Positions 1-64,000 of a stretch of DNA of 64,000 nt are shown here, in pieces; position 1 is the stretch's first letter; each line of letters begins with the position of its first letter. The notes below the pieces were generated by a model. It was not told the DNA's origin and made no database searches. It saw only the letters and a program-made list of their open reading frames with translations. A program made the position numbers and the translations under genes. This DNA comes from Deltaproteobacteria bacterium (GTDB lineage Bacteria > Desulfobacterota > Syntrophorhabdia > Syntrophorhabdales > Syntrophorhabdaceae): the NCBI GenBank assembly GCA_022711595.1, contig JAKLET010000009.1, forward strand, positions 1 to 64,000, written 5' to 3'.

Positions 1-2
1 AG

Positions 3-476
3 GCGACGGCCGCCGTGAGGAACCCTTTCCCGGCAGACGCGCTTGATAAGGTATCGCCCGAGCTTTTCGACAGCGCCGATTTCTGGGGAAAGGTCATTGA
101 AAAATGCGTAAGCTGCGGGGCCTGCACGTTCCTGTGCCCGACATGCTACTGCTTCAATATCACCGACGAGCAGGCGATCATGAATGGTGAACGGATCCGT
201 ACATGGGATTCCTGTATGTTCCAGCATTTTACCCTTGAAACGAGCGGCCACAACCCGCGGCCCATCAAGAACAAAAGGTTCCGGAACAGGGTGGGGCACA
301 AATTCTACTACTACCCGGAAAAGTACGAAGGCGCCATTGCCTGTACGGGCTGTGGGAGATGCATCAGGTACTGCCCGGTGTCGGTTGATATCAGCGAGAT
401 CGTAGGGTATCTGAAAGACCCGAAGGCGGACCCGGAAAAGTGGGCCGCAGAAAATAAAAAAGACGCAAAGAATTAG
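3..476 (+). CDS. 4Fe-4S dicluster electron-transfer subunit, AsrA/sulfhydrogenase-beta type (5' end outside window)
   Basis: The frame is open to the left edge, so the N-terminus is missing; the GTG at 15 has no ribosome binding site and is not taken as the start. The visible part holds CVSCGACTFLCP followed by CPTCYCF, a WDSC motif, and CTGCGRCIRYCPV: two ferredoxin-type cluster sites with the extra cysteines typical of the AsrA / sulfhydrogenase beta (HydB, FloxB) family. Such proteins pass electrons between a partner flavoprotein and a hydrogenase, heterodisulfide reductase or sulfite reductase module in the cytoplasm. The flavoprotein partner follows 9 nt downstream. The true physiological partner lies upstream of the window and cannot be read here. 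Confidence 0.85.
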   Translation, partial: ATAAVRNPFPADALDKVSPELFDSADFWGKVIEKCVSCGACTFLCPTCYCFNITDEQAIMNGERIRTWDSCMFQHFTLETSGHNPRPIKNKRFRNRVGHKFYYYPEKYEGAIACTGCGRCIRYCPVSVDISEIVGYLKDPKADPEKWAAENKKDAKN

Positions 477-485
477 GAGTGCGTG

Positions 486-1322
486 ATGACAGGGAACGAG
501 AATCCATACCTTCCTGAATTAGCCACAGTTACGAAGGTAATCGAAGAAACACCGAATATAAAGTCTTTCCAGGTGGTCTTCAACGACCAGGAAAAGATGA
601 AGAACTTCAAGTTCGAACCTGGCCAGGTGGGACAGCTCTCCGTTTTCGGCGTCGGTGAGTCCACCTTTGTCATCAATTCACCACCCACCCGCATGGAGTA
701 TCTCCAGTTCAGTGTTATGAAGGCTGGAGAAGTGACCAGCGCCCTCCATGGTATCTACGAAGGCGATGTTATCGGCGTAAGGGCGCCGCTTGGAAACTGG
801 TTTCCCTATAACGATATGAAGGGTAAGAACATCCTTTTCATCGGTGGCGGCATCGGACTCGCTCCGCTGAGGACCCTTATTCTCTACATGCTTGATAATC
901 GGGCTGATTACAAGGATATTACCATTATCTACGGATCGAGGACGCCCCCTGATCTGTGCTACAAAGACGAATTGAAAGAGTGGGAAGAACGTTCTGATGT
1001 CAATCTCATCCTCACTGTAGATAATGAATTCCCAGGATGGACCAAGCGGACTGGTTTCGTGCCCACGGTACTGAAGGAAGAAGCCCCGAAGGCCGACAAT
1101 ACGATAGCCATCACCTGCGGGCCTCCGATCATGATCAAGTTCGTTCTCGAAGGGCTCGCTCAGCTCAGCTTCCCGGAAGAGAACATCGTGACAACCCTGG
1201 AAGCAAGGATGAAATGCGGTATCGGTCTTTGCGGACGGTGCAACCTGGGTCATAAGTATATCTGCAAGGACGGGCCGGTGTTTAATCTGAAGCAGCTTAA
1301 GGAACTTCCCAGCGACGAATAA
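486..1322 (+). CDS. FAD/NAD(P)-binding oxidoreductase, AsrB/hydrogenase-gamma (FloxA-like) subunit
   Basis: This 278-residue protein has the ferredoxin-NADP reductase layout. An N-terminal flavin-binding barrel (INSPPTR region) is followed by a nucleotide-binding half with IGGGIGLAPLR. A C-terminal cysteine cluster, CGIGLCGRC then YICKDGPVF, is the [2Fe-2S] signature of PyrK/AsrB/HydG-type subunits. It should exchange electrons between NAD(P)H and the iron-sulfur subunit encoded just upstream. ATG 486 is chosen over GTG 483 because AGGAG sits 6 nt before the ATG. The pair is co-transcribed and ends at a strong terminator. Which reductase or hydrogenase it serves is not visible. Confidence 0.88.
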   Translation: MTGNENPYLPELATVTKVIEETPNIKSFQVVFNDQEKMKNFKFEPGQVGQLSVFGVGESTFVINSPPTRMEYLQFSVMKAGEVTSALHGIYEGDVIGVRAPLGNWFPYNDMKGKNILFIGGGIGLAPLRTLILYMLDNRADYKDITIIYGSRTPPDLCYKDELKEWEERSDVNLILTVDNEFPGWTKRTGFVPTVLKEEAPKADNTIAITCGPPIMIKFVLEGLAQLSFPEENIVTTLEARMKCGIGLCGRCNLGHKYICKDGPVFNLKQLKELPSDE

Positions 1323-1385
1323 GCAATACAGCTCAAGAGCTTGAAAGTTTCAGGGTTTCAAGGTTAAAAACTTCAAAGCACATTA

Positions 1386-1420
1386 AAACCCTCCTTCGTA
1401 AAAAAGAAGGAGGGTTTTTT
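1386..1420. terminator. Intrinsic terminator, bidirectional
   Basis: A 12-bp stem (AAACCCTCCTTC with GAAGGAGGGTTT) encloses an 8-nt loop and ends in a T run on the plus strand and an A run upstream. It closes the electron-transfer operon and could also stop leftward transcription from the minus-strand genes at 1529-4072. Confidence 0.9.
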
Positions 1421-1528
1421 AGTGTTAATTTCCTGAAAAAAGATGTTATGGATCTTGTGTCAGTTTGGAAATGATGAGAAGATGGGGTCTGGAAAAGCTT
1501 CTAACGCTGAAACTTTGGAACTGCCTTG

Positions 1529-2083
1529 CTATTTCCCCAGCAGTTTGAGCTCGTCGTTGTTGAAGGAGGTGATCCTCCAGTGGCCCTCAGGGGCCTTTGC
1601 CATGGTAAAGCTCACCGTGTCCTTGCCGCGCTGCCTTACCAAGGCGGTATTGCCTTCCACGGTCACCGACAATCCGAAGATGGTAGCCCGCTTGAGCTTG
1701 CCGAACAGGGCCTCGTCGTTGTAGGACAGGAGCAGGTTTGTTATCGCTTCCCCCATCTGTTTCTTGAGCTGCGGAAGCAGTTGGGATACAAGGTCTTTTC
1801 CTGCATTTTGCATATGCTCCTCGAATTTATTTCGGGGCGGCTCCTTTTTGTCCATCCTGGAGAAAACATCTTTAGCCATGTTGTCGAGGATGCTGTCCGT
1901 GTCAAGGTATTTGAGGACGCCTTTGGCATCACGGTTGACGATTGCTTTTTTAAACATGTATAGGCTGTAATATGGTGTTGAAGTGATGTAAAAAAAGCTG
2001 ACGGCGATCAGCGCGGCAATAGCGCAACATATGGGAACAACGATTAATGTGCGTTTCTTTTTAGCCGGAGCGCCTTCCTGCAC
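1529..2083 (-). CDS. Membrane-anchored DUF2939-like protein
   Basis: This 184-residue protein has a basic N-terminus, one membrane segment (about residues 13-33) and an extracytoplasmic domain starting TPYYSLYMFKKAI. That opening and the following 'residue-count' helix resemble the DUF2939 family, whose function is unknown. The GTG start at 2083 has AGAAGG six bases before it. It lies 17 bp behind a second protein of similar design (2101-2550): both have a membrane anchor, then TPxYxLxxxKKAxxxxDA, and end with a strand-rich segment containing W-x-I-T. The pair therefore looks like a diverged tandem duplication in an operon headed by the S1 protein. Confidence 0.75.
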   Translation of the reverse strand: MQEGAPAKKKRTLIVVPICCAIAALIAVSFFYITSTPYYSLYMFKKAIVNRDAKGVLKYLDTDSILDNMAKDVFSRMDKKEPPRNKFEEHMQNAGKDLVSQLLPQLKKQMGEAITNLLLSYNDEALFGKLKRATIFGLSVTVEGNTALVRQRGKDTVSFTMAKAPEGHWRITSFNNDELKLLGK

Positions 2084-2100
2084 GCATTACCTTCTGAATT

Positions 2101-2550
2101 TCATTTTATTTCGATCGCGGTGATGATCCATTGCCCTTTGGTTGTTTTTTCAAGGCTCACGCTGGTGTTATCGGCAGTCTCGGCAGTCGCATATAACTCG
2201 TCGGCCGATATGGCAATGGGCACCTTGAAAACCGACCATCCCTTGATGGATTTGATGAAGGGGCTTTTTTCGTGGGGGGAGTCTAATTCGTAAAGGAGCT
2301 GCTTTTTGACCACCTCGACAGGTTGGTTGTTTGTCATGCTCTCCGGCAGCCGCGAGGCCACTTTATCAATATCCATGAATTCCTGTGCCGTATCGGCGTT
2401 GCTGAAGACGACGGCCTTCTTGACCTGTATAAGAGCGTAGCGGGGTGTTTTCTTGAAATGCTGGTAGCCGTACACACAGGCGCCGACGATAATGATCAGA
2501 ATGATCCAGCGTGCCGCGCCCCCCCTTTCATTTCTCAGGAAACTGTTCAT
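2101..2550 (-). CDS. Membrane-anchored DUF2939-like protein, paralogue of the next gene
   Basis: This 149-residue protein has a membrane segment near residues 15-28 and then TPRYALIQVKKAVVFSNAD, matching the start of the extracytoplasmic domain of the neighbour at 1529-2083. The C-terminus ends in a strand with QWIITAIEIK. A very strong ribosome binding site (GGAGGAGG) precedes the ATG. It sits 37 bp downstream of the S1 gene in the same direction and 17 bp upstream of its paralogue. No catalytic residues are apparent and no function is assigned. Confidence 0.72.
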   Translation of the reverse strand: MNSFLRNERGGAARWIILIIIVGACVYGYQHFKKTPRYALIQVKKAVVFSNADTAQEFMDIDKVASRLPESMTNNQPVEVVKKQLLYELDSPHEKSPFIKSIKGWSVFKVPIAISADELYATAETADNTSVSLEKTTKGQWIITAIEIK

Positions 2551-2587
2551 AAGCCTCCTCCCCGGACTTCCTTTTTTCCAGACAGCT

Positions 2588-4072
2588 TTATGATAATAAC
2601 CCGAGTTTGCTCTTCAAGAGCTCCCCGAGGCTGCCAAGGCCTTCAGGAGAACGCTCTTCCTCTTTCACCTTGTCCCTGTACCGGGTGTAGCTGTCCAGTT
2701 CTATCTTTTCATCGACCTTGGTCCTGCTGAGAGTGACACGGACCCGGTCAGGGTCGACGGCAACGACCACGGCCTGCATGGATGATCCAACGGGGAACAT
2801 CTTGTTATGGTTTGAGCCTTTCAAGGTTCCCATTTCAACGTTGGGGATGAATCCCGTCAATCCCTCCTTGATCCTCACGATTATGCCTGATGAAATGACC
2901 CGCTCCACCCTGGTTTCGAGGAGTTCCCCGATGGGGGGAAGGTCCACCTTTTCCATCACGATCTTGCGTTCCATGGAGAGTGTGAGCCGCCTTCTTTCCG
3001 TGCTGATATCAACGACCCTGGCCTCCACCTGCTGTCCTGTTTCAAGCACTTCCTTGGGGTGGTTGATCCTTCTGCCGGCCCCCAGTTTGGAGATGGGGAT
3101 AAGCCCGTCTATGCCGGGCTCGAGGTTCACGAAGGCGCCGAAGCTTTCCAGGCGGACAACGCTGCCGAATACCGTTGAGTCCACAGGGTATTTTTCGGGA
3201 ACAGCAAGAAAAGGATCGGGCAGCACGGCTTTCAGGCTCAGCGTGATGCGTTCCCTTGCCCAATCTATGTCCATGATCCTTGCTGTTATCTCGTCCCCTA
3301 TGGCAACGAGGTTTGCGGCTTTTTCCCCTTTGATCCATGAAAGCTCGCTGAGCGGGATGAGGCCGTCAATGCCGCCGATGTTGACAAATACGCCGAATTT
3401 CTGGATCGATCTCACTACACCGGCCACGTCCATACCTGCGGTTAAGGTTTCTTTGAGTTTTTCCTTTTCCTTTTCAAGTTCCTTCTCCAAAAGGGCCCTG
3501 CGGGAAAGGATGATATTACGCCCTCTTTCTTTATACTCAAGGACTTTGAAAGCGTATGTTTCCCCTATGTAAGATCCTGCGTCCTTGCTCCCTCTCAGGT
3601 CCATCTGTGAATAGGGGCAGAAACACCTGACCTTGCCTACGCGCACCTCATAGCCGCCCTTGAGTTCTCCGGATACCTTGCCGGTAATAGGTATGTCCGC
3701 GTCATGAGCGTCTTTGATGCTTTGCAGGGTTATGCTTGGAAAGCTGTGGATCAAAGTAGTGAACTTCCTTGACCCTCCTTCGACTGACAAGAAATAGGCT
3801 TCAATTTCATCACCATCCTGAACAGTCACGAACCCTTCATCGTTTATAAACTCTTTTTTGTCAATTACCCCTTCGCTTTTGCCGCCGAGGTCGATGTACA
3901 CGAAATCGCCCGAAACCCCGGCGATCCTTGTGGTGACCCTCTGGCCCGGTTCAAGCCTTTTCAGTAATTGGGCGCTTTCTTCGAAAAGCTTTGCGAAATC
4001 TTCTTCGTGTCCGGTTTCCGGCGTGCTCCTTTCTTCAATATTTTCCTGGTTGTTGATATGTTCGTCTGACAT
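2588..4072 (-). CDS. rpsA: S1 RNA-binding domain protein (ribosomal protein S1 type)
   Basis: This 494-residue protein holds about five S1 (OB-fold) repeats, near residues 40-107, 125-190, 208-280, 293-365 and 385-455. Typical repeat openings are seen, such as GVVRSIQKFGVFVNIGGIDG and GSVVRLESFGAFVNL. The acidic N-terminal 35 residues precede the first repeat. S1 proteins help mRNA bind the 30S subunit and are often shorter than the 557-residue Escherichia coli form in this type of bacterium. The second repeat is degenerate (CFCPYSQMD). It could be the ribosomal S1 or an accessory S1 protein; a second copy elsewhere would decide. It is divergent from the FKBP gene. Confidence 0.82.
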   Translation of the reverse strand: MSDEHINNQENIEERSTPETGHEEDFAKLFEESAQLLKRLEPGQRVTTRIAGVSGDFVYIDLGGKSEGVIDKKEFINDEGFVTVQDGDEIEAYFLSVEGGSRKFTTLIHSFPSITLQSIKDAHDADIPITGKVSGELKGGYEVRVGKVRCFCPYSQMDLRGSKDAGSYIGETYAFKVLEYKERGRNIILSRRALLEKELEKEKEKLKETLTAGMDVAGVVRSIQKFGVFVNIGGIDGLIPLSELSWIKGEKAANLVAIGDEITARIMDIDWARERITLSLKAVLPDPFLAVPEKYPVDSTVFGSVVRLESFGAFVNLEPGIDGLIPISKLGAGRRINHPKEVLETGQQVEARVVDISTERRRLTLSMERKIVMEKVDLPPIGELLETRVERVISSGIIVRIKEGLTGFIPNVEMGTLKGSNHNKMFPVGSSMQAVVVAVDPDRVRVTLSRTKVDEKIELDSYTRYRDKVKEEERSPEGLGSLGELLKSKLGLLS

Positions 4073-4168
4073 CGTCCAATTCTCCCTAAGTGCTGTAAAT
4101 ATTTTTTGTTCCAGTAATTTACAATTTATTGGGTGTTATGTAAAGCTATAGTTCTTTCAGATAATCAT

Positions 4169-4197
4169 TTGACAATTCTAAGGTCATGGAATAACAT
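4169..4197 (+). promoter_or_regulatory. Sigma-70-type promoter of the FKBP gene
   Basis: TTGACA, 17-nt spacer, TAACAT. The -35 is perfect and the -10 matches 4 of 6. It ends 53 nt before the proposed TTG start. Confidence 0.5.
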
Positions 4198-4250
4198 ATG
4201 AAACAGTCGAAAAAACCAACATATCGCAAATGGGCGCGAAGGAGGTACAT

Positions 4251-4952
4251 TTGAGTTCCATACCCTTTAAGAGGTTCTCTGTTATGAAATTGGCGGCTTT
4301 AATATCGGTGGCGTTCATATTGTGTTCTGCATTCCCGGTTTCAGGGCAGGACAGGGGGACGCCGCAGCTGACCAGGGATAAAACAGGTTATGCGCTGGGT
4401 GTAAGCATCGGTCGAAATATGAAAGACCTTGCGATCGACATCGAACCCGAGATGATCGTTCGCGGGATCCGCGATGTCCTCAAGGGAAAACCTACCCTTT
4501 CGGACCAGGAGATAAGGACCGCGCTGGATAATTACGAAAAAGAGGTCATCAAGAAGCTTGGCGCGAAGAACAGGCAGGAAGGCGACGCCTTCCTCAAGGA
4601 GAATAAATCGCGCAAAAACGTTATAACCCTCCCGAGCGGTCTCCAGTATATGGTCCTCAAGCAGGGAACGGGTGCGGTTCCCAAGGTGAATGATATGGTG
4701 GCGATTCATTACCGGGCGAGGACGGTGGACGGGGTGGAATTTGAAAGCTCGCACTGGAACAATAAGCCTGCCAATATCGTTATCGGCAATACCATCAAAG
4801 GATGGACAGAGGCATTGACGAAGATGCCCGGCGGTTCCATATGGCGTCTTTATATTCCCCCTGAACTTGCCTATGGTGAATCCGGCGCCGGTACAACGAT
4901 TGGTCCCAACGCGACGATCATCTGTGATCTTGAACTGCTGACAGTAAAATAG
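4251..4952 (+). CDS. Exported FKBP-type peptidyl-prolyl cis-trans isomerase (Mip/FkpA-like)
   Basis: This 233-residue protein has a signal peptide (MKLAALISVAFILCSAFPVSG), an FKBP_N dimerisation region (about residues 20-115: TRDKTGYALGVSIGRNMKD) and a C-terminal FKBP catalytic domain. The latter starts with LPSGLQYMVLKQG and includes VHYRA-like, W and AYGE segments. It should catalyse proline isomerisation and assist folding in the periplasm or outer membrane. I place the start at TTG 4251, five nt after GGAGG. The ATG at 4230 lies upstream of that site and would add seven residues; ATG 4284 would start directly at the signal peptide. The gene is monocistronic and divergent from the S1 gene. 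Confidence 0.9.
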   Translation: MSSIPFKRFSVMKLAALISVAFILCSAFPVSGQDRGTPQLTRDKTGYALGVSIGRNMKDLAIDIEPEMIVRGIRDVLKGKPTLSDQEIRTALDNYEKEVIKKLGAKNRQEGDAFLKENKSRKNVITLPSGLQYMVLKQGTGAVPKVNDMVAIHYRARTVDGVEFESSHWNNKPANIVIGNTIKGWTEALTKMPGGSIWRLYIPPELAYGESGAGTTIGPNATIICDLELLTVK

Positions 4953-4964
4953 AAAAGGCCGGAG

Positions 4965-5043
4965 AGCGTCGGGTTTTAAGTCCCAGATGTTTAGGGTGAT
5001 ACCGAAACGCCTGCTTTTGCATGAAAGCTTAAGACCCGACGCT
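4965..5043. repeat. Long inverted repeat downstream of the FKBP gene
   Basis: AGCGTCGGGTTTTAAG (4965-4980) is matched by CTTAAGACCCGACGCT (5028-5043), a 16-bp stem with one mismatch (G-T in RNA) around a 47-nt spacer. There is no T run, so it is not a classical terminator; it may protect the mRNA 3' end. Confidence 0.7.
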
Positions 5044-5115
5044 TGAAACTGTTCACACCTCATGCTTCACGCCTTTCCGTAATGTCTTATCCCTGGTTAT
5101 TTTCTTCTTTGCTTA

Positions 5116-5143
5116 TTGATTGTTTTCCTTATATTCTGATAAT
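5116..5143 (+). promoter_or_regulatory. Sigma-70-type promoter of the alcohol dehydrogenase gene
   Basis: TTGATT, 16-nt spacer, GATAAT, ending 38 nt before the ATG, which has a GGAGGTGAG ribosome binding site. Confidence 0.45.
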
Positions 5144-5181
5144 TTGGATATTGGTTGTTACCATTGGACCGGAGGTGAGCA

Positions 5182-6210
5182 ATGAAGGCGATGGTCATTG
5201 AAAAGGTCTGCGATCTGAGAGTGGAGAAGCAGCCGCTTAAATTTGTCCAGTTGCCGATCCCGCATGTCGGCGATGCGGAGATCCTTGTCCGGGTATCGTC
5301 CTGCGGCGTATGCCACACGGAACTTGACGAGATAGAGGGAAGGACCCCGCCCCCGAAGTTCCCGGTGATCCCGGGCCACCAGGTGGTGGGCCGTGTCGAG
5401 AGAACAGGACATAAGGCGGCGCGTTTCAAGGTGGGCGAAAGGGTAGGGGTGGCGTGGATCTTTTCTGCGTGCGGTGTCTGTGAGTTCTGCCGGGAGGGAA
5501 ACGAGAACCTCTGTGAGAAATTCACGGCAACCGGCAGGGACGTGAACGGGGGTTATGCGGAATATATGAATGTCCCCGAGACCTATGCGTTCAGGATACC
5601 CGAAGCCTTCAGCGACCTCGAGGCGCCCCCCCTGCTTTGTGCCGGGACCATAGGGTACAGATCGCTTCGCCTGACAGAAATGCGCGACGGTGAGAATATC
5701 GGCCTTGTGGGATTCGGCGCGTCTGCCCATCTCGTGCTGCAGATGGTCAGGTACAGGTATCCAGCCTCGAAGATATTCGTTTTCGCCCGCAGCGCCGGGG
5801 AACGCGATTTTGCCATGGAACTGGGGGCCCACTGGGCCGGAGACACAACAGATGTCTCACCGGAGAAAATGCACCGTATCATAGACACTACGCCGGCCTG
5901 GGGGACGATCGTGCATGCCCTGAAAAACCTTGAACGGGGAGGGCGCCTTGTCATCAACGCCATAAGAAAAGAAGAAGCGGACAAAAAGGAGCTCCTGACG
6001 CTCAGTTATCCGGAGCATCTCTGGCTGGAAAAGGAAATAAAGAGTGTTGCAAACGTTGCCTCAATGGACGTGAGCGAGTTTCTCGAATTGGCTGCGGCGA
6101 TCCCCATACGCCCCGAAGTGGAGGCCTTTGCCCTTGAAGAAGCGAACCGGGCGCTTATCGAGCTTAAAGAAAGAAAGATCCGCGGGGCCAAGGTGCTCAA
6201 GATAGCATGA
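5182..6210 (+). CDS. Zinc-dependent alcohol dehydrogenase (medium-chain dehydrogenase family)
   Basis: This 342-residue protein has the catalytic-zinc motif CGVCHTE and the GHQVVG element. The structural-zinc loop C-x2-C-x2-C-x7-C (CGVCEFCREGNENLC) is complete. The cofactor-binding turn reads VGFGASAH, the form found in AdhP-like and acyl/alcohol dehydrogenases related to E. coli YahK. It should oxidise alcohols or reduce aldehydes with NAD(P). GGAGGTGAG precedes the ATG. It stands alone and is followed by a repeat-filled spacer. The exact substrate cannot be read from sequence. Confidence 0.88.
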   Translation: MKAMVIEKVCDLRVEKQPLKFVQLPIPHVGDAEILVRVSSCGVCHTELDEIEGRTPPPKFPVIPGHQVVGRVERTGHKAARFKVGERVGVAWIFSACGVCEFCREGNENLCEKFTATGRDVNGGYAEYMNVPETYAFRIPEAFSDLEAPPLLCAGTIGYRSLRLTEMRDGENIGLVGFGASAHLVLQMVRYRYPASKIFVFARSAGERDFAMELGAHWAGDTTDVSPEKMHRIIDTTPAWGTIVHALKNLERGGRLVINAIRKEEADKKELLTLSYPEHLWLEKEIKSVANVASMDVSEFLELAAAIPIRPEVEAFALEEANRALIELKERKIRGAKVLKIA

Positions 6211-6384
6211 AGGCAGGTCATGGGTCATGGGCATACCTGTCCTGAAGCATTGTTTTATAAGGAAAGCAATCCGGGAAATGAATTATCTTGGACACCAGTG
6301 GGTCATAGGAAAAACAAAGAAGAATGTGGAATAATTTCGTCTATCCCATGACCCATAACCAATCACCCATCACCTGTTTTTTTA
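6211..6384. repeat. Intergenic inverted-repeat element, family A (ATGGGTCATGGG words)
   Basis: The left arm (about 6211-6231) is made of CAGGTCATGGGTCATGGG. The right arm (about 6341-6376) is a longer reverse complement of the same words (CCCATGACCCATAACC, then CACCCATCACCTG) and is followed by a T run at 6377-6383. The arms can pair over about 20 bases, with a spacer of about 110 nt. Similar elements occur at 18295, 26536, 38108 and 57134. Confidence 0.65.
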
Positions 6385-6459
6385 TTAAAAAACAATACAC
6401 AAACCGGGTGGGATGATATAGAATGAAGCGTTTGTTTCGGCAGGAAAAAAATAAAAAAA

Positions 6460-6544
6460 TGCCGAAGACGGGACTTGAACCCACACAGGCAAATTGCCTA
6501 CTAGACCCTGAATCTAGCGCGTCTGCCAATTCCGCCACTTCGGC
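6460..6544 (-). tRNA. tRNA-Leu (anticodon CAG)
   Basis: On the minus strand the acceptor stem GCCGAAG pairs with CTTCGGC and is followed by discriminator A. The D-arm contains TTGGCAGACGC, the anticodon stem is CTAGA/TCTAG with loop TTCAGGG (anticodon CAG, decoding CUG). There is a class II variable arm and a T-arm with GGTTCAAGTCC. CCA is not encoded. Length is 85 nt. It lies between the alcohol dehydrogenase and ribF. Confidence 0.93.
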
Positions 6545-6590
6545 ACCCTATTAAGGTATATGGATGTGATTAATAAGTCAAGAGGTGAAG

Positions 6591-7532
6591 ATGAAAATTT
6601 TTAGGTCTTTCGATGGGACCGGAAGATTTCCCGGCCCCGTTCTCACCATAGGCAACTACGATGGCGTGCATATCGGTCACAAGCGCATCATAGGGAGGGT
6701 TGTTGAAAAGGCGCAGGAGATTTCCGGGACCCCTATGCTGATGACATTCTCTCCTCATCCCCATAGCGTTCTAAAACCCGATTCCTACATACGACTCATT
6801 ACGCCGCTGCATCTTAAAGAAAAGCTCGTGGCGGAAAATGGTATAGAGGTCATGTTCGTCATCCCCTTTGATGAACATTTACGTTCCATTCCTCCTGAGA
6901 GTTTCATCGAAGATATCCTGATCGACACCCTCGGTGTTGCAGGTGTGATCGTTGGATATGACTTTCGGTTTGGCAGGGGCGGTGTGGGCGACGTGGAAAT
7001 TTTGAAGGAATTTTCCCAAAAGAAGGGTTTTTATTTCGATGTTGTCGATGCCATAACGGTGGATGAAGAAAAGATAGGCAGCAACAGGATACGCAGGCTC
7101 ATTATGGACGGTGACCTTAAAAAGGCCAACGAGCTCCTTGACCGCCCGCACATGATCGAGGGAATAGTTGTTCACGGTGTGAACAGGGGAAAGGGGATGG
7201 GATTCCCCACCATTAACTTCGAAACCGTCTTCGAACTCATACCCGGGAACGGAGTGTACATTACCGAAGTAGAATTCGACGGACGGAAATGGCCTTCTGT
7301 CACGAACATCGGCTTCAATCCAACCTTTGAAGGAAAAAAACTGCTCGTTGAAACCCATATCCTCAATTATTCCGGGGATCTTTATAACCGCGATATAGTG
7401 ATCTATTTCCATGAGCGCATCAGGGAGGAGAGAAAGTTCGGCAACATGGAAGAGCTGAAGGAAAGGATCACGCTGGACGTTTCTATAGCGAGAGACTACT
7501 TTAAAAACCGCTTGAATGCCCGAACCGCTTAA
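6591..7532 (+). CDS. ribF: Bifunctional riboflavin kinase / FAD synthetase
   Basis: This 313-residue protein converts riboflavin to FMN and then FAD. The N-terminal nucleotidyltransferase half has GNYDGVHIGH (the G-x-[FY]-D-G-x-H-x-G-H adenylylation site) and GSNRIRRLI in the place of the usual SSTxIR motif. The C-terminal kinase half starts near residue 180 with GRGFPT-type sequence (GMGFPTINF). ATG 6591 follows AGAGG by five nt and is preferred to GTG 6585. It is convergent with the motAB-linked regulator, with a shared terminator between them. Confidence 0.95.
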   Translation: MKIFRSFDGTGRFPGPVLTIGNYDGVHIGHKRIIGRVVEKAQEISGTPMLMTFSPHPHSVLKPDSYIRLITPLHLKEKLVAENGIEVMFVIPFDEHLRSIPPESFIEDILIDTLGVAGVIVGYDFRFGRGGVGDVEILKEFSQKKGFYFDVVDAITVDEEKIGSNRIRRLIMDGDLKKANELLDRPHMIEGIVVHGVNRGKGMGFPTINFETVFELIPGNGVYITEVEFDGRKWPSVTNIGFNPTFEGKKLLVETHILNYSGDLYNRDIVIYFHERIREERKFGNMEELKERITLDVSIARDYFKNRLNARTA

Positions 7533-7549
7533 GCCGTTCAAGCGGTTTT
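7523..7549. terminator. Bidirectional terminator between convergent genes
   Basis: AACCGCTT (7523-7530) pairs with AAGCGGTT (7540-7547) around a 9-nt loop, with TTTT following. It overlaps the ribF stop codon and the last bases of the minus-strand regulator. The stem words match the family C repeats found at 13711 and 57214. Confidence 0.7.
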
Positions 7550-8747
7550 ACTTTGCTGCCAGCATCACGTAAACCCCGCCGATGATGGGATCGCTGTCGT
7601 TGCGGTCCATCAGGACTTTTATCATGTGCTCCTGGATCCTGGTGCCCTGGGGGATGAGCTTGATGCCGCTTGCGGCGTAGATATCTTCGGCGATGGTCAT
7701 ACCCCCCCTAAGCTCTTCGAGGGCGATCTTGCATTTGTTCCTGGCGAAATCTTTGTCATTCTCGATTATGAACTCCGCCACCGATGATGAAACAATGGGG
7801 TCAAGGACCCTGTTGGCTGCCTGCCTGATCTCGTGTATGATCTCGTCCCGCGGGTGGCCTGATCTGCAAAGGTCAGCCTGAAGGACGATCCCCCGCATTA
7901 TACGGGCGCCGATGGGTATCTCCGCTCCGATGAGACCGTCCGGCGTGCCCGAACCGTCAAAGTTCTCGTACTGGTGATAGATGGCCTCCGCGGATCGTTT
8001 GAATCCGGAGATGGTTGATATTATAAGAGACCCTATGACGGGGTGCTGGTTGTATATACTGCGGTCGTTCATTACCATATTGCCTTTGTTCTTGTCGGCT
8101 ATTGAATCGGGGAGCCCGATCTTGCCGATCTCATGGAGCTGGGCGCCGAATATGATCTTGTTTTTTTCCTCTTCATCGACGTTGACTTTATTACATATAT
8201 AACGGGCGACCTCTTTTGCCGATCTGGCACGGTCGGCTGCTCCAGGGACCTTTAGATCGATGATCTTCAAAAGGATCTCCGTCAGTTCCCTGAAGTTTCT
8301 CTCCAGTATCTGATTGGTGGCCGCAAGCTTTTCTTTTTCAGCGACGAGTTCGTTCTGGAGGTGCTTGATCCGTAAAAAGGCCCGTATCTTGCTGGTGAGG
8401 ATCACAGGAGACGTCGACTTTTCGATATAGTCGTCGATACCATGCTCGAAGGCCTTGACCTTGAGTTTTTCGTCCTTCTCCGCAGTGAGAAGGAGAAAGA
8501 TCGTCGAAGATATTTCCGGGATGCCCCTGACGCCCCGGCAGAATTCAATGCCGTCCAGGACGGGTAACTGGTAACAGCTCAGTATGAGATCCGGCATGAA
8601 ATCTCTGGCAAGCTCCAGTCCTTCATGGCCGTTTATGGCCTCCTTGACCTCGAAATTGGGATATCGTGCGAAGAATTTTACGAAGGCGCCGCGAAAATTG
8701 GCATCATCATCGACAAGGAGGACCCGGACAGGCTGTTCTTCCATCAT
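7548..8747 (-). CDS. Degenerate receiver / HD-GYP-like protein of the motAB operon
   Basis: The 399 residues divide into an N-terminal receiver domain (8-130), a coiled linker (130-165) and an HD-GYP-like domain (about 165-330), with a short C-terminal tail. The receiver keeps the acidic pocket (VDDD), the Thr (LLLTAE) and the Lys (IEKS). At the phospho-acceptor site it reads LILSCYQLPVLDG, with Cys58 where Asp is required. The HD-GYP part reads LHEIGKIGLPD (HE for HD), HQYENFDGSGTPDGL (GTP for GYP) and ARIMRGIVLQADL (catalytic Asp absent). It therefore probably neither takes phosphate nor cleaves c-di-GMP, and may act as a sensor or scaffold. It overlaps motB by 4 nt (ATGA), so it is made together with the stator. 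Confidence 0.85.
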   Translation of the reverse strand: MMEEQPVRVLLVDDDANFRGAFVKFFARYPNFEVKEAINGHEGLELARDFMPDLILSCYQLPVLDGIEFCRGVRGIPEISSTIFLLLTAEKDEKLKVKAFEHGIDDYIEKSTSPVILTSKIRAFLRIKHLQNELVAEKEKLAATNQILERNFRELTEILLKIIDLKVPGAADRARSAKEVARYICNKVNVDEEEKNKIIFGAQLHEIGKIGLPDSIADKNKGNMVMNDRSIYNQHPVIGSLIISTISGFKRSAEAIYHQYENFDGSGTPDGLIGAEIPIGARIMRGIVLQADLCRSGHPRDEIIHEIRQAANRVLDPIVSSSVAEFIIENDKDFARNKCKIALEELRGGMTIAEDIYAASGIKLIPQGTRIQEHMIKVLMDRNDSDPIIGGVYVMLAAK

Positions 8748-9598
8748 TTCTTTTCCGTCTCCGGTACGACAGAAGGGTTCTGCGGCGCTACCGGCTCTGT
8801 CTTGGGAGCGACTGAAGGGGCTTTCGGTGTAACTGCCTCTCCCGCCTGCTGCGGGGTTGATGCGACAAGGATGCTCACCCTTCTGTTGGTGTAATCAAGA
8901 GGTTTATCAGGGTGTTTAAGGTTGCGGTCGGCGAAGCCGCGTACCTGGACGATCTGGTTCTTTCCCACCCCGTTTTCTTCCAGTATCTTTCTGGCGGTGT
9001 TTGCCCGGTCAGTGCTCAATTCCCAGTTTGTATAATTGGGGTTCACATAGGGTCTCGCATCGGTGTAGCCCTCTATGACAATATTGTTCTTTAGCTGTCC
9101 GGCCTCCTTTGCTATGAGCTTCAGGAGCTGCACCGTTTCGGGCTTGACCTTTGCGCTTCCAACATCGAAGAAGAGGCCGGTGGAGTTCTCCAAAAGTTCG
9201 ATGCGCATACCTTCCTTTGTTACGGATATCTGTATCATGTCCTTAAATTTGTTGAAGTCAGGGTTTGCGGCGATGGCTTCTTCAAGTTTTTTGGCCTCTA
9301 CCTTGAGTTTTTCGATCTCTGACGCAACGTTGACGGTGGGCGCCGGCGCCGCGCCGGAGGAACCCTGGAGAAGGCCCCCGCCGCGGCCGCTCTCAAAAAC
9401 ACCGGGGTCCTTAAAGTATGCGGCAACCGCCTGTTTGACTGCGGCGCTTTGACCAACGATCCACAATACGATGAAAAGGGCCATCATGGCTGTGACGAAG
9501 TCCGCGTATGCCACCTTCCATGCGCCGCCATGGTGGCCTGCGTGCCCCCTTTTCTTTTTTACAATGATCCTTACAGGGGTTTGATGGTCGTCGCCCAT
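8744..9598 (-). CDS. motB: Flagellar stator protein MotB
   Basis: This 284-residue protein has a short cytoplasmic N-terminus, one membrane helix with WKVAYADFVTAMMALFIVLW (the proton-carrying Asp is residue 33), a plug/linker rich in Gly and Pro, and a C-terminal OmpA-like peptidoglycan-binding domain. That domain reads FDVGSAKVKP, then VEGYTDARP and LSTDRANTAR. After the OmpA domain there is an unusual Pro/Thr/Val-rich tail of about 35 residues. MotB anchors the stator to the cell wall. Its start codon overlaps the motA stop by one base, and its end overlaps the regulator downstream. Confidence 0.95.
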   Translation of the reverse strand: MGDDHQTPVRIIVKKKRGHAGHHGGAWKVAYADFVTAMMALFIVLWIVGQSAAVKQAVAAYFKDPGVFESGRGGGLLQGSSGAAPAPTVNVASEIEKLKVEAKKLEEAIAANPDFNKFKDMIQISVTKEGMRIELLENSTGLFFDVGSAKVKPETVQLLKLIAKEAGQLKNNIVIEGYTDARPYVNPNYTNWELSTDRANTARKILEENGVGKNQIVQVRGFADRNLKHPDKPLDYTNRRVSILVASTPQQAGEAVTPKAPSVAPKTEPVAPQNPSVVPETEKK

Positions 9599-10452
9599 TA
9601 TTTCACCCCCTTGACAAAGGTTTCCATCTCCTGAAAAGTCGGCCTGTATTCGTTTGGTATGGACCGCCTTGCAAATTCGACCGATACAATGGGGTTGAAC
9701 CCTTTGGCGAGTGATATGATGCCCGATTTGATCGATTCGTAGACCTTGGATTCTTCTTCGGCAGCCAGATCCAGGTTGGTGGCAAGCGGCTGAATAAAGC
9801 CGTATGACAGGAAGATACCGAGGAATGTGCCGACGAGGGCAACGGCCACTTTATGTCCGACTTCCTCCGCGGGACCGCCGATGGCCTGCATGGTGATGAC
9901 GATACCGAGGACGGCAGCGACAATGCCGAGGCCCGGCATGGAGTCGCCGATCTTTTGAAGGATCATTCCCGGTTTCGCCCCTTCCTGGTGATGGGTGTCG
10001 ATATCGAGGTCCATGAGACTTTCAATGTCATGGGGGGCTATGCCGCCGAGGACGATGAGCCTGAATGTATCGGACATAAAGGAAATAAGATGATGCTGTT
10101 TCGTAATATTGGGATACTTGGTGAAGATCTTGCTCTGATCGGGGTGTTCGATGTGGGATTCAAGCGCGATGAGCCCGTCTTTGCGCGTTACCTGGAAGAT
10201 CTCGTACATGAGTTTGAGCAGGTCAAGATAGAGCTGGCGGTTCACCCCGCCGCCCTTGAGACTTCCCATCACCTTCCCGATGATCTTCATGAGGAGGCTT
10301 TTCGGGGCCGATATGATCATTGCCCCGAGAGCCGCCCCGCCTATTATGAGAAATTCCACAGGCTGTATGATCAGCTTGAGCGGTCCGCCTTCGAGTACAA
10401 AGCCTCCGAATACCGATACTAAAACAATTATTGCGCCAACAAGGACGAACAT
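9598..10452 (-). CDS. motA: Flagellar stator protein MotA
   Basis: This 284-residue protein has four predicted membrane helices, two near the N-terminus (residues about 3-20 and 32-50) and two near residues 165-220. It has the family segment PxEFLIIGGAALGA and the conserved GDSMPGLGIVAAVLGIV stretch. The cytoplasmic loop carries the charged region that touches FliG. With MotB it forms the ion-driven stator. The length and the GGFVLEGG opening match the E. coli-type MotA group rather than the TolQ/ExbB group. It heads the motA-motB-regulator operon. Confidence 0.95.
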   Translation of the reverse strand: MFVLVGAIIVLVSVFGGFVLEGGPLKLIIQPVEFLIIGGAALGAMIISAPKSLLMKIIGKVMGSLKGGGVNRQLYLDLLKLMYEIFQVTRKDGLIALESHIEHPDQSKIFTKYPNITKQHHLISFMSDTFRLIVLGGIAPHDIESLMDLDIDTHHQEGAKPGMILQKIGDSMPGLGIVAAVLGIVITMQAIGGPAEEVGHKVAVALVGTFLGIFLSYGFIQPLATNLDLAAEEESKVYESIKSGIISLAKGFNPIVSVEFARRSIPNEYRPTFQEMETFVKGVK

Positions 10453-10556
10453 AGCGTAGTCTTATCCCCTAAAAACCCTGTTTCCCGCACGAACTATCGG
10501 GCACCTTCCCTTGCCGGCCGTCGAGAGATGACCGGCCTGCACCTGTATCATAATAA

Positions 10557-10583
10557 TTATCGACCAACAGGAGAAAAGGATAA
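10557..10583 (-). promoter_or_regulatory. Possible sigma-28 (FliA) promoter of motA
   Basis: On the minus strand TTATCCTT, 11 nt, GTCGATAA; the -10 matches GCCGATAA at 7 of 8, the -35 matches only half of TAAAGTTT. It lies about 100 nt before motA. Confidence 0.35.
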
Positions 10584-10601
10584 GGGGATAAGGTGAAAAC
10601 T

Positions 10602-10735
10602 GTTCCGGTTTCTTCGGTTTCTCCGGTTTATTCAGTCTGTTTAGTTTGTTTAGTTCCTTAGGTTAACAGGATATCTGGTTTTTCTAACCAGATAAACCAG
10701 ATAAACCGGGTAGTTGAAACGGTCAGGGCGGTTGG
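10602..10735. repeat. Intergenic repeat tract, family B (GGTTTCTTCAG / CCAGATAAACCAG words)
   Basis: The spacer between motA and pyrC is built of short degenerate words: CGGTTTCTTCGGTTTCTCCGG, then TTTAGTTTGTTTAG, then CCAGATAAACCAGATAAACC. It contains a perfect 9-bp hairpin, TATCTGGTT-TTTCT-AACCAGATA, at 10672-10694. Related words occur at 18336-18423, 34205-34242 and 54965-55027. Confidence 0.6.
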
Positions 10736-10741
10736 GGAGGT

Positions 10742-12025
10742 TCAGAACCCTTCGTCCCGATAGACGATCCTGCCGTCCACCATGGTAAGGAGGTTTTTCC
10801 CCTTGAGAGTCATGCCGTCAAAAGGGGTGTTCCTGCCCTTTGATGTAAAAAGGTCTTTGTCTACGGTCCATTCAAGGTCGGGGTCGAAGATGATAATGTC
10901 GGCACGCCCGCCTTCGGCAATCCCGCCGGACTTAAGACCGAGCAGCTTCGCAGGGTTTACGGTCATCTTCGCCAGGAGCTCGTTCATTGTGAGTACGCCT
11001 TCATGGACAAGACCAAGCGCGAGCGCCAGGGCTGTTTCTAAACCGGAGATCCCCGAGGCTGCCAGGTCGAACTCCACGTCCTTGGAGGTTATCTCGTGAG
11101 GAGCATGGTCGGTGGCGATGATATCAATGGTTCCCTTGCGCAGCCCTGCCTTGATGGCCTCGACATCGTGTTTCGATCTCAGCGGGGGATTTACCTTCGC
11201 ATTCGTATTATAATCGAGTGTGGCCTCATCGGTAAGGGTAAAATAGTGGGGGCAGGTGTCGCAGGTGATCTTTTTAAAACCTTTTTTAAATCGTTCGATG
11301 ATATCGATGCTGCCGGCAGTCGAAATATGAGTTAGATGGATAGGAGCGTCGACGTAACGGGCCACGGCGATGTCCCTCTCGACAATTACCTCTTCCGCGA
11401 TGGCGGGGACGGCCTCAAGTCCGCTCAGCAGCGAGGCGCGGCCTTCATGCACGTACCCTCCGGAAAGTGTTTCGTCTTCGCAGTGGGAGATGACGGGTAT
11501 CTTGAAGATCTTTGCGTATTCGAGGGCCTTTCGTAAAAGCCCGGCACTGCGGACCGACCTGCCGTCATCGGAGATCGCCGTGATCCCCGCTTCGAACATC
11601 TCGCCTATCTCGGCGAGCTCTACGCTTTTGAGCCCTTTCGTGATGGCGCCGCATGGCAGGACCCTGCAGGACCCCTCGGAAAGGGCCTTATCAATGATGA
11701 ACTTGGTGACGCTCCTGTTGTCGTTTACGGGGTCCGTGTTGGCCATGCAGACCACCGTGGTAAAGCCGCCGCGCACAGCGGCAAGTGTGCCGGTCTTTAT
11801 GGTTTCCTTGTATTCGTAACCCGGCTCCCTCAGGTGTGCATGAACGTCAATGAGCCCGGGAGAAACGATCTTACCCGATGCGTCTATGACTTTTATCCTG
11901 GAATCCGGCCTGCGTGCTCCTCGTGAGATCTCTTCGATTACGGGGCCGTCGATGAGGATGTCATATAAACCGTCGATACCGCTTTTCGGATCGATGAGAC
12001 GTCCCCCTCTGATGAGGACCTTCAT
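10742..12025 (-). CDS. pyrC: Dihydroorotase (class I)
   Basis: This 427-residue amidohydrolase closes carbamoyl-aspartate to dihydroorotate, the third step of pyrimidine synthesis. It shows the metal-binding [10 protein letters not shown] near residue 59, the later HCED and LTHIST histidine motifs, DTCPHYF, and the catalytic Asp in IATDHAPHE. Length and motifs fit the class I enzymes that work without an aspartate transcarbamoylase complex partner or with PyrB. Its ATG overlaps the pyrB stop by 4 nt. It is the last gene of the ferredoxin-pyrR-pyrB-pyrC operon. Confidence 0.95.
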
Positions 12026-12945
12026 GCTTCACCCCCGATAAGGAGATAAAGGACCGCCATGCGGACCGCGAGGCCGTTCTCTACCTGGTCGAGAATGACG
12101 GAATAAGGACCGTCAGCGACCTCGTCGGTTATCTCGATGCCCCTGTTCATGGGACCGGGATGCATAATTATGACATCGTTTGCCGCCCGTTCGACGTGGT
12201 CTTTCCTGAGTCCGTAGAGTGTGGCGTATTCTTTTGTGGATGGGATATATGTTGTGCCGCCGCGTTCCTTCTGGATCCGGAGCATCATGATGACATCGGC
12301 ACCCTTCACGGCATTGTTCATGTCGTATTCCACCGTGACCCCCAGCGTTTCCAGGTGAGGCGGGATCATTGTAGGCGGCCCGCAGCAGACGATCCGGTTA
12401 TCGAAATTCTTCAACGAGAAGATATTGGACCTTGCTACCCTGCTATGGGCAATATCACCGACGATGACCACCTTGAGCCCGTCGATGTGCTTTTTTTTCT
12501 CCCGGATAGTGAAAAGGTCGAGAAGTGCCTGTGTGGGGTGCTCATGTGAACCGTCGCCGCCGTTAATAATGGATGAATCAAGTATCCCGGCAAGCATATG
12601 GGGGGCCCCGGGCATGCCGTGACGGATGACTATGGCATCGGGGCGCATCGATTCAAGATTCCTTGCTGTGTCTTTGAGGCTTTCCCCTTTGGTGGAACTG
12701 CTTGTGCTTGATGATATGTTGATCGTATCAGCGCTTAAACGCTTTGCCGCGATCTCGAAAGAGGTCCGCGTTCTGGTGCTTGGTTCGTAAAAGAGGGTGA
12801 TGACCGTCTTGCCGCGAAGAGTGGGGACTTTTTTTATCTCCCTTTTGGAGATATCTTTGAAGGATTCCGCTGTGTCGAGAATAAAAAGGATCTCCTCTTT
12901 CGAGAGGTCACGGATGCCGAGGAGGTCTTTTCTTTTCCAGTTCAT
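12022..12945 (-). CDS. pyrB: Aspartate carbamoyltransferase catalytic subunit
   Basis: This 307-residue enzyme joins carbamoyl phosphate and aspartate. It has the carbamoyl-phosphate loop [11 protein letters not shown], the [12 protein letters not shown] motif and [11 protein letters not shown] in the aspartate domain. It overlaps pyrR upstream and pyrC downstream by 4 nt each (ATGA), so the three are translationally coupled. No regulatory subunit (pyrI) is next to it. Confidence 0.96.
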
Positions 12946-13475
12946 GGGGTCTTTACTATCACCACTTCGTCCTTGCCGTCTATCTCGCTGAACCTTGCAA
13001 GAACTTCTTCTTTTATACTGACAGGGCAGACGATCCCCGCATAATCCGGGTGTATGGGGAGTTCCCGTTCACCCCGGTCAACAAGTACGGCAAGTTGTAT
13101 CTTCTTCGGTCTGCCAAGGTCCATGATGGCGTCAATGGCCGCCCTGGTGGTCCTGCCTGTGTGGAGGACATCATCGACGAGTATGACGGTCATATTGTTC
13201 ACGTCAAAGGATATTTCCGTTTTTTTGACTTCCGGCCATTTGAGCTTCGATATATCATCGCGGTACATTGTGATGTCGAGGACCCCGAAAGGCAGCGTGA
13301 TCCCTTCAACACTTTTTATTGCGTTCTGGATGCGGTTTGCCAGGTGAATGCCCCTTGTTCTTATCCCGATGAGGCACAGTTGAGTGCAGCCTTCGTTCTT
13401 TTCGAGGATCTCGTGAGTGATCCGGTTGATTGTCCTCTGGATGGCTTTTTTATCGAGAATGACCTTGTTTTTCAT
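12942..13475 (-). CDS. pyrR: Bifunctional pyr regulatory protein / uracil phosphoribosyltransferase
   Basis: This 177-residue PRTase-fold protein has the PRPP-binding loop [17 protein letters not shown] and the GIRTRG element. PyrR binds pyr mRNA in response to UMP and often has weak uracil phosphoribosyltransferase activity. It starts with ATG directly after the TAA of the ferredoxin gene and overlaps pyrB by 4 nt. I found no clear PyrR-binding loop in the upstream leader, which appears very short, so how it regulates this operon is unclear. Confidence 0.94.
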
Positions 13476-13655
13476 TTAGTCGTCAAAGTAGATGGCTTTT
13501 TCTTTGCAATGTTCCACGCAGGCCCCGCATTCAATGCAATCTTCAGGCGTCAGCACTATGACGGTACCATTGCTTTCCGTGAATACCTCATAGGGGCATA
13601 TCGTTACACATTCCCCGCAGTCTGAACAGATCTTCCGGGAGATATAAGGTCGCAC
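13476..13655 (-). CDS. Small 2x[4Fe-4S] ferredoxin heading the pyr operon
   Basis: This 59-residue reading frame was translated by hand and has two complete cluster motifs: CSDCGECVTICPY and, 20 residues later, CIECGACVEHCK. It ends IYFDD followed by TAA, and the pyrR ATG comes at once. The start is taken as GTG 13655, the only likely start after an in-frame TAG 15 nt upstream. No ribosome binding site is seen and the predicted transcription start is only about five bases away. It is a low-potential electron carrier. A link to pyrimidine synthesis, for example to an iron-sulfur dihydroorotate dehydrogenase encoded elsewhere, is a guess from position. Confidence 0.85.
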   Translation of the reverse strand: MRPYISRKICSDCGECVTICPYEVFTESNGTVIVLTPEDCIECGACVEHCKEKAIYFDD

Positions 13656-13666
13656 ACTATGGTAGT

Positions 13667-13695
13667 ACTATAAAAAGTTTTCGGGAAAAAAGCAA
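13667..13695 (-). promoter_or_regulatory. Sigma-70-type promoter of the ferredoxin-pyr operon
   Basis: TTGCTT, 17-nt spacer, TATAGT (-10 matches 5 of 6) on the minus strand. Transcription would start near 13660, about five nt before the GTG of the ferredoxin gene. Confidence 0.45.
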
Positions 13696-13710
13696 TGGGA
13701 ATAAAAGACG

Positions 13711-13815
13711 GCTCGAACCGCTTAAGTGTAAAAAAACTGCTTCCTTGAAAGAGTTTTAATCTCTAACGGTTCAAGCGGCTCAAGCAGTTCAAACATTCAA
13801 GCCGTTCAGGCGGTT
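13711..13815. repeat. Intergenic repeat tract, family C (TTCAAGCCGTTCAAGCGG words)
   Basis: The spacer consists of degenerate copies of GTTCAAGCGG, CTCAAGCAG, TTCAAACATTCAAGCCG and TTCAGGCGG with an opposing AACCGCTTAAG at the left end. The same words form the tract at 57214-57370, the terminator at 7523 and short stretches at 27124 and 27235. Confidence 0.6.
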
Positions 13816-13850
13816 CAACTATTTTATATCTTGAAACCCTGGAACGAATT

Positions 13851-13887
13851 AAAAAAAGAGGAAGGTCTGGTCCCTTCCCCTTTTTTT
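13851..13887 (-). terminator. Terminator of the bactofilin operon
   Basis: An A run, GAGGAAGG, an 8-nt loop, CCTTCCCC and a T run form a strong hairpin that is U-tailed in both directions. It lies 117 nt past the last bactofilin gene and upstream of the pyr operon. Confidence 0.75.
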
Positions 13888-14003
13888 AAAAAAGAGAGTT
13901 TTTAGCTATTCAGCGAATAGTGCGCTTACCGGTGCCGTTTGCGTTTTTTAGCGGACGTCCGCGTGGGCAATTGGCCCGGGGCGGCCTCCCCGGTCTTACC
14001 CAG

Positions 14004-14501
14004 TCAGTAAGAGTCGGCCGGTTCTTTGTTTTCTTCCTCGATGGTGCCGTATTCAGGTTCGCTTATTTCTTCTGCCGCGCTTTCTTCCTGCGGGTGATCG
14101 ATTTCCGTTGAGACAGGGATGTTTGCCGTATTGGAAGAGGGTTGAGCCCTGTCCATTGAGCAGGCGCCGTTGAACACAGCCCCGTTCTCGATCATGATAA
14201 AAGGTGACTGGAGATCGCCATTGTGTGTTGCGGTGCTTTTCAGCACGATCTGTTCATTGGCTGTAACGTTGCCCGTTATCACTCCGTGAGAGATGAGTGT
14301 TTTTGTGTTGATCGCCGCCGTGACCTTCGCGGTCGGGCCGATCACGAGCAGTCCTTCGGAGAAGATCTCGCCGTCGAAGATGCCTTTTAACATTACTGAG
14401 GTCTTGAACCTTATAGTACCTTTTATTTCCAGATCTTCCGCGACAACGGTCGTGATCTGATTTTCGGCTACTTCCCTGATCTCGGGAATGTGTGATGCCA
14501 T
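14004..14501 (-). CDS. Bactofilin with acidic C-terminal tail
   Basis: This 165-residue protein has a bactofilin (beta-helix polymer) core, about residues 18-115, with the repeating pattern LEIKGTIRF, LKGIFDGEI, LISHGVITGNV and ENGAVFNGAC. A tail of about 45 residues rich in Glu, Ser and Pro follows. Bactofilins form membrane-associated filaments that position cell-wall enzymes or polar structures. The core is close to the bactofilin at 14536, which lacks the long tail, so the two arose by recent tandem duplication. AAAGGGGGT precedes the ATG. It is the last gene of the M23-bactofilin cluster. Confidence 0.92.
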   Translation of the reverse strand: MASHIPEIREVAENQITTVVAEDLEIKGTIRFKTSVMLKGIFDGEIFSEGLLVIGPTAKVTAAINTKTLISHGVITGNVTANEQIVLKSTATHNGDLQSPFIMIENGAVFNGACSMDRAQPSSNTANIPVSTEIDHPQEESAAEEISEPEYGTIEEENKEPADSY

Positions 14502-14535
14502 GCCGTACCCCCTTTAGAATTATTTGTCTGTTTCG

Positions 14536-14916
14536 TTATTTAACGGTGATGTCCTTTGCTCTCATCGCGCATGACCCGTTGAATACAGCACCGTTCTCGA
14601 TGATGACGTTCGGCGTGGAAATATCGCCGTTGTGTATTGATGTGCTCTTAAGGGTCACCTGTTCGTTGGCGATGACGTTGCCCGTTATCTCTCCATGGGA
14701 AACGAGGGTCTGCGTGGTAATGCTTGCCATGACCCGTGCGGTGGGGCCGACAACAAGGAGCCCTTCCGAGTAAATCTCCCCTTCAAATATGCCTTTAAGC
14801 ATGACAGATGTTTTGAACCTGATGGTGCCTTTGATCTCCAGATCGTCAGCAACGATGGTAGTGATATCTTTTTCGTCAAAATCGCTGCCATTTGATGCTT
14901 TTTTTTCGCCTATCAT
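14536..14916 (-). CDS. Bactofilin (short form)
   Basis: This 126-residue bactofilin reads LEIKGTIRFKTSVMLKG, EGLLVVGPTARV and ENGAVFNGSCAM, nearly the same as the neighbour at 14004. ATG 14916 is chosen because AAGGAG lies 8 nt before it; the longer frame to 15000 has no such site and adds non-bactofilin sequence. It has its own likely promoter 110 nt upstream. It ends right after the core, with no tail. Confidence 0.92.
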   Translation of the reverse strand: MIGEKKASNGSDFDEKDITTIVADDLEIKGTIRFKTSVMLKGIFEGEIYSEGLLVVGPTARVMASITTQTLVSHGEITGNVIANEQVTLKSTSIHNGDISTPNVIIENGAVFNGSCAMRAKDITVK

Positions 14917-15025
14917 GGTCAACTCTCCTTTGTTGTTTAAAATAGTGTTAAAGATGTTTAGCATTTCGCACGTCCTTTCATTATGCAAAAAACTTACCAC
15001 AAACGGAATGTTGATATATTTTTAA

Positions 15026-15054
15026 TGTATAGCATAAGTGTTTCCCTATTACAA
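15026..15054 (-). promoter_or_regulatory. Sigma-70-type promoter for the second and third bactofilins
   Basis: TTGTAA, 17-nt spacer, TATACA on the minus strand, within the 203-bp gap between the first and second bactofilin genes. Confidence 0.4.
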
Positions 15055-15119
15055 CGTGGAAAATGAAGGAAAAAACGAAGTTGTTGCTTTTCTGTTTGTC
15101 TGTTTTCTTGACAGTGATG

Positions 15120-15527
15120 TCAGAAGATCCGCTCGACCTTTTTGTCTTTTTCTGCTGCTTCGGGAGATTCTTCTCCGGATTCTTCCGCTGCAACGGCCCT
15201 TTGCATGTATGAGTGACCGGAAAAGAATGCGCCTTCGGCAATTACGAGCTTGAAGGTGCGGATGTCACCCTCTACAACGCCGTCCGGTTTTATCTCGACC
15301 ATCTCCTCCGCGTTTATGCTGCCTTCCACGGTCCCGTCGATGATGACCTCCCGTGCTGACATTTCTCCCTTAACGGTTCCCGACCTTCCCAGTATGAGGT
15401 GATCGGCCTCTACGCTTCCTTCCACGGACCCGTCAAGCCGCACGACACCTTTTGAGACGAGTTCTCCCCTGATAAGCGAGTCCTGGCCTATCAGGGTTTC
15501 AAGCGATCCCTGTTTCTTGCTCAGCAT
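15120..15527 (-). CDS. Bactofilin (diverged, peptidase-linked)
   Basis: This 135-residue protein has a bactofilin core with TLIGQDSLIRGELVSKG, VRLDGSVEGSV, GTVKGEMSAREVIIDGTV and PDGVVEGDI. The tail is charged (EESGEESPEAAEKDKKVERIF). It is clearly different from the other two bactofilins in the cluster. It follows the M23 peptidase gene with only 2 nt between stop and start, an arrangement well known for bactofilin/LmdC-type pairs in which the filament places the peptidase. Confidence 0.92.
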   Translation of the reverse strand: MLSKKQGSLETLIGQDSLIRGELVSKGVVRLDGSVEGSVEADHLILGRSGTVKGEMSAREVIIDGTVEGSINAEEMVEIKPDGVVEGDIRTFKLVIAEGAFFSGHSYMQRAVAAEESGEESPEAAEKDKKVERIF

Positions 15528-15529
15528 GA

Positions 15530-16363
15530 TTATCCGTCCTTCAGGAATTGGTGTGGATCTACCTGTTTACCGTTCTTCCAGACCTCATAATGCAGATGGG
15601 GGCCCGTCGAAATCCCTGACGAACCGGAAGCGGCGATCTTTTCGCCCTTTTTGATGGTCTGGCCGACCTTTACGAAATTCTCCTTGTTGTGAGCATATGC
15701 GGTACTGAGACCATGTCCGTGCTCAATAACCACAATATGGCCGCTCCCGCTTGTCCAGCCGGAGAAGCTGACAATCCCGTCGGCTGTGGCCTTAACGTCA
15801 GTGCCCATTGACGCCCGTATGTCAAGACCGGTGTGAAACTTGCTGACACCGGTGACAGGATGGTGACGCATTCCGAAATGTGAGCTGATCTGTCCATGGA
15901 TCGGCCAGCCGGAGGGAGTTGCAAGGAGTACATTCTTCTGCTCGGAGATATATTTTTTGATTTCCGCAACGGATTCCAGGGTTTCCTTCATCTCTCTCTT
16001 GATCGCCTCTATATCGATCGACCCGGAATCTCCAAACTCGGCGGTTTTGAGGATGTTGTTCTTTGATTTGAGTTCCACGAGCCTCGAAAGTTCGTTGTTT
16101 GTTTCTTTAAGCGAACCGATGGTGAGCTTCAATTCGTTGAATTCGCGGGAGAAGTAAGAGAGTTTACTCTTCATGACGTAGTATTCGGCGGTCCTGACCC
16201 CGGCGATAATGGTGTAAGCGGCGCCTATGACCGCAAAGGCCATGCAGGCAAGCAGGCCGGCGATAGGCAACCGGACTTTCAGGGGCTGTGATTTTGTGTG
16301 TGGAACGACCAGGATGGTAACGGACGTCATGCATCTTTTCATGAAACGGCTGAAATTCATCAT
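15530..16363 (-). CDS. Membrane-anchored M23 family peptidase
   Basis: This 277-residue protein has a membrane helix (about residues 32-55), a coiled-coil region (60-135) and a C-terminal LytM/M23 domain. The zinc ligands are in HTGLDIR (H-x3-D) and HLHYE (H-x-H), with AYAHN between them. It should cut or reshape peptidoglycan in the periplasm. Coupling to the downstream bactofilin suggests the filament localises it. The start could also be the ATG three bases later. It heads a four-gene cluster with three bactofilins. Confidence 0.92.
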   Translation of the reverse strand: MMNFSRFMKRCMTSVTILVVPHTKSQPLKVRLPIAGLLACMAFAVIGAAYTIIAGVRTAEYYVMKSKLSYFSREFNELKLTIGSLKETNNELSRLVELKSKNNILKTAEFGDSGSIDIEAIKREMKETLESVAEIKKYISEQKNVLLATPSGWPIHGQISSHFGMRHHPVTGVSKFHTGLDIRASMGTDVKATADGIVSFSGWTSGSGHIVVIEHGHGLSTAYAHNKENFVKVGQTIKKGEKIAASGSSGISTGPHLHYEVWKNGKQVDPHQFLKDG

Positions 16364-16385
16364 ATATCCAAACCCAATTGCAAAC

Positions 16386-16413
16386 TCTATACCGTTATCG
16401 ATGTTATTGTCAA
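16386..16413 (-). promoter_or_regulatory. Sigma-70-type promoter of the M23-bactofilin operon
   Basis: Perfect TTGACA, 16-nt spacer, TATAGA on the minus strand. The leader to the peptidase ATG is about 16 nt. Confidence 0.55.
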
Positions 16414-16581
16414 GTTCTTAACATGAGAAGGATAAAGAAAACAAAAAGATTATGACGCTGTTTGTTTGAACTTATCAGGTATTTGGTCTATCATCAAGAT
16501 TGTCTTAGGTTATTCTTGTCGGCGCTGAACTTTCTGTGATTTTTTTCTTCTTATTGGCCGGGATTGGCTATATAATAATGT

Positions 16582-16824
16582 ATGGCTTCGCGTATTACAT
16601 ATAATTGTTGTTTGCTCTTATTATTCTCCCTTTTGATAATCTTCACCGTGTCGGAAGGTTTTTGCAAGGATGACCTCAAGATCACCAAGGACAAAGACGG
16701 GACGACCTACACTGTCGGCTCTGACGAGTCAAGAGAAAAAGCAGTCGAGGAAGAAGAGCGCGACAAACAGAGGGCTTGGGATATGCTCAAGAACTCCAAC
16801 ATTATCATCGACAAACGGAAATAG
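16582..16824 (+). CDS. Small exported protein of unknown function
   Basis: This 80-residue protein has a hydrophobic signal segment (residues 7-24) ending near EGFCKDD and a short, highly charged mature part (DLKITKDKDGTTYTVGSDE, then a Glu/Arg-rich helix). The Cys at the end of the hydrophobic stretch could be a lipidation site, but the surrounding residues are a poor lipobox. Its TAG stop is followed at once by the ATG of the NtrC-type regulator, so the two are co-expressed. I do not recognise the family. Confidence 0.65.
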   Translation: MASRITYNCCLLLLFSLLIIFTVSEGFCKDDLKITKDKDGTTYTVGSDESREKAVEEEERDKQRAWDMLKNSNIIIDKRK

Positions 16825-18276
16825 ATGGAGAAGGGCAAGGTCATCATCGTAGAGGATGAAGAGCATATTCTTTCTATGCTCAGTGAGTTCCTGACAGCGA
16901 ACGGCTACACCGTCGATCCTTTTATCGACAGTAAAAAAGCGCTCGCGGCATTGAAGAATAACGGCTATCATGTCCTCATCACGGACCTTATGATGCCCAA
17001 AGTTGACGGACTTCAACTCATCAACTTCATCCAGAAGGAATATCTCGATACGCTCGGTATTGTCATGACCGGCTACGGGAGCATGGAAAGTGCCATCAGC
17101 GCCATGCGGTGCGGCGCTTTTGATTATATTCTCAAACCCTTCAAGTTCGAAGAGGTCCTTGCCACAGTAGACTCGGCCATGTACTATTTCAAGCTCCTTA
17201 AAAGCGACAACATACCCAAGGGGCTTACCCTCAAGGCCAATCTTCTCAGGCGGTACGCGGAGAACAAGATCATCCGGGAGAATACTATCCTGAGGAGCGC
17301 GCTGAAGGACAAGTATAAATTCGAAAACATCATCGGTGTCAGCTTTGCCATGCAGAAGGTCTTCGAGATGATAGAGCGTGTTGCCGATACGAACGCGACG
17401 GTTCTTGTCACGGGGGAGAGCGGCGTTGGAAAGGAGCTTGTGGCGAGGGCCATCCATTACAACTCATCGAAGCGTGACAATCCTCTTGTCGTCGTGAATT
17501 GCGGTGCCATACCCGAGAGCCTTCTTGAAAGTGAGCTTTTCGGATATGAGAAAGGCGCCTTCACGGGTGCCGTCAGCACCCGGTTGGGCCGGTTCGAACT
17601 TGCCACCGGGGGCTCCATCTTTCTCGACGAGATCGGGGACATGAGTTTCAATCTCCAGGTGAAGCTTCTGCGGGTCCTTCAGGAGAAAGCCTTTGAACGC
17701 ATCGGCGGATCAAAGACGATCAAGGTCGATGTGCGCATCATTGCGGCGACCAACCGCAAGCTCGAGGACCTCGTCAGTGAGAACAAGTTCCGTGAGGACC
17801 TCTACTACCGGCTGAATGTCGTTCCCATCCACATCCCGCCGCTTCGTGATCGCCGCCAGGACATACCGATCCTCATCAATTTTTTCCTTGAACAGTCAAA
17901 CAGGATAAATTCCGCCTCCATTGAAGGTTTTTCCGAAGAAGCCATGAAGGCCTTGATGGAATACGATTTTCCCGGTAACGTGCGTGAGCTTCAGAACATT
18001 GTGGAGCGCATGGTGGTCCTCAAAAGGGACGGGCATATCGATATCGAAGACCTCCCGGAAAAACTGTACAGTATTGAGAAGGAAGACGCGGTGCTGCAGC
18101 AGGAGACCTCCATTGATATCGATAAAGGGTATGATACCCTCGTTTCCGAGTTTGAAAAGACCCTCATAATAAAGGCATTAAGCGAAACCCAGGGCGTAAA
18201 AAGCAAGGCCGCCCAGGTCCTCAACATCAACCGCACAACCCTCATAGAGAAAATGAAACGCCTCGGCCTGGACTGA
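16825..18276 (+). CDS. Sigma-54-dependent response regulator (NtrC family)
   Basis: The 483 residues contain a receiver domain (1-125, phospho-acceptor Asp54 in [12 protein letters not shown]), a AAA+ domain and a C-terminal Fis-type helix-turn-helix ([21 protein letters not shown]). The AAA+ domain has Walker A GESGVGKE and the sigma-54 contact loop GAFTGA. It can open sigma-54 promoters. It sits upstream of the flrB-flrC pair, whose promoter is itself of sigma-54 type, so it is a candidate for the top regulator of the flagellar cascade (the FlrA/FleQ position), although unlike those it keeps a full receiver. No kinase is paired directly with it. Confidence 0.92.
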
Positions 18277-18294
18277 TTGTCAATAAAATGACGA

Positions 18295-18455
18295 TTGGGT
18301 CACAGGTCACAGGTCACAGGTCATGGGTGATGAATAGGTTTCTATAGTTTCTCTGGTTTTTTAAGTTTCTTTAGTTATTTAAACCAGATAAACAGGATAA
18401 ACCAGATAAACAGGATAAACCGCGGTCTTTCCTATGACCTATCACTCGGTTTCTT
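18295..18455. repeat. Intergenic repeat tract, families A and B, before flrB
   Basis: The left part is GGTCACAGGTCACAGGTCACAG then GGTCATGGGTGATG. The middle holds CCAGATAAACAGGATAAACCAG repeats, and the right end (18431-18450) carries the reverse words CCTATGACCTATCAC. The outer arms can pair. The tract ends at the sigma-54 promoter. Confidence 0.6.
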
Positions 18456-18470
18456 TGGTACACTTCTTGC
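18456..18470 (+). promoter_or_regulatory. Sigma-54 promoter of flrB
   Basis: TGGTAC, 5 nt, TTGC: GG at 18457-18458 and GC at 18469-18470, the correct -24/-12 spacing. Transcription should begin near 18482, two bases before the ATG. Confidence 0.8.
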
Positions 18471-18483
18471 AAATTGTTCAGCC

Positions 18484-19584
18484 ATGCAAATGCCTGAAAC
18501 CAAACTTCTCGAAAATGCCTTCTATGAATTTTCAAAGGCCTCGGATTCCATCATAAGCCATTACGCAACGCTGGAAGGCCAGATCAGGGAACTCAAAAGC
18601 GAACTGGAAGAAAAGAACAGGGCATTGGAGCGGGCAGGCGAATACCTTTACACGGTGCTCGATTCCCTTCCTGTCGGTGTTGTCGTCATTGACGGCAGAA
18701 CTGTTCTTTTTGCCAATAAGAACGCTGAAGAGCTCATCCCTGAAGGCATCATCGGCAATCTTGGCAACGGGCACAGCAAGACCGGCGAGATCAAGAACGG
18801 CCGCGGTCATTACAGGTGGAAGAAGGAAGGGCTGACCAACGGATTCGAAGGCAAACAGGTCATCGCCATTGAGGATGTCACCGAGATGGAGCGTATGAAG
18901 GAGCACATGGAGCGTGACGAGAGGCTCATGGCAATGGGCGAAATGGCGGCCCGCATCTCCCACGAGATAAAGAACCCGCTGGGAAGCATGGAGCTTTTCC
19001 TCTCAATGCTCATGGCGGGTAAGATGCGGGCAAAGGACCGCAAGTATGTAGAATATGTACTTTTCGGTGTCAAGACCATCGACAGGATCATAAACAACAT
19101 CCTTTCCTACACGCGGCCAAGAGAACTTGCATTAAAGAAGGAGGAACTGAGGTCGATCGTCGGGGACACTCTTGATTTTATGAGCGTGTCGACGAACGCG
19201 AGGAACATCAACGTTAACTTTGCCCCGGGCAGTTCCGGGTCGGCCTTTTTCGATCCCGACATGATGAAGCTCGTGGTCATGAACCTTGTGAGCAATGCCA
19301 TAGACGCGGTTGGCCAGAACGGGAAGATCAAGGTGGATATCAAGGAAAACGAACGCTACGGTGTTCTCATTGTGAGCGACAACGGGCCGGGTATGCCCGA
19401 AGAATTGCGCAGGAACATTTTCAATCCATTTTTTACAACTAAAGACAAAGGCGTGGGTCTGGGACTTTTCATCGTCTACAATATTGTGAAGGCCCATGGC
19501 GGCTTTATTGAGGTTGAATCCGAAATGGGATCTGGTTCATCCTTTCTTATCTATATTCCCAGGGAGAGGTTGACTGTCTTATGA
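18484..19584 (+). CDS. flrB: Flagellar sensor histidine kinase (FlrB/FleS-like)
   Basis: This 366-residue cytoplasmic kinase has an N-terminal coiled coil (about 30-55), a PAS-like domain (55-135), a HisKA dimer domain and an HATPase domain. The phospho-acceptor His160 lies in [15 protein letters not shown]. The ATPase domain has an N box (LVSNAIDAV) and DNGPGMPEE, then GVGLGLFIV. There is no membrane segment. It pairs with the overlapping regulator gene flrC. The ATG at 18484 has no ribosome binding site and lies about two bases after the predicted sigma-54 start. No later in-frame start fits the domain layout, so the message is probably leaderless. Confidence 0.9.
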
Positions 19585-20870
19585 AAACGAACGTCCTTGT
19601 AGTCGATGACGATAACCACATGCGCATTGCCCTGAAGGAATCGCTCGTGCGGGCCGGCTACAATGTCGCTCTCGCGGAAGATGGCAAAACTGCCATGACG
19701 GAGATCGACCGCAACATTTTCGATCTTGTCATCACAGATGTGAAGATGCCCCACCTGAGCGGCATCGACCTGTTGAAGGCCATCAAGGAATCGTCGCCGT
19801 TCATGCCCGTCATACTTATGACAGGCTACGGAACAGTGCAGGATGCCGTGAAGGTCATCAAGGAAGGCGCCTATGATTATATCCTTAAGCCCTTCAATAC
19901 GGAAACCCTCTACAGTATTGTCAAGCGCGCCCTCGGCGTAAAGAATGGAAAGATCGTTTACTCGTCGCGGGCAATGAAGGAAGTGCTTCTCAAGGCCGAA
20001 AGAGTGGCCGGGTCGGATGCCACCGTTCTTGTTCTCGGGGAAAGCGGCGTCGGAAAGGAAGTCATTTCAAAATATGTCCATGAGAAATCCGACAGGGCGG
20101 ATATGCCTTTTGTGGCCGTGAACTGTGCGGCGCTGCCGGAAAACCTTCTGGAAAGCGAGCTCTTCGGTTATGAAAAAGGCGCCTTCACAGGTGCGCTGGC
20201 CAGGAAACCGGGCAAGTTCGAGCTTGCCGATAAAGGCACCATCCTTCTCGACGAGGTCACAGAGATGGACCTCAGGCTCCAGGCAAAACTGCTTCGAGTT
20301 CTCCAGGAAAAGGAGGTGGAGGCGGTCGGTTCAAGGTATCCGAAGAAGATCGATGTCCGCGTTATCGCCACGACGAACCGCGACATCGTTAAGACCGTCT
20401 GTGAAGGCAAGTTCCGTGAAGACCTTTATTACCGCCTCAGTGTATTTCCGATCACCATCCCGCCGCTTCGCGACCGCAGGGAGGACATTGCGCCCCTCGT
20501 CGGCCATCTTCTCAAAAAGCATTCCAGGGGGATGGACATAGGGGTGAATGACGAAACAATGCAGTATCTCGAGGCAAGGCACTGGAAGGGCAATGTGCGC
20601 GAACTGGAGAACGTCATCGCCAGGGCGTGCATTCTTTCCAACGGTTCAGTGATCACCATGAGCCATATCGGCGAGGCACAGCCATTGCAAGACATGGCTG
20701 TCGGATCGGTGAGAGAAATGGAGACGAAGCTCATTATTGACGCCCTGAGATCGGTAAAAGGCAACCGTACAAAGGCCGCCGCGATCCTGGGCATTACGGT
20801 ACGGACCTTAAGGAACAAGATAAACGAATACCGCACAATGGGGATCGATATCCCGGTGAAGGAGTATTGA
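19581..20870 (+). CDS. flrC: Flagellar sigma-54-dependent response regulator (FlrC-like)
   Basis: This 429-residue protein has a receiver domain (Asp53 in VITDVKMPHLSG), a AAA+ domain with GESGVGKE and KGAFTGA, and a Fis-type helix-turn-helix (RTKAAAILGITVRTLRNKI). It overlaps flrB by 4 nt and the flgB start by one base (TGATG), so kinase, regulator and basal-body genes are one transcription unit. It should activate the sigma-54 promoters of fliK, fliL and flgF in this window. The 17-bp palindromes upstream of fliK and flgF are good candidates for its binding sites. Confidence 0.92.
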   Translation: MKTNVLVVDDDNHMRIALKESLVRAGYNVALAEDGKTAMTEIDRNIFDLVITDVKMPHLSGIDLLKAIKESSPFMPVILMTGYGTVQDAVKVIKEGAYDYILKPFNTETLYSIVKRALGVKNGKIVYSSRAMKEVLLKAERVAGSDATVLVLGESGVGKEVISKYVHEKSDRADMPFVAVNCAALPENLLESELFGYEKGAFTGALARKPGKFELADKGTILLDEVTEMDLRLQAKLLRVLQEKEVEAVGSRYPKKIDVRVIATTNRDIVKTVCEGKFREDLYYRLSVFPITIPPLRDRREDIAPLVGHLLKKHSRGMDIGVNDETMQYLEARHWKGNVRELENVIARACILSNGSVITMSHIGEAQPLQDMAVGSVREMETKLIIDALRSVKGNRTKAAAILGITVRTLRNKINEYRTMGIDIPVKEY

Positions 20871-21232
20871 TGGAGATTGTTGATCTCATAGGAAAAGCGC
20901 TGGGTGTGAGGGCCTTTTACCACAAGGTCATATCCGGCAACATCGCGAATTCGCAGACACCGGCGTACAAGGAAAAAGACATTGATTTCAAAAACGAGCT
21001 CGGCAAACGGCTCGGTGCCGCGGCGGGAAAGAGAATGTCCGATCCTTCCGACTACAACGTCACCGAGAATCAGGGAAACGACGGCCTTAAGAGCATCGAC
21101 GGGAACACCGTAGACCTTGAAGGCCAGACGGTAAAATTGACCGAGAACCAGCTCATGTACCACGCGCTGGTCCAGATAGCGGGAAAACGATTTTCGCTTA
21201 TGAAATACATTATAAGCGAGGGAAAGAGGTAA
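20870..21232 (+). CDS. flgB: Flagellar proximal rod protein FlgB
   Basis: This 120-residue rod protein has the family signature SGNIANSQTPAYKEKDIDF near residue 23 and a C-terminal helix ending MKYIISEGKR. The ATG at 20870 shares its A with the flrC TGA, following GGAG; the TTG at 20867 is less likely. FlgB forms the proximal rod with FlgC, FlgF and FliE. flgC follows 4 nt later. Confidence 0.94.
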   Translation: MEIVDLIGKALGVRAFYHKVISGNIANSQTPAYKEKDIDFKNELGKRLGAAAGKRMSDPSDYNVTENQGNDGLKSIDGNTVDLEGQTVKLTENQLMYHALVQIAGKRFSLMKYIISEGKR

Positions 21233-21236
21233 TAAC

Positions 21237-21668
21237 ATGGGAGCTTTTGACATCTTCAAGATCAGCGCTTCGGGGATGAAGGCACAAAGGACACGGATGG
21301 AGGTGGTTGCATCCAACCTTTCCAACGTTCACACGACGAGCACTGACGAGGGCGGTCCTTACAGAAAAAAGGATGTTGTCTTCAAGGCCATCGATGTTTC
21401 GGAGGACAAAAGCTTCGGCGGCACCCTCAGCAAGAAGATCGAAGGCGTAAAGGCCGAGTCGATCCAGGAAAGCGAAAAACCCATGCAAAAGGTCTTCAGT
21501 CCAAGTCATCCCGATGCCGATGAAGAAGGGTACGTTACCTATCCCAACGTGAACCTGATGGAGGAAATGACGGATATGGTGGCCGCCACGCGTGCCTATG
21601 AAGCGAACGTGAACGTTCTCAATACAACGAAGGACATGTTCTTGAAGACTCTCGATCTCATTAAATAG
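21237..21668 (+). CDS. flgC: Flagellar rod protein FlgC
   Basis: This 143-residue protein begins with FKISASGMKAQRTRMEVVASNLSN-type rod sequence. It ends VNLMEEMTDMVAATRAYEANV, the conserved FlgC C-terminal helix. It builds the proximal rod in the periplasm and is exported by the flagellar type III system. It lies between flgB and fliE in the usual order. Confidence 0.95.
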   Translation: MGAFDIFKISASGMKAQRTRMEVVASNLSNVHTTSTDEGGPYRKKDVVFKAIDVSEDKSFGGTLSKKIEGVKAESIQESEKPMQKVFSPSHPDADEEGYVTYPNVNLMEEMTDMVAATRAYEANVNVLNTTKDMFLKTLDLIK

Positions 21669-21679
21669 GGGGCAGATCC

Positions 21680-21967
21680 ATGAAGGTAGAAAATTTTACC
21701 CTCCCCAATTTCGGCGAAATTCAGAAACCGGCCAATGAAAAGGCGAAAACCTCTTTCAGCGATGTCCTGAAAGACTCCATCAAAAAGGTTGTGGAGATCG
21801 AAAAAGAGGCGGATCAGGAGGTTGAAAAACTGGTCAAGATGGAAAACACGGACATTCAGACCACCATGATCGCTATCGAGAAGGCGGATCTGTCATTCCA
21901 GACGATGATGCAGATACGGAACAAGATCATATCGGCATATGAAGAGATAATGAGGATGCAGGTGTAA
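21680..21967 (+). CDS. fliE: Flagellar hook-basal body protein FliE
   Basis: This 95-residue protein has the family's C-terminal helical half (TTMIAIEKADLSFQTMMQIR followed by NKIISAYEEIMRMQV). FliE joins the MS ring to the rod. GGGGCAG-type ribosome binding sequence precedes the ATG. It is followed after 3 nt by fliF. Confidence 0.95.
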   Translation: MKVENFTLPNFGEIQKPANEKAKTSFSDVLKDSIKKVVEIEKEADQEVEKLVKMENTDIQTTMIAIEKADLSFQTMMQIRNKIISAYEEIMRMQV

Positions 21968-21970
21968 CCG

Positions 21971-23584
21971 ATGGCGCCAATGGACGAGCTTCTCAATAAC
22001 ACCAAAAACTATCTCAGGACAGCCCCGAAGAGCAAACTCTACATGTATCTCTTTCTGTTCATAGCTCTTGTCGGCGGGTCAATCATCGGTCTCTCCTTTC
22101 TTCAGAAGGAGAACTACCAGACGCTTTTTGCCGGTCTCTCGACGGAAGACGCCTCCGCGGTTGTCGCCAAGCTCAAGGAATTGAAGGTCCCATACAAGCT
22201 CAGTCTCGGAGGCAGTGCTATCGCCGTACCGAAGGAAAAGGTCTACGATGTGCGCCTTATGCTTGCCGGCCAGAACGCGCTCCCCGGTGCCGGCGGGGTG
22301 GGCTTCGAACTCTTCGATAAGACGAACTACGGCATGACGGAGTTCATGCAGAACATCAATTATAAACGGGCCATTCAGGGGGAGCTTTCAAGGACCATCA
22401 ACCAGATGCCTGAAGTGAAGGGCTCACGGGTGCATATCGCGATCCCGGAAAAGACGCTCTTCACCGACCGCGAGAAGGACGTCACCGCGTCGGTCTTTCT
22501 GAAACTCAAACCGGGCAAGACCATATCCAAAGAACAGGTGGCGGGGATCGTCCATCTTGTATCAGGAAGCATTGAGGGGTTGAAGCCCGATAACGTGACC
22601 ATTGTGGATTCCTTCGGAAAGACGCTTTTCAAGAGCGGTTCCTCGGGTTCGGCAGTTGCCCTCTCGGGCCAGCAGTTCGAGCTCCAGAGAAGCGTGGAGA
22701 AGACGCTGGAGGAGTCGGTGCAATCGATGCTGGACAAGTTTATACCCGCCAACAAGTCGATCATACGCGCCAATGTGGAGCTCAACCTCCGGAAGGTGGA
22801 GAAGGTCGAGGAAGAATATCAACCCAACAAGAGCGTGATCACCGGCGAGCGTAAAAGCAGGGAAAAGGTTGTCAACAGGACAGGCTCCACGGGCGGTGTG
22901 CCGGGTGTAGCATCGAACGTTCCCAATATCGCGGGTAAAGATAGCGCGAAAGTGGAAACATCTGCGAGTACGTCCAGGGGCAGCGAATCCGAGCGGGAGG
23001 AATCACAGACCACATATGAGGTGAGCAAGGTGGTAAGGAAGATCATTGAGCCTCATGGCGATATCAAACGGATATCCATCGCCATAGTCCTCGATGGTAA
23101 ATACGAGAAGGTGAAAGGCCAGAAGGGCGCAGAGGAATTGAAGTATTCGCCCCGTTCCCAGAAGGAACTGGATGATATCAAGGGCATCGTTTCAAGGGCG
23201 GTAGGAGCCGACGAAGAGCGCGGCGACAAGATCGAAGTGCTCAATGTTCCCTTCGAGGTGGAAAACATGGCCGACGAGAAAGGCCTTATCGAGTCTGCCG
23301 AACGCAAGGAAATGATATTCAACTTCGGAAAGTACGCCTTTTACATGGTGATACTCGCTGCAATTTTTCTCTTCGTCATCAAGCCTCTCATGGGTGTGCT
23401 GAAGGCAAAGGCGGACCGGGCACCGATGTACCAGGTCAAGGATATTTACGTTAAGAGCGGTGTGACAGGCGGTGAAACTGCAACACCCATCGAGAACAAG
23501 CAGCAGAATGCGCTCAACGATGCGATGAAGGACAAATCGATTGTCGGTTCCGTAATTAAGGAATGGGTGAAAGAAGGAACATGA
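21971..23584 (+). CDS. fliF: Flagellar MS-ring protein FliF
   Basis: This 537-residue protein has an N-terminal membrane helix (about residues 22-45), the ring-building motifs, and a second membrane helix (about 453-473: AFYMVILAAIFLFVIKPLMG). The first ring motif reads QTLFAGLSTEDASAVVAKLK. A short cytoplasmic tail follows that would bind FliG. The Ser/Gly-rich stretch near residues 300-345 matches the variable periplasmic loop. The MS ring is the base of the flagellum. The fliG ATG overlaps its stop codon. Confidence 0.96.
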   Translation: MAPMDELLNNTKNYLRTAPKSKLYMYLFLFIALVGGSIIGLSFLQKENYQTLFAGLSTEDASAVVAKLKELKVPYKLSLGGSAIAVPKEKVYDVRLMLAGQNALPGAGGVGFELFDKTNYGMTEFMQNINYKRAIQGELSRTINQMPEVKGSRVHIAIPEKTLFTDREKDVTASVFLKLKPGKTISKEQVAGIVHLVSGSIEGLKPDNVTIVDSFGKTLFKSGSSGSAVALSGQQFELQRSVEKTLEESVQSMLDKFIPANKSIIRANVELNLRKVEKVEEEYQPNKSVITGERKSREKVVNRTGSTGGVPGVASNVPNIAGKDSAKVETSASTSRGSESEREESQTTYEVSKVVRKIIEPHGDIKRISIAIVLDGKYEKVKGQKGAEELKYSPRSQKELDDIKGIVSRAVGADEERGDKIEVLNVPFEVENMADEKGLIESAERKEMIFNFGKYAFYMVILAAIFLFVIKPLMGVLKAKADRAPMYQVKDIYVKSGVTGGETATPIENKQQNALNDAMKDKSIVGSVIKEWVKEGT

Positions 23585-24588
23585 TAATGGACTCCGAAGA
23601 CATCTCCGGACTCAGAAAGGCCGCGATCCTTATCCTTACAATGGATGACGAAGTGACCAAGGAGGTAATGAAGGGACTCGACGAGGAAGAAATAGAGGCC
23701 ATAGGCAAGGAGATATCCAATCTCAAGCTCATCCCCGACCATCTCGTGCAGAAAGTCCAGGATGAGTTCATGTCGCGGGCGAGTAAAAAGGGCAAGAATG
23801 TCGTCGGCGGTGAAAGCAGGTTCCGCATGCTTGTCAAGAACAGTTTTGACGAAGATAAGGCCGAACTGCTGCTGGGCAACCTGGATACCAAGAAAGGGAT
23901 CCCCGGCGAGTTCCTGAGACGCTGCGACCCGAAGGTGCTCGCGAACCTGCTCCGCGGCGAACACCCGCAGACTATCGCCCTTGTTCTGTCCACACTGGGA
24001 ACAAAGAAGGCGGGGGACGCCATTTCTTCGTTACCGGACCGTTCCCAGACGGAAGTTGTAGTGAGAATGGCGAATCTCGAAAAGGTGGACCTTTCGATCC
24101 TTGCCGAGGTGGAAAGCGTGATAAAGGAACAGCTTGAAAACACCCTCGGGGGCGCCGAAGGCAAACAGCTTGGCGGTGTCGAGGTGGTTGCCAGCATTTT
24201 GAACCAGATGGACAGGACCCTCGAATCGGAACTTCTCGGCAAGCTCGAAGAGACGAACCCGGAGCTGGCCGAGCGGATACGGCAGCTCATGTTTACCTTT
24301 GAAGATCTTGCGCATCTCGACGACCGGAGCATCCAGGTACTCCTGAAGGAAATATCTTCGGAGGACATCGGCCTTGCATTGAAAGGCGCCTCCGATGTGA
24401 TGAAGGAAAAGATCTTCTCCAATATGTCAGAGCGGGCCTCCGCCATGCTGAAAGAAGACCTCGATGCCATGGGCCCGGTGAGGCTCTCCGATGTCGAAAA
24501 GGCCCAGGTCAGGATCGCCATGGTCGCCAAGAAGCTTGAAGGCGAGGGAAAGATATTTCTTTCCCGCGGAAGCGAAGAATTCGTTTGA
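23581..24588 (+). CDS. fliG: Flagellar motor switch protein FliG
   Basis: This 335-residue protein has N-terminal (LRKAAILILTMDDEV), middle (EHPQTIALVLSTL, matching the EHPQ motif) and C-terminal domains. The C-terminal charged helix (LAHLDDRSIQVLLKEISSED) meets MotA. The ATG at 23581 overlaps the fliF TGA and follows AAGGA; ATG 23587 is a possible alternative. FliG converts stator motion to rotation and links FliF to FliM. Confidence 0.96.
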   Translation: MIMDSEDISGLRKAAILILTMDDEVTKEVMKGLDEEEIEAIGKEISNLKLIPDHLVQKVQDEFMSRASKKGKNVVGGESRFRMLVKNSFDEDKAELLLGNLDTKKGIPGEFLRRCDPKVLANLLRGEHPQTIALVLSTLGTKKAGDAISSLPDRSQTEVVVRMANLEKVDLSILAEVESVIKEQLENTLGGAEGKQLGGVEVVASILNQMDRTLESELLGKLEETNPELAERIRQLMFTFEDLAHLDDRSIQVLLKEISSEDIGLALKGASDVMKEKIFSNMSERASAMLKEDLDAMGPVRLSDVEKAQVRIAMVAKKLEGEGKIFLSRGSEEFV

Positions 24589-25220
24589 AAAACCCTGATA
24601 TGGAACCCTTTATCCTATACGATCTGAACATGGAAGAGCAGGAAGAAAAACCTGAGGCAGAGGGGACAGGGTTCATTGTGTATTTTGATGAGCAGGAAAG
24701 CGCCGGAGGAGAGAAGGCGACGACGGCGCCGCTGAACGTGGAGGAAGAGGCGCGTAGGGTATTCGAAGAGGCCTTCGCGCAGGGCGAGAAGGCCGGTCAC
24801 GAGATGGGGATGAAAAGAGTGGAACCGCTCGTGAAAAGACTGGGAGGGATCATCGCCGAACTTTCCCTGTTCAAGGAGCAGCTCGTCAAGCGGGCGGAAC
24901 ACCTTTCAACGGAACTTGCTTTTATCTTTGCCGAGGCCATCATTCTCAGGGAATGCCGGGAGCATCATGACACGATCCTGCACATGATCAGAAAGGCTCT
25001 TGCCCTCTGCGAGGAACACAGCGGTACGACGATCCGTATGCGCCGCGAAGACGCGCAGCATATCGCGGAAGAAGACCTGAGCAATTTCAAGGTCATCAGG
25101 GATGATACCCTCCACGAACCGGGGTTTGTCATCGAGACGAACTTCGGAGATATCGACGGGCGGGTTTCTGTCCAGATAGAAGAACTGAAAAAAGAGTTCC
25201 TTAATGGAAAACTCGATTGA
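24585..25220 (+). CDS. fliH: Flagellar export ATPase regulator FliH
   Basis: This is a roughly 211-residue protein with an acidic N-terminus, a long helical middle (EEEARRVFEEAFAQGEKAGHEMG) with glycine spacing typical of FliH/YscL, and a C-terminal domain ending in an IEELKKEF helix. It binds FliI and docks it at FlhA. The start may be TTG 24585, coupled to the fliG stop, or ATG 24600; neither has a strong ribosome binding site. It overlaps fliI by 17 nt. Confidence 0.9.
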   Translation: MKNPDMEPFILYDLNMEEQEEKPEAEGTGFIVYFDEQESAGGEKATTAPLNVEEEARRVFEEAFAQGEKAGHEMGMKRVEPLVKRLGGIIAELSLFKEQLVKRAEHLSTELAFIFAEAIILRECREHHDTILHMIRKALALCEEHSGTTIRMRREDAQHIAEEDLSNFKVIRDDTLHEPGFVIETNFGDIDGRVSVQIEELKKEFLNGKLD

Positions 25221-26529
25221 CGATACCCTGTCCCTGACCAGGGACATGCTCTCCGGTATATACCCCTACCGTGTTTACGGGAAGGTAAACCAGGTCGTGG
25301 GCCTTGTCATCGAGGGAAAGGGACCTATCGCCTCTGTGGGAGATTCGGCGTTGATCTACCCCGTTGACAGCACGGTTCCCATCGATGCGGAGGTTGTCGG
25401 TTTCAAGGAAGGCAAAACCCTGCTTATGCCGCTGGGCGATCTCAGGGGTGTAGGCATCGGTTCGAGGATACTCTCAAAAAAGAAGACTGTCGATATCATG
25501 GCCGGCGAGGGCCTTCTGGGCAGGGTCATAGACGGTCTGGGCAATCCCATGGACGGAAAAGGGCCCATTAACTGCACGGAATCAGTTCCCATCTACCGCG
25601 AGACTGTCAACCCCATGCGTAAAAAACGCATCACAGACCCTCTGGACCTGGGGGTGAGGAGCATAAACGGTCTTCTGACATGCGGCAAAGGACAGCGCAT
25701 AGGGATCTTCGCAGGTTCAGGTGTGGGCAAAAGTGTCCTTCTGGGCATGATCGCCCGCAATACCGAAGCCAATATCAATGTGATCGGGCTTATCGGGGAG
25801 CGCGGTCGTGAGGTGAGGGAATTTATTGAACGAGACCTTGGCGACGGCATCAAGAATTCTGTCGTCGTTGTCGCAACATCCGATCAACCGCCCCTGATAA
25901 GGGTGAGGGGGGCGTTCCTCACGATAGCACTGGCCGAGTATTTCCGGGACAGGGGGAATGACGTGCTGCTGCTTATGGATTCCCTGACCCGCTTCAGCAT
26001 GGCGCAGAGAGAGGTTGGCCTGGCAATAGGCGAACCGCCCACGTCGAAGGGATACACACCAAGCGTTTTTTCGCTGTTGACGAAGGTCCTGGAACGGGCA
26101 GGCAACGGAGAGGGCGAAGGGACCATGACCGCGATCTACACCGTGCTTGTTGAAGGTGATGACCTCGATGATCCCATAGCTGACTCGGCGAGGTCCATCC
26201 TTGACGGACACGTCGTTCTTTCACGCAAGCTCTCCGATGCAAACCATTACCCTCCCATTGATGTCTTGAGGAGCATAAGCAGGTTGATGAAGGACATTTC
26301 TCCAAAGGACCAGACAGAGTACGCTGCCAGGATCGTTGAGATACTCTCGGAGTTCGAGCGGGCCGAGGACCTTATCAATATCGGCGCATATACCCCGGGC
26401 AACAGCCAGAAGGTGGACTACGCCATCTCCATGATAGACAAGGTCAAGACGTTCCTTACCCAGGATGTCGACGAGAAGGTCACGCTGGAGGAAACGCAGA
26501 ACAGCATGAAGATCCTATTTTACGTGTGA
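25204..26529 (+). CDS. fliI: Flagellar export ATPase FliI
   Basis: This 441-residue protein is related to the F1 ATP synthase beta subunit. It has Walker A GIFAGSGVGKS, the Walker B region LLLMDSLTRF, and the FliI/YscN segment GEPPTSKGYTPSVFS. It powers unfolding and delivery of export substrates at the flagellar base. It overlaps fliH. After it comes a 165-nt spacer filled with an inverted repeat before fliJ, which breaks the otherwise tight operon. Confidence 0.97.
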   Translation: MENSIDDTLSLTRDMLSGIYPYRVYGKVNQVVGLVIEGKGPIASVGDSALIYPVDSTVPIDAEVVGFKEGKTLLMPLGDLRGVGIGSRILSKKKTVDIMAGEGLLGRVIDGLGNPMDGKGPINCTESVPIYRETVNPMRKKRITDPLDLGVRSINGLLTCGKGQRIGIFAGSGVGKSVLLGMIARNTEANINVIGLIGERGREVREFIERDLGDGIKNSVVVVATSDQPPLIRVRGAFLTIALAEYFRDRGNDVLLLMDSLTRFSMAQREVGLAIGEPPTSKGYTPSVFSLLTKVLERAGNGEGEGTMTAIYTVLVEGDDLDDPIADSARSILDGHVVLSRKLSDANHYPPIDVLRSISRLMKDISPKDQTEYAARIVEILSEFERAEDLINIGAYTPGNSQKVDYAISMIDKVKTFLTQDVDEKVTLEETQNSMKILFYV

Positions 26530-26535
26530 GAAGAG

Positions 26536-26680
26536 AGGTCATGGGTAATTGGGTTATAGGTCATGGGAAAAAGAAGAGAGATTATGGGCAATGGGTTACA
26601 GGTCATTGAGTAGACAAGAAAATTCAATATCCTTTGTTTTTCCTATCACCTATAACCTATTACCTGTCACCTGTTTTTTT
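26536..26680. repeat. Imperfect inverted repeat, family A, between fliI and fliJ
   Basis: The left arm (26536-26567) contains GGTCATGGGTAATTGGG then TTATAGGTCATGGG. The right arm (26642-26672) is its reverse complement at about 80 percent, and is followed by a T run (26674-26680). In RNA this gives a stem of about 31 bp with a 74-nt loop and a U tail. It could act as an attenuator inside the operon. Confidence 0.65.
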
Positions 26681-26694
26681 CTCCGGAAAAACTT

Positions 26695-27123
26695 ATGGAT
26701 AAGAAACGCATAGACCGGATAATCGAGATAAAGGAAAAGCTCAGGCAGGACAAGGAGCGCGAGATCGAAGAGACGGTTTCGAAGATGTCCTGCATCTGCG
26801 ATGAGATCCGGAGCGTCGACAACGACATAGAAAAAAACTATGAAAAGATCTCGGAAACGCCGCTTACCGGCAACGACTTCGCCGTGATCAAGGATTACCT
26901 TGAATACCTGGACATAACAAAGACAAGCCTTATCTGCGAAAAAGAATCCGCCCAGGAACAGATCGATGTTTTAAAAGCCGAGTTCTTCGAGATCGCCCGG
27001 GAGCTGAAGATGCTCTGCACACTCAAGGAAAAGGTCGCCAGGGTCATCAAGAAATCACAGAACAGGCGCGAGCAGAAGATGCTTGACGATATGGCCCTGC
27101 GTCTCGAAGACAAAAGGATGTAA
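26695..27123 (+). CDS. fliJ: Flagellar FliJ-like export chaperone
   Basis: This 142-residue, almost wholly helical and highly charged protein (repeated E/K/R with coiled-coil spacing from residue 8 to 135) sits right after fliI. That size and position match FliJ, the coiled-coil stalk that links FliI to FlhA. Sequence similarity to known FliJ is weak to the eye, as is usual for this family. In other genomes fliK commonly follows; here an accessory island of 7 kb intervenes. Confidence 0.75.
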   Translation: MDKKRIDRIIEIKEKLRQDKEREIEETVSKMSCICDEIRSVDNDIEKNYEKISETPLTGNDFAVIKDYLEYLDITKTSLICEKESAQEQIDVLKAEFFEIARELKMLCTLKEKVARVIKKSQNRREQKMLDDMALRLEDKRM

Positions 27124-27548
27124 GGCGGCTTGAATGCTTGAGTGGTTGAATCGCTTTAATGTGAAAAACCAAAACTAAAAAAAGACAGGTCACCCCTCTC
27201 TTTGGAGGCCGGGAGGGATTTGGGTGAAGAACCTCTTGAATGCTTGAGCGACAAAGACATCACAAAAACCCTGACCTTGCTTAATATACGCCTGCGTCGG
27301 CTCCTCGTCGACGCCTCGGTATCATCTTCGATACAGGGCCGGAATAGATTCTTTTATCTTGAAGCCCATTAAAAGCTGTTCCATATGTTCCACGTACTGG
27401 AACCGGCATGTTCTCTCCGCCGGGGGATCCAATGCTGATCAAGTCATTTTAATTCATCTTAAAGTTGCGGCGTGAATAAGGGGGTGCGTGGATATGTTAT
27501 GTATATCACCTACTACTAAATAGATCCAAACCGATCGGGTCCTGTTGA
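27124..27548. other. Non-coding left border of the accessory island
   Basis: These 425 bp hold no convincing gene. The first 130 bp contain family C repeat words (GGCTTGAATGCTTGAGTGG and CTCTTGAATGCTTGAGCG). The rest has no clear promoter or terminator that I can support. Confidence 0.5.
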
Positions 27549-30425
27549 TCACCACCTGTACTGTATCCCCAGCGTCCCCGCGTGCTGTGTGTTGTCCCCG
27601 GAGAAGCTGCCGTCATAGGTGAAATGGAGGCAGATGTCCTCTTTCGTCTGCCAGGTAAGGCGGAACCCCGCACCGAGGGAGTCCCTGTTCGGCCTGTCGC
27701 CCCGGACGGTGAAGGTGGATGTCGGATACCCGGCAAAGGAGGCGTCGAGGGCATAGTCACCGTTTGCGAACTCGTGGTCCCATGCGACCTTGAGCTCGGG
27801 GGTGAGGGTGTCCGAGGAGGATATCTTATAGTCTTTCGTGAGCCTCATACCGAGGGAGCCGACAAGGGAGGAGGTGTGGTCGGAATCCGCGCTGAGGCTC
27901 AGCGCCCCCGCGTCCCTCTCAGTGAAGCCGTCCCGCATGAGGTATATACCCGTCAGTGAGGCAAGGGGGATGATATCGACGGGTGATGTGGTAAGACGAT
28001 AGCCCCCCTCGAGGTATCCCCCCAGGGTCTGTCCGGCATAGGAGGCCTTCGCCCTTCTCGAGACGGTGCCGAAGGCGATGTCCCTTCTCGTGTCGTAGCG
28101 GTTGTACCCGCAGGCAGCGATGCCGCTCACGTAAAAGGGATTCATCTTATAGATCCCGTAGAGGGAGCCCTGGTAGCTCGATACGGTGGCACTGTCGGAG
28201 AGATCCTTCATGTCCACCTTCGTGTGGGAGTACCCCAGAGAGGCGCCGACAAGGAGAGAAGGTGCGACCACCCTGTCGAACCCCGCGGAGAAACCGGCCA
28301 TGTCGGAGTCGTAGCGGGAGGAGATGTCGTTACCCCTCCTCTGCCCCAGGCTGCCGTAGCCCTCGGCCCAGAGACCCCGGGAGGTGCCGGTCCTTCCCGC
28401 CGCATTCGAAAGGGCAGCCATGAGGGTATTGCCCGCGTCACTTCCCGTATCTGTCCGGGAGGCGAGCATGACAGGCCGGTTGGCGAATGACGACCGGGGT
28501 CCTCCCGAGATGAACCCTCCCATCCTCCCCGACATGACACCCATGTACTGGCTGAAGGAGGAGAAGGTGGCACCGGTGAGGGCGGTGTGGGAGAGACCTC
28601 CCATCTGGTCGAAGGCGCCCCGGGCGGAGGGGGCGGAGAAACCGAAAAGCGTGGTCATGACACCCGCCATGTCGCCCGTCGCAACGGGGGCTATCCTGTC
28701 GAGGGCGGATGCCACCGTGTACTGGTTGGACGTGGCCGCCACATCGGCGAAGCCCATCGTGTTCCTGGTGAGGACCAGGTAGACGGTCGTCGGATCATAC
28801 CTTAAGGAGGGGGTGAGGAAGGCGAGGTTGCTTGTTACGTTCCCGAATGTCCCTGTGACACTCCCGGCAGTGAGAATGGTGTAGGTGGTGCTCAAGTTAT
28901 AGTTGCCCGACTCGGCAAGAACCGACACCGTTCCCCCGTTTAAAGTGGCCGTGCCCGTCACGATCAGCTTGTCCGACTGCCCTGCCGCGTTGACCTCCAC
29001 CTGGTAGACGGCACCCGCGTTGTGGGTGTAGTTGCCCGAGATCGTGAGGGTGCCGATGGAGTTGCCCGGGGCGAGGGTGCCCGAGTTCACCACATCCCCG
29101 TTTATCGTGCCCGTGCCCTTCAGTACACCCGATGCGCCTATAGTAAAGGGGCCCAGCAGAGTGTTTGTGGCAATGAGAGACCCCCCGTTCACGAAGGTGC
29201 CGCCGGTATATGTGTTGGCACCGGAAAGGGTGAGAGCACCCGACCCGGTCTTGGTGAGAGAACCGGCGCCGGAGATCACGGAACTCACCGTAAGGGCTCC
29301 GTTCACATCCGCCGTTGTCAGTTCAATTGTTCCCGTCCCTCCAATGGTTCCGGTTTGACCGCCTGCAACTGTGGCCTTGGCTATGCTCACGGTGCCAGAG
29401 CCATTATTATTGAAGGTACCCCCCGAAAGATCGAGAGTAGTGCAGGAAAGGCTCCCCGTACCTGTGTAATTCAGGGTACCGCTTACGTTGCCCGTTGTTA
29501 TTGCCGTTGCGCCGCTGCCGGCGAGGACGCCTGTCGCTGTGGGACTGACATCCAGGGTCGTGACGGAAAAAGTGCCCGCACCCTGGTTGTTAGTCAGCGT
29601 ACCGGCAAGACCGATGGAACCTGATCCGGTATACGTTGCGGCGGCTCCCTGCGTCAAAAAACCGGTTGATGTTACGTTGATCACGCCCTGATTGTTCAGC
29701 GTACCGTTATTGGCGAACGTTCTGGAATTGGTCAGAGTAGCGCCTGTGTTGTTATTGAGGATACCCTCATTGGTCAGGGTGGCAGCCCATGGAGAGCTAT
29801 TAGTGAGATTACCGTTGTTGGTCAGGGTTGCGCCTGCTTTGTTTGTCAGGGTGGCCCCGTTCTCGATCGTGCCATTGTTAGTCAGGGTTGCGCCTGCTTC
29901 GTTTGTTATAGTATCGGTGCATTGCAGGTAGCCGGTGCTCTCATTTGTGATTGTCCCGGAATTGGACATCCAGCGGTTGTAAAATCGCCCGGAGTTGGTC
30001 AGGATTCCGCCGGCGCTGTTGGTTGTTGTCTGGGTACTGCCGTAGAAAGCGCCTGAATTGTTGGTAAATGTTCCGGAGTTGGTCAGTGTTCCACCGTTGA
30101 GCCAGATATAACCGTTGTTGGTCAGGGTGGCGCCGGCTTTATTGCTAAACCCATCCTGGATGTTAACGGAAGCATCAGTGCTGTTGTCAAAGACACCGTT
30201 GTTGGTCACGATGACATAGCTAAGGAAATTGCCGTTGTTCGTGAGGGTGCCCCCGGCATTGATCTCACAGGTGTCCGCAAGGCCAACTGTAAAGTTGACG
30301 CCGGCAGCGATTGTCTTATCGGGAGGCACGGTCAGGGATTCCGCCAGCGCAACAAACGGCGGGAGAATAAGCAAAAGGCAGAGCAGAACGCAACCCTTGT
30401 ATCGTCGCGGAATCATCGAGAACAC
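27549..30425 (-). CDS. Autotransporter with TLTNNG-repeat passenger
   Basis: This 958-residue type V secretion protein has a signal peptide (to about residue 29), a long repetitive beta-helix passenger and a C-terminal autotransporter barrel. The passenger has many copies of GATLTNNG, GGTLTNSG and related units at residues 55-260, and an autotransporter-associated strand motif (LTKTGSGALTLSGANTYTGG). The barrel (about 690-958: RGLWAEGYGSLG to a terminal LGIQYRW) ends in an aromatic residue as barrel assembly requires. The GTG start at 30425 has GGAGG six nt before it. It probably makes a surface fibre for adhesion. It is transcribed against the flagellar genes around it. Confidence 0.93.
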   Translation of the reverse strand: MFSMIPRRYKGCVLLCLLLILPPFVALAESLTVPPDKTIAAGVNFTVGLADTCEINAGGTLTNNGNFLSYVIVTNNGVFDNSTDASVNIQDGFSNKAGATLTNNGYIWLNGGTLTNSGTFTNNSGAFYGSTQTTTNSAGGILTNSGRFYNRWMSNSGTITNESTGYLQCTDTITNEAGATLTNNGTIENGATLTNKAGATLTNNGNLTNSSPWAATLTNEGILNNNTGATLTNSRTFANNGTLNNQGVINVTSTGFLTQGAAATYTGSGSIGLAGTLTNNQGAGTFSVTTLDVSPTATGVLAGSGATAITTGNVSGTLNYTGTGSLSCTTLDLSGGTFNNNGSGTVSIAKATVAGGQTGTIGGTGTIELTTADVNGALTVSSVISGAGSLTKTGSGALTLSGANTYTGGTFVNGGSLIATNTLLGPFTIGASGVLKGTGTINGDVVNSGTLAPGNSIGTLTISGNYTHNAGAVYQVEVNAAGQSDKLIVTGTATLNGGTVSVLAESGNYNLSTTYTILTAGSVTGTFGNVTSNLAFLTPSLRYDPTTVYLVLTRNTMGFADVAATSNQYTVASALDRIAPVATGDMAGVMTTLFGFSAPSARGAFDQMGGLSHTALTGATFSSFSQYMGVMSGRMGGFISGGPRSSFANRPVMLASRTDTGSDAGNTLMAALSNAAGRTGTSRGLWAEGYGSLGQRRGNDISSRYDSDMAGFSAGFDRVVAPSLLVGASLGYSHTKVDMKDLSDSATVSSYQGSLYGIYKMNPFYVSGIAACGYNRYDTRRDIAFGTVSRRAKASYAGQTLGGYLEGGYRLTTSPVDIIPLASLTGIYLMRDGFTERDAGALSLSADSDHTSSLVGSLGMRLTKDYKISSSDTLTPELKVAWDHEFANGDYALDASFAGYPTSTFTVRGDRPNRDSLGAGFRLTWQTKEDICLHFTYDGSFSGDNTQHAGTLGIQYRW
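29690..30270. repeat. Degenerate tandem repeats encoding the TLTNNG passenger
   Basis: About 24-bp-class units carrying GTTGTTGGTCAGGGT and GCGCC(TG)GC recur with substitutions and variable spacing. They encode the asparagine/glycine-rich units of the autotransporter on the minus strand. Near-identical copies at 29814-29838 and 29874-29898 could recombine and change passenger length. Confidence 0.7.
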
Positions 30426-30874
30426 TGTAATCCTCCCTGCTTGCAGCCGGGGAGATCACGCTTGTCCATGAACCCCATATCTTCCCGTGAGGGGACAAAG
30501 AATCATCTCTTCTGTTCTGGCAATGATGTGAAAGGGATTCATAATTATTGTATATAGCCGTCATACATGAGTCAAGCGTAAAACGTGCATATGGAACGAA
30601 ATCCGGCGGTGGCAAGCCGGGACCTGTCCGCTTATATCGGACCCGCCATATCGTACTCTCTATTACGCATTGAAACCTCCGATGCCCAGGAAGTAATTGA
30701 TATTACGGAGTACAGGAAGCTACTCACGATGCCTTGCCCAGCAATGTGTGGGAAAATATCGTCCTTCCGATAGCATGATGAAGGACCGTGAATGCCGGGA
30801 GAAATGCGGCACAACCTACGGTTCAGCAAGGGGTGTTTTTGGACGATTCACTTAAGCCTCTTGATTCGGCAATC
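30426..30874. other. Non-coding segment between autotransporter and DUF6429 gene
   Basis: No gene is supported here. The stretch near 30788-30850 contains TGCCGGGAGAAATGCGGCA (a 5-bp hairpin) followed by ACGGTTCAGCAAGGGG. This resembles the sequence that often follows group II intron reverse-transcriptase genes; no such gene is present, so at most it is a scar. Confidence 0.35.
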
Positions 30875-31345
30875 TCATCCTTCTGGTTCTACCACTCGTG
30901 CCACTTCACCACCACATTTCTTGCATGTGCCCCGCAGAACGAGCAACCGCCTTTCCATTTTCCCATCGTGCAGTTCCATTGGTACACCTGTTTTACAATG
31001 TGGGCACCAGACCGACTCGATGATGTCTTTTCTCGCTTGCTCCGGCACTTCGTTCCATCGTTTCTTTGCATCAGGGGTAAGCTTCGGCAGGGATATGACT
31101 GTTGTTTGTTTGGCAAAAAACTGTTTAAACTGCTCTCTGGCTCTGAGGAAACCTTCCTCGGTCATTGCTACCGATTTTGTCTTGCCTGCGGGGTTTGATA
31201 TATATCCTTTTTCATGAAGCCTGTTCATAGTATCCCAGTCAAATCCCTTCCAGGCTCTCGCCCCCAGACCCTCATGTCTTTCATGGGTAACAAGATAGAG
31301 AAGGGCCAGGGTGTAATCATCTATCTTGTTTTCGTCGTAGTCCAT
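30875..31345 (-). CDS. DUF6429-domain protein with C-terminal zinc ribbon
   Basis: This 156-residue protein has an N-terminal segment (about 1-80) with DYTLALLYLVTH, RAWKGFDWD, RLHEKGYISNPAGK and KSVAMTEEG, which fits the DUF6429 family of unknown function. Those proteins usually end near residue 80-90. Here a second half follows with WCPHCKTG and CKKCGGE, a four-cysteine zinc ribbon. It lies 15 bp after the antitoxin-like gene in the same direction, making a three-gene unit. The role is unknown; a nucleic-acid-binding function is suggested only by the ribbon. Confidence 0.75.
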   Translation of the reverse strand: MDYDENKIDDYTLALLYLVTHERHEGLGARAWKGFDWDTMNRLHEKGYISNPAGKTKSVAMTEEGFLRAREQFKQFFAKQTTVISLPKLTPDAKKRWNEVPEQARKDIIESVWCPHCKTGVPMELHDGKMERRLLVLRGTCKKCGGEVARVVEPEG

Positions 31346-31360
31346 TCACCTTCCCGGGTC

Positions 31361-31663
31361 TCAGCCGAGAGCCGCCAGCCCCTTGCGATCGATGAGGTCG
31401 AGCAGGCGCTGGGCGGGACCGCTTGGTTTCTTCTGTCCCTGTTCCCACTGCTGTACCGTTGACTTGCCTATACCAAGCATGGCCGCAAAGACGGCCTGGC
31501 TGACGTGGTTGGCTATGCGAATACGGCGGATGTCTTCGGGCTTGAATGGACGCTTCATCGGCAGCCGCAGTGCGTCAATCTTGCGCAGGGTAATTTCGTC
31601 CATAGCTCCGACTTTGAACAGGTCGCGGGCCATCTCGTTTGCAATATCGAGAATCTCACTCAT
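31361..31663 (-). CDS. XRE-family antitoxin/regulator (NadS/HigA-like)
   Basis: This 100-residue protein has a C-terminal helix-turn-helix (VSQAVFAAMLGIGKSTVQQWE, about residues 50-70) followed by KKPSGPAQRLLDLI, the usual NadS/HigA-2 pattern. ATG 31663 is chosen because GGGAGGT lies just before it; the longer frame to 31678 would include that site. The start overlaps the toxin stop (ATGA). It should neutralise the upstream RelE-like toxin and repress the unit through the palindrome at 32048. Confidence 0.88.
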   Translation of the reverse strand: MSEILDIANEMARDLFKVGAMDEITLRKIDALRLPMKRPFKPEDIRRIRIANHVSQAVFAAMLGIGKSTVQQWEQGQKKPSGPAQRLLDLIDRKGLAALG

Positions 31664-32034
31664 TGCTGCACCTCCCATATGGATCCTTCCGCCAGAAGCC
31701 TGTTGATCTGGCTGTCAGTCGCCGAAACAAAGGCTTCGGCAACAAGGCTCAAAGCAGCCTCTTCCTTGGCGGAAATGTTGGCCTTCTTGCTTTTGGCAAA
31801 AGCGTAAAGAAAGATAACCCGCTCCGAATTCGGCCTTTTATACCCCACAATCGTCCGGTATCCTCCACTTTTCCCGCTACCCGTCCGCGCAAGACGTTTC
31901 TTGAACAGGCCGCCACCAAGATCTGCTTCAACTTTACCCTCAACGATTTCTATCGCAGCTTTTAACAAGAGAGAACCGGGTATATTCTCACCATGTGCCC
32001 AACGGTTGAACCATTTGTTCTTGAACACCCTCAC
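31660..32034 (-). CDS. RelE/HigB-like toxin (COG4737, DUF1044 type)
   Basis: This protein of about 124 residues has the family order FKNKWFNRWA, EADLGGGLFKKRLARTGSGKSGGYR, and FLYAFAKSKKANIS. These features mark type II toxins of the RelE/ParE superfamily that cut mRNA on ribosomes. The start is placed at GTG 32034 because homologues begin close to the FKxKWF motif; the frame is open to a TTG at 32070. The toxin gene precedes the antitoxin gene, as in higBA. No ribosome binding site is obvious. Confidence 0.85.
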   Translation of the reverse strand: MRVFKNKWFNRWAHGENIPGSLLLKAAIEIVEGKVEADLGGGLFKKRLARTGSGKSGGYRTIVGYKRPNSERVIFLYAFAKSKKANISAKEEAALSLVAEAFVSATDSQINRLLAEGSIWEVQQ

Positions 32035-32047
32035 GTAACTAACTATA

Positions 32048-32058
32048 TCACTTAGTGA
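32048..32058. promoter_or_regulatory. Palindromic operator of the toxin-antitoxin unit
   Basis: TCACTTAGTGA is a perfect 5-bp inverted repeat around one base, 14 nt upstream of the toxin start, the expected place for autorepression. A flanking CTCAC (32030-32034) is also present. Confidence 0.5.
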
Positions 32059-32321
32059 GTCAGTATGCAAGGCGCATTCTCGAAATGATGATGGGCGTAG
32101 CAGAAATTTATCCGTATTGTCATTGAGTGCCGGCCACTACAGCAACAGCCTTAATTAACAGCTGAAATCTTCGCGATTTTGGAGAAATTTCGTGTTAAAG
32201 ATTACAGCCAATAACATAATCAATAACCACCAAGCCCTCGCGATCATGCCACCACATATTGATATAAAAAGCGCCCCAAAGACCGCCCTGTTACTGTTCG
32301 TAATCAATATGGGGATGCCGG

Positions 32322-32465
32322 TCATCTGCCATGAAGTATATCCATCCAGCGTATCGCTTCATGCTCGCTGACCTTGCCGAGATAGATCTGGGTTGTTTTG
32401 AGATCCTGATGTCTCAGGATAATCTTGGACACGATTTCCAGTTGAAAGGTTTGATTATTGGGGGT
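32322..32465 (-). pseudogene. Tyrosine recombinase (integrase), C-terminal remnant
   Basis: Hand translation of the minus strand gives a fragment of about 47 codons with IILRHQDLKTTQIYLGKVSE and HEAIRWMDILHGR before a TGA. This is the last part of a phage-type integrase: the His of the H/W box and the nucleophile Tyr in TTQIYLG. The frame is closed by TAA just upstream and no Arg-containing catalytic core is found, so the gene is truncated. It marks the right part of the accessory island as formerly mobile. Confidence 0.75.
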
Positions 32466-32574
32466 TTATCAGATTTGACGCTTTTAGGAAGAACTGCGTG
32501 GAGGGGGTTGTTTGTGAGGCGCGACTTCGAGCACGGTTGGGACCCGCTTGACGAGGGAGAACGTTCCGTAAGGA

Positions 32575-32623
32575 CGGTCCGCGTGTCTGAGCCCCGGCTT
32601 TGACGGGACGAGTTCGCGGACCG
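32575..32623. repeat. GC-rich inverted repeat in a non-coding segment
   Basis: CGGTCCGCG (32575-32583) and CGCGGACCG (32615-32623) form a perfect 9-bp stem around 31 nt that can fold further. It lies in a GC-rich stretch (about 32490-32760) without a credible gene and could be an RNA structure or an old attachment region. Confidence 0.5.
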
Positions 32624-32690
32624 AGTGAATTCCGAGTCTTAGTGGGTAATCGCGCCGCAGGCGGGACCAAAAGCCGAGCGCAGCGGAGTG

Positions 32691-32733
32691 ACGAACAAAT
32701 AGTCCCCCCTCCGCACATGACGGAAACTCCCCC
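32691..32733. repeat. Left copy of a direct repeat flanking the Tm-1-like gene
   Basis: ACGAACAAATAGTCCCCCC then TCCGCACATGACGGAA. It matches 34162-34199 with a few changes and a 2-nt gap. Confidence 0.65.
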
Positions 32734-32818
32734 GCGCCAGTCTCTGGCTGCTTAAGCACTGATGAGAGCCAGAGCACGGCACGGGGAAAGCGGTTTCTGA
32801 ACACAATTCTTTTTCCTT

Positions 32819-34048
32819 TCAACTTCTCGAAGCAGACAAAAGCTTTTCCAGCGTTTCATGAACGGCAACAGCAAAATCCGGATCGTTGATGTTGTACGGG
32901 AATACGCGTAACGGTATTTTGGGTGAAAGCTTTTTCTCCATGATCTCTATAAATACCTTGACGGCCTTTGGATCGTAAAAGGGCCCGCCGGCCCGGTCCC
33001 AGACAGAGAACCCGCCTGAGGGAACGAGGACGGCCGCCGGCCCCTTTGCCTTGCTGCAAAATTTCACCAGTAAGCGGGCAATTGCCGCAACCTCCTCTTT
33101 TCTTGTTCTTATGGTGGTGATGGCGGCGTTATGGATGTGATAGCGGCGGCGCGGAAAGCGCTGACGGGCGCTTTTGAGGGGACCCGTCACCAGGAAATCG
33201 ATATTGCCGGGGACAATGATCGTCGGCACTCCCCTGGTGAGCGCGGCTAAGCCGCGCAGAGGGCCTGCGTCATAGTCGCCGCCGAAGCGGTGGTCGGCAA
33301 GTTCGTGGAGCGAAAGGTCGATAACCGCCTCCACCTGCTCATCGCGGATAAATCCCTCCATGGCCTCTCCGCCTGATCCGACCGTATGAAAAACAATAAC
33401 CTCTTTTCCGCTTTTTTCGAGGCTCTTCCGAAGGGCCTGGGCGCAGTGTTCCGTGGTGCCAAGCGTGGAGAGGACAACGGCCGGTTTGCCGGCCGTCCAG
33501 ATCTTACCGGCACCTTTTATCATGCCTGCCATGGCAAGGGCGCCGTTGCGCAGAACCTGCGCGGTGATGCGGTTGATGCCAGAAAGATCGCAGACAGAAT
33601 GGACCATAATGATGTCCTTTGTTCCCACAAAGAATCGAGTGTTGCGGGAGGCCATGGTGGAGATCATGACCTTGGGGAAACCCACGGGAAAGCCGCGCAT
33701 CACACCTGTGCCCAGCGTGGTGCCCATGGACCCGCCGATGCATATGATGCCGTGGATCCTTTTTTCCCTGTACAGCCTTTGGGCACACACGGCCGCGCCA
33801 TTGATCATCACCGCAAGGGCTTCCCCTTCCTGTTCCAGTTTTCTCACCTGTTCAAGGGCCATGCCTCCGGCGCGGGCGACTTCTTTGCGGCCCACGGTCG
33901 CCTCGAAGGGTGATTCCCCCATGATACCGGCGTCGAGGGTAAGGACGGGGACCCCTGTCTCCTTAAAACAGTCCATCAGAAAGAGCGCTTCTTTCCCTTT
34001 TGTGTCCATGGTAGCAACAACAAGAACACTTCTTTTTTCTTTTATCAT
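32819..34048 (-). CDS. Tm-1-like ATP-binding domain protein (UPF0261)
   Basis: This 409-residue protein begins VLVVATMDTKGKEALFL, the Tm-1/UPF0261 N-terminal motif. It has the glycine-rich GGSMGTTLGTGVMRGFP nucleotide-binding segment and a C-terminal half with VLVPSGGFSVWD. Plant Tm-1 binds a viral replicase; bacterial members are of unknown role, often near catabolic genes. ATG 34048 follows a GGGGGG site; the frame runs on to 34186 but that part is not family sequence. It is flanked by direct repeats and sits alone between the integrase scar and fliK. Confidence 0.88.
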   Translation of the reverse strand: MIKEKRSVLVVATMDTKGKEALFLMDCFKETGVPVLTLDAGIMGESPFEATVGRKEVARAGGMALEQVRKLEQEGEALAVMINGAAVCAQRLYREKRIHGIICIGGSMGTTLGTGVMRGFPVGFPKVMISTMASRNTRFFVGTKDIIMVHSVCDLSGINRITAQVLRNGALAMAGMIKGAGKIWTAGKPAVVLSTLGTTEHCAQALRKSLEKSGKEVIVFHTVGSGGEAMEGFIRDEQVEAVIDLSLHELADHRFGGDYDAGPLRGLAALTRGVPTIIVPGNIDFLVTGPLKSARQRFPRRRYHIHNAAITTIRTRKEEVAAIARLLVKFCSKAKGPAAVLVPSGGFSVWDRAGGPFYDPKAVKVFIEIMEKKLSPKIPLRVFPYNINDPDFAVAVHETLEKLLSASRS

Positions 34049-34161
34049 TTGACCCCCCAAGATCTTTTCTCCTTCAGACCGGATACCATAGGTAACATTA
34101 TTCTGCAAGTTGAAGAATTGCCATTGAAGGAAAGAAAAGCAGCGCGCTTGAACTTGATCGC

Positions 34162-34199
34162 ACGAACAAATGGCCCCTCCGTACATAACGGAACCCCCC
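34162..34199. repeat. Right copy of the direct repeat flanking the Tm-1-like gene
   Basis: ACGAACAAATGGCCCC then TCCGTACATAACGGAA. The core TCCGTACATAACGGA is itself an inverted repeat. It pairs with the copy at 32691-32733. Confidence 0.65.
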
Positions 34200-34251
34200 T
34201 CTCTTTTTAACCATACAAACCAGATAAACCAGATAAACCGGTTTTCTCAAC

Positions 34252-34286
34252 TGGGAAATAATTTCCCATTCGTGGAAATAATTTCC
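34252..34286. promoter_or_regulatory. Tandem palindromes upstream of fliK (candidate activator sites)
   Basis: TGGGAAATAATTTCCCA (34252-34268) is a perfect 8-bp-arm palindrome. GGAAATAATTTCC (34274-34286) is a second copy. Their centres are 20 bp apart, about two helical turns. They lie about 75-95 bp before the sigma-54 -24 element, the usual place for an NtrC-type activator. A matching palindrome lies upstream of flgF at 57193. Confidence 0.6.
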
Positions 34287-34353
34287 TTTGAAAAAGGTCC
34301 TCTTTTCAACCCCTCCGTTTTGTAAGTGGTTGATATTATAGACTGTGGCAGAA

Positions 34354-34368
34354 TGGCATGGAATTTGT
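34354..34368 (+). promoter_or_regulatory. Probable sigma-54 promoter of fliK
   Basis: TGGCAT, 5 nt, TTGT; the -24 is good and the -12 has GT in place of GC. The last base is 14 nt before ATG 34382, the same spacing as at flrB and flgF. Confidence 0.55.
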
Positions 34369-34381
34369 TTTATGGGTGGGC

Positions 34382-35815
34382 ATGGAAAAACAAATATTTG
34401 ATTGTCTGATGGCAAATTTAATCGGCATGGGTAAGCAGTTTCTCCCCCGAGGACAGATCGCGCTTTCAGAAGAAGGGCAAAACGCCTTTTTTGACATCCT
34501 TGCAGGGAAGATGGGAGACGCGGAAAACGTGCCTTTCTTTTCCATGCCCGTGGAAAACGCGGTCGACACGGAAACGGGAGTGCCTCAGGAAGAAGCAGGC
34601 GCCGGTCAGGGCCCCGTCGCGGCAAGCCTCGATCCCGGAGATATTTCGCTCCTGGTCGCGTCCCTTCTTTCCGTCCGGGACATTTCATTCGACATTGGCA
34701 AGGCCTTTGAGAACAAGGACGCGGGTGCCCCGGATATCATCGGGTTTTTAAAGAATGTGCTTGAAGTTCTTTCCGACGGCGACCAGATCGAACTGGAAAG
34801 TACCGAAGAGGGGATGGACGTCCTTGCTGCTGCCTTGCCCGAAGAGGGCGAGAGTGATGGTCTCGCGGAACAGGCAAAAGGAAGCGGAAATTTCATGGGA
34901 CAGCTCGCGTCGGTCATCCACCAGTTGAACCGTCTCGCTGCCCGGGGCAATGAGGAAACAACCGGTCAGGCGCAAATGGCCCCCCCTGCTCCCGGGATAG
35001 AGATCCCCGATGCTGCGCGGGAGACAAAAAGGCCTGATCCGGCCCCTCTCGCGGCAGATCAGACGAAAGGGTCCGCACAGACCGCTGTCAGCGAAGGTCA
35101 GGAAGCCCCTGCGTTTGTCGTCGAGATCGTAAAAGCGGCAAAAAGGATCCAGGCCCGGGAGGTATCACCGGTAAAGGACGACCGGTCAGAGGTGTCACCC
35201 CGGATACCAGCCGCGGCAGATGCGGCAGATGCGGCAGAGGCAAAGGACAGCTTTCTGATCAGGCCGGCACGCGCGGATGCCGTTGAGGACAATGCGGAAG
35301 TGCCGAAAAAGGTTGTTATACGGGTACTGGAAACCAATGAGGCAGGCCCCGGTGATGAGAGGGAGGGCCGCATTGCCGCCCATCAGGACCATTCCCGTCA
35401 GAGCGTTCAGAATGCCTCCGAGACAAAGGCATCGGGCAAGAACGATTTCGGTGCCATGATGGTCGACAAGATCGAAAAGATGACGGAGCAGTTTGCCGGC
35501 AAGAATATGAACATGGATATGGTCGTGAGGCTCAAGATAGATGAAAAGGAGACACTCCTCGTTGGCCTCAAGGAAGATGGGGGCAGGATCAACGTTGAAG
35601 TGAGGACGACGAACGAGAACATGATGAATTTCCTCCAGTCTCAGAAGGAGGACATCGCGAAAAATCTCGAGGGAAAGAACATCCACACCTCGATCCATGT
35701 CGATCTGAACCAGGACGGGTCCGGCAGGCGTGACAGAAAAAATGACCATGCTGGCAGGGATGACGACGAACAGGATAAACAGGACTTCAGTGCCTTTGTA
35801 GAAGCATTGTCATAA
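34382..35815 (+). CDS. fliK: Flagellar hook-length control protein FliK
   Basis: This 477-residue protein is acidic and Ala/Glu-rich with low complexity in the middle. The C-terminal Flg_hook domain (about 375-450) has MDMVVRLKIDEKETLLVGLK, INVEVRTTNENMMNFL and LEGKNIHTSIHV. FliK measures hook length and switches the export gate with FlhB. ATG 34382 is chosen because the ATG at 34358 overlaps the promoter element. The message would start about two bases before this ATG. flgD and flgE follow in the same operon. Confidence 0.9.
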   Translation: MEKQIFDCLMANLIGMGKQFLPRGQIALSEEGQNAFFDILAGKMGDAENVPFFSMPVENAVDTETGVPQEEAGAGQGPVAASLDPGDISLLVASLLSVRDISFDIGKAFENKDAGAPDIIGFLKNVLEVLSDGDQIELESTEEGMDVLAAALPEEGESDGLAEQAKGSGNFMGQLASVIHQLNRLAARGNEETTGQAQMAPPAPGIEIPDAARETKRPDPAPLAADQTKGSAQTAVSEGQEAPAFVVEIVKAAKRIQAREVSPVKDDRSEVSPRIPAAADAADAAEAKDSFLIRPARADAVEDNAEVPKKVVIRVLETNEAGPGDEREGRIAAHQDHSRQSVQNASETKASGKNDFGAMMVDKIEKMTEQFAGKNMNMDMVVRLKIDEKETLLVGLKEDGGRINVEVRTTNENMMNFLQSQKEDIAKNLEGKNIHTSIHVDLNQDGSGRRDRKNDHAGRDDDEQDKQDFSAFVEALS

Positions 35816-35824
35816 GGAGGAAAT

Positions 35825-36448
35825 ATGTCGATCACAGGCATTACCAGCACGCTGGACACAACGGGAACGAACGCATCGGAAACAACAGCGACATCATCAA
35901 CAACCAAGCTGCTGGATCCCGATGCCTTCATGAACATGCTTGTGACCCAGCTCAAGTACCAGGACCCGCTGGATCCCATGGAGACGAACGAGTTCATGAA
36001 CCAGCTGGCTCAGCTTACCCAGGTTGAAAGGCTCCAGAACATTTACGATTCCCTTACCGACCTGGAGACGACCATCGAAACAGGCAATCTCCTCGACATG
36101 ATCGGAAAGAAGATCGGTGTCGACGGTACCACGCTTTCGCAGGGCGATGAGATACTGATAACGCCCTCGGCCGATTACGATAAGGTGGTGCTGACGATCA
36201 CGAACGTAAGCGACGGCACCACATCTGAAGTGACCCTTAACAAGGGCGACGCCCTCACGTATACAAATGAGGCCGCCGGTGATGTGACCGTGACGGCCTA
36301 TGCCAAAAAGGACGGGTCCGTCGTGAATTGTACAACGAGTCTTTATCGTATCGTCCGCGGGGTCACAAGCGGCAGCGGCAGCGTGTATCTTCTGGCAGGC
36401 AACGGGGACAAGTATGCTGCAACCGATATCACAGTAATAAAGAATTAA
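35825..36448 (+). CDS. flgD: Flagellar hook-cap protein FlgD
   Basis: This 207-residue protein has the conserved N-terminal motif LDPDAFMNMLVTQLKYQDPL and NEFMNQLAQLTQVERLQN. A C-terminal FlgD Ig/tudor-like part (IGKKIGVDGTTLSQGDE onward) follows. It forms the temporary cap on which the hook subunit FlgE assembles. AAGGAGGAAAT precedes the ATG, 9 nt after fliK. Confidence 0.96.
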   Translation: MSITGITSTLDTTGTNASETTATSSTTKLLDPDAFMNMLVTQLKYQDPLDPMETNEFMNQLAQLTQVERLQNIYDSLTDLETTIETGNLLDMIGKKIGVDGTTLSQGDEILITPSADYDKVVLTITNVSDGTTSEVTLNKGDALTYTNEAAGDVTVTAYAKKDGSVVNCTTSLYRIVRGVTSGSGSVYLLAGNGDKYAATDITVIKN

Positions 36449-36464
36449 CGGGAGGTAACACACC

Positions 36465-38054
36465 ATGTTAAGTTCATTTTTTTCAGGGATCAGCGGCCTC
36501 ATGGCAAACAGCTCTTCCATCAACGTAGTCGGCAACAATATCGCCAACGTGAACACCGTGGGTTTCAAGGGGAGCAGGGCGAGCTTCGAGGACGTTCTGT
36601 ACCAGTCCATCAACGGGACATCCGGCACAAGTCAGGTCGGCCGCGGCACGGCGCTCAGTTCTGTCGACACGTCCTTCGGCCAGGGCAGCTTTGAGAGCAC
36701 CACGGAATCGACAGACCTGGCAATAGGCGGCAAGGGGTTTTTCATCGTGCGCAACGCCGAGAATGAGACCAATTATTACACAAGGGCCGGCCAGTTCCGG
36801 TTTGACAGCGACGGTTATATGACGAATCCTGCCGGGGAGATCCTGCAGGGAAGGGAGATAGACAGGATAACCAACGCTCCCTTTGGTGTTGATACGGACA
36901 TCATCATTTCCCAGGCACCCAGCGAACCAAGGGCCACAGAATTGATCGGCATGAATGTCAACCTCCAGTCTGACAGCCCCGTTGCGGGAACCCTGGGAAA
37001 CCTCAGCGGTGTCGCCAACGGATCGGTTAACAGTGTAACACTCAGCGACGGTAAATACCCGAGGGCCGGGACCTATACGCTCACATACAACGCGGCGACG
37101 GGCGTAACGATCACGGCGGCCCTTGTCAATCCGGACGGCAGCGCAGCGGGAGCCGCGACCTACGGGCCGGTCGCCGTTGCTGCGGGTACCACCTATACCA
37201 ATTTGGGCGGTTCGGGACTGGATATAACAACCGATGCCGCTCTCACGGACGGAGCTTCCAGGACCATAACCTTTTCGGGATTCTCCTCCGACTATGTGAG
37301 CGCCACGGTCAACCCGTCGACCACCTCGAATTACTCATCATCGATCACCGCGTACGACTCTCTCGGGCAGCCCCACGTTGTGACGGTCTATTTCCGCAAG
37401 GCCTATGAGACGACGACGCCCCAGACAAGCGTGTGGGAATGGATGGCCCACCTTGACGCAGCCGATTCCGCGACAGGCGTGAACGACCTTGCCGGTTGGG
37501 GGACCCTGACGTTCAATAACAACGGCGCCCTGACAACCGGCGGAGGTGCCACGAGCGTTTCATTCGACTTCTCCCAGGGAGCCAATCCGGCCCAGGCGAT
37601 CGACCTGGTTTTCGGTTCAGGCTCCGGCGGGGGGACAACTACCCAGTACCCCATCGCCTCGACGACGAACTTCCAGACACAGGACGGCTACCCCCCCGGT
37701 GTTCTCCAGAACGTGACGGTAAGCGGGGAAGGCGTGATCTCGGGCCACTATTCAAACGGGCAGATCCTGAACCTTTACCAGATAACGCTCGCCAACTTCA
37801 ACAATCCAAACGGGTTGAGAAAGGAAGGGAGCAATCTCTATTCGGAAACCATAGAGTCCGGCGTTGCCTACACGAATGCGCCCGGTGAGGGCGGTCTCGG
37901 CAAGATAAGCGCCAACTCCCTGGAGCAGTCCAACGTGGACCTTGCAACAGAATTCGTCAAAATGATCATCGCCCAGAGAGGCTACCAGGCAAACGCCAGG
38001 GTGATCACCACAACCGACGAGGTCCTGGCGGAACTCATGAACATAAAGAGGTAA
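36465..38054 (+). CDS. flgE: Flagellar hook protein FlgE
   Basis: This 529-residue protein has N-terminal rod/hook signature SFFSGISGLMANSSSINVVG and NNIANVNTVGFKGSRASFED. The variable central domain (about 160-400) is Ser/Thr/Gly-rich. The C-terminal helix reads LEQSNVDLATEFVKMIIAQR. It builds the universal joint between rod and filament. The longer central region compared with E. coli (402 residues) is common. A strong terminator follows. Confidence 0.96.
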   Translation: MLSSFFSGISGLMANSSSINVVGNNIANVNTVGFKGSRASFEDVLYQSINGTSGTSQVGRGTALSSVDTSFGQGSFESTTESTDLAIGGKGFFIVRNAENETNYYTRAGQFRFDSDGYMTNPAGEILQGREIDRITNAPFGVDTDIIISQAPSEPRATELIGMNVNLQSDSPVAGTLGNLSGVANGSVNSVTLSDGKYPRAGTYTLTYNAATGVTITAALVNPDGSAAGAATYGPVAVAAGTTYTNLGGSGLDITTDAALTDGASRTITFSGFSSDYVSATVNPSTTSNYSSSITAYDSLGQPHVVTVYFRKAYETTTPQTSVWEWMAHLDAADSATGVNDLAGWGTLTFNNNGALTTGGGATSVSFDFSQGANPAQAIDLVFGSGSGGGTTTQYPIASTTNFQTQDGYPPGVLQNVTVSGEGVISGHYSNGQILNLYQITLANFNNPNGLRKEGSNLYSETIESGVAYTNAPGEGGLGKISANSLEQSNVDLATEFVKMIIAQRGYQANARVITTTDEVLAELMNIKR

Positions 38055-38066
38055 GAAGTGCGAAAA

Positions 38067-38101
38067 TAAAAAAGGGGCCGGGAAAACCGGCCCTTTTTTT
38101 A
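38067..38101 (+). terminator. Intrinsic terminator after flgE
   Basis: AAAAAGGGGCCGG and CCGGCCCTTTTTTT form a GC-rich stem with a 5-nt loop and T run, 13 nt after the flgE stop. It ends the fliK-flgD-flgE operon. Confidence 0.92.
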
Positions 38102-38107
38102 TTTTCG

Positions 38108-38170
38108 GGGTTATGGGTTATGGGTTATGGGTTATGGGTTATGGGTTATGGGTTATGGGTTATGGGTTAT
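38108..38170 (+). repeat. Nine perfect tandem GGGTTAT heptamers
   Basis: Nine identical 7-bp units run without interruption and end in a G7 tract. They lie between the flgE terminator and the fliL promoter. Reading frames across this tract (Met-Gly-Tyr-Gly repeats) have no other coding features and are not taken as genes. Confidence 0.95.
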
Positions 38171-38336
38171 GGGGGGGACTGTCAACCCGATGACGCGGGA
38201 AACCTTCCGGACGAGTTTAACGAGGTCTGCAAGAAGGTTTGGAATGCCCGCAGCGAAGGTTTCTCTCTCCATCTCCATTATCATCTAACCCCTTGTAATG
38301 AAAAGTAAATGAGATATGAAGATTGGTAATTATCTT

Positions 38337-38372
38337 TTTATCCATCACCCATCACCTGTAACCCATCACCCG
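38337..38372. repeat. Family A repeat, reverse arm, before fliL
   Basis: ATCCATCACCCATCACCTG then TAACCCATCACCCG is the reverse complement of the GGGTTATGGGTGATGG words and can pair with the heptamer tract at 38108. It ends 10 nt before the sigma-54 promoter. Confidence 0.6.
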
Positions 38373-38382
38373 TTTTTCCATT

Positions 38383-38397
38383 TGGCACACTTATTGC
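38383..38397 (+). promoter_or_regulatory. Sigma-54 promoter of fliL
   Basis: TGGCAC, 5 nt, TTGC is a perfect -24/-12 match. Transcription should start near 38409, 16 nt before ATG 38425, leaving room for AGGAGGA. Confidence 0.9.
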
Positions 38398-38424
38398 TTC
38401 CTACCTCCCGCAGGAGGACCTTAA

Positions 38425-38997
38425 ATGGCAAGGGAAAAAGCAGACCGCGAAGAAAAGGAAGAAACCAGGAAACAGGGACCCGTGGAAAAGGGACAGGGAC
38501 AGGGACAGCCGGAACTGGAGGAACCTGTCAAAAAGAAGGGTAAATTCAAACTTATCCTCATTATCATACTGGTTCTTATTGTCGGAGGCGGTGCCGGAGG
38601 TTACTTCGTGTTCGGTAAGAAGCTCATGGCAAAATATATGGGAAAGCATACTGAAGAGGAGCCAAAACAGGAAGCGGCCCAGAAAAAAGAGCTTGTCGGA
38701 CCTATCCTACAATTGGAGCCTTTTGTCTTTAACCTCACCGGAAACCAGGCAAAGTACGCAAAGGTGACACTTGGCATAGAGGTGAAAGACCCGAAGGTCA
38801 TGGAAGAAACAAAAAAGATGGTCCCCGTGATCCGCGACAAGATCCTTTTTATTTTCGGCACCAAGGCGCCTGAAGTTCTCATGGATGTCAACCAGCGAGA
38901 GGCGATCAAAAAAGAGGTCCACGCAAGCCTGAAGGTACTTTTCAAGGATGGTGAGGAACTTAAAGGCGTGTATATCACTGATATCATAATCCAGTGA
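38425..38997 (+). CDS. fliL: Flagellar basal body-associated protein FliL
   Basis: This 190-residue protein has a Lys/Glu-rich cytoplasmic N-terminus (about 45 residues, longer than usual), one membrane helix (about 46-66) and a periplasmic FliL domain (LEPFVFNLTGNQAKYAKVTL to the C-terminal VYITDIIIQ). FliL rings surround the stator and support torque. AGGAGGACC precedes the ATG. It opens a continuous run of genes to fliA. Confidence 0.95.
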   Translation: MAREKADREEKEETRKQGPVEKGQGQGQPELEEPVKKKGKFKLILIIILVLIVGGGAGGYFVFGKKLMAKYMGKHTEEEPKQEAAQKKELVGPILQLEPFVFNLTGNQAKYAKVTLGIEVKDPKVMEETKKMVPVIRDKILFIFGTKAPEVLMDVNQREAIKKEVHASLKVLFKDGEELKGVYITDIIIQ

Positions 38998-39001
38998 GGT
39001 A

Positions 39002-39988
39002 ATGATGGAACAGGTTCTTTCACAGGCTGAAATAGACGCGCTGCTCGGCGGGATATCGGAAGGGGATATCCAGACAGAAGCACCGCCCGAAGAGGTGCAG
39101 CCTGAAGTACAAAGAGAGGTGGCAGATTTTGATTTCATTCGCTTCACAAAGGGAAAGAAAGAGAGGCTGCCAGCCCTCGAGTTCATATATGACAGGTTCT
39201 CGAAGTCTTTCCGGTCGGCCCTTTCCCTGTTCATGGAAAGGGAGGTAGAGGTCGGCCCGGCGCCTATTCAGTACATTGAGTACAGCGAATTCATAAAGAC
39301 CCTCCCCCTGCCGACGAACATGAACATTGTCGTGACGGAGAACCTCAACGGGTTCTTTATAGTGATCTTCGATGCGAAGCTGATCTTTTCAGTCCTGGAG
39401 ACGGTTTTCGGGAGTTCCACTATATCGGCCCCCAGGATCGAGGGAAGGGAGTTCACCAAGATCGAGTTCAACGTGATCAAGAAACTCATAGACCTTGTTT
39501 CCGTGGAGATGGAAAAGGCCTGGGAGCCTGTATACAAGATACACTGCAAATATTCACGGTCGGAGATAAACCCCAATTATATCACAATGGTAGCCACTGA
39601 AGAAACCGTGAGTCTCAATGAGTTCTCCATCGAGATAGGGGACATAACGAGCTGGATGAAAATATGCATGCCCTATGGCGTCCTCGACAGCATAAAGGGC
39701 TATCTTATCTCGACGCCTTCACGGGAAGACATGGAGATGCGTGAAAGATGGTTCGCAAGCATGCGGCAGCAGATAATGGAAGTGCCGATAGAGGCGCGGG
39801 CTGTTCTGGGGAGAAAGAAGATGTCCCTCCAGGAATTTGCGAAACTGGGCATTGACAACGTGATCATGGTCGATCGTTACGTCAATGACGCCATTGACAT
39901 CGAGATCCATAAAAAAACGAAGTTCCGGGGCAAAATGGGCATTTTCAAAGGCAGCAAGGCGGTAAAGATCGAGGAGATCGTTCAGTGA
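39002..39988 (+). CDS. fliM: Flagellar motor switch protein FliM
   Basis: This 328-residue protein begins with LSQAEIDALL, the motif that binds phospho-CheY. A CheC-like middle domain and a C-terminal SpoA domain (RAVLGRKKMSLQEFAKLG) follow. FliM sets rotation direction. The two ATGs at 39002 and 39005 are equally possible; GAGGT precedes them. A hairpin lies between it and fliN. Confidence 0.95.
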   Translation: MMEQVLSQAEIDALLGGISEGDIQTEAPPEEVQPEVQREVADFDFIRFTKGKKERLPALEFIYDRFSKSFRSALSLFMEREVEVGPAPIQYIEYSEFIKTLPLPTNMNIVVTENLNGFFIVIFDAKLIFSVLETVFGSSTISAPRIEGREFTKIEFNVIKKLIDLVSVEMEKAWEPVYKIHCKYSRSEINPNYITMVATEETVSLNEFSIEIGDITSWMKICMPYGVLDSIKGYLISTPSREDMEMRERWFASMRQQIMEVPIEARAVLGRKKMSLQEFAKLGIDNVIMVDRYVNDAIDIEIHKKTKFRGKMGIFKGSKAVKIEEIVQ

Positions 39989-40008
39989 TTAAGCTTTGGA
40001 ACGATCTG

Positions 40009-40038
40009 TATCCGGCCCTGCCGGCACCGTGCCGGATA
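40009..40038 (+). repeat. Hairpin between fliM and fliN
   Basis: TATCCGGC and GCCGGATA form a perfect 8-bp stem, with an inner CCGGCAC/GTGCCGG alternative. No T run follows, so it may tune mRNA stability or fliN translation, not termination. Confidence 0.5.
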
Positions 40039-40055
40039 GGGACCATGGAGGAAAA

Positions 40056-40376
40056 ATGGAAGAACTTTTAAACGAAACACCAGGTCCGGTCGCGAACGAA
40101 TCGGCAAAAAGATTCGAGATGAACATTGACAGTCTTCTGGACATCTCGGTGGAGATCTCGGTTGAGATTGGCCGGACAAAGCTTACCATCGGGGAGCTCC
40201 TCGCCCTCACGAAAGGCTCAATAGTGGAGCTCAACAAGATAGCGGGCGAATCTATCGATATCTACGTCAACGACAAGCTTCTCGGCAAGGGTGAGATCGT
40301 TCTTGTCAATGAGAGGCTCGGAGTGAGGGTAATGGAAATACTCACACCCAAGGAACGCGTCCAGGAGCTTGGTTGA
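40056..40376 (+). CDS. fliN: Flagellar motor switch protein FliN
   Basis: This 106-residue protein has the SpoA domain with LLDISVEISVEIGRTKLTIG, LTKGSIVELNKIAGESIDIY and NERLGVRVMEILTPKERV. It forms the lower C-ring with FliM. ATG 40056 is chosen because GGAGG lies five bases before it; the open frame to 39996 includes hairpin sequence. Its stop overlaps the fliO start. Confidence 0.95.
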   Translation: MEELLNETPGPVANESAKRFEMNIDSLLDISVEISVEIGRTKLTIGELLALTKGSIVELNKIAGESIDIYVNDKLLGKGEIVLVNERLGVRVMEILTPKERVQELG

Positions 40377-40651
40377 TGGATACCTATCTGGGCATAGTGA
40401 AGGTCATTTTGATCATGGCCGGCATGATCGCCGGTATCTACCTGCTGAGCAGATACGCCGGCAAACTGAATCTCAAATTCAAGCCCAAAGGGGCGGAAAG
40501 CTACGGTTTGAAGAAAGTCGATACTGTCTATCTCGGGTACAAGAAGTTCATCTCCGTGGTCGAGGTCAAGGACCATGTCCTTGTCATAGGGGCGGGAGAA
40601 AAAGAGATATCTCTTCTTGCAAGGTGGCGGAAAAAGGGTGATATCGAATGA
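40376..40651 (+). CDS. fliO: Flagellar export apparatus protein FliO
   Basis: This 91-residue protein has one N-terminal membrane helix (YLGIVKVILIMAGMIAGIYLL region) and a basic cytoplasmic domain with KKVDTVYLGYKKFISVVEV and VLVIGAGEKEISLLARW, as in FliO. It helps assemble the FliPQR export gate. The ATG shares its A with the fliN TGA (TGATG), and the end overlaps fliP by 4 nt. Confidence 0.9.
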   Translation: MDTYLGIVKVILIMAGMIAGIYLLSRYAGKLNLKFKPKGAESYGLKKVDTVYLGYKKFISVVEVKDHVLVIGAGEKEISLLARWRKKGDIE

Positions 40652-41403
40652 GAAGCCTTGTTATAGCATGCATTGTTCTTTCACTTGTCGTTGTACCGGT
40701 GGTCGTCTCAGCCAAGACGGACAAAAAGGCAGCACCGGCCGCGGGCAATATACTTAACTCAATAACCGGCTCTGACGGGGGGCGCAACCTCATCAATATA
40801 GTCATCGTGCTGACGGTCCTCGCTTTTGCCCCGGCCATCCTGCTGCTCATGAGCTCGTTTACACGGATCATAATAGTCCTGTCATTTTTACGGCAGGCAA
40901 TGGGCATTCCGCAGCTTCCCCCGAACCAGGTGCTCATAGGCCTCTCCCTTTTCCTGACGCTTTTCGTTATGGCTCCAACCTATGACAGGGTCAACGAGAA
41001 CGCGCTCAAACCCTATCTTGCAAACAAGATGGGTTTTGAAGAGTTCATGGACAATTCATCGAAGGAAGTGAGCGCCTTCATGCTGAAGCACACGAAAGAG
41101 AAAGACCTTGCGCTTTTCCTCAATATCGCGAACCTGAAAAGGCCAGAGGGGCCAAAGGATCTGCCGCTTCGGGTCATTGTCCCGGCCTTCGCCATCAGCG
41201 AATTGAAGCGGGCCTTCCAGATAGGTTTCCTCCTGTACATACCGTTTCTCATGATAGACATGGTTGTCGCCAGCGTTCTTTTGTCGGCAGGCATGATGAT
41301 GCTGCCGCCGATCTTTATTTCTCTTCCCTTCAAGGTGATGCTCTTTGTGCTCGTGGACGGTTGGAACCTCCTCGTGGGGTCCATTATTAAAGGTTTTCAA
41401 TAG
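40648..41403 (+). CDS. fliP: Flagellar export gate protein FliP
   Basis: This 251-residue protein has a signal peptide (to about residue 23), four membrane helices and the family segments SFTRIIIVLSFLRQAMG, PPNQVLIGLSLFLT and the C-terminal DGWNLLVGSII. It forms the core of the export gate. Its ATG overlaps the fliO stop. Confidence 0.97.
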   Translation: MRSLVIACIVLSLVVVPVVVSAKTDKKAAPAAGNILNSITGSDGGRNLINIVIVLTVLAFAPAILLLMSSFTRIIIVLSFLRQAMGIPQLPPNQVLIGLSLFLTLFVMAPTYDRVNENALKPYLANKMGFEEFMDNSSKEVSAFMLKHTKEKDLALFLNIANLKRPEGPKDLPLRVIVPAFAISELKRAFQIGFLLYIPFLMIDMVVASVLLSAGMMMLPPIFISLPFKVMLFVLVDGWNLLVGSIIKGFQ

Positions 41404-41411
41404 GAGATATT

Positions 41412-41681
41412 ATGAGTCAGGACCTTGTAGTCCAGATATTCAGGGATTTTCTTAAATCGACGCTTGTGCTCATGTCGCCGCTTCTGATCGCGTCCATCGC
41501 GGTGGGGCTCATCGTGAGCATCTTTCAGGCGGCCACGCAGATACATGAAATGACGCTTGTTTTTGTGCCCAAGATACTTGTCATTTCGGTCTGCCTCATC
41601 GTTCTTTTCCCATGGATGATGAATTTTGCCATCACCTTTACGGTGAACATTATAAGCAACATACCGATGTATGTGAGATAG
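41412..41681 (+). CDS. fliQ: Flagellar export gate protein FliQ
   Basis: This 89-residue protein has two membrane helices and the FliQ pattern PLLIASIAVGLIVSIFQAAT, then QIHEMTLVFVPKI. It is part of the FliPQR gate. AGGAGAT-type site precedes the ATG. fliR starts directly after its stop. Confidence 0.96.
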   Translation: MSQDLVVQIFRDFLKSTLVLMSPLLIASIAVGLIVSIFQAATQIHEMTLVFVPKILVISVCLIVLFPWMMNFAITFTVNIISNIPMYVR

Positions 41682-42452
41682 ATGAACGTAGCCATCGACA
41701 TAGAGGCCCAAAAGTTCATACTCGTTTTTTTCCGGGTTGCGGCAGTGCTGTTCATGGTGCCGCTTTTTTCGGCGCGCTTTGTTTCAGGCCTGTTCAAGGG
41801 TGGGCTGGCCCTTCTTATCGCCTTCCTTCTCTACGAGCTCGTCAAGACGAACATTGTGCTGGGGCAGGACACTTTTTCCCTTTTCCTGCTCTCAGGAAAA
41901 GAGGTCTTCGTGGGCGCCGTCATCGGTTTCATCATCCGGCTCATTTTTATCTGTGCCAGCATATCGGGCGAGATAATATCCTTTCAGTCCGGTTTTTCCT
42001 TTGCCCGCTTTATGGACCCCTATTCGATGACGCAGGTGTCGATCCTGGAGCAGGTCAAGAACATAATAGCCCTTATAATGTTTTTCGTCGTGGACGCGCA
42101 CCACATGCTCATCAAGGGTGTGGCGTACAGTTTCAGCCAGCTGCCCGTGGGCGCAGTGACCCTCAACTCTTCTATCGCGGGCTACCTTGTGACCGCCACG
42201 GGGAAGATATTCGCGGCCGCATTCAGGATAGGCGCCCCGATAATCGTGACGCTCTTTCTCGTAGAACTCTCCTTCGGCATGCTTTCCAGGATGATCCCCC
42301 AGGCAAACGTATTTGTTGACGGCATTCCGATGAAGATACTGATAGCCGTGACGATGCTGGGTCTTTCGCTCGGCTATATCGTACCGAACATAGGCGGTCT
42401 ATTCAAAGGACTGGAAACGGACTTTATCCGGGTGATCCGGATGATGGGATAA
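41682..42452 (+). CDS. fliR: Flagellar export gate protein FliR
   Basis: This 256-residue protein has about six membrane helices and the family features FFRVAAVLFMVPLFSAR and ISFQSGFSFARFMDP. The ATG follows the fliQ stop codon with no gap, so translation is likely coupled. It completes the FliPQR gate and contacts FlhB, which is encoded next. Confidence 0.95.
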   Translation: MNVAIDIEAQKFILVFFRVAAVLFMVPLFSARFVSGLFKGGLALLIAFLLYELVKTNIVLGQDTFSLFLLSGKEVFVGAVIGFIIRLIFICASISGEIISFQSGFSFARFMDPYSMTQVSILEQVKNIIALIMFFVVDAHHMLIKGVAYSFSQLPVGAVTLNSSIAGYLVTATGKIFAAAFRIGAPIIVTLFLVELSFGMLSRMIPQANVFVDGIPMKILIAVTMLGLSLGYIVPNIGGLFKGLETDFIRVIRMMG

Positions 42453-42455
42453 AAA

Positions 42456-43520
42456 ATGGCTGACAGCTTTCAGGAAAAAACGGAACAACCAACTGATAAG
42501 AGGTTGGAGGACGCGCGGAAAAAAGGTAAGGTGGCCGTTTCCCGTGAGATCAACACCACTTTTATCATCCTCTTTTCCACCATTTTCCTTTACTTCACCG
42601 TTTCAAAGGGTTTCCAGGAACTGTTCAAGGTTTACGCAAATTTCACCCGCAATGCCAACATGGAGGTCGGGGCAGGGAACATCTATGATATCATGTTTTT
42701 CGCCGTTACCCGCTGGTGGATGATCGTCCTGCCGGTGTTCGGCCTTATCACCTTTCTCGCCCTCTTCAGCGGTGTCCTCCAGTCGGGTTTCATGTGGAGC
42801 TTCGAGGCGATGAAGCTCAACCTCAACAAGGTCAATCCCGTTGAGGGGATAAAGAACCTTTTCTCGAAGAAATCGGCCGTAGAGGTCCTTAAGGGAATAA
42901 TAAAGATAATTCTCCTTATCTATATAGCACGCAGCCTCATCATGAAGCAGATGCCCGTGATCTTCGGCCTGACGGGCCAGGATACGGCATCCATAGTCAG
43001 CTTCCTCGGCGAGGCCTCCTTTGCGCTGACCCTCAAGGTCGGCATAGTTTTCCTCTTCCTTGCGGCCCTCGATTTCATGTACCAGAAGTGGGATTTCAAA
43101 AAATCCATGATGATGACCATGCAGGAGGTCAAGGAAGAATTCAAGGAGCGTGAAGGAAACCCCCTCGTAAAATCGAGGATCAGGACCCTGCAGCGGGAAA
43201 TGGCGCGCCGCAGGATGATGGAGGACGTGAAGACGGCCGACGTGATCGTGACCAATCCCACCCATTTCGCAGTGGCGCTCAAGTATATGGCCTGGGAGAT
43301 GCCTGCCCCTAGGGTGGTTGCAAAGGGTGCCGGTTTCATGGCCGCCAAGATCAAGGAAGTGGGGGCGAAGCACCGGGTACCTCTCGTTGAGAACAGACCG
43401 TTGGCCCAGGGCCTCTATTACGCAGTCAATGTGGGCGATTTCATACCGGAGAAGTTCTATCTCATCGTGGCCGAGCTCCTTGCAGGCATTTTCAAGAGAA
43501 AGTCGAAGGGGGCACTGTAA
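42456..43520 (+). CDS. flhB: Flagellar export switch protein FlhB
   Basis: This 354-residue protein opens with FQEKTEQPTDKRLEDARKKG, has four membrane helices, and carries the self-cleavage site in VTNPTHFAVALKY (cut between Asn and Pro of NPTH). The cleaved C-terminal part switches export specificity with FliK. The final 15 residues are basic. It overlaps flhA by one base. Confidence 0.97.
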   Translation: MADSFQEKTEQPTDKRLEDARKKGKVAVSREINTTFIILFSTIFLYFTVSKGFQELFKVYANFTRNANMEVGAGNIYDIMFFAVTRWWMIVLPVFGLITFLALFSGVLQSGFMWSFEAMKLNLNKVNPVEGIKNLFSKKSAVEVLKGIIKIILLIYIARSLIMKQMPVIFGLTGQDTASIVSFLGEASFALTLKVGIVFLFLAALDFMYQKWDFKKSMMMTMQEVKEEFKEREGNPLVKSRIRTLQREMARRRMMEDVKTADVIVTNPTHFAVALKYMAWEMPAPRVVAKGAGFMAAKIKEVGAKHRVPLVENRPLAQGLYYAVNVGDFIPEKFYLIVAELLAGIFKRKSKGAL

Positions 43521-45577
43521 TGGGTGCGATGGCGGCAGGACTGAGGAGCAAGAGCGACATTCTCGTGGCGGTCAGCGTCGTTTTTGTTATCATGATCATG
43601 ATCGTTCCCCTCAACAGCTTTTTCATCGACATCTTTCTGTCGATGAGCATATCCATTTCCCTGCTCATACTTTTCATATCAATGTATATAAAGAAACCCC
43701 TTGATTTCTCGGTTTTCCCGTCGGTCCTGCTCATTGTGACGCTCTTCCGCCTTTCTCTGAACATTGCCTCGACACGGCTCATCCTTGTTCACGGAGATGA
43801 GGGTACCCAGGCAGCGGGTCTTATCATCAAAGGTTTCGGGACATTCATCGTCGGCGGGAATTATGTGGTCGGCGCCGTGGTCTTCCTTATCCTCATGATC
43901 ATCAACTTTGTTGTCATAACAAAAGGTGCCGGAAGGGTGGCGGAAGTGGCGGCCCGCTTCACCCTCGATGCCATGCCCGGAAAACAGATGAGCATAGACG
44001 CCGATCTCAACGCGGGCCTCATCGATGACACCACGGCCCGCAAGCGCAGGGAACGTGTTGAAATGGAGGCCGATTTTTACGGCGCCATGGATGGTTCCAG
44101 CAAATTCGTCCGCGGAGACGCCATCGCCGGGATCATCATCATTTTCGTAAATATTGTGGGCGGTCTCGTTATCGGTGTCGTGCAAAAAGGGATGCAGATC
44201 AATGAAGCCCTCTCCGTTTACACGATCCTGACCATCGGCGAAGGCCTTGTTGCCCAGATCCCGGCGCTTCTCACATCCACTGCCGCGGGTATCATCGTGA
44301 CCAGGGCCGCGAGCGAATCCAACCTGGGAAGCGATGTCGTTTCCCAAGTCTTCACCCAGCCCAAGGCCCTTGTCCTCGCGTCATTCGTCATCCTTTCCAT
44401 AGGCATGGTCCCGGGCATCCCCCTCGTACCTTTTCTTATCCTTTCATCAATAACGTATGGCGCGAGTCATATAATGAAGAAGGCCCCCGAGGAGGAGATC
44501 GTGAGTCTTCCGGAGGTTTCTCCGGAAGCGAAGGAAAAGGCGGAGCTTATACAACCCCTGGAGATACTCGAGATCGAGATCGGGTACGGCCTCATACCAA
44601 TTGTGGACGCCGAGCAGGGCGGGGAGCTTCTCGACAAGATAAGGGCCATCAGGAAACAGATAGCGGCCGAGCTCGGCATTGTCGTACCGCCCATGAAGCT
44701 GCGCGACAATCTCCAGCTTGGCGCAAACGAATATGTGGCCCTGCTCAAGGGTATCGAGATGGGAAGAGGCAGCCTCTTCACGGGGAGCCTCCTCGCAATG
44801 GGGCCGGAGGGGAAAGAGAAACCGGCCGAGGGGATCCCCACAAAAGAACCGGTGTTCAATCTCGACGCATACTGGATAGCGGAAAAAGACAGGGACAGAT
44901 TCGTTGCCGAAGGGTTTACCGTCGTCGACCACCCGACCGTCATCGCCACGCACCTTACGGAGATAGTCAGGAACAACGCCCATGAGCTCTTGACGAGGCA
45001 GGAGACACAAAAGCTCATAGATACTGTTTCTTCGACACACCAGAAAGTTGTTGAGGAGATAGCCCAGAACCAGCTCAATATCGGGACGGTCCAGAAGGTC
45101 CTGCAGAACCTCCTCAGGGAGCAGGTGTCCATCCGCGATCTCATAACGATCCTCGAGGCGATCGCCGACGCATCTTCGTCGACGAGGGACCCCGATGTCA
45201 TAACAGAATATGTCCGGCAGCGCATGGCACGCAGCATCCTCAAACCCTATCTTGTCGACGGCATCCTCAATATACACATACTTGAAAAGACGCTCGAGGA
45301 GAAGCTTCTGAACAGCGTCCAGACGACCGATCAGGGATCGGTACTTGCACTTGACCTGGCCTTCAGTCAGCGGTTCATCGAAAAGATCGGCAATGAAGCG
45401 AAGAAGGCCATGCTCCAGAACTACCAGCCGGTACTTCTTGTCCACCCGATCCTGCGGGGGAGGCTGAGGAAGTTCCTGGACCGTTATATCCAGGGGATCA
45501 CCGTTATCTCCCATAACGAGATACCGCCTCAGATCAGGATACAATCAGTGGGGGTCATACGGATAAATGAAGGTTAA
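43520..45577 (+). CDS. flhA: Flagellar export protein FlhA
   Basis: This 685-residue protein has eight membrane helices in its first 330 residues, the FHIPEP-family segments (LFRLSLNIASTRLIL, DAMPGKQMSIDADLNAG, GEGLVAQIPALLTS) and a large cytoplasmic domain that receives chaperone-substrate complexes. The ATG shares its A with the flhB TAA. It overlaps flhF by 11 nt. Confidence 0.97.
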   Translation: MGAMAAGLRSKSDILVAVSVVFVIMIMIVPLNSFFIDIFLSMSISISLLILFISMYIKKPLDFSVFPSVLLIVTLFRLSLNIASTRLILVHGDEGTQAAGLIIKGFGTFIVGGNYVVGAVVFLILMIINFVVITKGAGRVAEVAARFTLDAMPGKQMSIDADLNAGLIDDTTARKRRERVEMEADFYGAMDGSSKFVRGDAIAGIIIIFVNIVGGLVIGVVQKGMQINEALSVYTILTIGEGLVAQIPALLTSTAAGIIVTRAASESNLGSDVVSQVFTQPKALVLASFVILSIGMVPGIPLVPFLILSSITYGASHIMKKAPEEEIVSLPEVSPEAKEKAELIQPLEILEIEIGYGLIPIVDAEQGGELLDKIRAIRKQIAAELGIVVPPMKLRDNLQLGANEYVALLKGIEMGRGSLFTGSLLAMGPEGKEKPAEGIPTKEPVFNLDAYWIAEKDRDRFVAEGFTVVDHPTVIATHLTEIVRNNAHELLTRQETQKLIDTVSSTHQKVVEEIAQNQLNIGTVQKVLQNLLREQVSIRDLITILEAIADASSSTRDPDVITEYVRQRMARSILKPYLVDGILNIHILEKTLEEKLLNSVQTTDQGSVLALDLAFSQRFIEKIGNEAKKAMLQNYQPVLLVHPILRGRLRKFLDRYIQGITVISHNEIPPQIRIQSVGVIRINEG

Positions 45578-46613
45578 AACTTTTACATTTGACGATATTC
45601 GCAAAGGGATGGATGTTATCAAGGACCAGTTCGGCCCTGATACCATTATCATGGACATCAAGCAGAACAGCCTGAACGGCAACGGCTGGATCAAAAAGGG
45701 CTGCGAGATATCCATCGCCGTCGAGAACGACCCGGCAGCCGCCATTGAAAGCGACATCGGAGAGATAAGGAAAAAAACGGAGGCGATCTGGAGCGACGCG
45801 GCACGTTATCTCACGGAGCGCCTGACGTCCATAGAATCGGACATGATAGTCGACAGGCTCAAGGCATACCCTATGCCGCTCAAGGTCCTGTATGACAGGC
45901 TGGCAAGATCGGGTCTCGACCGGTATGTCATCATGTCGCTTTTGTCCGAGGTATATGCGGAGATAGGGACAATAGCGGAGAACAGCACAAAAGCCGTCTT
46001 TTTCCTCAAGGCCAAACTCGGCAAACGCATTGCGCTCTTCAACGCGGTGACAACGGATGAATCGCTCCTGCTGATGGGCCCCACCGGTTCCGGCAAGACC
46101 GAAACGGTCAAAAAACTTGCCTTCGCGATACACAACAGGGACATCAACGTTTCCGTGATCGGCTTCGACCCTGTCCGGAAAGGAAGCTGCGACGAGCTCC
46201 AGGCATTCTCGGCAAAAACAGGCATTTCCTTTCAGTTCGCGACCACAATAGAAGACCTCCTCAAGAAGTTCCGCGAAACTGAAGGCAGGAAGCTCGTAGA
46301 CGTGACGGGCCATCTGGCATATCAGAAGGAGGTCCTTGACCCCTTCAGGGAAATAAAAAAGATCGCTGTTTTCTCAGCCGGGTCCAGGGACGAAACGATC
46401 GAGAACTACCTTGACAACATGAAGGGGGTTTCCATTGCAGGGCTCATCTTTACGAGGCTTGACGAGGAGCGCCGTCTTGGTCACCTGTGCAATACCATCA
46501 TGAGGATCGGAAGGCCCATCGCGGCAATGACAAGGGGCGCCGGGGTGAATGATATCCTGATCCCGGACCACGAAACGTTCGGTAAGCTGCTCATAGAGGA
46601 AAAGGCATGTTGA
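45567..46613 (+). CDS. flhF: SRP-type GTPase FlhF
   Basis: This 348-residue protein opens with VKTFTFDDIRKGMDVIKDQFGPD (B domain), has an N domain (about 85-150) and a G domain. The P loop at 171-178 reads GPTGSGKT, followed by ETVKKL where TTTxAKL is usual. G3 reads DVTG (245-248) in place of DTAG, and G4 is TRLD (296-299) in place of TKLD. FlhF places flagella, usually at the pole. These changes suggest altered GTP handling. flhG overlaps its end. Confidence 0.9.
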   Translation: MKVKTFTFDDIRKGMDVIKDQFGPDTIIMDIKQNSLNGNGWIKKGCEISIAVENDPAAAIESDIGEIRKKTEAIWSDAARYLTERLTSIESDMIVDRLKAYPMPLKVLYDRLARSGLDRYVIMSLLSEVYAEIGTIAENSTKAVFFLKAKLGKRIALFNAVTTDESLLLMGPTGSGKTETVKKLAFAIHNRDINVSVIGFDPVRKGSCDELQAFSAKTGISFQFATTIEDLLKKFRETEGRKLVDVTGHLAYQKEVLDPFREIKKIAVFSAGSRDETIENYLDNMKGVSIAGLIFTRLDEERRLGHLCNTIMRIGRPIAAMTRGAGVNDILIPDHETFGKLLIEEKAC

Positions 46614-47350
46614 AAAAACCACACAAGACGATCACGATCACGAGCGGCAAGGGAGGAGTAGGTAAATCCTCGATAGTATCGAACATGGCATACCTTCTGG
46701 GCAACATGAACAAATCGACCTTTATCCTCGATGCCGACCTTTCGCTCGGAAACATCGACATCATGTTCGGCATGGTCTCGAAGTTCAACGTCAAGGACCT
46801 TATCGACGGTTCCCGGCAGATAGACGAGGTTATCATGGAGGGCCCCTGCGGCATAAAGATCATTCCTGCGACATCAGGCGTGAGCGAGTTCGCGAACCTG
46901 GACACCAACGAAAGGTCGATCCTTCTCACATCGCTGCGCACCCTTCCGGAGCATGACTTTCTGATAGTGGATACCTCCGCCGGGATATCGTCCAATGTGG
47001 TTTATTTCAACTCCATGAGCGAAGAGGTATTTGTGGTCATCACGCCGGACCCTGCGAGCATTACAGATTCCTACGCGGTGATAAAGGTCCTGAGCAAGAA
47101 AACGGGCAGAAAGGATTTTAATGTCATTGTAAACATGGTGAAAGACGAAAAGGAGGCGTTGGGGATATTCAAAAAGATCGTCAACGTCACCGACAGGTTC
47201 CTGGATGTCTATCTGTACTATTTCGGCTTTATTCCTCTTGACAAGAACATAAACATTGCCACGAGGAAACAGAGGCTGTGGGTCGAGTATTTTCCGGACT
47301 CTTCAGCGACGCGGGCCCTAACACAAATCTGCAACAGGTTGGTGACATAA
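46607..47350 (+). CDS. flhG: MinD/ParA-family flagellar number regulator FlhG
   Basis: This 247-residue protein has the deviant Walker A SGKGGVGKSSIVSN, DADLSLGNIDIMFG and a DFLIVDTSAG segment. The Walker motif begins at about residue 13, and the frame is closed by TAA eight codons upstream. The N-terminal DQAxxLR motif that normally stimulates FlhF is therefore absent. FlhG/FleN limits flagellar number and can inhibit the sigma-54 master regulator. fliA begins 2 nt after its stop. Confidence 0.92.
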   Translation: MLKKPHKTITITSGKGGVGKSSIVSNMAYLLGNMNKSTFILDADLSLGNIDIMFGMVSKFNVKDLIDGSRQIDEVIMEGPCGIKIIPATSGVSEFANLDTNERSILLTSLRTLPEHDFLIVDTSAGISSNVVYFNSMSEEVFVVITPDPASITDSYAVIKVLSKKTGRKDFNVIVNMVKDEKEALGIFKKIVNVTDRFLDVYLYYFGFIPLDKNINIATRKQRLWVEYFPDSSATRALTQICNRLVT

Positions 47351-47352
47351 TT

Positions 47353-48090
47353 ATGTGGAAAAAAGGTTACGCAAAAACTTACAAGGATGAACGTGAAAGA
47401 ACGATCGACGAGTTTATCCCCATAATCAAGCACCTTGCCTACAAGGTTTCCAGGCGTTACGAGGATGACGAGATCATTGAAGACCTCATGTCCGCCGGCA
47501 TAGTGGGGCTGCTCGAGGCGATGGAGAAGTTTGATGCCTCCAAGGGGGCCAAGCTGAACACCTTCGCCTACCTCAGGATACGCGGCGCCATGATCGATGA
47601 GCTGCGTTCCCGTGACTGGTTTCCGCGCAGCGCCAGGTCGAAATCGAAGAAGATCAACGAGGTGGTGAGAAAGCTCGAGAATAAGCTGGGCAGGCTTCCC
47701 AGCGAGGAAGAGGTTGCCGAAGCGCTGGGTATGGATCTCGACGAATATTTTACAATGCTCAAGAACTACGGGAACCTCTCCGTGCTGAGTATTGAAGACC
47801 TCCACGAACTTCTGGGTGAGGACCGCGACAGGATCATACGCTATGTGACGGAGGATACCGACGATCCGGAGAAATGCGCGGAGATCCTGGAGCTGGAAGG
47901 GCTCATGGCAAAGGAGTTCGACAAGCTGCCGGAGAGGCAGCGCTATGTGTTGAGCCTTTACTATCACGAAGACCTGAACATGAAGGAGATCGCCCGGGTC
48001 CTTTCCATCACGGAGGCGAGGGTGTGTCAGATACATTCGCAGGCCATTCTCAATCTCAGGGCCACAATGAAAAGATATCTCCATCATTAA
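47353..48090 (+). CDS. fliA: Flagellar sigma factor FliA (sigma-28)
   Basis: This 245-residue protein has region 2 (DLMSAGIVGLLEAMEKFD then LNTFAYLRIRGAMIDELRS), the RDWFPRSAR segment common to FliA/WhiG sigma factors, and region 4 (LPERQRYVLSLYYHED...EIARVLSITEARVCQIHSQA). ATG 47353 is chosen; the frame running back into flhG is not family sequence. It directs class III promoters, of which several are seen here, one overlapping its own stop codon. Its antagonist FlgM is encoded at 61872. Confidence 0.96.
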   Translation: MWKKGYAKTYKDERERTIDEFIPIIKHLAYKVSRRYEDDEIIEDLMSAGIVGLLEAMEKFDASKGAKLNTFAYLRIRGAMIDELRSRDWFPRSARSKSKKINEVVRKLENKLGRLPSEEEVAEALGMDLDEYFTMLKNYGNLSVLSIEDLHELLGEDRDRIIRYVTEDTDDPEKCAEILELEGLMAKEFDKLPERQRYVLSLYYHEDLNMKEIARVLSITEARVCQIHSQAILNLRATMKRYLHH

Positions 48091-48114
48091 GGTTTTGCTT
48101 CTCCCGTCCGATAA
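48088..48114 (+). promoter_or_regulatory. Sigma-28 promoter of the HDOD-che operon
   Basis: TAAGGTTT, 11 nt, TCCGATAA matches TAAAGTTT-N11-GCCGATAA at 14 of 16 positions. The -35 begins with the fliA stop codon. The predicted leader is only about 8-10 nt. Confidence 0.8.
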
Positions 48115-48128
48115 TACCCTTGACTGGT

Positions 48129-49013
48129 ATGGAACGCGACGAGATCCTGAGCCGGCTCAGGAAAATAGATATACTGCCGACCTTCCCGGCCGTAGTCGGT
48201 GAAGTGATCAGTGTGATAGAGGACCCCATGAGCTCAGCGGCCGATCTTGCAAAAAATATGGACCCTTCGATAGCTTCCGAAGTTCTGCGCATTGCCAACA
48301 CGGCATATTTCGGTACGCGCAGCTTCCGCAAGATCACCTCCATCGAACACGCCATCGCCATAGTCGGCCTTGAGCAGATCTCGCAGATCATCCTCCATAT
48401 GCCGTTTTTGTCGATGATGCGGGGAGAGGATGACACGGACAAGGAAAGGTTCGTGAAGCATTCCATGATCTGCGGCATACTGTCAAAGGTGGTCAGCAGG
48501 ACCATTCATACAGGCGACGAACATGCTGTTTACATCGGCGGCCTGATGCATGATATCGGAATAATTGTCATATATCGTTATTTTCCCGACGAGTGGAAGA
48601 TGATAAAAAAGCTTGCCAGCGAGGAGGACATTGCGAGGACCAGCGCGGAAGAGGAGGTCCTTTCCTGCGATCACGGCATGATCGGGGCGTGCCTGCTTTC
48701 CATGTGGAATATCCCGCAGTCGATAACGGAAGCGGTCATGTATCATCACAGACCGCAGCTGGCCAAAGAATATGTTTGGAACACAAAAGTGGTCGATGTA
48801 GGAAATAGATTTGCAAAAAAGATCGATTTAAGCGATAATTTCGAAAGTTTCGATGAATTTATTAATAATAACAAAGAGTTTGTCGGCATGGTCGAGAGTG
48901 CCGGGGTTGAGGTTTCGCTTTCACAGGAACTTGATCTTTTTGAGGGCTCATACGGAATGCTGCGAAACGCGAAAGGATTGCTAGGGAGTGTTGGAGAAAA
49001 GACGAATGATTAA
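48129..49013 (+). CDS. HDOD domain protein
   Basis: This 294-residue protein has an HDOD domain with LPTFPAVVGEVISVIEDP, AKNMDPSIASEVLRIANTAYFG, GLMHDIGIIVIYRYFP and CDHGMIGACLLSMW. HDOD proteins are linked to signalling but most lack proven activity; here the internal MHDIG and CDHG motifs keep HD-like pairs. ATG 48129 is used although its ribosome binding site is weak; the frame open back to 47874 lies inside fliA. It is the first gene of the sigma-28 che operon and overlaps cheB. Confidence 0.88.
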   Translation: MERDEILSRLRKIDILPTFPAVVGEVISVIEDPMSSAADLAKNMDPSIASEVLRIANTAYFGTRSFRKITSIEHAIAIVGLEQISQIILHMPFLSMMRGEDDTDKERFVKHSMICGILSKVVSRTIHTGDEHAVYIGGLMHDIGIIVIYRYFPDEWKMIKKLASEEDIARTSAEEEVLSCDHGMIGACLLSMWNIPQSITEAVMYHHRPQLAKEYVWNTKVVDVGNRFAKKIDLSDNFESFDEFINNNKEFVGMVESAGVEVSLSQELDLFEGSYGMLRNAKGLLGSVGEKTND

Positions 49014-50034
49014 GGTACTGGTGGTTGACGATTCGCTGGTGATGCGAAAGACGATATCAAGGATGCTGTCGAGGGACAACGCCATCGAAGTCGTGGGAAC
49101 CGCAGTTGACGGAAGGGACGCGCTTGACAAGATCGAGCAACTCAAACCCGATGTGATCACCATGGACGTGGAAATGCCTGTCATGAACGGGATCGAGGCC
49201 CTCAAGGCCATCATGTCGAAAGACCCTATACCGGTCATTATCATGAGCGCCCTGACCCGCGAAGGTGCCGAGATCACGATGGAGGCACTGCAGCTCGGCG
49301 CCTGTGATTTTGTCACCAAGGACTTTACAAATGTCGGAGGGTCGCTGGCAGCCAAAGAAGCTGAAGTGGTCACCAAGATCAAGAACGTCGCAAAGAACAA
49401 GGTGCGGTTCCTCCTTCGGAAACTCGATATCAAAAAGCAGCCTGTCGGTATGGAGCCAGGTCAGAAGGTACGCCACGAGGTCCTTGCCATAGGCGCGTCA
49501 ACGGGCGGCCCGCCGGCCCTGCAGCACATCCTCATCAGTCTTCCAAAGGCCTTTCCTGTTCCCGTTGTGATATCGCAGCACATGCCGAAGATCTTTACCC
49601 AGTCTTTTTCCCAGCGGCTCAATGCGGTTTCACAGCTGAGCGTGAAGGAGGCGGAGGAGAATGAACCCCTCAAGGCCGGGTACGTCTACATTGCCCCCGG
49701 CAATACTCACATGGCGCTTAAAAAGAAAGGAAGGGAGGTCTGTGTGGAGTTTGTCGACGGCGCCCAGTATATCTACCGGCCGTCTGTTGATCTCCTCATG
49801 GCCACCACCGCTGAAGTGTATGAACAGAGGTCTATCGGGGTCATCCTGACGGGCATGGGCAACGACGGGCTTGCGGGGATGAAGGAGATGAAGGCAAAGA
49901 ACGGCTACATTATCGCCCAGGACGAGGAGACCTGCGTGGTCTACGGTATGCCCAGGGCGGTCGTGTCGGCCAACCTGGCAGACGCGGTATTACCGATCGA
50001 TAAAATTTCAGAAGAGATCATGAGGGTGCTATGA
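49006..50034 (+). CDS. cheB: Chemotaxis methylesterase CheB
   Basis: This 342-residue protein has a receiver domain (Asp54 in TMDVEMPVMNG) and a methylesterase domain with catalytic Ser in IGASTGGPPAL, His in ISQHMP and Asp in GMGNDG. It removes methyl groups from, and deamidates, chemoreceptors. ATG 49006 overlaps the HDOD stop and follows GGAG. The HEAT gene overlaps its end by 4 nt. Confidence 0.96.
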   Translation: MIKVLVVDDSLVMRKTISRMLSRDNAIEVVGTAVDGRDALDKIEQLKPDVITMDVEMPVMNGIEALKAIMSKDPIPVIIMSALTREGAEITMEALQLGACDFVTKDFTNVGGSLAAKEAEVVTKIKNVAKNKVRFLLRKLDIKKQPVGMEPGQKVRHEVLAIGASTGGPPALQHILISLPKAFPVPVVISQHMPKIFTQSFSQRLNAVSQLSVKEAEENEPLKAGYVYIAPGNTHMALKKKGREVCVEFVDGAQYIYRPSVDLLMATTAEVYEQRSIGVILTGMGNDGLAGMKEMKAKNGYIIAQDEETCVVYGMPRAVVSANLADAVLPIDKISEEIMRVL

Positions 50035-51878
50035 TGTCTAAGGTGAATGATCCAGTGGCTGAAAAGAAACTGAGCAGGAAAGAACTCGGGAAATACACCG
50101 CCCTTATAAAGAATGGAGATAATTTCGAGAAGGAAAAAGCGATCGATGCCCTTGTGGCTTTCGGCGGCAGGGAGGTCGTGGAAAGCATAATACCTATTCT
50201 CCAGGAAAAGAACACTCCTGCCAGGATGGCCGTACTTGATGTTCTCAAGAAGATCGGCAGCGATCATATCGACGGTATCATTGGAATGCTCAGCGACGAA
50301 AATGAGGACATCAGGGTATACGCCTGTGAAGTCCTTTCCTTTTTGAGCGACAAGCGCTCCGTTCCGCACATTGTGAAGAAGGTGTACGAAGATACTGATA
50401 ATGTGCGCAATGCGGCCTGTATGGCCCTCGGGGAGTTCGATGATGACGAGGCCGTGAACGCCCTGCTCGATGCCCTCAAGGACGAAGAGTGGATAGCATT
50501 CTCGGCCATTCTCAGCCTGGGGAGGACGAAGAGCCCAAAGGCGGTCCCAAAGCTTATTGAGTTTTTCAGGACAAGCGGAGAAGAGCTTTCAAGCGCAGCC
50601 TGTGAAGTCCTTATCGAATACGGTGACAACGCCGTCCTCGACGAGGTGTTCGATGTGCTAAAGGGATGGGACAGGCAGAAGAGGAGCATCTATCTCAAGA
50701 TCATCCTTGAAATAGGCAGCGAGGAGATCTTTGGCAGGCTTATGGAAAAGATCGGTGACGAGCTTTACGAACACCTCCTTTATACTGTGGGCAAAAGCAG
50801 GCAGCAATCGCTTGATGCCATCCGGATGTTGACGAATTTCAGGACGCGTGAAACCTGTGATGCCATCCTGGGGGTCCTGAAAGGGATGGAGCCCGATGAC
50901 GAGAGGTATGAGGAGGTGCTGGAGCTTTTCGCGTCCCTCAGCGATGTGTGGTCTAAAAATATTGCGGAATACATGTCCCTTGATGAGACGGGTCTTTTTC
51001 CCTTCATCAGGGCCTGTACGATGACGGGCGTCAGGATAAAGGAAACAATGCTTCTCGACCGGTTCCTGAGCGCCTCCGTCGATGTGAAACGGGAGATCAT
51101 CATGAACGCTCCGTCCATAGTCGACGGCACCGGTGCGATCATAATAAAGGAAGCCATCAGGGACACCGACGGCCATATCAAGGGTTTTGCTGTCGAGGCC
51201 GCTGGAAACCTGGGCCTTAAGGATCTCAGGGAAGACATCATGGACATACTGAAGAAGGATTTCCATGATGTAAGGGTCAAAGCGCTCAAGACGCTCATCC
51301 GTCTCGACCCCGGCACCGCAATGGTACTGGTTGAGAAATTCGTAGATAAAGGAACTGCGGACGACAAAAAGGTCTATCTTGCCTCAACGGGGCTCATAGA
51401 AGGCGGGAAGAACCTGCCCTTCATTGTAAAGCTGCTCAAGGATGAAGATGAGGGGGTGCGCAGGAGCACGATAGGTATCATAGGAAATTTCATGGACGAC
51501 GAACGGTACGTTGAACTCCTCCAGAAGATACTCATGGACGACGATATACCCCACGAAGTCCTCAAGGTAGTGAAAGACAAGAGGCTCAGCAGGTTCAAGG
51601 ACAGGCTTGTATCGATCTTCGAAGACAAGGCCAGGGAGATGTGGACAAGGTATTATGCGCTTTCAGCCCTTGGTTCATTCGAAGACCCCGGACTTTTCGA
51701 TATCTTTCAGAAGGGACTTGACGATGAGAACGGGCTTATTGTCATAGGGTGCATCCGCGCGCTGGCGGACTTGAACGACATGCGGGCAATGCAATTCATC
51801 CGGCCCTTTATGGATAATTCCAACGACGACATAAGATCGGCGGCCGAGATGGTGATCAGTAAAATGGAAAGCATTTAG
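50031..51878 (+). CDS. HEAT-repeat protein in the chemotaxis operon
   Basis: This 615-residue soluble protein is built almost wholly of HEAT-type helical pairs, for example VESIIPILQEKNTPARMAVL, DIRVYACEVLSFLSDKRSVP and VRNAACMALGEFDDDEAVNA. The repeats are clear in residues 40-200 and 385-610 and less regular between. There is no enzyme motif or membrane segment. HEAT arrays act as protein-binding scaffolds. It overlaps cheB and is followed after 9 nt by cheR, so it should be made with the adaptation enzymes and may hold CheB, CheR or the receptor array. Confidence 0.88.
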   Translation: MMSKVNDPVAEKKLSRKELGKYTALIKNGDNFEKEKAIDALVAFGGREVVESIIPILQEKNTPARMAVLDVLKKIGSDHIDGIIGMLSDENEDIRVYACEVLSFLSDKRSVPHIVKKVYEDTDNVRNAACMALGEFDDDEAVNALLDALKDEEWIAFSAILSLGRTKSPKAVPKLIEFFRTSGEELSSAACEVLIEYGDNAVLDEVFDVLKGWDRQKRSIYLKIILEIGSEEIFGRLMEKIGDELYEHLLYTVGKSRQQSLDAIRMLTNFRTRETCDAILGVLKGMEPDDERYEEVLELFASLSDVWSKNIAEYMSLDETGLFPFIRACTMTGVRIKETMLLDRFLSASVDVKREIIMNAPSIVDGTGAIIIKEAIRDTDGHIKGFAVEAAGNLGLKDLREDIMDILKKDFHDVRVKALKTLIRLDPGTAMVLVEKFVDKGTADDKKVYLASTGLIEGGKNLPFIVKLLKDEDEGVRRSTIGIIGNFMDDERYVELLQKILMDDDIPHEVLKVVKDKRLSRFKDRLVSIFEDKAREMWTRYYALSALGSFEDPGLFDIFQKGLDDENGLIVIGCIRALADLNDMRAMQFIRPFMDNSNDDIRSAAEMVISKMESI

Positions 51879-51887
51879 GGTATTGTC

Positions 51888-52712
51888 ATGACCAAAGAAG
51901 AATTTACCGTCCTGAGAGATTTCATCTATGAGAAAACGGGTATATACTTCGCAGAAACAAAGACCTATCTGCTTGAAAGCAGGCTGACCAACAGACTGAA
52001 CGAACTCGGCCTGAGCTCTTTCGAGGATTACTATTACCATCTCAAGTATGGAGCCGACAAGGCAAAGAATGAACTGGCCAACCTTTTCGACGTGGTAACG
52101 ACCAACGAAACAAGCTTTTTCAGAAATCCTCCCCAGCTCGACGCATTCAAGATATTGCTGCAGAAGGCATATCTGAACGGCAACAGTTCGGTGCCCCCCA
52201 TACGGATATGGAGCGCCGCATGCTCGACCGGTGAGGAGCCTTATACCCTTGCGATCATGATCATGGAGATGATGGAGGCCGGCAGGGTCAATATCCCTTT
52301 CACCATAGTTGCCACCGATATCAGCACCAAGGTCCTCGAATCGGCGCGCAAGGGTGTCTTCAGCCAGTACAGCGTGCGCAATACCGATGAGATCATAAAG
52401 AAAAAGTATTTTACAGAAGAGAGCAATGTGTATAAGCTAAAGGATACCGTAAAAAAGAACGTAAAGATCGATTTCATGAATCTCATGGACGATAATGCAT
52501 ATAAACTGTACCGGCAGATGGATTTTATCTTCTGCAGGAATGTACTCATCTACTTTGACGAGAAGATGAAAAAGAAGGTAGTCGACCATCTTTACGAATG
52601 CCTCAAACCCAAGGGTTTCCTTACGATCGGCCACGCTGAATCGCTCCACAATATTTCACGAGCCTTCAAACCCCTGGTATTTCCGGGCACTATCGCATAT
52701 CAAAAAGGGTGA
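51888..52712 (+). CDS. cheR: Chemoreceptor methyltransferase CheR
   Basis: This 274-residue protein has an N-terminal helical domain and a SAM-binding domain with TTNETSFFRNP, WSAACSTGEEPYTLA, TDISTKVLESAR and FIFCRNVLIYF. It methylates receptor glutamates. No pentapeptide-binding beta-subdomain insertion stands out by eye. cheY follows after 3 nt. Confidence 0.96.
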   Translation: MTKEEFTVLRDFIYEKTGIYFAETKTYLLESRLTNRLNELGLSSFEDYYYHLKYGADKAKNELANLFDVVTTNETSFFRNPPQLDAFKILLQKAYLNGNSSVPPIRIWSAACSTGEEPYTLAIMIMEMMEAGRVNIPFTIVATDISTKVLESARKGVFSQYSVRNTDEIIKKKYFTEESNVYKLKDTVKKNVKIDFMNLMDDNAYKLYRQMDFIFCRNVLIYFDEKMKKKVVDHLYECLKPKGFLTIGHAESLHNISRAFKPLVFPGTIAYQKG

Positions 52713-52715
52713 GCA

Positions 52716-53099
52716 ATGAAGACCATACTTATCGTAGATGACTCCGCAACGATCAGAAAACTGCTTGCATATATCCTGAAAAGGAAGAATTATGTGATCG
52801 CCGAGGCGGAAGACGGGATCGATGCCATGGAAAAACTGGGTCACGTTCAGGTCGATCTCGTGATCGTGGACCTCAACATGCCCAATATGGACGGCATCGA
52901 GTTTGTAAGGAACCTGAGGGACAATTATTATTACATGGACACGCCCGTGATCATGCTGACGACCACGAAAGACGACAAGCTGAAGAAAGATGCCTTTGAC
53001 GCCGGTGTCAACATGTTCCTTAATAAACCGGTTCAACCGAATTTTTTGCTGTACAAAGTAGAGAGCCTTATACAGGACGAGGAGGAAATCAATGGATGA
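52716..53099 (+). CDS. cheY: Chemotaxis response regulator CheY
   Basis: This is a 127-residue single receiver domain with DDS (8-10), phospho-acceptor Asp52 in VDLNMPNMDG, LTTTK and the conserved Lys near residue 107 (FLNKPVQ). It should bind the EIDALL motif of FliM. The length and solitary domain fit CheY; with cheA overlapping by 8 nt, it is the direct output partner. Confidence 0.93.
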   Translation: MKTILIVDDSATIRKLLAYILKRKNYVIAEAEDGIDAMEKLGHVQVDLVIVDLNMPNMDGIEFVRNLRDNYYYMDTPVIMLTTTKDDKLKKDAFDAGVNMFLNKPVQPNFLLYKVESLIQDEEEING

Positions 53100-54936
53100 T
53101 CAGGCCCTTCAAAGAGACGAGATGCAGGAGATCATCGATGAGTTCATAGTAGAATCAAGTGAGCTCATGGACAATGTCATTCAGGACATTGTTGTCATCG
53201 AACAGAGCCACGATGAAGAGGTGGTGAACAGCATTTTCCGGGCCGTTCATACCATAAAGGGGACTTCGAGCTTTTTGGGGTTCAACACTCTTTCACAGCT
53301 TGCTCACAAGGGCGAAGACGTCCTCGGTCAGATCCGCAAGGGCGAGATGTCGACGAGCCAGGAGGTGGCGGACATCCTTCTTGAGTCTTTTGACCTGATG
53401 AAACTCATGATAGAGGACATCCGTGAACACGGGAGCGAGCAGCAGGACGCCTCTGTTGTCATCGGTAAACTGATGGGTCTTCTTGACCCCTCACAGAAGC
53501 CCGCCCCGCAGCCTGAGGAAAAGAAAAAGATCGGGGAGATCCTCATTGAAGAGAACATTATCACAAAGAGCGAGCTCGACGAGGTCCTCAAGAAACAGGA
53601 AACGGAGAAGGACAAAAAGGTTGGCGAGATCATCCTTGAAGAGAAATATATCACCGAAACCCAGCTCAACAAGATCCTGGTTAAGCAGAAGACCCCGAAA
53701 ATGGAGGAGCAGAGCATCAGGATCGACGTCAAGAAGCTCGACGATCTCATGAATCTCGTAGGGGAGCTTGTCCTCGGAAAGAACAGGCTCATTCTGGTCA
53801 ACAGCATGGCAAGGAAAGGCGATGACAGCGAGAATGTCTTCGATAACCTCGCCGATATAACGAACTACATCGAGGTGATCACCAACGAGCTTCAGTTGTC
53901 CGTCATGAGGGCCCGCCTTGTGCCTGTGAGCAAGGTTTTCAACAAGATACCGAGAATGGTGAGAGACCTCTGTTCGGAATTCAAGAAGGACATAGAGCTC
54001 AAGGTGGAAGGCGAGGAAACGGAGCTTGACAGGTCGCTCATCGAGGCACTCCATGATCCTCTCATACATATAATAAGAAATTCCGTCGATCACGGCGTGG
54101 AACTTCCCGCCGACCGCACTGCCAAAGGAAAACCGCCAAAGGGGCTTCTTTCGATCAGGGCATACAACGAAGGGAACCACGTTATCATCGAGATATACGA
54201 TGACGGCAAGGGTATCAACATCCAGGCCGTCAAGGACAAGGTCAAGGAAAAAGGGCTGATGACAGAGGCGGAACTGGCGAGCCTTTCACAGAAAGAGGCC
54301 ATGAACCTTGTTTTCATCCCCGGCCTTTCCACGGCGCAGAAACTCAGCAGCGTTTCCGGCCGCGGTGTCGGGATGGACGTGGTAAAGACAAACATTGAAA
54401 AGATGAACGGACAGGCCTACATTGATTCCGAGGAAGGTAAGTGGACAAAGCTCACCATCAAGCTCCCGCTGACCCTTGCGATCATGAGGGCGCTCATAGT
54501 GAAGGTGCGGGAAGAGCTCTTTGCCATTCCCCTCAATACCGTTACCGAGCTTGTCAAGCTTCGCGAAGGTCTCATCAAGACCGTCGACAAGAATGAGGTC
54601 CTTGTGCTGCGCAACACGGTCATTCCCATCGTCGACCTCAGAAAGGCCTTTCTTTTCAAGGGAGAAGAGGACAACAGCGGTTATATCGTGATATGCAATA
54701 TCGGTGACAAGATAATAGGCATCAAGGTGCATTCGGTCATAGGCCAGGAAGAGGTGGTCATCAAACCTCTCGGCGAGTTCCTGAAGGACATCAAGGGGAT
54801 CAGCGGGGCCACCATCAGGGGCGACGGCAAGGTGATCCTTATCCTCGATATCCCTTCGGTGATCATAAACTACGCGAATAATAAAAAACTTCATTTGCAG
54901 GCCCAGCCCCAGATGCAGGCGGGAGCAATGAACTAA
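53092..54936 (+). CDS. cheA: Chemotaxis histidine kinase CheA with MshEN-like insert
   Basis: This 614-residue protein has P1 (phospho-accepting His53 in AVHTIKGTSSFLG), then an unusual region at 146-199, then P3 (IRIDVKKLDDLMNLVGELVL), P4 (HIIRNSVDHGVE, DDGKGIN, SGRGVGMDVV) and P5 (MRALIVKVREELFAIPL). The 146-199 region holds two copies of a 24-residue pattern, K-[IV]-G-E-I-x7-I-T-x3-L-x3-L-x2-Q, in place of a CheY-binding P2 domain. This pattern is that of MshEN/T2SSE_N domains. CheA starts the phosphorelay to CheY and CheB. cheW is not in this operon but 1.5 kb away. Confidence 0.95.
   Translation: MDDQALQRDEMQEIIDEFIVESSELMDNVIQDIVVIEQSHDEEVVNSIFRAVHTIKGTSSFLGFNTLSQLAHKGEDVLGQIRKGEMSTSQEVADILLESFDLMKLMIEDIREHGSEQQDASVVIGKLMGLLDPSQKPAPQPEEKKKIGEILIEENIITKSELDEVLKKQETEKDKKVGEIILEEKYITETQLNKILVKQKTPKMEEQSIRIDVKKLDDLMNLVGELVLGKNRLILVNSMARKGDDSENVFDNLADITNYIEVITNELQLSVMRARLVPVSKVFNKIPRMVRDLCSEFKKDIELKVEGEETELDRSLIEALHDPLIHIIRNSVDHGVELPADRTAKGKPPKGLLSIRAYNEGNHVIIEIYDDGKGINIQAVKDKVKEKGLMTEAELASLSQKEAMNLVFIPGLSTAQKLSSVSGRGVGMDVVKTNIEKMNGQAYIDSEEGKWTKLTIKLPLTLAIMRALIVKVREELFAIPLNTVTELVKLREGLIKTVDKNEVLVLRNTVIPIVDLRKAFLFKGEEDNSGYIVICNIGDKIIGIKVHSVIGQEEVVIKPLGEFLKDIKGISGATIRGDGKVILILDIPSVIINYANNKKLHLQAQPQMQAGAMN
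53527..53688 (+). other. Two MshEN-like 24-residue motifs within cheA
   Basis: Residues 146-169 and 176-199 each fit x-[ILV]-G-x2-[ILV]2-x3-[ILVY]-[ILV]-x4-L-x3-L-x2-Q, with a 6-residue spacer. MshEN domains bind c-di-GMP with two such motifs and a 5-residue spacer. Here Arg1 is Lys and Gly10 is Asn or Lys. Confidence 0.6.
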
Positions 54937-54959
54937 AAAAGCAGGTCACGGACGGAAAG

Positions 54960-55028
54960 ATATATCCTGTTTGTTCGGTTTGTCAGGTTTCTTCAGTTTC
55001 TCCGGTCAGCAAAACCAAACAAACAGGT
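54960..55028. repeat. Family B repeat tract between cheA and the EAL/HDOD gene
   Basis: CCTGTTTGTTCGGTTTGTCAGG and TTTCTTCAGTTTCTCCGG face AACCAAACAAACAGG; the ends can pair (CCTGTTTGTT with AACAAACAGG). The genes on both sides converge here, so it may act as a weak two-way terminator. Confidence 0.5.
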
Positions 55029-56303
55029 TCACTGGCTGTTCATCGTTTCGTACTCGATAATTGCATTATTTTCGATGAGGTAAAGATCATCTGCGGAGAT
55101 GTTGATCTTTTTAAGGAGATCGTTCATCTCATCAGAGCGTTCCCCTTCAAGATTTTCAATGATGGAAACAAGATTTCCCAGGAGTCCGTCCCGATGAAGG
55201 AGCGCCTCCTGTATCTCTTCGGAGAGGTTGAAATCCTTCAGGATATTATCGAGCGGCACCTGGAAGAGGGCGTCGATGAGTGAAAGGACGCCTGTGATGA
55301 ATGCCTTGTCGGCTGCCCCCGTTTCGTTGGCGATGCGCTTCATGAGGAGTTCCATGATCCTGCCGCGTATGACGGCCCTCTCGAAAAGGGGCGCCGATCT
55401 GGTGTCGTACCCTTCGCCGGCAAAGAGAAGGAGGGTGACCCACTTCTGGAGGTTCCGGTATCCGAGCAGGGTGATCGATTGCCCGATGGAGGTTATCTTC
55501 TGAGGTGTGTAAAAGGACGCCGAGTTCATGAACTGCAGCAGCTTGATGTTCAGCTCAGGATTCTGCCTGAAGAGGCCTTCAATAACAAAGAACTCCTCCT
55601 CACGCGCCAGGAGCCTTGAGAGCTCAAGGAGAACGATCTGCGCGGGTGAAATTGACTTTCCGGAAATGAGAGCCGGTTTCGCAAAAAAGTACCCCTGGAA
55701 ATAGTCGAAGCCGAGATCAAAACAGGTCTGGAAATCTTCCTGGGTTTCCACCTTTTCCGCAAGCAGCTTAAGATTGTGCCTCTTCAGCTTCTTCACGAGA
55801 TCGGGCAATGCCTCCATGTCGGTGCCCATGAGGTCGACCTTCACATAGGAGGCTATATTAAGCATGTTCTCGATAGAACTGTCATAGGCAACGAGATCAT
55901 CAAGGGCGAAGTGATAACCGATGCCGCGTGTTTTTTTACACAGATCGACCACGCTGTCATCGATCCTGACGGTTTCCAGCAGTTCCAGAATTATCGATCT
56001 GTTCGGTAAAAGTTCTATTATGCCGCTTTCGAGCACCTTATCATCCACGTTGATAAAGCCCATCTTATCGCCGATCAGTCTGTTTATGCCGATATTATTG
56101 AGGGCGTTGACCATGACGCTGGCCGTCGCCCGTACGTTGTCGGTCACGTTGGCACCGTTCGTGCTGCCGCTGCGAAAGAGCAGTTCGTAGCCGAAGATCT
56201 TTTTGAGCCTGTTGAGGATAGGCTGTCTGCCTATGTGGACCTGCCTTTGCTCTTCGGAGACGCTCTGTTGGCCTGTTTTTCCATTACCAGTTGTTATTGT
56301 CAT
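55029..56303 (-). CDS. Degenerate EAL plus HDOD protein (YuxH/CdgJ-like)
   Basis: This 424-residue protein has an EAL-type domain (about 22-225) and an HDOD domain (about 225-400). The EAL part reads HIGRQPILNR, GYELLFRSG (ELL for EAL), FALDDLVAYDSS (where active enzymes have DDFGTG), VKVDLMG, AEKVET and FQGYFFAKP. It is therefore probably not an active c-di-GMP phosphodiesterase. Such proteins (YuxH, CdgJ) influence motility in several bacteria. It is transcribed from a sigma-28-like promoter divergent from that of cheW, which ties it to the flagellar regulon. Confidence 0.9.
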   Translation of the reverse strand: MTITTGNGKTGQQSVSEEQRQVHIGRQPILNRLKKIFGYELLFRSGSTNGANVTDNVRATASVMVNALNNIGINRLIGDKMGFINVDDKVLESGIIELLPNRSIILELLETVRIDDSVVDLCKKTRGIGYHFALDDLVAYDSSIENMLNIASYVKVDLMGTDMEALPDLVKKLKRHNLKLLAEKVETQEDFQTCFDLGFDYFQGYFFAKPALISGKSISPAQIVLLELSRLLAREEEFFVIEGLFRQNPELNIKLLQFMNSASFYTPQKITSIGQSITLLGYRNLQKWVTLLLFAGEGYDTRSAPLFERAVIRGRIMELLMKRIANETGAADKAFITGVLSLIDALFQVPLDNILKDFNLSEEIQEALLHRDGLLGNLVSIIENLEGERSDEMNDLLKKINISADDLYLIENNAIIEYETMNSQ

Positions 56304-56332
56304 ATCAGGTCGTCATTATGCCTTTACATAAT

Positions 56333-56359
56333 TTATCGGTTATAGTATTCATTTATTAA
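56333..56359 (-). promoter_or_regulatory. Sigma-28-like promoter of the EAL/HDOD gene
   Basis: On the minus strand TTAA, 15 nt, ACCGATAA; the -10 matches 7 of 8. It ends 29 nt before the ATG and is back to back with the cheW promoter. Confidence 0.6.
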
Positions 56360-56380
56360 GAGGGTGGAAGCAGGAATTAT

Positions 56381-56407
56381 TTAAGCTCCGACGGTAATTT
56401 CCGATTA
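56381..56407 (+). promoter_or_regulatory. Sigma-28-like promoter of cheW
   Basis: TTAAGCTC, 11 nt, TCCGATTA; 11 of 16 positions match the FliA consensus. GAGGAGGA and ATG 56430 follow. Confidence 0.55.
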
Positions 56408-56429
56408 TATTCGAGAGGAGGATGACTGA

Positions 56430-56897
56430 ATGAACGATGGAGCCATTCTGCAGCTTGTTACGTTTAAACTTGGAACTGAGGAATTCGGTGTGGATATCCT
56501 GAAGGTTCAGGAGATCAACAAGATGATGAACATCACGAAGATCCCCAATGCGCCGGCCTTTATTGAGGGTGTCATAAATCTCAGGGGAAAGATCATCCCG
56601 ATAGTCGATCTCAGGAAACGCCTTGGTTTCAAGGAGCAGCCTTATGATAAATCCACCCGGATAATCGTTGTGGAGCTGGAAGGCCTGGTGCTCGGTTTTA
56701 TTGTTGATTCCGTGTCAGAGGTATTGAGAATCCCGGAGAACACGATAGAACCGCCGCCGTCCATGGTAGCGGGCATAGAATCTGAATACATAGAAGGTGT
56801 GGGCAAGCTCGATGACAGGCTACTTATTCTCCTTGAACTTAAAAAGGTGTTTTCGTCTCCCGAGAGAAAGGACATTGAGAGCATCGAACTGAACTAA
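56430..56897 (+). CDS. cheW: Chemotaxis coupling protein CheW
   Basis: This 155-residue protein has the CheW fold with LVTFKLGTEEFGVDILKVQEI, FIEGVINLRGKIIPIVDLRKRL and IVDSVSEVLRIPENTIEPPP. It links chemoreceptors to CheA P5. AGAGGAGGATG precedes the ATG. It stands apart from the cheA operon with its own sigma-28-like promoter. No chemoreceptor gene is in the window. Confidence 0.96.
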   Translation: MNDGAILQLVTFKLGTEEFGVDILKVQEINKMMNITKIPNAPAFIEGVINLRGKIIPIVDLRKRLGFKEQPYDKSTRIIVVELEGLVLGFIVDSVSEVLRIPENTIEPPPSMVAGIESEYIEGVGKLDDRLLILLELKKVFSSPERKDIESIELN

Positions 56898-56913
56898 GCA
56901 TCATGGATATTTT

Positions 56914-57132
56914 ATGGACCAGTCTTTTGACGTAAATCTTTTGAGGAATGTGCAGGCGGCCGACAGCAAATCGTCGGTGGCGAAGGAATTCGCTGGTTTG
57001 CGCAAAAAACGTGAAAAGAACCGGGAAAAACGGCATGCCCAGCAATCTTATCCGCAGAAGGGGACGAAAGGCTACAAGAATGAACCTGCCGAAAGCGGCG
57101 AGGAACGTGAGCACATCGATATAACCATATAA
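56914..57132 (+). CDS. Small charged protein after cheW, function unknown
   Basis: This 72-residue protein begins DQSFDVNLLRNVQAADSKSS, has a Lys/Arg/Glu-rich middle (KKREKNREKRHAQQ) and an acidic end (SGEEREHIDITI). There is no signal peptide or membrane segment. It lies 16 nt after cheW in the same direction and base use looks coding, but no ribosome binding site is clear. A role in the motility system is only suggested by position. Confidence 0.55.
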   Translation: MDQSFDVNLLRNVQAADSKSSVAKEFAGLRKKREKNREKRHAQQSYPQKGTKGYKNEPAESGEEREHIDITI

Positions 57133-57192
57133 AGACAGGTCATGGACAATAGGTGATAGGTTTTTTTGTTTTTTCGCTGAAAAAAATTCCTC

Positions 57193-57211
57193 GTGGGAAA
57201 AAATTTCCCAC
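57193..57211. promoter_or_regulatory. Palindrome upstream of flgF (candidate activator site)
   Basis: GTGGGAAAAAATTTCCCAC has perfect 8-bp arms around AAA and shares TGGGAAA-3nt-TTTCCCA with the palindrome upstream of fliK. It is centred about 184 bp before the -24 element. A weaker copy may lie at 57178-57190. Confidence 0.6.
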
Positions 57212-57213
57212 TC

Positions 57214-57370
57214 TCAGGGCCGTTTCAGCCGTTCCAACCGTCTCAACTGCTTAAGCCGTTCAAACGGTTGGAACCCTTCCTTACATTCAAACATTCAAAC
57301 ATTCAAACATTCAAGCCGTTCAAGCCGCCTTTATCTTTTACCGTTCAAGCTGTTCAAGCATTCAAGCGGT
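57214..57370. repeat. Family C repeat tract before flgF
   Basis: Degenerate words GTTCAAACGGTTGG, ACATTCAAACATTCAAAC (four 8-bp units near 57282-57312), AAGCCGTTCAAGCCG and GTTCAAGCTGTTCAAGC fill the spacer. Family A words (GGTCATGGACAATAGGTG) lie at 57137-57160. The tract ends 15 nt before the sigma-54 promoter. Confidence 0.6.
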
Positions 57371-57384
57371 TGCAACTGTCTTTA

Positions 57385-57399
57385 TGGCATATGTATTGC
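57385..57399 (+). promoter_or_regulatory. Sigma-54 promoter of flgF
   Basis: TGGCAT, 5 nt, TTGC with correct -24/-12 spacing. The C at 57399 is 14 nt before ATG 57413, so the mRNA should start about two bases before the start codon. Confidence 0.85.
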
Positions 57400-57412
57400 A
57401 CTACTTCCGGCC

Positions 57413-58141
57413 ATGAGCTTTTATCTGACAGTCGCCGGAAAATACATCAACGAAAAAAGACTGGACATGATCTCGAACAACGTGGCAAACGCCCTGACCG
57501 CGGGCTTCAAGGCCTCTCGACCGGTGTTCAGTGTCACCACGACTGCCGAAGACCAGACGGGGCGCCAGACCCAGTTAAAGAATGCCTATGTCAACCTTTC
57601 CGACACCTATATCGATTTTTCTGACGCATCAATCGTCGAAAGCGGAGCAACCCTGGACATGGCCATCCTTGGCAATGGTTTTTTCGTTGTCTCAACCGAT
57701 GAAGGCATGAAGTACACCCGAAACGGGCAATTCATGCTCGACAAAAGCGGACGCCTGGTGACCATGAGCGGTGAACCGGTCATGGGCAAGGGCGGAGAGA
57801 TCACGATCAATGTTTCGGACGGCAAGGAGATCATGATCGAGAACGACGGCTCCATCTTTCTTGGAAAGGACCTCGTTGACACGGTCAAGGTGGTCGAGTT
57901 CAAGAACATGAAGAACATGAAGCCCACCGGGAAGGGATACTTTACGAACTCAGGCAACGAGGCCGAGGAAACGCCAAAGGTGTACACCATCCGCCAGGGC
58001 TCTTTCGAAACCTCGAATGTGAATATTGTCCAGGAGATGGTGGAGTTGATCCATACCATGCGGGCTTATGAATGCTACACAAAAATCGACCAGATGCTTT
58101 CTGATGTCAACGGCAAGCTCGTTGAACTGACGAAATTTTAG
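57413..58141 (+). CDS. flgF: Flagellar rod protein FlgF
   Basis: This 242-residue protein opens with YLTVAGKYINEKRLDMISNN then VANALTAGFKAS, the rod-family N-terminus, and ends with SNVNIVQEMVELIHTMRAYE. The start cannot be moved downstream without losing the rod signature, and there is no ribosome binding site, so translation must begin almost at the mRNA 5' end. It forms part of the distal-proximal rod junction. flgG follows after 9 nt. Confidence 0.93.
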   Translation: MSFYLTVAGKYINEKRLDMISNNVANALTAGFKASRPVFSVTTTAEDQTGRQTQLKNAYVNLSDTYIDFSDASIVESGATLDMAILGNGFFVVSTDEGMKYTRNGQFMLDKSGRLVTMSGEPVMGKGGEITINVSDGKEIMIENDGSIFLGKDLVDTVKVVEFKNMKNMKPTGKGYFTNSGNEAEETPKVYTIRQGSFETSNVNIVQEMVELIHTMRAYECYTKIDQMLSDVNGKLVELTKF

Positions 58142-58150
58142 GAGGAACCC

Positions 58151-58939
58151 ATGATCAGGGCTTTGTGGACTGCCGGAACAGGCATGAACGTACAGCAGAT
58201 GAACCTCGACGTCATTGCCCACAACATCGCCAATGTCAATACCAACGGTTTTAAAAAGAGCAGGGCCGATTTTCAGGACCTCATGTACCAGACCTTAAGG
58301 CTCCAGGGCGCGAGAACGGAAGGAGGCGCCATGGTCCCGACGGGCATTCAGATCGGTCTCGGCGCGATGCTGTCCTCGGTGCAGAAGGTCTTTCAGCAGG
58401 GCGACTACCAGAGGACCGATAATGAACTTGATGTTGCCATAGAAGGGAATGGTTTTTTCCAGGTCAACCTGCCTTCGGGAGAAAAGGCCTATACAAGGGC
58501 CGGTGCGCTGAAGACGGACGCAGAGGGCAAGATAGTGACATCTGATGGCTATACCATTGAACCGAGCCTTACCATACCTGCCAGAACAACCAGTATTTCC
58601 ATAGAGAATGATGGCAGTGTATCGGTGCAGATCCAGGGACAGACCGCACCGCAGTCTCTGGGACGCCTCGAACTGGCGACCTTTATCAACCCCACGGGGC
58701 TCAGGGCCATAGGCAAGAACCTTTTTATGGAAACCGATGCGAGCGGTACGCCCACAACGGGAAATCCGGGACAGAACGGTATAGGCACCGTTCTGCAGGG
58801 TTTTCTCGAGATGTCCAACGTCAATGTCATGCAGGAGATGATCAATATGATCATCGGGCAGCGTGCCTATGAGGTCAATTCAAAGGCGATCCAGGCAGCC
58901 GACGAGATGCTCCAGATGTCCAACAACCTGAGGAGATAA
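58151..58939 (+). CDS. flgG: Flagellar distal rod protein FlgG
   Basis: This 262-residue protein has the FlgG N-terminus (LWTAGTGMNVQQMNLDVIAH then NIANVNTNGFKKSR) and the C-terminal helix LEMSNVNVMQEMINMIIGQR. Length matches the E. coli protein (260). TAGGAGGAACCC precedes the ATG. It makes the distal rod that crosses the periplasm. Confidence 0.97.
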   Translation: MIRALWTAGTGMNVQQMNLDVIAHNIANVNTNGFKKSRADFQDLMYQTLRLQGARTEGGAMVPTGIQIGLGAMLSSVQKVFQQGDYQRTDNELDVAIEGNGFFQVNLPSGEKAYTRAGALKTDAEGKIVTSDGYTIEPSLTIPARTTSISIENDGSVSVQIQGQTAPQSLGRLELATFINPTGLRAIGKNLFMETDASGTPTTGNPGQNGIGTVLQGFLEMSNVNVMQEMINMIIGQRAYEVNSKAIQAADEMLQMSNNLRR

Positions 58940-58940
58940 C

Positions 58941-59633
58941 GTGAAATATACGGCCCTTATCCTCATTTCCACCCTGATGATCATGTCGGCCGTGCCGGTC
59001 TGCGCGGCGGCAGGGCAGTCAACGACAGAGGCAAGGATAACCCGCTTCATCACGGAGATCTACGCGAACGGAAATGATGTGAGGGTGAAACTCAACTCCA
59101 TCCCGGAACAATTCAGGGAGAAGGTCAAGGTAAAGAACGTGAACTTCGCCAAAGTGCCTGATGCCAACGGAGACGGTGTATGCGCCGTGGAGATCGAAAG
59201 CGCCCCCGGGAAGGTGCGTACGCTCCAGGTACCCTTCAAGGTTTTCACGAAACGCCAGCTTTTCATGCTCAAACAGGCTGGACAAAAGGGTGACATCATC
59301 AGCAAAAAGGATATTTATGTCCGCGAAACGTACATGAACGGAAAAGGGACCGATTATCCGCCTTCAGAGGAAGACGTGGTCGGCAAGGCGCTTAAGCGCG
59401 ATGTGCCGGCAAATACGGTTGTTACCGGTCAGATGCTGGAATCCCGCGTGGTTGTCAAGCGCGGCGATATCGTTACCATAATTGCCGAGAGCAACAGGCT
59501 CGTCGTGCAGGCAAAGGGCAGGACAGTGGAAAAAGGCAGCATCGGCGAAACGATTCGCGTAAAGAACATCAGTTCGGGCAAGGAGTTGATGGCGAAAGTG
59601 ATCAACAGCAGTACCGTAAAGGTCGAGTTTTAG
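58941..59633 (+). CDS. flgA: Flagellar P-ring assembly chaperone FlgA
   Basis: This 230-residue protein has a signal peptide (to about residue 24) and a C-terminal SAF-like domain with VVTGQMLESRVVVKRGDIVT, NRLVVQAKGRTVEKGSIGE and IRVKNISSGKELMAKVINS. It starts with GTG after AGGAGATAAC. FlgA helps FlgI form the P ring in the periplasm. Confidence 0.95.
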   Translation: MKYTALILISTLMIMSAVPVCAAAGQSTTEARITRFITEIYANGNDVRVKLNSIPEQFREKVKVKNVNFAKVPDANGDGVCAVEIESAPGKVRTLQVPFKVFTKRQLFMLKQAGQKGDIISKKDIYVRETYMNGKGTDYPPSEEDVVGKALKRDVPANTVVTGQMLESRVVVKRGDIVTIIAESNRLVVQAKGRTVEKGSIGETIRVKNISSGKELMAKVINSSTVKVEF

Positions 59634-59645
59634 GAGTGTGATACC

Positions 59646-60347
59646 ATGAAGGCTGTCTGTTCAATAATTTTAGCGTTTTTTTCGATGGTCCTGTTTGCCG
59701 GGTGCCAGACGCCGGGTTCGTCGAAGATCAAGGACGAACCGTTTGTCATCGACAACACTTACCGGACGGCTTCGCCCGGAGTGAAACCCAAACCCGGGTC
59801 CATATACCGCGGCGTGAACAGCAACAGCAATTTTCTCGGTGACCACAGGGCGCGAGGGGTTGGTGACATCATCACGGTCAATATTGTTGAGGTGACGAGC
59901 GCCACGGAGAAGGCCGGCACGACAACCAAGAGGGACTCTTCGACAAATGCCGGTATCCCCAATCTGCTCGGGCTCGAGACAAGCGCATATCCATCCACCT
60001 GGAACCCGGATAAGCTGATCAGCGCAAGCACGCAAAACGACTTTGAAGGTTCCGGTGAAACTACGCGCGGCGGTTCCCTGAGAGCGACCATTACGGCACG
60101 GGTCGTCGATGTACTTCCCAACGGCAATCTTGCCATCGAAGGGAAGAGGGAGATCAGCATCAACAACGAGAAGAAAGAGATACTTGTGCAGGGCGTTGTA
60201 AGACCCAGGGACCTTGCATATGACAATTCGGTCTATTCCACACAGATCGCCGACGCGAAGATCATTTACACCGGAGTGGGTGTCCTTGGTGAAAAGCAAA
60301 GGCCGGGATGGCTCGCGCGGATAGTCGACATCGTATGGCCCTTCTGA
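59646..60347 (+). CDS. flgH: Flagellar L-ring lipoprotein FlgH
   Basis: This 233-residue protein has a lipoprotein signal with lipobox LFAGC (Cys at about residue 20). The FlgH domain has HRARGVGDIITVNIVEVTSA, TARVVDVLPNGNLAIEGKRE and DLAYDNSVYSTQIADAKIIY. It makes the ring in the outer membrane. A Gram-negative envelope is therefore certain. Confidence 0.96.
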   Translation: MKAVCSIILAFFSMVLFAGCQTPGSSKIKDEPFVIDNTYRTASPGVKPKPGSIYRGVNSNSNFLGDHRARGVGDIITVNIVEVTSATEKAGTTTKRDSSTNAGIPNLLGLETSAYPSTWNPDKLISASTQNDFEGSGETTRGGSLRATITARVVDVLPNGNLAIEGKREISINNEKKEILVQGVVRPRDLAYDNSVYSTQIADAKIIYTGVGVLGEKQRPGWLARIVDIVWPF

Positions 60348-60358
60348 CGGAGGCAGGC

Positions 60359-61486
60359 ATGACCTACAGGCAGCGTGTACACCGCAGTTCGATGATAATC
60401 TGCACGATCTTCCTTCTCCTTGCGTTCCTTCTTTTTATGATCGGTATCGCTGACGCTGCCCGCATCAAGGAAATGGCATATATAAACGGAGCCAGGAGCA
60501 ACCAGCTTATCGGCTACGGACTTGTGACCGGTCTTTCAGGCACTGGTGACAAATCGAACACGATCTTTACGAACCAGTCGCTGGCCAACATGCTGGAAAC
60601 CATGGGGATCAGGGTGGATCCGAGATCCACAAAGGTCAATAATATCGCCGCCGTTATGGTTACAGCCAACCTCCAGCCCTTCGCGCGCACCGGCAGCAGG
60701 ATCGACGTGACGGTCTCTTCCATCGGCGACGCAAAGAGCATTGAGGGCGGAGTATTGGTGGCTACACCCCTGAAAGGTGTTGACGGCGCGGTCTATGCCA
60801 TTGCCCAGGGGCCCATTGTTGTCGGCGGTTTCCTGGCGGGCGGCCAGGGTGCATCCGTCCAGAAGAACCATACCACAGTGGGGAGGATAGCGAGCGGGGC
60901 CACCATTGAACGGGAGGTGCCGTCCGAAGAATACAAGGGCGATGAGATAATGATAGCCCTCAAGATGCCTGATTTCACCAACGCCCGGAGGATAGTTGAG
61001 AGGATCAATGACACCTTCTCAGCCGTGGCATACGCCAGGGATGCCGGGACGATCAACGTGAAGATACCGACCGATATGAGGCAAAACCCCGTGAGGTTTG
61101 TTTCCATCGTGGAGAATCTCGATATAAAGGCGGACAGTCTGGGAAAGATCGTTGTTGATGAAAAGACGGGAACAGTTGTCATAGGCGAGAATGTGCGCAT
61201 CTCGACGGTTGTCATATCCCATGGCAACATAAGCGTTCAGATCAAGGAGGACGCAAGGGTGAGTCAGCCCATGCCTTTCAGCGAGGGCAGGACGGTCACG
61301 ACGCCCGACACGCAGATCAAGGTCCGGGAAGACAAGGGAAAATTCTATCTGCTCCAGTCGGGCATAACGCTCAGGGAACTGGTCAACGCATTGAATGCAA
61401 CAGGTATCTCAACAAGGGACGTTATCACCATATTGCAGACCATAAAGGCTTCAGGGGCGCTGTTTGCCGAACTTGAGGTCATATAA
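60359..61486 (+). CDS. flgI: Flagellar P-ring protein FlgI
   Basis: This 375-residue protein has a signal peptide (hydrophobic stretch about residues 12-30) and the FlgI sequence ARIKEMAYINGARSNQLIGY, TGLSGTGDKS and VSSIGDAKSIEGGVLVATPL. ATG 60359 is chosen because CGGAGG is just before it; the frame open to 60308 lies in flgH. It forms the peptidoglycan-level ring. Confidence 0.96.
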   Translation: MTYRQRVHRSSMIICTIFLLLAFLLFMIGIADAARIKEMAYINGARSNQLIGYGLVTGLSGTGDKSNTIFTNQSLANMLETMGIRVDPRSTKVNNIAAVMVTANLQPFARTGSRIDVTVSSIGDAKSIEGGVLVATPLKGVDGAVYAIAQGPIVVGGFLAGGQGASVQKNHTTVGRIASGATIEREVPSEEYKGDEIMIALKMPDFTNARRIVERINDTFSAVAYARDAGTINVKIPTDMRQNPVRFVSIVENLDIKADSLGKIVVDEKTGTVVIGENVRISTVVISHGNISVQIKEDARVSQPMPFSEGRTVTTPDTQIKVREDKGKFYLLQSGITLRELVNALNATGISTRDVITILQTIKASGALFAELEVI

Positions 61487-61505
61487 GGAAGGAGGCCGCT
61501 TGAAG

Positions 61506-61856
61506 ATGTCGGGCAATACAAGTGTGGGGCAGGTGGCGATGAGTCTACGCACGGCAGCTCCCGTGGGCGATATAAAGATGGAGCGTGCCCTGTCGGGCTC
61601 ATCAGACGAGGACAGGGAGAAGGTATGCCAGGGTTTCGAATCCTATATGATCTACAGTATGATAAAACACCTGGAGAAAACGACGAAAATGTCGAAAAAG
61701 GGCTATGCCGAAGAAACTTACATGGCCATGGTATATGAAAAGGTTGCCGATTTTCTCGCCGAAAAGGGAGTCGGGATAAAGGAAATGCTCATGAAATATT
61801 CCGACAAAGAAAATGCTAAAGTAATCACAAAAAGCGGCGATAATATCGATAAGTGA
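61506..61856 (+). CDS. flgJ: Rod-binding protein FlgJ (N-terminal domain only)
   Basis: This protein of about 117 residues has the rod-capping domain: CQGFESYMIYSMIKHLEKTT then YMAMVYEKVADFLAEKGVGI. The glucosaminidase domain of enterobacterial FlgJ is missing, as in many bacteria; another enzyme must open the wall for the rod. AAGGAGG precedes both TTG 61500 and ATG 61506. The flgM promoter lies inside its last 40 bases. Confidence 0.9.
   Translation: MSGNTSVGQVAMSLRTAAPVGDIKMERALSGSSDEDREKVCQGFESYMIYSMIKHLEKTTKMSKKGYAEETYMAMVYEKVADFLAEKGVGIKEMLMKYSDKENAKVITKSGDNIDK
61817..61843 (+). promoter_or_regulatory. Sigma-28 promoter of flgM-flgN-flgK inside flgJ
   Basis: TAAAGTAA, 11 nt, GGCGATAA matches TAAAGTTT-N11-GCCGATAA at 13 of 16 positions. 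The start point would be near 61850, 22 nt before flgM, leaving room for its GAGGAGG site. Confidence 0.75.
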
Positions 61857-61871
61857 TAGAGGAGGTGGACC

Positions 61872-62183
61872 ATGAAGATCGAAAACGGCAACAAAACCGA
61901 CCTGCTTGACAGTCTTGTAAAGACCTCGCAGGTAAAGCCGCAGAAAGAAGCCGCCGTGGGAAAACCGCGGGAGGAAGAGGCCAACACCTATGACAGGGTG
62001 GAGCTTTCCACGAGAAAGCAGGAGATCGACCGGTTGACGGAAAAAGCCAAAACACAACCGGCGGTGCGGCAGGAAAGGGTCGAAGAACTCAAACAATCGA
62101 TCGAGGACGGGACGTACAACGCGAAAGGCGAGATGGTTGCAAAAAGCATCCTGAAAAGCAACATACTTGACGAGCTGCTGTAA
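61872..62183 (+). CDS. flgM: Anti-sigma-28 factor FlgM
   Basis: This 103-residue protein has the C-terminal FlgM domain: DRVELSTRKQEIDRLTEKAK, RQERVEELKQSIEDGTYNAK and VAKSILKSNILDELL. The N-terminus is polar and probably unstructured. It binds FliA until the hook is finished and is then exported. AGAGGAGGTGG precedes the ATG. It shares one base with the flgN start. Confidence 0.94.
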   Translation: MKIENGNKTDLLDSLVKTSQVKPQKEAAVGKPREEEANTYDRVELSTRKQEIDRLTEKAKTQPAVRQERVEELKQSIEDGTYNAKGEMVAKSILKSNILDELL

Positions 62184-62614
62184 TGAACGTAAATACCGTC
62201 ATCGAGATAACGAAGAAAGAGGAAAAGACCTTGAAAGAGTTCCTGGCTGCACTTCGGGCCGAACGTGATGCCATTATTTCTTTTTCTCTCGAAGGCATCA
62301 TTGAAGGGAACAACAGGAAAGAGGAGATTCTGAGAAAGCTCGAGTATCTGAAGACTGAAAAGGAGAGATTCCTGGAGAACGTCGACGACAGGGAAGAGAT
62401 CACTTCCAACAGGACCATCCAGTCGCTGAACGGAGAGATGGCCGCTGTTATGAAAGAGATCAAAAAAGCCCTCGACAAGAATATGAAGCTCCTTTCCTTT
62501 TCCATCGATCACGTAAGGTCTTCGATAGAGAACATCATCGGGCATATCAGCACCATCGGTTACGGCAAGAAGAGAGAGGACCTCTCTTCCGTTCTCCTCT
62601 CCAAAGTTATTTAA
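62183..62614 (+). CDS. flgN: Flagellar export chaperone FlgN
   Basis: This 143-residue helical protein fits FlgN by place (between flgM and flgK), length and content: EEKTLKEFLAALRAERDAII, then KEEILRKLEYLKTEKERFLE. FlgN keeps FlgK and FlgL ready for export. Its ATG shares the A with the flgM TAA. Sequence similarity is modest by eye. Confidence 0.85.
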   Translation: MNVNTVIEITKKEEKTLKEFLAALRAERDAIISFSLEGIIEGNNRKEEILRKLEYLKTEKERFLENVDDREEITSNRTIQSLNGEMAAVMKEIKKALDKNMKLLSFSIDHVRSSIENIIGHISTIGYGKKREDLSSVLLSKVI

Positions 62615-62636
62615 GTCCACTTAAAAAGGCAGAAAA

Positions 62637-64000
62637 ATGGGAATTACCTCTATCCTTAATATCGCCAAGCTTGCCCTTACCGCGCAGCAGACGTCGCTCC
62701 AGGTCTTATCGAACAATATTGCCAATGTGAATACTCCGGGATACGCACGTCAGGAGGCCGTACTTACAGAAGCGGACTCTGCGCGGACCGGTTCGGGGTT
62801 CATTCTCGGCAACGGGGTCAGGATCGAGAAGATAATGAGCCATTACGACAAGTACCTCGAGTATTCAATGGCAAAACAGAATAACGCGCTGGAAGAACAA
62901 AAGACATATGCCAACTTTTTCGGCCGCATCGAGAACGTGCTCGACGAGACGAATTCAAAGCTTGCATCGAATGTCACGGCGTTTTTCAACTCATGGCAGA
63001 GCCTCTCCGCGGACCCGCTCAGCTCTGTTGCCAGGGCCGATGTGGCCATGAAAGCCACCAACCTGTGCCAGGGCATAAGGAACACATATACCGAATTGAA
63101 GAACCTCCAGGTCGAAGCGGACAACAACGTGGCGAAGGAAGTGAGTGAGATAAATAACCTGCTTTCCTCCATCGCCGAACTGAATAAAAAGACATATGAG
63201 GCCGCGGCCGGCGGCAGCGAGAGCGAAAGCTTCGCCAGTCAGAGGCTGATAGCCCTCCAGGAGCTTTCCGGGAAGCTTAACCTGCAGTATTTTGAGGACC
63301 AGAACGGCGGTCTCACGGTGATGACGGCCGACGGGAAAAGCCTTGTGGAAAAAGGGAATGTGTACGAGCTGTCGGCGGAAAAGTCAGGCACGGGCAATTT
63401 TTACAGCGTCCACTGGAACGGCAGCCCCATACACTCGGTTGACATTACCAACACCATCGGCGGCGGAACGCTTAAAGCCTACATAGACCTGAGGGACAAC
63501 CAGTTGACAGATTTTCTGGACAGCATGGATGACCTCGCTCAGTCGCTTATGACGGAAGTGAATACCATCCACAGCACCGGTTACAACGCGGGTGGAACTA
63601 CGGGAGTCAACTTTTTCCAGAACATGACCCAGGATTATGCCGCCAACATAGACCTCGGCGACGAGATCAAGACTGACACAGGCTACATAGCGGTGACATC
63701 GTCGGCATCGAACCCGTCGAACAACGATATCGCGCTTGCCATAGCTGACCTCGGAAGTGCTGATGTAACGATCGGGGGAAAGAGCACGACGTATGCGACA
63801 TATACCGCGTCGATAGCCAGCACCATAGGAGGTCTCTCAAAGAACGCCCAGGACCTCACCGGGTACCACGAGAACCTGATGACCATGGTGTCGAACCAGC
63901 GGGAGAGCATCTCCGGGGTTTCCATAGACGAGGAGATGTCCAACCTCATCAAGTTCCAGTATGCTTATCAGGCCGCGGCCCGCCTCATTACGACAGCGGA
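62637..64000 (+). CDS. flgK: Flagellar hook-filament junction protein FlgK (3' end outside window)
   Basis: The 454 codons visible start with SILNIAKLALTAQQTSLQVL, then SNNIANVNTPGYARQEAV, the FlgK signature. The end reads SGVSIDEEMSNLIKFQYAYQ then AAARLITTA, so only the last few residues are cut off. FlgK joins hook and filament. The start is the ATG 22 nt after the flgN stop. Its length (about 460) is close to the short FlgK group. Confidence 0.95.
   Translation, partial: MGITSILNIAKLALTAQQTSLQVLSNNIANVNTPGYARQEAVLTEADSARTGSGFILGNGVRIEKIMSHYDKYLEYSMAKQNNALEEQKTYANFFGRIENVLDETNSKLASNVTAFFNSWQSLSADPLSSVARADVAMKATNLCQGIRNTYTELKNLQVEADNNVAKEVSEINNLLSSIAELNKKTYEAAAGGSESESFASQRLIALQELSGKLNLQYFEDQNGGLTVMTADGKSLVEKGNVYELSAEKSGTGNFYSVHWNGSPIHSVDITNTIGGGTLKAYIDLRDNQLTDFLDSMDDLAQSLMTEVNTIHSTGYNAGGTTGVNFFQNMTQDYAANIDLGDEIKTDTGYIAVTSSASNPSNNDIALAIADLGSADVTIGGKSTTYATYTASIASTIGGLSKNAQDLTGYHENLMTMVSNQRESISGVSIDEEMSNLIKFQYAYQAAARLITTA

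Follow-up and report, generated by a model that had tools for sequence, protein, structure and literature searches.

The CheA kinase encoded in the window (the whole 64,000-nucleotide stretch of DNA analysed here, from a Syntrophorhabdaceae genome) contains a genuine MshEN module of 54 residues (146-199), which is made up of two 24-residue half-sites and lies between the P1 and P3 domains. The best reading of this protein is a c-di-GMP-reading CheA. On balance, we infer that the module binds c-di-GMP and adjusts the kinase output of flagellar chemotaxis. Taken separately, ligand binding is quite likely, and an effect on kinase activity has about an even chance of being real.

CheA is a 614 aa protein (53092..54936, forward strand, as are all genes below unless stated) with the order P1-MshEN-P3-P4-P5. 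Its core domains were all retrieved above the Pfam cut-off and in CheA order: P1 (Hpt; PF01627, 57.3 bits, residues 13-112, 53128..53427), the P3 dimerisation domain (PF02895, 58.2 bits, residues 206-273, 53707..53910), the P4 kinase domain (PF02518, residues 322-461, 54055..54474) and the CheW-like P5 domain (PF01584, residues 467-591, 54490..54864). Both the phospho-acceptor histidine, within the P1 sequence HTIKG, and the kinase domain are present. No P2 domain was found in this protein by the Pfam scan. The gene belongs to a cluster headed by a sigma factor gene of flagellar type (47278..48090; Pfam Sigma70 r2/r3/r4), which is FliA-like by context. It is accompanied by cheB (48988..50034, PF01339), cheR (51888..52712, PF01739), cheY (52716..53099, PF00072), cheW (56430..56897, PF01584) and two flagellar rod genes resembling flgF and flgG (57413..58939, Pfam). 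Since these genes adjoin it, we assign cheA to a flagellar locus, with its product as the chemotaxis kinase there. The cheY stop codon overlaps the cheA start, and the two genes are therefore likely to be translationally coupled. A 615 aa HEAT-repeat protein, unusual in a chemotaxis operon, is encoded between cheB and cheR (50031-51878, +). Between cheA and cheW, the opposite strand encodes an EAL-HDOD protein (55029-56303, -), which is probably no phosphodiesterase because its EAL match is limited to the second half of the profile.

MshEN motif I (KIGEILIEENIITKSELDEVLKKQ) occupies residues 146-169 (53527..53598) and motif II (KVGEIILEEKYITETQLNKILVKQ) residues 176-199 (53617..53688), as given by the NF053729 match and by motif parsing. 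They are separated by the six-residue spacer ETEKDK (residues 170-175, 53599..53616), which is five residues long in MshE. The sequence-only reading that first pointed to a tandem MshEN motif had located it exactly, with residue 146 starting at 53527 and residue 199 ending at 53688, and its placement between P1 and P3 agrees with the Pfam boundaries. The NCBIfam profile NF053729 ('c-di-GMP_motif, MshE-related') aligned with residues 146-199 over profile positions 1-53 of 53, with a score of 43.5 bits (curated cut-off 38; E 2e-11) on the whole protein and 50.1 bits on the module fragment alone. All 36 CheA modules tested (36/36) matched it. The Pfam profile PF05157, which had been proposed for the search, gave no match in the window CheA at E<=1, although solved MshE-type domains align by sequence; the identification relies on the NCBIfam model and on the fold comparison instead. 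When the window CheA was compared with solved chains by phmmer, PilB (E 1.5e-5) and MshE (5HTL, E 3.1e-5) were retrieved with alignments spanning the module region, and a profile built from the 36 CheA modules reached PilF (4e-32), PilB and MshE. The second half-site also has a near-threshold match to the Pfam family FumaraseC_C, the fumarase C C-terminal domain (53602-53682, residues 171-197). We rejected this family as the identity of the module, as the match scored 32.0 bits against a cut-off of 32.5 and covered one half-site only. The same match is common to 12/22 related CheAs and may reflect either a remote likeness of two helical hairpins or convergence.

The structure prediction that had been suggested points the same way. 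An AlphaFold2 model of residues 138-207, computed with 36 relatives, contains four helices (model positions 10-16, 22-34, 40-46 and 52-63) with a mean pLDDT of 82. Its top solved structure in Foldseek was MshE with c-di-GMP (5HTL; probability 1.00, rmsd 1.1 A over 57 columns), with a weak E of 0.34 that is probably due to the shortness of the domain. The c-di-GMP-bound GSPII-B domain of PilF came next. A VIA comparison of the fragment model with 5HTL gave a Z of 10.5 over 60 residues, in a range (below about 13) that helical bundles can also reach. In the full-length model, the module forms a domain apart, flanked by the low-confidence linkers 135-144 and 201-211. The window CheA is thus predicted to contain the four-helix MshEN_N fold. 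The tandem motif of the sequence-only reading is borne out by both the NF053729 score and the superposition on 5HTL.

According to Wang et al. (PMC5013675), the ligand contacts of MshE are made by positions 1, 2, 3, 17, 21 and 24 of each half-site. In motifs I and II, respectively, the window CheA has K and K at position 1, I and V at position 2, G and G at position 3, L and L at position 17, L and L at position 21, and Q and Q at position 24. Of the contacts scored (positions 1, 2, 17, 21 and 24 in both motifs), 10/10 are acceptable residues, where R, K or L is allowed at position 1, an aliphatic residue at 2, 17 and 21, and Gln at 24; Gly3 is also present in both. Among the features that had raised the suspicion that binding might be changed or lost were Lys in place of Arg1 and the six-residue spacer, and these two doubts have largely been removed. 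Lys is found at position 1 of motif I in the Thermus PilF GSPII-B domain, which binds with a KD of 6 nM, and the MshEN consensus has been widened to R/K/L at this position, with tighter binding (PMC11731258). Among 117 parsable CheA modules, position 1 is occupied by Lys more often than by any other residue, and spacers of six residues outnumber those of any other length (46/117).

The turn glycine at position 10 is replaced in the window CheA by Asn (motif I) and Lys (motif II). K, N or E are mostly found at this position in the clade of the window CheA, whereas Gly is present in motif I of 82/95 other CheAs; the relaxed survey pattern given by Wang et al. has [GAS] here (PMC5013675). Alignments also place Asn at position 10 of motif I in the solved PilB chains 5tsg and 5zfr. 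Given these chains, and as Gly is absent at this position from half of the second motifs in CheAs, the glycine does not define membership of the family. Position 10 lies in the turn between helices and makes no ligand contact, as described in the same source (PMC5013675), so the effect of the changes is expected to be modest. Asn/Lys at position 10 is a real peculiarity of the clade to which the window CheA belongs.

In each of the 22 CheAs of this clade, both motifs carry Gly3, Leu21 and Gln24 without exception. For Gly3 this is partly by construction, as the motif table was anchored on that residue (22/22 MshEN-CheAs of the clade passed the anchor). Positions 17, 21 and 24 vary less than others (p 0.011 within the clade and 5e-4 among the remaining CheAs), in a test that omits positions 1-3 and 6-7 and whose few positions and related sequences make the p-values indicative only. 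Outside the clade, 91/95 MshEN-CheAs retain Gln24 in motif II. Conservation of a polar residue at the end of a helix would be hard to explain without a ligand.

Nine GGDEF domains above the cut-off (>130 bits in six cases) are encoded in the genome from which the window comes, alongside six PilZ domains; MshEN modules occur in seven of its proteins. With c-di-GMP signalling in place on this count, the ligand is probably made in the organism. One of its other MshEN proteins is a 375-aa frame with three consecutive modules (L002; G000 C14:57984-58544). Most likely, one c-di-GMP molecule would bridge both half-sites of the CheA module and close them, which would make the connection between P1 and P3 stiffer or shift it. 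MshEN would act here as a domain of its own, tethered by flexible linkers to P1 on one side and P3 on the other. Once occupied, and lying only a few residues before the P3 dimerisation helices, it would alter the access of P1 to P4 or the setting of P3 and P4. Either change would tune phosphotransfer to the coupled CheY, and flagellar switching would then follow the cellular level of c-di-GMP.

Two substitutions count against binding: Ile/Val instead of Leu at position 2, and Asn/Lys instead of Gly10, which is strongly conserved in MshEN at large. Wang et al. report that mutating conserved hydrophobic residues of MshE lowered its affinity more than 10-fold, and that the MshEN domain of Xcc XpsE has lost its affinity by natural drift (PMC5013675). 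The module could instead have kept the MshEN fold but lost c-di-GMP binding, and serve between P1 and P3 as a spacer or as a platform on which CheY, CheB, a polar landmark or a pilus or flagellar protein docks. We regard this as unlikely, although it is the most probable of the alternatives. It fits the replaced position-10 glycines of the clade, and conservation of the module throughout the clade would be equally compatible with a structural or docking role. Degenerate CheA modules without the usual second half-site pattern occur elsewhere (for example L180, L183, L185 and L186), degenerate MshEN domains without binding are known (XpsE), and the PilB N-domain family also contacts proteins, as in the PilB-PilZ structures 7lkm/7lko. 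However, a fold released from ligand binding has to be reconciled with the full set of scored contacts and both Gly3 residues in the window CheA, and with the invariance of Leu21 and Gln24 in all 22 members of its clade. These four modules, together with L190, L196 and L204, have second half-sites off the usual pattern and spacing and are candidate natural non-binders. Some Desulfobacterota make cGAMP via modified GGDEF enzymes, and the module might bind a related dinucleotide of this kind, such as 3',3'-cGAMP, instead of c-di-GMP. We consider this improbable: VcMshEN does bind cGAMP, but weakly, with an affinity of 330 uM as opposed to 0.5 uM for c-di-GMP (PMC5013675), and the motif of the window CheA has no sign of altered specificity. 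Finally, a chance or low-complexity resemblance of a charged helical linker, suggested by the shortness of the segment, by its abundance of E, K, I and L residues and by the often unstructured P1-P3 linkers of P2-less CheAs, is for practical purposes refuted by the E-value and 36/36 relatives obtained with NF053729, by MshE and PilF topping the predicted-fold matches, by the conserved contacts and by the recurrence of a P3-adjacent module in several phyla.

Compared with known MshEN domains, the c-di-GMP-reading CheA proposed here shares with MshEN_N of Vibrio cholerae MshE (5HTL) the two 24-residue half-sites, the four helices and the G3/L17/L21/Q24 pattern. It differs in having Lys rather than Arg at position 1, Ile/Val rather than Leu at position 2, Asn/Lys rather than Gly at position 10 and a spacer of six rather than five residues, and in lacking the MshEN_C subdomain and the ATPase. 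The Thermus thermophilus PilF GSPII-B domain (8PDK) resembles the window module in its fold and in starting motif I with Lys, but it is a domain of a pilus ATPase and has its own C-terminal subdomain. A comparable input of the second messenger c-di-GMP into the chemotaxis array is provided by Azorhizobium Cbp1 (PMC6454048) and MapZ-CheR. There, a PilZ domain is carried by a chemoreceptor or a separate adaptor, whereas the window module is inside the kinase.

The module had been described as standing in place of P2. It does occupy the P1-P3 linker, and Pfam retrieved no P2, but the description is too strong, as about 52% of CheAs lack P2 in a 2023 survey of CheA architectures, where the linker of such proteins is described as unstructured (PMC10782961). 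The window CheA shares the P1-P3-P4-P5 core with P2-less CheAs of the Helicobacter and Campylobacter types (PMC10782961). In those proteins the P1-P3 linker is described as unstructured and some have a C-terminal receiver, whereas the linker of the window CheA holds a predicted folded module. A general role of MshEN as a substitute for P2 is contradicted by a second CheA of the same genome (L041; 712-aa frame, G000 C39:14311-15651 and upstream), which has an extra segment of ~85 residues between P1 and MshEN. This protein sits in a distant CheA clade, with Syntrophorhabdus sp. PtaB.Bin184 (L101) as its closest named relative, and its MshEN module lies before P3 with a spacer of one residue. 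Its relatives likewise carry a segment of ~85 residues ahead of MshEN. No Pfam or PDB sequence match was found for the extra segment of L041, so that it is P2-like by position only and we did not accept it as a P2.

The survey of CheA homologues that had been called for revealed a wide distribution. Among the best 150 matches of an MshEN-P3 profile in 395 genomes of the phylum, at least 149 spanned both parts, in at least 129 genomes; as they come from the best 150 matches and the profile itself contains MshEN, these counts are lower bounds and give no prevalence. Six more named phyla yielded MshEN-CheAs as well: Nitrospirota, Acidobacteriota, Actinomycetota (Actinoplanes), Gemmatimonadota, Planctomycetota and records filed under Myxococcota. 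In these named genomes, the module lies directly before P3, mostly within about 20 residues. On a maximum-likelihood tree of P3-P5 (64 rows), module presence switches state eight times (bootstrap range 7-9), with at least five switches forced by well-supported branches, compared with 21 when labels were shuffled. The module has therefore been repeatedly gained and/or lost. Within the order, the CheA orthologues of the window's family have the module, whereas the sampled orthologues of two other families do not, which indicates that chemotaxis as such does not require it. We compared the linkers of these MshEN-less sister CheAs (L029-L034) with shuffled sequences. Shuffles were as good in 15/500 cases for L030 and 40/500 for L029, and the rest plainly had no resemblance to MshEN. 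The P1-P3 linkers of L029 and L030 weakly hint at a decayed module.

The fusion of MshEN with CheA is not new. The main text of Wang et al. 2016 places MshEN with CheA and CheX in one clause (PMC5013675); these fusions include the same domain combination as in the window CheA and are only listed there. The 2023 survey of CheA architectures mentions neither MshEN nor c-di-GMP in its text (PMC10782961), and a search of the open-licence literature brought up no study on the function of an MshEN-CheA. The architecture is thus known but uncharacterised, and the window CheA is a well-supported further case. The present analysis adds a check of the binding site against the later PilF data, shows how broadly the family is spread and that the module has been repeatedly gained or lost, and reports another copy within the genome as well as the silence of the CheA architecture survey on MshEN. 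We tentatively suggest that MshEN-CheAs may form a widespread, overlooked class in independent lineages, in which the kinase itself, rather than an adaptor or receptor, reads c-di-GMP through MshEN beside P3. The survey of homologues made here supplies a conserved 54-residue target, its contact residues and natural controls in the sister families without the module; Actinoplanes and Geomonas species are cultivable candidates with an MshEN-CheA. If the proposal is true, the coupling would be testable in vitro with one purified kinase, and the array kinase itself would integrate second-messenger state with chemosensory input. With CheA as a c-di-GMP receptor, the two main systems that govern whether a cell swims or settles would meet in one protein.
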